Assembly: GCA_026398575.1 (NCBI GenBank)
Contig: JAPLSP010000408.1
Location: 1-15,937, forward strand
DNA from: Candidatus Sumerlaeota bacterium
GTDB taxonomy: Bacteria; Sumerlaeota; Sumerlaeia; JADFCT01
Length of the DNA: 15,937 nt
Reading direction: 5' to 3'
Made by a program: the position numbers and the translations under genes
The notes under the pieces: generated by a model
What the model saw: only the letters and a program-made list of their open reading frames with translations
Database searches by the model: none
What the model was told of the DNA's origin: nothing
Shown: piece after piece, positions 1-15,937 of the stretch
Numbering within the stretch: position 1 is the stretch's first letter
Layout: each line of letters begins with the position of its first letter

Positions 1-2
1 CG

Positions 3-125
3 GAGCGGGACGGCCTACCATTCGGCGCCAGCTTTGATAGGCGCGCTGAGTCATTGATGAAGTTTGGCGCCAAGCTACGTGTCGCGATGCGCCCTCTGGA
101 GGCTGTTATTAATTCATGTCCATAG
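3..125 (+). CDS. Possible C-terminal end of an upstream gene (5' truncated)
   Basis: Reading frame 3 is open from the window edge to a TAG at 123-125. It gives about 40 residues with G/C-rich third positions, ending ...RPLEAVINSCP. The stop overlaps the start of the CPBP protease at 116 by 10 bases, a common arrangement of co-translated genes, and the GGAGG that would serve the protease lies inside this frame. The piece is too short to assign a family. It could instead be non-coding leader, so confidence is low. Confidence 0.35.
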   Translation, partial: ERDGLPFGASFDRRAESLMKFGAKLRVAMRPLEAVINSCP

Positions 126-1642
126 AACCCCCTCCATTGCCGCCAGACTTGTTGCCGGACTTGGCGCCGCTTGCGGAGCGGTCCGATTTGCCTCCCAAAG
201 GGCATTGGGTTTTTATTTTGCTGTTCTGCCTTTCGCTGGCGTTTCTGGTTCCCACCATTCAGGGACCTTCGATTCGCAATTGCTTTTTTGATAGCGGAAA
301 AAACAAGGCCACCCCCGGCGAATCTTTCGAGTTGATTGTCCAGGCCAAGATGATCATCGCCTTGAATGAAATTCAGAATTCGTCGCAGGCGTCCTTGAAG
401 GCGGAAATCGGGGCGCTGAAATCTCCGTTCTCAAAAGTATCGCCGGTCAATTCCCTCCAAGCGATGGTCAAAGACAAAGCATCTCCGAATGCCCTGCTTC
501 GCGCTCTGGCGCTGGCGGGATATCTGGGCTGGAAAGATCAGGCCAACCAGATCGCAAAGCGCTTGAAGGATGCGGAAGAAACCGGAGGGATGAATCCCGA
601 TCAACGCCGCCTCAGCGAAACATTATGCCGTTTCTATGGCGAAGAGGCGCGGGCGCCCTTGAGCGAAGATGAAGCGCATCTGGTCCATGAGCGCTTCGGA
701 TGGTTTGCCCGTGTTGTCGAGTGCGATCAATGGCTATTGACAGACCCACCCAAGGGGCGCGAGGCGAAGGCAGCCCTTCGCGTCGAATGCCGGCGCGCGC
801 TCATAGTGTGCGCGGCGGCATTCATGATCGGCCTGTGTCTTTGCCTGGTTGGAGTTGTGCTGCTGATGGTGTTCCTGATTTTGTCATACGCCGGACGAAC
901 GCGTTGGGGCGAACTGCGAGCCCGGGTAATGCAATCTCTTGCCAACGGCGCCGGCGGATTCCAGCCTTGGCAGGCATTCGAGGCGTTTACGCTTTATCTC
1001 ACTGTTTTTGCGGCGGCCATGATCGCGGTCAACGCCATGAGCCTTCCGAAAAGCGGAATGATCCGCCTGGCTGCGCAGCTCTGGACACTTGCGGCGGCGG
1101 CTGTATTGCTTTGGCCTTTGGCGAGAGGGGCACGATTCCTGGAGGCGCGTCGCTGGGTCGGCTTGGTCCGGGGCAGGGGAGCGGGCGTCGAAGCGCTGGC
1201 GGGCGCCGCCGGATACGCCGGCATCTTTCCCTTGATGGTAGGCGCCGCGATCGCCACGGCGCTGTGGGCCTCGCGCCTGGGAATTTCCGCCGCCGAGGGA
1301 GCACACCCGCTGGCGCCGCTCGTGGCCGAGAGTCCCGCATGGGGACTGAGAATTTATGTCCTATTCCTGGCCGTCATCGTGGCGCCGGTGATGGAGGAGA
1401 TCATGTTTCGCGGATTGTTCTATGGATGTCTGCGATCCGTGATGCGCGCTCCGGCGGCGGTTATCGTATGTGGATTGCTCTTCGCCTCCCTCCATCCGCA
1501 GGGGATACTGGGCGTTCCCACCTTGTTTGTTTTGGGCGCGGGATTCTCCATCCTGCGCGAATGGCGCGGCTCGCTGATCGCCCCGATCCTCGCGCACGCG
1601 CTGGTCAACGGCGGGACGATGGCAATTCTGATGCTGCTATGA
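116..1642 (+). CDS. CPBP family intramembrane protease (CAAX/ABI type) with long N-terminal extension
   Basis: This 508-residue membrane protein has the CPBP/ABI (CAAX prenyl protease 2-like) signature in its last 85 residues. EEIMFR (E427, E428, R432) is the EExxxR motif, LLFASLH gives H460, and AHALVN gives H494 and N498; these residues form the presumed glutamate/histidine active site in the membrane. Hydrophobic segments lie near residues 31-49, 227-258, 292-310, 318-335, 365-385 and through the catalytic domain. Unusually, about 175 hydrophilic, mostly helical residues separate the first two segments, whereas typical family members are 200-300 residues long. The start is fixed by an in-frame TAA just before ATG 116. 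A GGAGG lies 13 bases upstream, longer than ideal spacing. The substrate is unknown; family members process prenylated proteins or bacteriocin peptides or act as immunity proteins. The family call is firm, the role is not. Confidence 0.88.
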   Translation: MSIEPPPLPPDLLPDLAPLAERSDLPPKGHWVFILLFCLSLAFLVPTIQGPSIRNCFFDSGKNKATPGESFELIVQAKMIIALNEIQNSSQASLKAEIGALKSPFSKVSPVNSLQAMVKDKASPNALLRALALAGYLGWKDQANQIAKRLKDAEETGGMNPDQRRLSETLCRFYGEEARAPLSEDEAHLVHERFGWFARVVECDQWLLTDPPKGREAKAALRVECRRALIVCAAAFMIGLCLCLVGVVLLMVFLILSYAGRTRWGELRARVMQSLANGAGGFQPWQAFEAFTLYLTVFAAAMIAVNAMSLPKSGMIRLAAQLWTLAAAAVLLWPLARGARFLEARRWVGLVRGRGAGVEALAGAAGYAGIFPLMVGAAIATALWASRLGISAAEGAHPLAPLVAESPAWGLRIYVLFLAVIVAPVMEEIMFRGLFYGCLRSVMRAPAAVIVCGLLFASLHPQGILGVPTLFVLGAGFSILREWRGSLIAPILAHALVNGGTMAILMLL

Positions 1643-1703
1643 AGGGGGCTAAGCGCTCTGGATCACAAATTCAGTGACGCATTTTTGCCCAAAGGACGAA
1701 AGC

Positions 1704-1840
1704 AATGCGCTCAGAAAAGGCGCCAGCTTTTGGAGTAAGGTGGCTTGCCGCCTTCTTTTTTGCGCCAAGGCCATTGAATCGCCAAAAAGAAGGCGGCAAG
1801 CCACCTTACTCCAAAAGCTGGCGCAGTTCTTTACCGCATT
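1704..1840. repeat. Large palindromic element with 57-bp arms (REP-doublet or MITE-like)
   Basis: The inner arms 1720-1760 and 1784-1824 are perfect 41-bp inverted copies around a 23-base loop, in which 1762-1764 can also pair with 1780-1782. The symmetry continues outward without gaps: 1704-1719 against 1825-1840 match at 10 of 16 positions, including the 6-bp ends AATGCG/CGCATT. It fills most of the gap between two convergent genes. Both strands read the same short peptide from it, so apparent ORFs here are artefacts of the symmetry. It could act as a bidirectional terminator. No transposase and no obvious target-site duplication are visible. Confidence 0.9.
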
Positions 1841-1859
1841 AAATTTCACCAGACATGCA

Positions 1860-4676
1860 CTATTGGTGATGCTCGGTGAAATGGCCGGTGGGGGATGTAT
1901 CGCCCTTGAAATTAATTATGGAATTGGAGTTTGTATAGGCGTCGCCCTGGATGAGGGGCTTGGGCAAAAGCCCCGGCGCCTTGGGCAAGACGCGGATGGT
2001 CTTGATGATTCCGGCGAAATCCGGCTGGCCATTGGCGTGCGCGCCGGCGATGAATTGGCCCGCGACCCCAAGGTCGCCGCGCAGCAGCTGAATGCTCGCG
2101 AGCGGAGCGTTGGATTCCTGCCCATATCCCGCAGCCAGGATTGCCGCCGTCGTGGGACGGTCAATGGCTCCGAGGCGGCCGCCTGTATAGCTGGTGGCGC
2201 CGTCCGCCTGGGTCCATTTCGCGTATCTGGCCTGAAGCGCCTTCACGCCTCCATTGCACGTCATCGTGCTGAACGCAATATCACCGCCGGTAACGAGCAT
2301 GGTTTGTATGCCGGTGTAACTGCGCATTTCCGCCACGACCCAATCGGCGCGCAGATAATCGGCGTACTTGATCACGTCTTGGGTCCGATAAGCGCGCAAC
2401 TGCGTTCCCCAGCGTAGTCCGCTCAGGCTAACGTTTTTCAAACTGCCGCACTGAATCTCTCCGCAGTGGATCGCGCTTCCGGCGCCGGAGACGGAGAGCG
2501 TTCCCAAAACACTGATGATGCAGTCGCTGGTCGCTTCGCAAAAGGTGATAAAAGGGGGAATGCCCGTGGGCACGATGCGTTTCGATATCAGGCGCAGGCT
2601 GGTGTTGGCGCTCGAAAACAGCCCGCGCAACCGCACGCCGCTGAGATGGACCGTCATCGAGCGCTTGATCGGCGCGGTAACGGAGGTGATGGTCTCGACA
2701 ATTTGCGTGTCGGCGCAATTGCCCAGGCTTTGGCCCGTCTGCTCGTACCATCCACCGGGATGCGATCCCAGTTTTTGCGAAAGAACCGGCCAGGTGGAAT
2801 TCATCCGCGCCGCCATGCTGATCGAGCGAATGGTCCGGGCGGTGATGGATTGGACCGTGCAGCTGCTGGCGGTCACGGCGCCAAGATTGCCTGCGGCGGT
2901 CAGTTCGGCGATGGGCGCTTGTGTATAAAACTTCGCAAAGCCTCCGGCGGTTTGGATGCGCGGGATCGTTTCTCCCCACGTCACGCCTTTGCGGCGCTTG
3001 ATATTGAGTGTATCGCTGTCGTTTCCGCCGGTGATGGCAATGCCGTCGGTTGTCACGTCAACGCGCCCGCCGTGTTTTGTGACATAAGTGATCGCGTAAT
3101 CCTTGGTCCATAGATACCAGGTTCTACCCACGATCGAAGTTCTCGCAGTAGGGTCCAGGCCGAAAGCGGTTGAATCGCTCATGCGCCAGGCTTCAATGGC
3201 GTATTTCCTCACAAAATCATAGCTCAGCCATGCGTATCCCGACTCGCCCCAACCGGCGCCCCAGGAATTGACGATGCGGAAGGCATGTTTAATGTCGCTG
3301 CACCCTGTCACACAAACGGCGTGGAAGCCGAGGAATCGCTCATCCGCGATCGTCTCGACGGTATAGACGTCCTGCTTATAATTGACAAAGCTTAGAAATA
3401 CCGGAATACCGAGCATGACGCAATCGCCCGGCGGCTGATTGCCGTTGGCGTCCAACGGCGGCGCCAGCCTTTTAATGAGCGGCGCCACGTTGTTGTTCCA
3501 CAGGCTCGCGAAACGCTGCGTGTCGAAGTTGACATGCGGCGTATGGGCGAAAAAGGGCGCATATCCCAGCTCCTTGAATTGCGCCGCCTCTTGGAAATGG
3601 ACGTCGCTGGTGACTGTGTCGGCAGAGGGGAAATCCTTGAGCGTCGGCGCGCCATAGCCCCGAAGCAGCTCGCCGGCGAAATGGAAATGGTTGCCGCCGC
3701 CATTGGCCCAGAGGAAATAGGGGCTGATGATGCCGGCTGGGTCGGTAGTCACCAGCGCATTGCGCTGCAGATTTTCCTGATAGGTTTTGGCGTAGTATCC
3801 CATCGCCCAGCAAACGCCGGCGCCGTAGCCGTGCGGGAATTGCGCAGTGCTGTAAGGGGCGAATCCGCCCGAGGTCGTCTGATCATAAACGGGCGGCACG
3901 AGCGCGCCCAGGTCCGCGATCACCGGCGCCACGGCCAATTCATCCCGCTGCGATCCGGCAATCGGGGCCGTGGTGGATGGATCGTGCGTGACATAGACGC
4001 GATGGCGGCGAATTGGGCCGATATTTTTGCCGAACCAGAAATCCAGCGTTTCGCTCCCATACCATGCCGACTGCTCCTGCCAGTTCCGCTCGAGCGTAAT
4101 GTGCAGGGTTACATATTCTCCCGCCGGCACGGTGATGGTTTCGATTTTGGCGGCGACAAGGCGAACGGTTTCCGAGCCGGAACTGTCGGCGGTGAAGTAA
4201 ATGCCGCCGTTGCCGATGCCCTGGTTCACGCCGTCCGTATTCAGCACGATCGGCAAAAGCTCCAATGGATCATTGTAGGTGCGTTTGACTTTGCTCGAAT
4301 CTTCGTATTGCGCCAGAATCAAATATTGATCGGTCCATTCCATCTGCCAATCGCTCCAGCGATTGGCGGATTGGATATCCTTCATCGAATAGACGGCATC
4401 AAAAGCGCCGACGCTCAATGGCCCGGAAATTTGATAATGGATTTCCTTCTTGGCGCTCGTGTCATTGATCTGGCGCAGATAAGTCAGCGACACCTTGTCA
4501 ACGATAGGCCAATAGTCCTTCATGGAGTATGTATCGGCGGCGCCGTGCCGCGAAATCGCGGCAAACACCAGGGATACGCCTATGCATAGGATTATCTGCG
4601 AAGCGCGCGTCGGATGAAAGCGGTTACTATGAAAGGTTCTACCTGGCGCTGCTGCGGTCTTACGAAAGAAACTCAT
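1860..4676 (-). CDS. Secreted C1 (papain-like) cysteine peptidase with N-terminal beta domain and repetitive C-terminal region
   Basis: This 938-residue protein is probably exported: a hydrophobic stretch at about 27-41 is followed by small residues and AADT. Residues about 55-235 form a beta-rich domain containing ITVPAGEYVTLHI and TLDFWFGKNIGPI, resembling DUF3108-like domains. The C1 peptidase domain spans about 255-490. VPPVYDQ supplies the oxyanion-hole Gln (Q266), GVCWAMG the nucleophile C289, FLGFHAVCV the base H452, and RIVNSWGAGWGESGY the N470 of the classic NSWG block. The Gln-to-Cys distance is about 23 residues instead of the 6 in papain, so a loop is inserted there. Residues about 530-938 are Gly/Ala/Ser/Thr-rich with repeated short hydrophobic strands, suggesting a beta-helix or adhesin-like stalk. 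An AGGAG 8 bases before ATG 4676 supports the start. It lies alone, divergent from osmC. The substrate is unknown. Confidence 0.85.
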   Translation of the reverse strand: MSFFRKTAAAPGRTFHSNRFHPTRASQIILCIGVSLVFAAISRHGAADTYSMKDYWPIVDKVSLTYLRQINDTSAKKEIHYQISGPLSVGAFDAVYSMKDIQSANRWSDWQMEWTDQYLILAQYEDSSKVKRTYNDPLELLPIVLNTDGVNQGIGNGGIYFTADSSGSETVRLVAAKIETITVPAGEYVTLHITLERNWQEQSAWYGSETLDFWFGKNIGPIRRHRVYVTHDPSTTAPIAGSQRDELAVAPVIADLGALVPPVYDQTTSGGFAPYSTAQFPHGYGAGVCWAMGYYAKTYQENLQRNALVTTDPAGIISPYFLWANGGGNHFHFAGELLRGYGAPTLKDFPSADTVTSDVHFQEAAQFKELGYAPFFAHTPHVNFDTQRFASLWNNNVAPLIKRLAPPLDANGNQPPGDCVMLGIPVFLSFVNYKQDVYTVETIADERFLGFHAVCVTGCSDIKHAFRIVNSWGAGWGESGYAWLSYDFVRKYAIEAWRMSDSTAFGLDPTARTSIVGRTWYLWTKDYAITYVTKHGGRVDVTTDGIAITGGNDSDTLNIKRRKGVTWGETIPRIQTAGGFAKFYTQAPIAELTAAGNLGAVTASSCTVQSITARTIRSISMAARMNSTWPVLSQKLGSHPGGWYEQTGQSLGNCADTQIVETITSVTAPIKRSMTVHLSGVRLRGLFSSANTSLRLISKRIVPTGIPPFITFCEATSDCIISVLGTLSVSGAGSAIHCGEIQCGSLKNVSLSGLRWGTQLRAYRTQDVIKYADYLRADWVVAEMRSYTGIQTMLVTGGDIAFSTMTCNGGVKALQARYAKWTQADGATSYTGGRLGAIDRPTTAAILAAGYGQESNAPLASIQLLRGDLGVAGQFIAGAHANGQPDFAGIIKTIRVLPKAPGLLPKPLIQGDAYTNSNSIINFKGDTSPTGHFTEHHQ

Positions 4677-4899
4677 TCAAATGTCTCCTCTTGAAGCGCT
4701 TCGATTTTTTGCGTTACCCAAAGGCGCCGTCATCGTATCCCGGGTAAGCGCTGGCGGAAAGCGGAAAAATCAGCGTGGACGGGCGCGGCGCCGGACCTTC
4801 TGACCCGGCTGTCCCTTATTTCGTTAGAACCCGCTTGCGCGCGCCAGGTTATACACGCTATTTTCATGCCAATAAGTACCCCATCGAAGGATCGCGCGC

Positions 4900-5319
4900 A
4901 TGAGCGTTGAAATTGATATTCGATACGAAGGCGATCTCCATTGCAGCGCCCAGCACGGGCCGTCGGGGAAGACGCTGATCACGGATGCCCCGGTGGACAA
5001 CGGTGGCAAAGGCGACGCGTTCTCACCCACGGACCTTGTCGCGACGTCGCTGGGCGTATGCGTCTTGACGATCATGGGGATCGTGGCGAAGCGGAATGAT
5101 TGGGACATCCGGGGAACGCGCTGTCATGTTGTCAAAGATATGGCCGCCGCGCCCACGCGCAGAATCGGCTCGCTGACGGCGATAATCACGCTGCCCAAGG
5201 GGCTGGTCCTCGGCGCCGCGGATCGCGCTAAACTGGAGAACGCCGTCAATATCTGCCCGGTCAAGCAGAGCCTGCACCCGGATGTGGCCGTGAAGATCGA
5301 GTACGTGTATCCCGAATAG
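4900..5319 (+). CDS. OsmC family peroxiredoxin-like protein
   Basis: This 139-residue cytoplasmic protein is full length for the OsmC/Ohr/YhfA superfamily, thiol peroxidases that reduce organic hydroperoxides and related species. FSPTDLVATSLGVCVLT carries the first conserved cysteine (C54) at the start of the central helix. NICPVKQSLHPDV carries the second (C119). The pair is the expected peroxidatic/resolving pair. The pattern is closer to the general OsmC/YhfA branch than to Ohr, but this was judged by eye. GAAGGA sits 8 bases before ATG 4900, supporting the start. The 223-base region upstream is shared with the divergent peptidase gene; no strong promoter was recognised in it. The nitroreductase follows on the same strand after 168 bases, so co-transcription is possible but not shown. 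Confidence 0.92.
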   Translation: MSVEIDIRYEGDLHCSAQHGPSGKTLITDAPVDNGGKGDAFSPTDLVATSLGVCVLTIMGIVAKRNDWDIRGTRCHVVKDMAAAPTRRIGSLTAIITLPKGLVLGAADRAKLENAVNICPVKQSLHPDVAVKIEYVYPE

Positions 5320-5339
5320 CGCAGCACGATAAATGCATC

Positions 5340-5411
5340 GTCCTTGGAGTCCCTGACATCTTTGCAGTCCTTGGCGTTCTTGCGGTCCTTGTTGTCTTTG
5401 ATGTCTTTCGT
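5340..5411. repeat. Tandem 9-bp repeat tract, 8 degenerate units
   Basis: Eight consecutive 9-base units fit the consensus GTCYTTGNN with no length slips (5340-5348, 5349-5357 and so on to 5403-5411). The complement reads as NNCAAGGAC units, the same family as the tract at 13702-13746, which lies in the opposite orientation. It starts 20 bases after the osmC stop in intergenic DNA. No spacer/repeat structure of a CRISPR is present. Confidence 0.8.
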
Positions 5412-5487
5412 CCGCCAAGCTAAAAAACAAAATCCCTAATAATCATCAACAGCGTCATCATCCATCACAAAACCGGGAGGCAAAACG

Positions 5488-6009
5488 ATGGAACTCTTGA
5501 AAGCAATCCAGGACCGGCACAGCGTCCGAAAGTTCAAGAATCAACCGGTGGCGCGCGAAATTCTTCAGCGCGTGCTTGAAGCGGCGCGTCTGGCGCCGTC
5601 GGCCAGCAACCGGCAGGAATGGCGTTTCGTCGTCGTTGAGGATGCGTCCAGGCGCGCGGCCTTGAGCATGGCGGCCAATCAGCAGCGCTTTGTCGGCGAA
5701 GCGGCCGTGGTCATCGCCGCCTGCGCCGAGACCGACGAGCACGTCATGTCCTGCGGCGAGAAGTGCTATCCGATAGACGTGGCCATCGCGCTCGAACACA
5801 TCGCGCTGCAAGCCACAGATGAAGGTCTCGGAACCTGTTGGGTCGGCGCCTTCAACGCCGCCAAGGTCAAAGAAATCCTGGGCATTCCCGCACACGTCAA
5901 GGTTGTTCAGCTGATGGCCTTGGGCTATCCCGCCGATCCCATCATCCCTGAAAAACGCCGCAAGGAGATGAAGGAGATTGTTTGCTTTGAGAAGTGGAGT
6001 TTGAAGTGA
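5488..6009 (+). CDS. Nitroreductase family FMN-dependent oxidoreductase
   Basis: This 173-residue protein has the features of the nitroreductase (NfnB/YdjA-like) flavin fold. RHSVRKF (R10, S12, R14) binds the FMN phosphate, APSASNRQEW is the second FMN contact, DEGLGTCWVGAF the glycine-rich loop, and LMALGYP the strand near the C-terminus. Such enzymes are usually dimers that use NAD(P)H to reduce nitro compounds, quinones or enones. Short single-domain members like this one are common and their true substrates are mostly unknown. GGGAGG 7 bases upstream of ATG 5488 makes the start secure. It stands between osmC and a lipoprotein gene on the same strand, with gaps of 168 and 108 bases, so a shared redox-stress role with osmC is possible but only inferred. 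Confidence 0.92.
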   Translation: MELLKAIQDRHSVRKFKNQPVAREILQRVLEAARLAPSASNRQEWRFVVVEDASRRAALSMAANQQRFVGEAAVVIAACAETDEHVMSCGEKCYPIDVAIALEHIALQATDEGLGTCWVGAFNAAKVKEILGIPAHVKVVQLMALGYPADPIIPEKRRKEMKEIVCFEKWSLK

Positions 6010-6117
6010 TAGAAATTGCACGACTAAAGACAGTCGAGCGAATGGCAAGTGTTCTTGGGATAAATTCCGGTTCGCGTGCGCTCTCAGACCGGCCTATTTT
6101 CAGCAAGGAGGCGAAAG

Positions 6118-6648
6118 ATGAACAGGGGAAACCACGCAATAGCAGTGAGTCTCATCCTGGCAGGAGCGGTGATCGCGGGGGGATGCGTGGGCGGAAAATC
6201 CGCCACGGCGCCGTCTGAAAACATCGAAATCATAATTGATAATTCCGCCGTCATGGGATTTGACAAAACAGGTGAATGGACAAGCGTCGGCGAGTCGGAC
6301 GATCGCCATTTCGGCCCCGATTTGCTGTGGGCGTATGCCAAATCAGCCGAGCATGGCGCCGCCACCGCCACGTGGACGCCCGACTTGCCCAAGGCCGGCC
6401 AATACGAAGTCTCCATCTGGTACGGCAATGATCCGAACCAGGATCACGACACAAAGGCGCCGTTCGTCGTCAGAGCCGCGGGCAAGGAGTATCCTTTCAC
6501 GGTCAATCTGCGCGAGAATTGCGGCCAGTGGAACAAACTCGGCGTCTTCAAGATGGCCAAGGGAACCGGGAACTCGGTCAAGACTTATACCACCGAAAAC
6601 GGAAACGCCATCGCCGACGCCGTCAAGTTCGTGTACGTTGGGAAGTAG
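6118..6648 (+). CDS. Golvesin-like domain lipoprotein
   Basis: The 176-residue protein begins with a lipoprotein signal peptide: positive residues, then AVSLILAGAVIAGGC with the lipidated cysteine at C23. The mature part is almost entirely one domain, about residues 33-175. It has the pattern of the golvesin C-terminal-like beta-sandwich: IIIDNS, GEWT, ATATWTPDLPKAGQYEVSIW, GQWNKLGVF, and the closing AIADAVKFVYV. That domain normally occurs as a C-terminal module of large secreted enzymes and is thought to bind carbohydrate or protein. Here it stands alone, anchored to the membrane. The start at 6118 is chosen because AAGGAGG lies 7 bases upstream; a longer reading from 6076 would bury the signal peptide. 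The ligand is unknown. Confidence 0.85.
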   Translation: MNRGNHAIAVSLILAGAVIAGGCVGGKSATAPSENIEIIIDNSAVMGFDKTGEWTSVGESDDRHFGPDLLWAYAKSAEHGAATATWTPDLPKAGQYEVSIWYGNDPNQDHDTKAPFVVRAAGKEYPFTVNLRENCGQWNKLGVFKMAKGTGNSVKTYTTENGNAIADAVKFVYVGK

Positions 6649-6742
6649 GATCTGCAATAGCGCACATTGATATTTAGCCAGTAATAGACCTAAGATTCTT
6701 TCCTGCTCCGCACGAAAAAATATGCTGCCTCGCGGCGCAATA

Positions 6743-6803
6743 TCCGTGTTGTCCGGGAAATCCGTGGTAAATTTTTAACCACGGATTTCCCCGATAACAC
6801 GGA
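6743..6803. repeat. Imperfect palindrome with 26-bp arms between convergent genes
   Basis: The arms 6743-6768 and 6778-6803 are inverted copies matching at 24 of 26 positions around a 9-base A/T loop. The arms are built from CCGTG, GGGAAATCCGTGG-type words that look like a dispersed intergenic repeat. It lies between the golvesin lipoprotein (plus) and the ATPase (minus) stop codons and could terminate transcripts from both sides. It has no similarity to the palindrome at 1704-1840. Confidence 0.85.
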
Positions 6804-6826
6804 CAGTAATGAGCGACAACATGTTG

Positions 6827-8545
6827 TCATTCGGCATGGGATAATGGCCTAATATGGTCCCTGACGGGCTGGGATATTGCCACATGTTTGCCAAGGCTTA
6901 ATAGCCATTGCAGAAACTCATCAAAGCGAGGTTGATTGCGCATTTCGCGGGGTATCTGCAATTTTCTTAATGCACCCAAAATATCAGGCTCGTTCAGGCT
7001 TGGGAATAATTTGAATGCCTCAGAATAATGAGTCTCTGGAGACACTTGAAAAAATAGATAAACGTATTTTATAAGCATTTCCAATGGCAATTTGTTATCA
7101 ATAGTCCCTAGATAATTTATGACGTCTTTTTTATTGCCTAATCGCGCATGGGCTTGAGCAATAATATATCCCATCGAACGATCTCGGGCTTCATCTTCGG
7201 ATGCGGATGCCACTATGTCTTGCCAATACTCAAGCGACGAGAGAGCCCGAATATAGACAAGGCGATAATCTTGAGAGTGCATCTTTTGATCATTAGTTGC
7301 GATAGCTTGGACAATTTCCTGCCACGCCTCGGGATCAATTGAGAGGTTTGAATACCTTGTCAAAAGTTTCGCGCTCATTTTCCCAACCCCAAAGGCGCGA
7401 AGGCAGACTGCTATTTTGCCAGCGGGCTTCAGCTCAGATTCGGGAACTTTTTCGCACTCCTGAGCAAATTCGCCGAGCGCTTCTTGATCCGCAGGATTGG
7501 ATTCCAGATAGCGCAGATAGTTTTTGATCCCTTGCGCTTCGCCTCCTCGCGCCTGGCGGAGATATCGCGCAGCTTCAAGGAAGACAGACGGGTGGGGAAA
7601 TAAAATGATGAGTTCCTCTAGCTGACGGCGGTTCTCTTCAATCGAGCGGCGGGTAATTCCTTTTCGAAAACTGTCAAGTCTCTTTTCGACATAAGGAATC
7701 GCGGCCTCAGGTTGAAGGCTGGCGAAAAGCTCGACATAGTCGTCGAGGATTGCCGGATGCTCCTCACCAAAACGATCCAAGGCCAGATATTCATCGAGAC
7801 ACATATCTTGCTGGTCAAAGAGATAGTATAAGCGTGTCACATCAAGGCCCACTCGTGATCGCATCCGTTCATCGAAAGCCGCCATATCTTTGGGACGTGG
7901 GATCCGCGAAACAACAACGCGAATGTCCACCGATGTACGGCCATGCGCGCGGCTTTTGACGATCTTGCTGTCACGGATGCGCTCGTAAACGCGCCGAGTA
8001 CCCTTGACGCTTTCCGGACTAGAGCAAGTGAATAGCACGACGGAATCCGGAAATACCTGCGCGCAGAGTCCTCCCAATTCAGTCAGCCCGGTTCGAGAGT
8101 CTATCACCAAAATATCCGGATGAAATTCGCTTGCTATTCTCTTGATGAGATCGAGGCAGAATGCAAATCCTTTGGGTTCACTCAAGAATGTGTCCCACTG
8201 CAAGCTCGCTAAATCTTTGTAGTACTCCGGCGTCCAATAGCGTCCCGCCGGCATCAGCCAAAGCTTCCCGCCCGCTTGGGTCACGCCTTCAGCTAACGGA
8301 ACCTCCAATGAGGAAATCGGAGGTAGGGGGTGCCTCATTGAGAAAGCAAAAAACTGGTCCATCATTCCCATCTGGCATTTGGACGCATCCACATCGGGGA
8401 ACTTCGAGTCCAATCCAGGCGCTTCGAAGTCCATGTCGGCCATGAAGACTTTCTGCCCCATCTTTGCCAGATAAAGGCCGTAATTGGCGCAGGCAAGAGT
8501 GCGGCCAACACCGCCTTTGTAGGAATAAAAAGTAGTTATCTTCAT
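6827..8545 (-). CDS. KGGVGR-variant P-loop ATPase (ParA/MinD superfamily) with helical C-terminal region
   Basis: The protein starts MKITTFYSYKGGVGRTLACA. This is a ParA/MinD-type deviant Walker A in which the usual final GKT is GRT (K10 kept, R15 in place of Lys). MADMDFEAPG (about 36-44) is the switch/Walker A' region, and DILVIDSRTGLTELGG (D149) is Walker B. Residues about 290-572 are helical with repeated Ala/Leu patterns resembling TPR-like repeats, a likely protein-binding scaffold. At 572 residues it is about twice the length of a simple ParA. The start at 8545 is preferred over 8551 and 8578 because its ATG overlaps the upstream gene's TGA as ATGA, and GGAAAGG sits 8 bases before it. 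It is the last gene of a three-gene operon. KGGVGR-variant ATPases are known from predicted conflict (defence) systems; partitioning is the alternative. Its 3' part is notably A+T-rich. Confidence 0.85.
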   Translation of the reverse strand: MKITTFYSYKGGVGRTLACANYGLYLAKMGQKVFMADMDFEAPGLDSKFPDVDASKCQMGMMDQFFAFSMRHPLPPISSLEVPLAEGVTQAGGKLWLMPAGRYWTPEYYKDLASLQWDTFLSEPKGFAFCLDLIKRIASEFHPDILVIDSRTGLTELGGLCAQVFPDSVVLFTCSSPESVKGTRRVYERIRDSKIVKSRAHGRTSVDIRVVVSRIPRPKDMAAFDERMRSRVGLDVTRLYYLFDQQDMCLDEYLALDRFGEEHPAILDDYVELFASLQPEAAIPYVEKRLDSFRKGITRRSIEENRRQLEELIILFPHPSVFLEAARYLRQARGGEAQGIKNYLRYLESNPADQEALGEFAQECEKVPESELKPAGKIAVCLRAFGVGKMSAKLLTRYSNLSIDPEAWQEIVQAIATNDQKMHSQDYRLVYIRALSSLEYWQDIVASASEDEARDRSMGYIIAQAHARLGNKKDVINYLGTIDNKLPLEMLIKYVYLFFQVSPETHYSEAFKLFPSLNEPDILGALRKLQIPREMRNQPRFDEFLQWLLSLGKHVAISQPVRDHIRPLSHAE

Positions 8546-9006
8546 GACCATAGCCTTTCCGATTGAGTCGCGCAACATAGCCCTTCGGCTTCCTCTTCGA
8601 TCTCGGGGCCAAACTTGTATTGCACGATGCCGAAATCTTCTTCGATTGTGCTTGTGCCTACTTCACACTCAGTCTCAAGCTGCTTTGCGCCATGCTCCAG
8701 CGCAATGGCGCCTAACTGCCCAGCAGAGATGCTGCGATTTTCGCTCTTCTTTATCCTTTGAGCAAGATGCTCTAACCGCGTCCAAGTTTCCTGCTTCATG
8801 GGAACCTTGCGGTAAATATCCCAGGAGGAATCGGTTGGGCGCCCGCCTTTACTAGACAGCCGCCTCCCAATCCTTGTGGCAAGCACGCGCAAGCCAATAG
8901 GATCGAGATGAACGTTGCCGATATACTCAATCTCTTCCCCCCCAAGCAACGCAATGCCTTCTTCGGGTGTGAGTACTCTAGGTTTCTCTTTTTCTTCTTT
9001 ATTCAT
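8542..9006 (-). CDS. Probable ribbon-helix-helix-like regulator or adaptor, middle gene of the ATPase operon
   Basis: This 154-residue protein belongs to no family I can name. Residues about 64-112 look like a ribbon-helix-helix unit: a short strand (IYRKVPM), helix KQETWTRLEHLAQRIKK, a turn with SISAGQ, and helix LGAIALEHGAKQLE. The N-terminal 50 residues contain LTPEEGIALLGGEEIEYIG, the middle has a basic SSKGGRPTD segment, and the C-terminal 40 are acidic. If RHH is right, it would bind DNA as a dimer, and the direct repeat at the operon promoter is a candidate site. The start at 9006 is chosen over 9039 because GGAG lies 8 bases upstream. The gene overlaps the preceding one by 8 bases and the following ATPase by 4 (ATGA), so all three are probably translationally coupled. 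ParA-type ATPases often pair with small DNA-binding partners. Confidence 0.72.
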   Translation of the reverse strand: MNKEEKEKPRVLTPEEGIALLGGEEIEYIGNVHLDPIGLRVLATRIGRRLSSKGGRPTDSSWDIYRKVPMKQETWTRLEHLAQRIKKSENRSISAGQLGAIALEHGAKQLETECEVGTSTIEEDFGIVQYKFGPEIEEEAEGLCCATQSERLWS

Positions 9007-9412
9007 AGTCAAATCTCCGAATTCTGAAGAACCGGCCATCCATCAACATGCCGATTTCCCCCTGCTTTGCTTCCCGGCCCATTCGACACACGAAGCGTTT
9101 TAGTATAAGCACGTTCCGTTCGTTCCATTCCTCAGCCGTAATAAAAGAAAACACCATGGTTACTTCTTCCTTTTTTACTTTGTTCCCTCGTTCTACATCC
9201 AGCCAGCCTCCCATGCCTTCCACAGCTGTCGCGCCGCCAAATAATTCCGACATTACCTGAATCGTCGCATCCACCCAAACCTTATGCGGCAAAGGTTTCT
9301 CATCTCGCGTCTTGCTCGGAACATAGACGCAAACATGGTGGTCCTTTTGCTCATCTATAGCGCCCAGCAGAAAGGCATCGCTTACTTTAAAGGATTTCTC
9401 AGAATTCTCCAT
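8999..9412 (-). CDS. Uncharacterised protein with FGGAT/GxGGW motif, first gene of the ATPase operon
   Basis: This 137-residue protein has no signal peptide or membrane segment. It looks like a compact alpha/beta domain: VCVYVPSKTRDEKPL, then VWVDATIQVMSELFGGATAV and EGMGGWLD, then EEVTMVFSFITAEEWNE, and a final GEIGMLMDGRFFRIRRF. The FGGAT...GxW...E-V order resembles small uncharacterised proteins that I recall beside KGGVGR-type ATPases. That is memory of a pattern, not a search result. The start is well supported: GGAGG lies 7 bases before ATG 9412 and a sigma70-like promoter about 42 bases upstream. Its TAA lies inside the start region of the next gene (8-base overlap). A role as sensor, small-molecule enzyme or adaptor cannot be decided from the sequence. 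Confidence 0.8.
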   Translation of the reverse strand: MENSEKSFKVSDAFLLGAIDEQKDHHVCVYVPSKTRDEKPLPHKVWVDATIQVMSELFGGATAVEGMGGWLDVERGNKVKKEEVTMVFSFITAEEWNERNVLILKRFVCRMGREAKQGEIGMLMDGRFFRIRRFDYE

Positions 9413-9447
9413 GTTTTGCCTCCGAGCGATTCATGCGCGACACTTTT

Positions 9448-9464
9448 AGATCAAATATAGATCA
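9448..9464. promoter_or_regulatory. Direct repeat AGATCA overlapping the -10 box; candidate operator
   Basis: AGATCA occurs at 9448-9453 and again at 9459-9464, an 11-bp period that places both copies on one face of the helix. The -10 box lies between them. A repressor bound here would block RNA polymerase. The RHH-like protein encoded in the operon is the obvious candidate, by analogy with RHH proteins that autoregulate through direct repeats. Two copies of a 6-mer are weak statistical evidence on their own. Confidence 0.4.
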
Positions 9465-9482
9465 CGCGTCCAAATATGTCAA
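9454..9482 (-). promoter_or_regulatory. Sigma70-type promoter of the three-gene ATPase operon
   Basis: Read on the minus strand, TTGACA (9482-9477, six of six consensus bases) is followed after exactly 17 bases by TATATT (9459-9454, five of six). It lies 41 bases before ATG 9412, giving a leader of roughly 35 bases that contains the GGAGG ribosome binding site. It is the strongest promoter-like sequence I found in the window. Confidence 0.7.
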
Positions 9483-9535
9483 GGCGCTTTTTGCCCCAAA
9501 ACTATTTTTTGAAATTCTGCTTATTTTATCAGCGA

Positions 9536-10945
<1,410 letters not shown>

Positions 10946-10997
10946 CGCAAGTTCTCCCTCAAGGTTCATCCGCGAATGGCTTGGAATCGTACGAATA

Positions 10998-12848
10998 TTA
11001 TTTGGGTGATGGGCGCGATTCGCGATCCACGGCGTTCCGGATGAGCCAAACTTCTTGTTCTTTGATCTCCGGCAAAATATAACCGCGGACCGTCGCCACT
11101 CGCTCGAACTTAAATGGATGCTCTTTGAGGGCTTTGTCAAGCCGGGGATTTTTGGCGCCGTTGGGAATGATGGCCAGCGTGGGCGTGGCGCCCGATTGCA
11201 TGGCCTGCGCCAACGCCAGCGAATCGCCGATCAGTTCCGGCGTGCGCGGCAAATAACAGCCCAGACTTGCGTGGTCGAATTTGTGGATGATCAGGCGGTC
11301 CTCCGCGCGCAATTCGCCGCTGACCGCCAGCGCCAGAGGACGGCTGATGCGCAGCGTCTCGGCGGCGGGGAAGACGAGCGTCATGAGCGCGAGATATATC
11401 ACCGCCGCGCCGCCCGCCATCCAGGCAAATACGCCATCGCCGCAACGGCCGCGCAACAGGAACACGCCGTTTCCGGTCGCATATATCAGGGCGAGGATTC
11501 CCGTCGTAGCGGCGGCGAATGTCAAAGCGGCATTTTGATGCGCCATCATCAGCGCCAAACTTGCGCCGGACAGCGCCAGACTGGGAATCACAGCAATGGC
11601 CGCCTCCAGGAGGCGCATCTTGCGCGAGCTCGTGGGAATTGCAGACAAAGGCGAGCGGAAAACATCTGCTTCCGGCTGGCTGCAACGATACTCCCATTCA
11701 TAGGCGATGAGAATCGCCATCGCGGGAAACGCCGACAAAAGATAATGAGGAAGCTTGGACGTGATCAGTTCAATCAAAACCCACGGTCCGGCGACCCAGG
11801 CCAGGAGGAACAACAGGTTGCCATCCTGCCGTCGTTGCTTCCAAGCCCGCCAGATCGCTGCGGGCAAAAAAGCGGACCATGGGAAAAACGTGATCAGCGC
11901 GCCCAGAAGATAGTAGCCGGGAACGCCTACGTGCCCTTCAAACGGCTGGGTGGTCCGTCCGATCAAATGCTTGCCGGCCCCTTCGATCAAAAATTCGCCG
12001 TGCGTCTTGATCAATGCAGGAATCAGCCATAATGCCATGATGCCGAGCGCCAGGGGGATGCCCCAGCTCGTACCGATATTGCTCCAAGAACCTCTGCCTT
12101 CGGCGCGCGTCAGGCTCCGGATAAGCCAAAACGCGGCGACGCAGGCAAGGAGGATCGGCCCCAGCATATTTACCTTGGGCGCTTTCGGGATAGCGACAGC
12201 GAGCGCTCCCGCCAGAAGAAGAATTCCCAGCCGAAGATGCTGCTTGCGCGTCCATCCAACCTGCAGCCAAGCCAGCGCGGCGGCGGCGGCCGCCAGAAAC
12301 GCGACATTGACCACCTTGGCCAGCAGCCCCATTCCCACACCGAACCAGAAGAGCGTCTGCCATAAAGAACGATTCGAGGCGCTATTCCGCAGCTGAGCCC
12401 AGGCCCAGAAAGACAGCGTCGTTGCGCACAGCAGCGACGCGTCGGCGGTGCATATCTTGGATTCGATGACAAAGAACAGCGCTGTGGCGAGGATCAACCC
12501 CGCGCGCCAGCCGGCGCAGATTCCAAACATCGAGCTCGCAATGGCGATCGTCATGAAGCAGGTCAGAAGACCGCACATCGCCGAGGGCAGGCGCAGGATC
12601 GCGTCGCCGGGACCGCAAACTTCCTGCGCGCCCAAGGCCAGCCAATAGATGAGAATGGGCTTGTGATATCGAGGCTCGCCCCAGTTCGTCGGGACGATCC
12701 AGTCGCTGCGCTCGCGCATCTCCTTGACCGCCAGGGAAAATCGCGCCTCGTCTCGATCCACCACCGACAAGCCGCCGTTTCCCGTCAGGCAGAGCACGGC
12801 GCAAAAAACGAGAACGGAGAAGGCGGGCAACCAGGGGGCTTTATTCAT
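10998..12848 (-). CDS. ArnT-like glycosyltransferase (GT39 / PMT superfamily), integral membrane
   Basis: This 616-residue protein has about a dozen hydrophobic segments and the GT-C fold signature in its first loop: [16 protein letters not shown] (D31, D33, E34) followed by GDWIVP-like [23 protein letters not shown]. That is the ArnT/PMT catalytic acidic pair and the HKP/EKP segment. Such enzymes move a sugar from an undecaprenyl-phosphate carrier to lipid A, protein or another envelope acceptor outside the cytoplasmic membrane. The soluble C-terminal part (about 500-616) contains [22 protein letters not shown], like the periplasmic domain of ArnT. ATG 12848 is chosen by alignment of the first membrane segment, although no clear ribosome binding site precedes it. 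GTG at 12914 is an alternative adding 22 residues. Sugar and acceptor cannot be told from the sequence. Confidence 0.88.
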
Positions 12849-12877
12849 TTGACTCAATTCAGGGGCGCCGGGATATT
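12849..12877 (+). promoter_or_regulatory. Weak candidate promoter for the PAP2 gene
   Basis: TTGACT (12849-12854, five of six consensus bases), 17 bases, then GATATT (12872-12877, four of six), in the 95-base gap between the divergent glycosyltransferase and PAP2 genes. The leader would be about 60 bases. The match is modest and may be chance. Confidence 0.25.
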
Positions 12878-12943
12878 TCTTTTCCGTGCGGATGATAGTC
12901 TTTGCGAAAATCACTCTAAAAGCTGACGGAAGCGGGTATCAAG

Positions 12944-13753
12944 GTGAAAAGCTCGGAATCGTGTTTCCCCTGCGCGAAAACTCCCCTTCGGTGGCGATGG
13001 CGAATCCTGATCGGCGCGCTGTGCCTGGGTGTGCTGGTCTGCGCATTCGCTGTGGATGGCGCCGTCATCGCCAGGATAGACGCTTGGCGCCACGCGGCAA
13101 ATAACGCCAATGCGCGGCGCATCACCGTATTCTTGAATGCGATTGAATTATACGCGATGGGCTATATCACCGCCGCCATCGCGATTGCGATGCTGTTTCT
13201 GGACCGGCGGCGCGCGGCGCGGGCCTTGGCGCTCGCTCTCATAGTGACGGCGGTTGGCCTGGCGAATAACGTCGTCAAGCAGGCTTGCGGACGCGCCCGC
13301 CCAAAGACTCTCAAGGATTTGAGCAAGCGCTCAATGGGTTCGCCGATTGGAAATGACGCCGACGCCCTCTCTTCCCGAACGATCTATTTCGGCGGACCGG
13401 CCAAGGGATGTGGAATGCGGCAGTCAAAGTACCAGTCTTTTCCGTCCGGGCATAGCGCGGCGGCGGCGGGTCAGTCCGCCGTGCTGTGCGCGCTTTATCC
13501 GCAGGGCACGGCTGTTTTCCTGCTTCTTACCGGGCTCGTGGGCGTGGAGCGCATTTACCATGAGGATCATTTTCCCTCCGACGTCTGGGCGGGATTTTTG
13601 CTTGGATGGCTGCTGGCAAGGGCGATGCTGGTTTGGCGGGCGTTTCAGCGATTTTGTTTTTGGCTGGCGGGGCTGCCGCCCTTTCGGTGGATTTCGCGGA
13701 CCAAGGACCTCAAGGACCTCAAGGACAGCAAAGGCCTCAATGGAAGCAAATAG
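12944..13753 (+). CDS. PAP2 family phosphatase (membrane lipid phosphatase)
   Basis: This 269-residue membrane protein has all three PAP2 motifs: KQACGRARP (K112, R119, P120; KxxxxxxRP), PSGHSAA (167-170, catalytic H170) and ERIYHEDHFPSD (R203, H209, D213). Hydrophobic helices lie near 21-43, 68-86, 93-110, 173-200 and 214-232. Members remove phosphate from phosphatidate, phosphatidylglycerol phosphate or undecaprenyl diphosphate. The neighbouring ArnT-like enzyme, which releases a polyprenyl phosphate, makes a polyprenyl or lipid A substrate attractive, but this is inference. The likely start is GTG 12944 with a loose GGAAG about 11 bases upstream; no in-frame ATG occurs before residue 72. 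Motifs 1 and 2 are separated by an extra hydrophilic loop (about 121-165). The last 18 residues, a Lys/Asp/Leu-rich tail, are encoded by a 9-bp tandem repeat. Confidence 0.9.
   Translation: MKSSESCFPCAKTPLRWRWRILIGALCLGVLVCAFAVDGAVIARIDAWRHAANNANARRITVFLNAIELYAMGYITAAIAIAMLFLDRRRAARALALALIVTAVGLANNVVKQACGRARPKTLKDLSKRSMGSPIGNDADALSSRTIYFGGPAKGCGMRQSKYQSFPSGHSAAAAGQSAVLCALYPQGTAVFLLLTGLVGVERIYHEDHFPSDVWAGFLLGWLLARAMLVWRAFQRFCFWLAGLPPFRWISRTKDLKDLKDSKGLNGSK
13702..13746. repeat. 9-bp tandem repeat forming the 3' end of the PAP2 gene
   Basis: Five 9-base units of the type CAAGGACCT run without slips, the first three nearly identical and the last two degenerate. Because 9 is a multiple of 3 the frame is kept and the tract encodes KDLKDLKDSKGLNGSK at the C-terminus. 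The unit is the reverse complement family of the tract at 5340-5411. Confidence 0.8.
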
Positions 13754-13800
13754 CGCGAGGTAAAACTTGATCTACTGAATTATATTCTGTTGCCCATCTT

Positions 13801-13845
13801 CCATGAGTCCTATAAGTCTCATAACTCCCATAACTCCCATTCGCC
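13801..13845. repeat. 9-bp tandem repeat, CCATAACTC type
   Basis: Five 9-base units (13801-13809, 13810-13818, 13819-13827, 13828-13836, 13837-13845) fit the consensus CCATAAGTC/CCATAACTC, the last one degenerate. It lies in the 112-base gap between the convergent PAP2 and radical SAM genes. The word differs from the CAAGGAC family but the period is the same. Confidence 0.65.
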
Positions 13846-13865
13846 GTGGATAATCTCAGGCAATC

Positions 13866-15425
13866 CTATTGGTCGCGCCAGGATTTTAGGGCGGCGCTCC
13901 AGCGTCCGTTCGCGGCAAGCGCTTGCTCCAAGAAAGCCAGTGTTTCCGGTCCGCCGTTGGCGAGGAGCGTTTGGGCGGCGGCCTCATCCACGGAGGCGGG
14001 AAGAACGCGCAGGTTCGGGATCTTCATGAGCGCGCGCGTCAGGGATTGCATGCGCTTGCGAAGGATGGCTTCCGGCGGCGGCGGCCCCACGCGCGGCAGG
14101 GGAGTGTGGGGCTCGGGGACATAGATGCCCAGGTTGATGGTGATCGTTCCGATGGCGCCTTTGGGGCGCGAGGCGTTGACGAATCGTTCTCGCAGGCGCC
14201 CGGCGAATTCGGCGATTTCCATCGCTTCCTCGTCGCTCTCCGTTGGCAGGCCGATCATGAAATAAAGCTTGAGATCGCGAATCCCCAGCGCGATGGCCTG
14301 TTCCATGACGCGATAAATTTGCTCATCTTCGATTTGTTTTCCAATGAGGCGCCTGAGCCTGGGCGAGGCGGTTTCGGGCGCAAGCGTGATCGAGCGCTGT
14401 CCGGAACGCGCCAGCGAAGCGAGCATGGCCGGCGTTACGTCTTCGATGCGCAGCGAAGAAAACGAAACGAGCAAATCCTCGCGGTCGCAATAGGCGCAGA
14501 TCGCGTCAATCTCGGGATGCGCTCCGACCGCCGCGGCGATGAGCCCGAAGGAACGCGTCCGCTCGCGCTGGATTTCCATGGCGGAGATGACGGCAGAAGC
14601 GGGATAAAACTCATAGGGCTTGATATTGTGCCCCGCCCAACAGAACATGCAATGATGCGGGCAGCCGCGTGAAATCTCGATCAGGCATTTGCCCGCGAAT
14701 TCCGTCCGGTCGGTGAGGATGATGGAGTGGAGCGGGGTTTTGGGCTCGGGGTTCGGGATTCGGGGCTCGGGGTTCAGGGCGTGGGACTCGGAACTCGGCA
14801 CTCGGCACTCGGCACTTGGGATGATGACATCGGGGATGCGCGCGAGGGTCTGCAGAAGAGCGGGGCGGTCGTCGCGCAGGCGCGCGCAATCTTCAAATAT
14901 GCGCGTGATGGATGCTTGATCGGCGCCCAAAAAGAACGCGTCGCACACGTCCGCCAGCGGACGGGGATTGACTTGGACGCCCAGGCCGCCGGCGATGATC
15001 AAGGGTTGATGTGGCGCGCGATCGCGCGCCAGCAGCGGCAGCCCTGCGCGCTTTATGATTTCAATAACGCTCAGGTAATCCAGAACAAAGGAAATGGAAA
15101 AAGCGAGAACGTCCACGCAATCCAGCGGCAGGCGGCTTTCCAATGTTTCAAGGCGCGGAAGATCGTGAAAATATCGCTCGGCGCGCACGCCGGAGACGGC
15201 ATTGGCCCATGCGTACACTGCCTGATAGCCCAGGCTGCTCATGCCGATGTGATAGGTATTGGGGAAGACCAGCGCCACGTCGAGCGGTTGAGCGCCGGGC
15301 TTGAGAATGGTCCCCGTTTCCGATTCAAGCAGTTCTTTGTATATGTCAACAGGCCGGAGGGACACGCAGAGGTTCTCTTTGGATGGCGTGTTTTTTGCGG
15401 AGCTTCGCGAAGGGATCAGCCCCAA
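13866..15425 (-). CDS. B12-binding-type radical SAM protein (COG1032 / TIGR03960-like) with repeat-encoded linker
   Basis: This 519-residue protein has an N-terminal Rossmann-like cobalamin-binding-type domain (about 48-185: LDVALVFPNTYHIGMSSLGY, VLAFSISFVLDYLS, PLIIAGGLGVQVNPRPLA). A radical SAM barrel follows, with the cluster motif ISRGCPHHCMFC (C255, C259, C262) that binds the 4Fe-4S cluster and SAM. The order matches TIGR03960-like proteins, though it lacks their N-terminal extension and any C-terminal DUF2344. Reaction and substrate are unknown. Residues about 203-230 in the domain linker are Pro/Glu/Ser-rich and are encoded by a 7-bp tandem repeat, probably a recent insertion. The likely start is TTG 15425, with AGGA 4 bases upstream, only 14 bases after the larE stop; a GTG at residue 22 is an alternative. 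It probably forms an operon with larE. Confidence 0.85.
   Translation of the reverse strand: MGLIPSRSSAKNTPSKENLCVSLRPVDIYKELLESETGTILKPGAQPLDVALVFPNTYHIGMSSLGYQAVYAWANAVSGVRAERYFHDLPRLETLESRLPLDCVDVLAFSISFVLDYLSVIEIIKRAGLPLLARDRAPHQPLIIAGGLGVQVNPRPLADVCDAFFLGADQASITRIFEDCARLRDDRPALLQTLARIPDVIIPSAECRVPSSESHALNPEPRIPNPEPKTPLHSIILTDRTEFAGKCLIEISRGCPHHCMFCWAGHNIKPYEFYPASAVISAMEIQRERTRSFGLIAAAVGAHPEIDAICAYCDREDLLVSFSSLRIEDVTPAMLASLARSGQRSITLAPETASPRLRRLIGKQIEDEQIYRVMEQAIALGIRDLKLYFMIGLPTESDEEAMEIAEFAGRLRERFVNASRPKGAIGTITINLGIYVPEPHTPLPRVGPPPPEAILRKRMQSLTRALMKIPNLRVLPASVDEAAAQTLLANGGPETLAFLEQALAANGRWSAALKSWRDQ
14738..14821. repeat. 7-bp tandem repeat inside the radical SAM gene, 12 units, in frame
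   Basis: Twelve consecutive 7-base units of the type CTCGGGG/TTCGGGA/CTCGGCA run from 14738 to 14821 without slips. The total of 84 bases equals 28 codons, so the reading frame of the host gene is preserved even though the unit is not a multiple of three. It encodes a low-complexity stretch such as NPEPRIPNPEP between the two domains of the protein. Confidence 0.85.
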
Positions 15426-15439
15426 AAATTCCTAAGTGT

Positions 15440-15937
15440 TCAGATATTCAAACTGCCTGTCCGATAGCCTTCGAGGTCGAGCGCAACATAGACGAATCCC
15501 AGTTCTTTGAAATACGCTGTGATAGCCTGCCGCGCTTCCAACGCCGCCAGCCGCGCGATGTCGCCGGGCTCGACTTCGATCCGGGCGGTCAGTCCGTCGT
15601 GCCGCACCCGCGTCTGCCTCACGCCGAGTTCGGTCCTCAGGAATTGTTCGCCCGCGTCCACCCGCGCCAGCTTTTCCCGCGTGATGGGCTGGCCATAAGG
15701 GATGCGCGAGGCCAGGCACGCCGCCGAAGGATCATCCGAATTGGGCAGGCCGTAGGCGCGCGCCAGCTCGCGGATTTGCGCCTTGGTGAATCCCAGCTCC
15801 TTGAACGGCGAGAGCACCCCCAATTCCGCCAGCGCGCGCAGTCCGGGGCGGTGATCCTTGAGGTCGTCGCGGTGCGTTCCTTCCAGAACGTGCTTGAAGC
15901 CCTTGGAGCGGGCGTATTCGATGATCTGCGAGAAGAT
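15440..15937 (-). CDS. larE: ATP-dependent sacrificial sulfur transferase LarE (N-terminus beyond window)
   Basis: The last 165 residues are present; the frame is open to the window edge. LarE makes the nickel-pincer nucleotide cofactor of lactate racemase by donating sulfur to a pyridinium biscarboxylate mononucleotide. Visible LarE landmarks are VLEGTHRDDLKDHRPGLRAL after the (missing) PP-loop ATPase motif, LGVLSPFKELGFTKAQIREL, DDPSAACLASRIPYGQPIT, VRQTRVRHDGLTARIEV, and the typical ending FVYVALDLEGYRTGSLNI. The Cys in SAACLASR is at the position expected for the sacrificial sulfur donor. No larA, larB or larC is in view; many bacteria keep larE without larA, so a nickel enzyme other than lactate racemase may be the client. 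The stop lies 14 bases before the radical SAM start. Confidence 0.93.
   Translation of the reverse strand: MFSQIIEYARSKGFKHVLEGTHRDDLKDHRPGLRALAELGVLSPFKELGFTKAQIRELARAYGLPNSDDPSAACLASRIPYGQPITREKLARVDAGEQFLRTELGVRQTRVRHDGLTARIEVEPGDIARLAALEARQAITAYFKELGFVYVALDLEGYRTGSLNI

Follow-up and report, generated by a model that had tools for sequence, protein, structure and literature searches.

Phage enzymes of the SAM-lyase type destroy S-adenosylmethionine (SAM), which SAM lyases cleave to MTA and homoserine lactone; rescue of delta-ilvA serves as an in vivo assay for SAMases, as set out in the relevant passage of PMC7877911. The SAM lyases Svi3-3 and T3 SAMase (PF23780) have a ferredoxin/PII-like fold, in which a glycine, an aromatic residue, an acidic residue and a glutamine follow each other at characteristic distances. 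The SAM-AMP lyases of type III CRISPR systems belong to the PII superfamily as well; in the part of PMC12255297 that deals with them, E71 and Q108 are given as conserved, the acidic residue being placed in the T-loop and the Gln in the B-loop.

A second group of related systems is built around ATPases. PDC-M28, a candidate system of PADLOC, consists of a small HEPN-like protein, a KGGVGR ATPase and a large P-loop protein. The dyad of a HEPN protein (MAE_18760) and a ParA/Soj ATPase is proposed to be a toxin-antitoxin system in the relevant passage of Anantharaman et al. (2013, PMC3710099). In the open PubMed Central papers searched, the name PDC-M28 was not found, and "KGGVGR" was absent at the start of a word and occurred within a word in one work, titled on mushroom lectins.

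Operon organization and the KGGVGR ATPase

The window, i.e., the whole analysed stretch of 15,937 nucleotides, carries three successive ORFs on the minus strand: P1 (8999..9412, 137 aa), P2 (8542..9006, 154 aa) and P3 (6827..8545, 572 aa). P1 and P2 overlap by 8 bases and P2 and P3 by 4 bases (ATGA), so the ORF coordinates agree with the compact layout described in the first-pass annotation. Alternative starts of P3 lie at 8551 or 8578. The promoter proposed there was also recovered, as TTGACA-N17-TATATT upstream of P1 (9482-9454, minus strand), a consensus match only, at 11 of 12 positions; it was the best of four promoter-like sites. Shuffled sequences contained 3.2 sites on average when the threshold was relaxed to 9/12. 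The promoter scan found no second site on the minus strand. Shine-Dalgarno-like sequences precede P1 (GGAGG) and P2 (GGAG), and an inverted repeat (6743..6803) with 29-nt arms, 90% complementary, and a 3-nt loop follows P3 as a possible terminator or cassette border. Both the GC and GC3 values of the operon were below those of all nine flanking genes measured.

P3 matched the KGGVGR-motif ATPase model NF047398 over residues 1-190 (E 3.3e-42, 145 bits versus a cut-off of 90), which bears out its earlier identification; judged by its sequence, it is a SIMIBI/ParA-like ATPase. Residues 4-221 also matched positions 131-345 of the 438 in the PADLOC model PDC-M28B (E 1.3e-24). The tail, previously described as TPR-like, did not live up to this description, as residues 275-572 gave neither a Pfam TPR match nor any other convincing Pfam match. 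Matches of the tail to PADLOC Csx21 (E 0.012-0.021) were taken as chance. Many relatives of P3 adjoin TIR, HEPN-like or MqsA-like genes, parts of PDC-M28 also occur among the neighbours, and one set lies inside BREX-2, which supports the conflict-type setting suggested for this ATPase. In three relatives, the ATPase gene is overlapped by a small upstream gene, by 1 base in L064 and L070 and by 4 bases in L079.

The operon shares with PDC-M28 the ATPase and a small gene overlapping or abutting the start of the ATPase gene. However, P1 and P2 had no PADLOC match, including to the small HEPN-like PDC-M28A, and no ORF of the size of PDC-M28C (about 490 aa) adjoins P3; the next long ORF on the same strand past P3 encodes a papain-like protein of 938 aa about 2.1 kb further on. 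Assignment to PDC-M28 was rejected, the ATPase being the sole matching part. As in the HEPN and ParA/Soj dyad, to the extent that it is described in the passage cited (PMC3710099), a SIMIBI-type ATPase adjoins a small putative effector, but here a HEPN match was not obtained and the place of the small gene is taken by two other proteins.

Features of P1, P2 and their pair

The structure check advised earlier gave a PII/ferredoxin-like fold for P1, and the closest solved structures were the SAM lyases Svi3-3 (PDB 6zm9/6znb; 119/137 residues), followed by neighbours that include CutA/PII proteins. Based on spacing and on the hhalign register, T62, G68, W70, E82 and Q117 form a SAM-lyase-like pattern. 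In particular, G68, W70, E82 and Q117 are candidate counterparts of Gly56, Tyr58, Glu69 and Gln104 of the SAM lyase, in identical order and with nearly identical spacing, with Trp in place of Tyr58. In P1 proteins of other P1-P2 loci, alignment column 82 holds Asp rather than Glu. In T3 SAM lyase, Gln103 is also invariant and lies 35 residues past Glu68; it was dropped as the counterpart of Q117 because hhalign pairs Q117 with Gln94, which, as we read the sequence, follows the second helix and precedes the strand after it.

At the sequence level, the likeness was not significant: hhalign of the P1 family against the T3 SAM lyase family gave a probability of 0.5% and E 0.13, and Pfam, including S-AdoMet_lyase (PF23780), did not match P1. 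Nor did P1 or P2 match any Pfam family, HEPN included, up to E 1. Against PDB chains, the single P1 sequence gave one irrelevant match and profile A2 gave none; the matches of profile A7 to TAL effectors and others (E 0.022 or worse) were taken as chance. We regard P1 as a small protein of putative PII fold that is probably a trimer and whose residues follow the pattern of a SAM-lyase pocket. Together, fold and pattern lend support to the earlier idea that the first protein is a new effector or sensor. P1 differs from the phage enzymes in being bacterial and in sharing an operon with P2 and the ATPase. With the SAM-AMP lyases it has in common the PII superfamily and the two types of conserved residue named in that part of PMC12255297, but among the Pfam-scanned proteins of the window there is no CRISPR or CorA gene.

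Profile comparisons place P1 in a putative DUF3574-related superfamily. Three of its relatives, L005 from Bacillota and L065 and L140 from phages, passed the Pfam cut-off of DUF3574 (PF12098); L138, L139, L143 and L066 missed it. The P1 family and the phage set were linked by hhalign (E 3e-16), and two pelagiphage copies lie near the left genome end. In contrast to P1, the DUF3574 forms of Bacillota have signal-peptide-like N-termini and no P2 alongside. A tblastn search of plasmids with P1 returned 14 records from Bacillota, and DUF3574 was the name given in 12 of these. The P1 profile matched one of 299 Bacillota genomes, the seed genome itself, and in viral contigs queries with P1, P2 and P3 each yielded no relative. 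In the open PubMed Central papers searched, DUF3574 occurred only in a work titled on plant SET-domain proteins.

P2 carries a GGRPTD motif and belongs to a large unnamed family; of 7993 candidates scored, 2562 qualified as members at E <= 1e-3, which is a lower bound on the family's size. The label RHH-like given to it at first was not upheld: Pfam and NCBIfam gave no match, and hhalign to a protein with the Pfam RHH_1 domain was not significant. The AF2 model was poor (mean pLDDT 57) and was not used further. An RHH would nevertheless fit both the helices predicted for P2 and the register of the hhalign alignment. We keep RHH as a suggestion and assign P2 a presumptive role as a DNA-binding or antitoxin protein.

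P1 and P2 adjoin or overlap in 18 of the 20 strong loci, which is the small-gene-pair arrangement of type II toxin-antitoxin systems. In L036, L038, L047 and L048, P2 remains open but P1 is interrupted, truncated or reduced to a remnant, as would be expected if the first gene is costly, although assembly error is possible. No recurring neighbour of the pair was found among those inspected. The plasmid tblastn search with P2 gave no match.

A conserved order of the three genes, which had been named as support for the idea, was not found. No KGGVGR-type motif occurred near P1-P2 in 20 other loci, of which 19 extend 600 nt or more downstream. Likewise, neither P1 nor P2 was matched at E <= 1 within flanks of about 1.5 kb in 60 P3 loci, including 38 in which a KGG.GR motif is present, or in 13 plasmid stretches. 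P1 and P2 do travel together, whereas P3 was not found with them at the other loci searched; separate travel, which had been named as evidence against the module, therefore applies in part. The triad may well be present on the metagenomic contigs that encode P0004-P0009, the relatives nearest to P1.

Proposed module and alternative explanations

We tentatively suggest that the operon is a composite conflict module of the defence or toxin-antitoxin type, probably horizontally acquired, which combines a SAM-lyase-like P1, control by P2 and an ATPase switch. Since this kind of ATPase is frequent beside immune effectors and here accompanies a SAM-lyase-like pair, the module may be a new one. Its computed basis consists of the order and overlaps of the genes, their deviating composition, the association of P1 with P2, the fold and residue pattern of P1, and the family of the ATPase together with its neighbours elsewhere. 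P1 would cleave, or at least bind, SAM or a SAM-derived nucleotide. P2, encoded on the same mRNA and overlapping P1, would control it as an antitoxin and/or a DNA-binding repressor. The KGGVGR ATPase would serve as an NTP-dependent switch for the pair, releasing or positioning P1 on sensing infection or another stress. We also propose, as a doubtful extension, that P1 is a cellular SAM-cleaving effector in which the anti-restriction trick of phages has become a toxin or abortive-infection weapon, checked by P2 and controlled here by the KGGVGR ATPase, and that the DUF3574 proteins together form a SAM-lyase superfamily. Such a P1 could be likened to TIR proteins, which destroy NAD+.

It is conceivable, though not likely, that P1 lacks catalytic activity and serves as a PII-like sensor of metabolites, which would bind SAM or an adenine nucleotide uncleaved and signal via P2 or P3. 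The CutA/PII proteins among its structural neighbours and the Trp at the position of Tyr58 are consistent with this, as is fungal het-B incompatibility, in which, according to the pertinent part of PMC10890737, a cell-death protein of the HET type has a PII-like partner. P1 could also degrade a SAM-derived, SAM-AMP-like signal of another system and act as an off-switch or in counter-defence rather than as a toxin. The residue types shared with the SAM-AMP lyases and the phage homologues of P1 point in this direction. Against it, neither Cas10, CorA nor another signal-making enzyme was present among the Pfam-scanned proteins of the window, and we consider it quite unlikely.

Acquired islands commonly hold unrelated modules. 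P1-P2 could be an ordinary type II toxin-antitoxin-like pair, next to which the ATPase lies through a shared island; the 20 other loci without a KGGVGR-type motif and the four with damaged P1 agree with this. However, the ATGA overlap of P2 and P3, the common low GC of the cassette, the sole minus-strand promoter-like site being that upstream of P1, and the small overlapping genes of L064, L070 and L079 argue against it, and we hold it to be unlikely. A ParA/RHH-like partition or positioning system, the main alternative of the first-pass annotation, is very improbable. A SIMIBI/ParA-like ATPase does adjoin a small, possibly DNA-binding protein, P3 weakly matched the PHROG "ParA-like partition protein" (E 2.6e-4), and on a small plasmid a gene for a replication initiator is found less than 1 kb from the P3 relative L063. 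Against this, NF047398 outscored the MinD/ParA models by far. We reject partition as the main reading because no parS-like repeat array was found at 9395-9560, the promoter gap, no replication or partition gene was present among the identified ORFs of the window, and many relatives of P3 have conflict-type neighbours.

Implications for the protein families

The proposed conflict module offers a candidate identity for two unannotated families at once, the P2 family and P1 as a relative of DUF3574, and P1-P2 extends the list of known partners adjoining KGGVGR ATPases. NAD+ and ATP are metabolites that immune or toxin modules of bacteria attack. Should P1 break down SAM or a signal derived from it, SAM would be added to these targets, and a function would be predicted for the DUF3574-like genes of phages and Bacillota.

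The cassette and its ATPase

By ORF reading, the genes for the 137-aa protein P1 (9412-8999), the 154-aa GGRPTD-motif protein P2 (9006-8542) and the 572-aa KGGVGR-motif ATPase P3 (8545-6827) follow one another on the minus strand. Their coordinates bear out the tight three-gene overlap reported in the first-pass annotation, with 8 bases shared by P1 and P2 and 4 by P2 and P3. A promoter-like box, TTGACA-N17-TATATT (9482-9454, minus strand; 11 of 12 consensus positions), is separated from the P1 start by 41 intervening bases. An asparaginyl-tRNA synthetase-like gene (sequence reading), co-directed with the cassette on the minus strand, ends at 9536, and a Golvesin_C gene on the plus strand ends at 6648. 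Directly downstream of P3 lies a 29-nt inverted repeat with a 3-nt loop (6743-6803), which may be a terminator or a cassette border. GC was 0.473-0.512 and GC3 0.510-0.535 in the three cassette genes, against 0.574-0.613 and 0.682-0.790 in the nine flanking genes measured. This composition is unlike that of the surroundings and therefore suggests that the cassette was acquired from elsewhere. The window also encodes a 938-aa secreted-looking protein (1860-4676) with a papain-like C1 peptidase match inside (E 3.2e-5).

P3 was indeed found to be a KGGVGR-motif variant AAA ATPase (NCBIfam NF047398, E 3.3e-42), and it matched PDC-M28B, the ATPase of the PADLOC candidate system PDC-M28 (E 1.3e-24). 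The "TPR-like" label given to its tail is unproved, because the C-terminal half of P3 gave no convincing Pfam match.

P1-P2 as a unit

P1-P2 is a unit of its own. P1 had six database relatives besides itself, and P2 as a single-sequence query had none. A genome-contig scan with the P1 alignment yielded six loci (L001-L006), and a P2 homologue directly followed P1 in three of them (L001-L003; Deltaproteobacteria and Oligoflexia by record title). The P2 of the window matched that of L002 at 36% over 99 residues (E 1.8e-14, the database being these six loci), and the L001 homologue was reached via the L002 protein. The Bacillota loci L004-L006 carried a P1-like protein without P2, L006 as a short fragment only. 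By sequence reading, the P1 domain of L004 (9668-10324, Brevibacillus) and L005 (9842-10327, Paenibacillus) stands behind a signal-peptide-like start.

With a four-sequence profile, the P2 family reached at least 2562 members at E <= 1e-3 among 7993 protein database candidates scored. P2 was found in at least 6 of 195 and at least 16 of 329 genomes, each count including at least one marginal match. Up to about 9 kb per side was fetched at 26 places. Of 26 P2 matches read for an adjacent P1, six were excluded: L040 (weak, P1 present), L042 (contig end), the first copy of L045 (degraded), L055 (duplicate of L002), and L056 and L057 (weak, without P1). P1 lay immediately upstream of P2 in 18 of the 20 retained loci, where HMM positions put the gap at -20 to +48 nt; the exceptions were L048, with a P1 remnant and an open P2, and L053, with no P1. 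Since L043 and L044 are nearly identical (831/833 bases), the independent loci number 19 rather than 20. The converse search, which recovers largely the same loci, gave 14 P1 places spread over 12 of 310 genomes; 13 of these places have a P2 match in the same locus (one degraded, L162). In L160 a P1-like protein occurs without P2, and a different gene directly follows it (sequence reading). In the database protein P0055, a P1-like C-terminus runs straight into P2. Among the 18, loci L036, L038 and L047 have a P1 that is shortened or broken into two frames, next to an open P2; assembly error is a possible cause of the broken P1 in these loci and in L048.

By sequence reading, the neighbours of P1-P2 in L001 (3084-7997), L002 (8863-9764), L041 (7864-8658) and L003 (2323-3468, 4498-6204) include BrxA/B/C-like genes, a Doc-like pair, and serine-recombinase-like and IS66-transposase-like genes, together with an AbiEi antitoxin (Pfam E 2.2e-36). 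L001 also encodes a 191-aa RiboL-PSP-HEPN-like protein (13496-14071; E 8.9e-6, below the Pfam cut-off) and, just after P2, a shorter relative of it (10783-11145).

Partners of KGGVGR ATPases elsewhere

P3 matched 25 plasmid records, and 13 stretches were opened for neighbour reading. All 13 carry a same-strand gene at the start of the ATPase gene, either abutting or overlapping it or no more than 12 bases away. The partner is MqsA-like by annotation in L063, L064 and L070 (confirmed by TIGR03830 for L063), and the partner scans, which left out L072 and L074, gave PDC-M28A (small HEPN-like) for L075 and L076, weakly for L071, and PDC-M06B for L068. The L071 partner is HEPN-like (22.1 bits with Pfam HEPN, whose cut-off is 22), and the L062 ATPase is itself TIR-containing by annotation. 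Pfam produced no convincing match for the partners in L062 and L073. Recombinase/integrase genes occur in five of the 13 stretches (L063, L068, L071, L073, L076).

Several of these stretches have further features. In L071, a Nostoc plasmid, the HEPN-like gene (2683-3126) and the ATPase gene (3123-5795) overlap by 4 bases near hsdR. L075 (NZ_CP130719.1, 17553-25191) holds a full PDC-M28-type set of small protein, KGGVGR ATPase and P-loop protein, located between the BREX-2 genes pglW and pglX. On L063, a 23-kb Massilia plasmid, a replication initiator gene (7709-8764) lies within 1 kb of the MqsA-like and ATPase pair.

In whole genomes, P3 matches were found in 54 of 310 and 41 of 189, many covering the P-loop or tail only; the KGG.GR motif was present in 38 of the 60 P3 loci returned. 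Among nine upstream ORFs picked by hand, and thus non-randomly, for Pfam, five contained TIR (L082, L083, L084, L088, L108), one was MqsA-like (L107), one had an RHH_1 domain (L079, 1010-1504; E 4.2e-6; 4-base overlap with the ATPase gene) and two had no Pfam match (L077, L119). The N-terminus of the L079 partner reads as CxxC zinc-ribbon-like. Relatives of the ATPase thus often adjoin TIR, HEPN-like and MqsA-like proteins, in agreement with the toxin-antitoxin dyad of a HEPN family and a ParA/Soj-like ATPase proposed earlier (PMC3710099).

Possible function of P1 and of the triad

The T3 SAM lyase gene sits in the left genome end region of its phage. Phage P1-like proteins (L065, L138-L143) retain the G-x-W, E/D and Q pattern; those of two pelagiphages are gp2 and gp3, encoded at the left end of the genome. 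According to PMC7877911, Gly56, Glu69 and Gln104 are conserved in SAM lyases; Tyr58 packs against the substrate and Ser50 against the adenosine. PMC12255297 gives only Glu and Gln as structurally common to SAM lyases and SAM-AMP lyases. P1 has the order T62-G68-W70-E82-Q117 with spacings 6/2/12/35, compared with 6/2/11/35 for the equivalent set of the phage SAM lyase Svi3-3. When the P1 superfamily was compared by hhalign with a set of six T3-type SAM lyases, the score was not significant (probability 0.5%, E 0.13); in the resulting register, G68, W70, D72, E82 and Q117 of P1 face G55, Y57, E59, E68 and Q94. G55, E59, E68 and Q94 are invariant in the T3-type family, and E68 is the residue put to the test in SAM lyase work (PMC7877911). 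Column 82 is Asp in the P1 proteins of other P1-P2 loci, which counts against the SAM-lyase pattern.

In the best reading, P1 would be a PII-fold protein that converts or binds SAM or a SAM-derived nucleotide, P2 would restrain P1 and may also repress the operon, and the KGGVGR ATPase would be an NTP-dependent switch that has adopted P1-P2 in this cassette. We infer the steps that go beyond fold, residues, gene order and composition. P1 could alternatively be a pure metabolite sensor, or an off-switch that degrades a signal. It is also conceivable that a toxin-antitoxin-like pair and the ATPase gene are chance neighbours. Co-occurrence of the three families, the check named in the first-pass annotation, held for P1 with P2 and was not seen for P3 with either one in the loci read outside the window. 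A KGGVGR-type motif was absent from all 20 P1-P2 loci (at least 600 nt downstream in 19), and neither the 60 P3 loci (about 1.5 kb per side where the contig allows) nor the 13 plasmid stretches with KGGVGR ATPases gave a P1 or P2 match at E <= 1. The window is the sole P1-P2-P3 triad shown. A partition system is the least likely of the alternatives to the SAM-related switch.

The ATPase family is already known, and ATPase-effector dyads were proposed earlier. As far as our searches of the open PubMed Central literature show, P1-P2 as a conserved unit is new, as are the putative SAM-lyase-like character of P1 and its relatives in the Pfam family DUF3574 and the coupling of P1-P2 to a KGGVGR ATPase.
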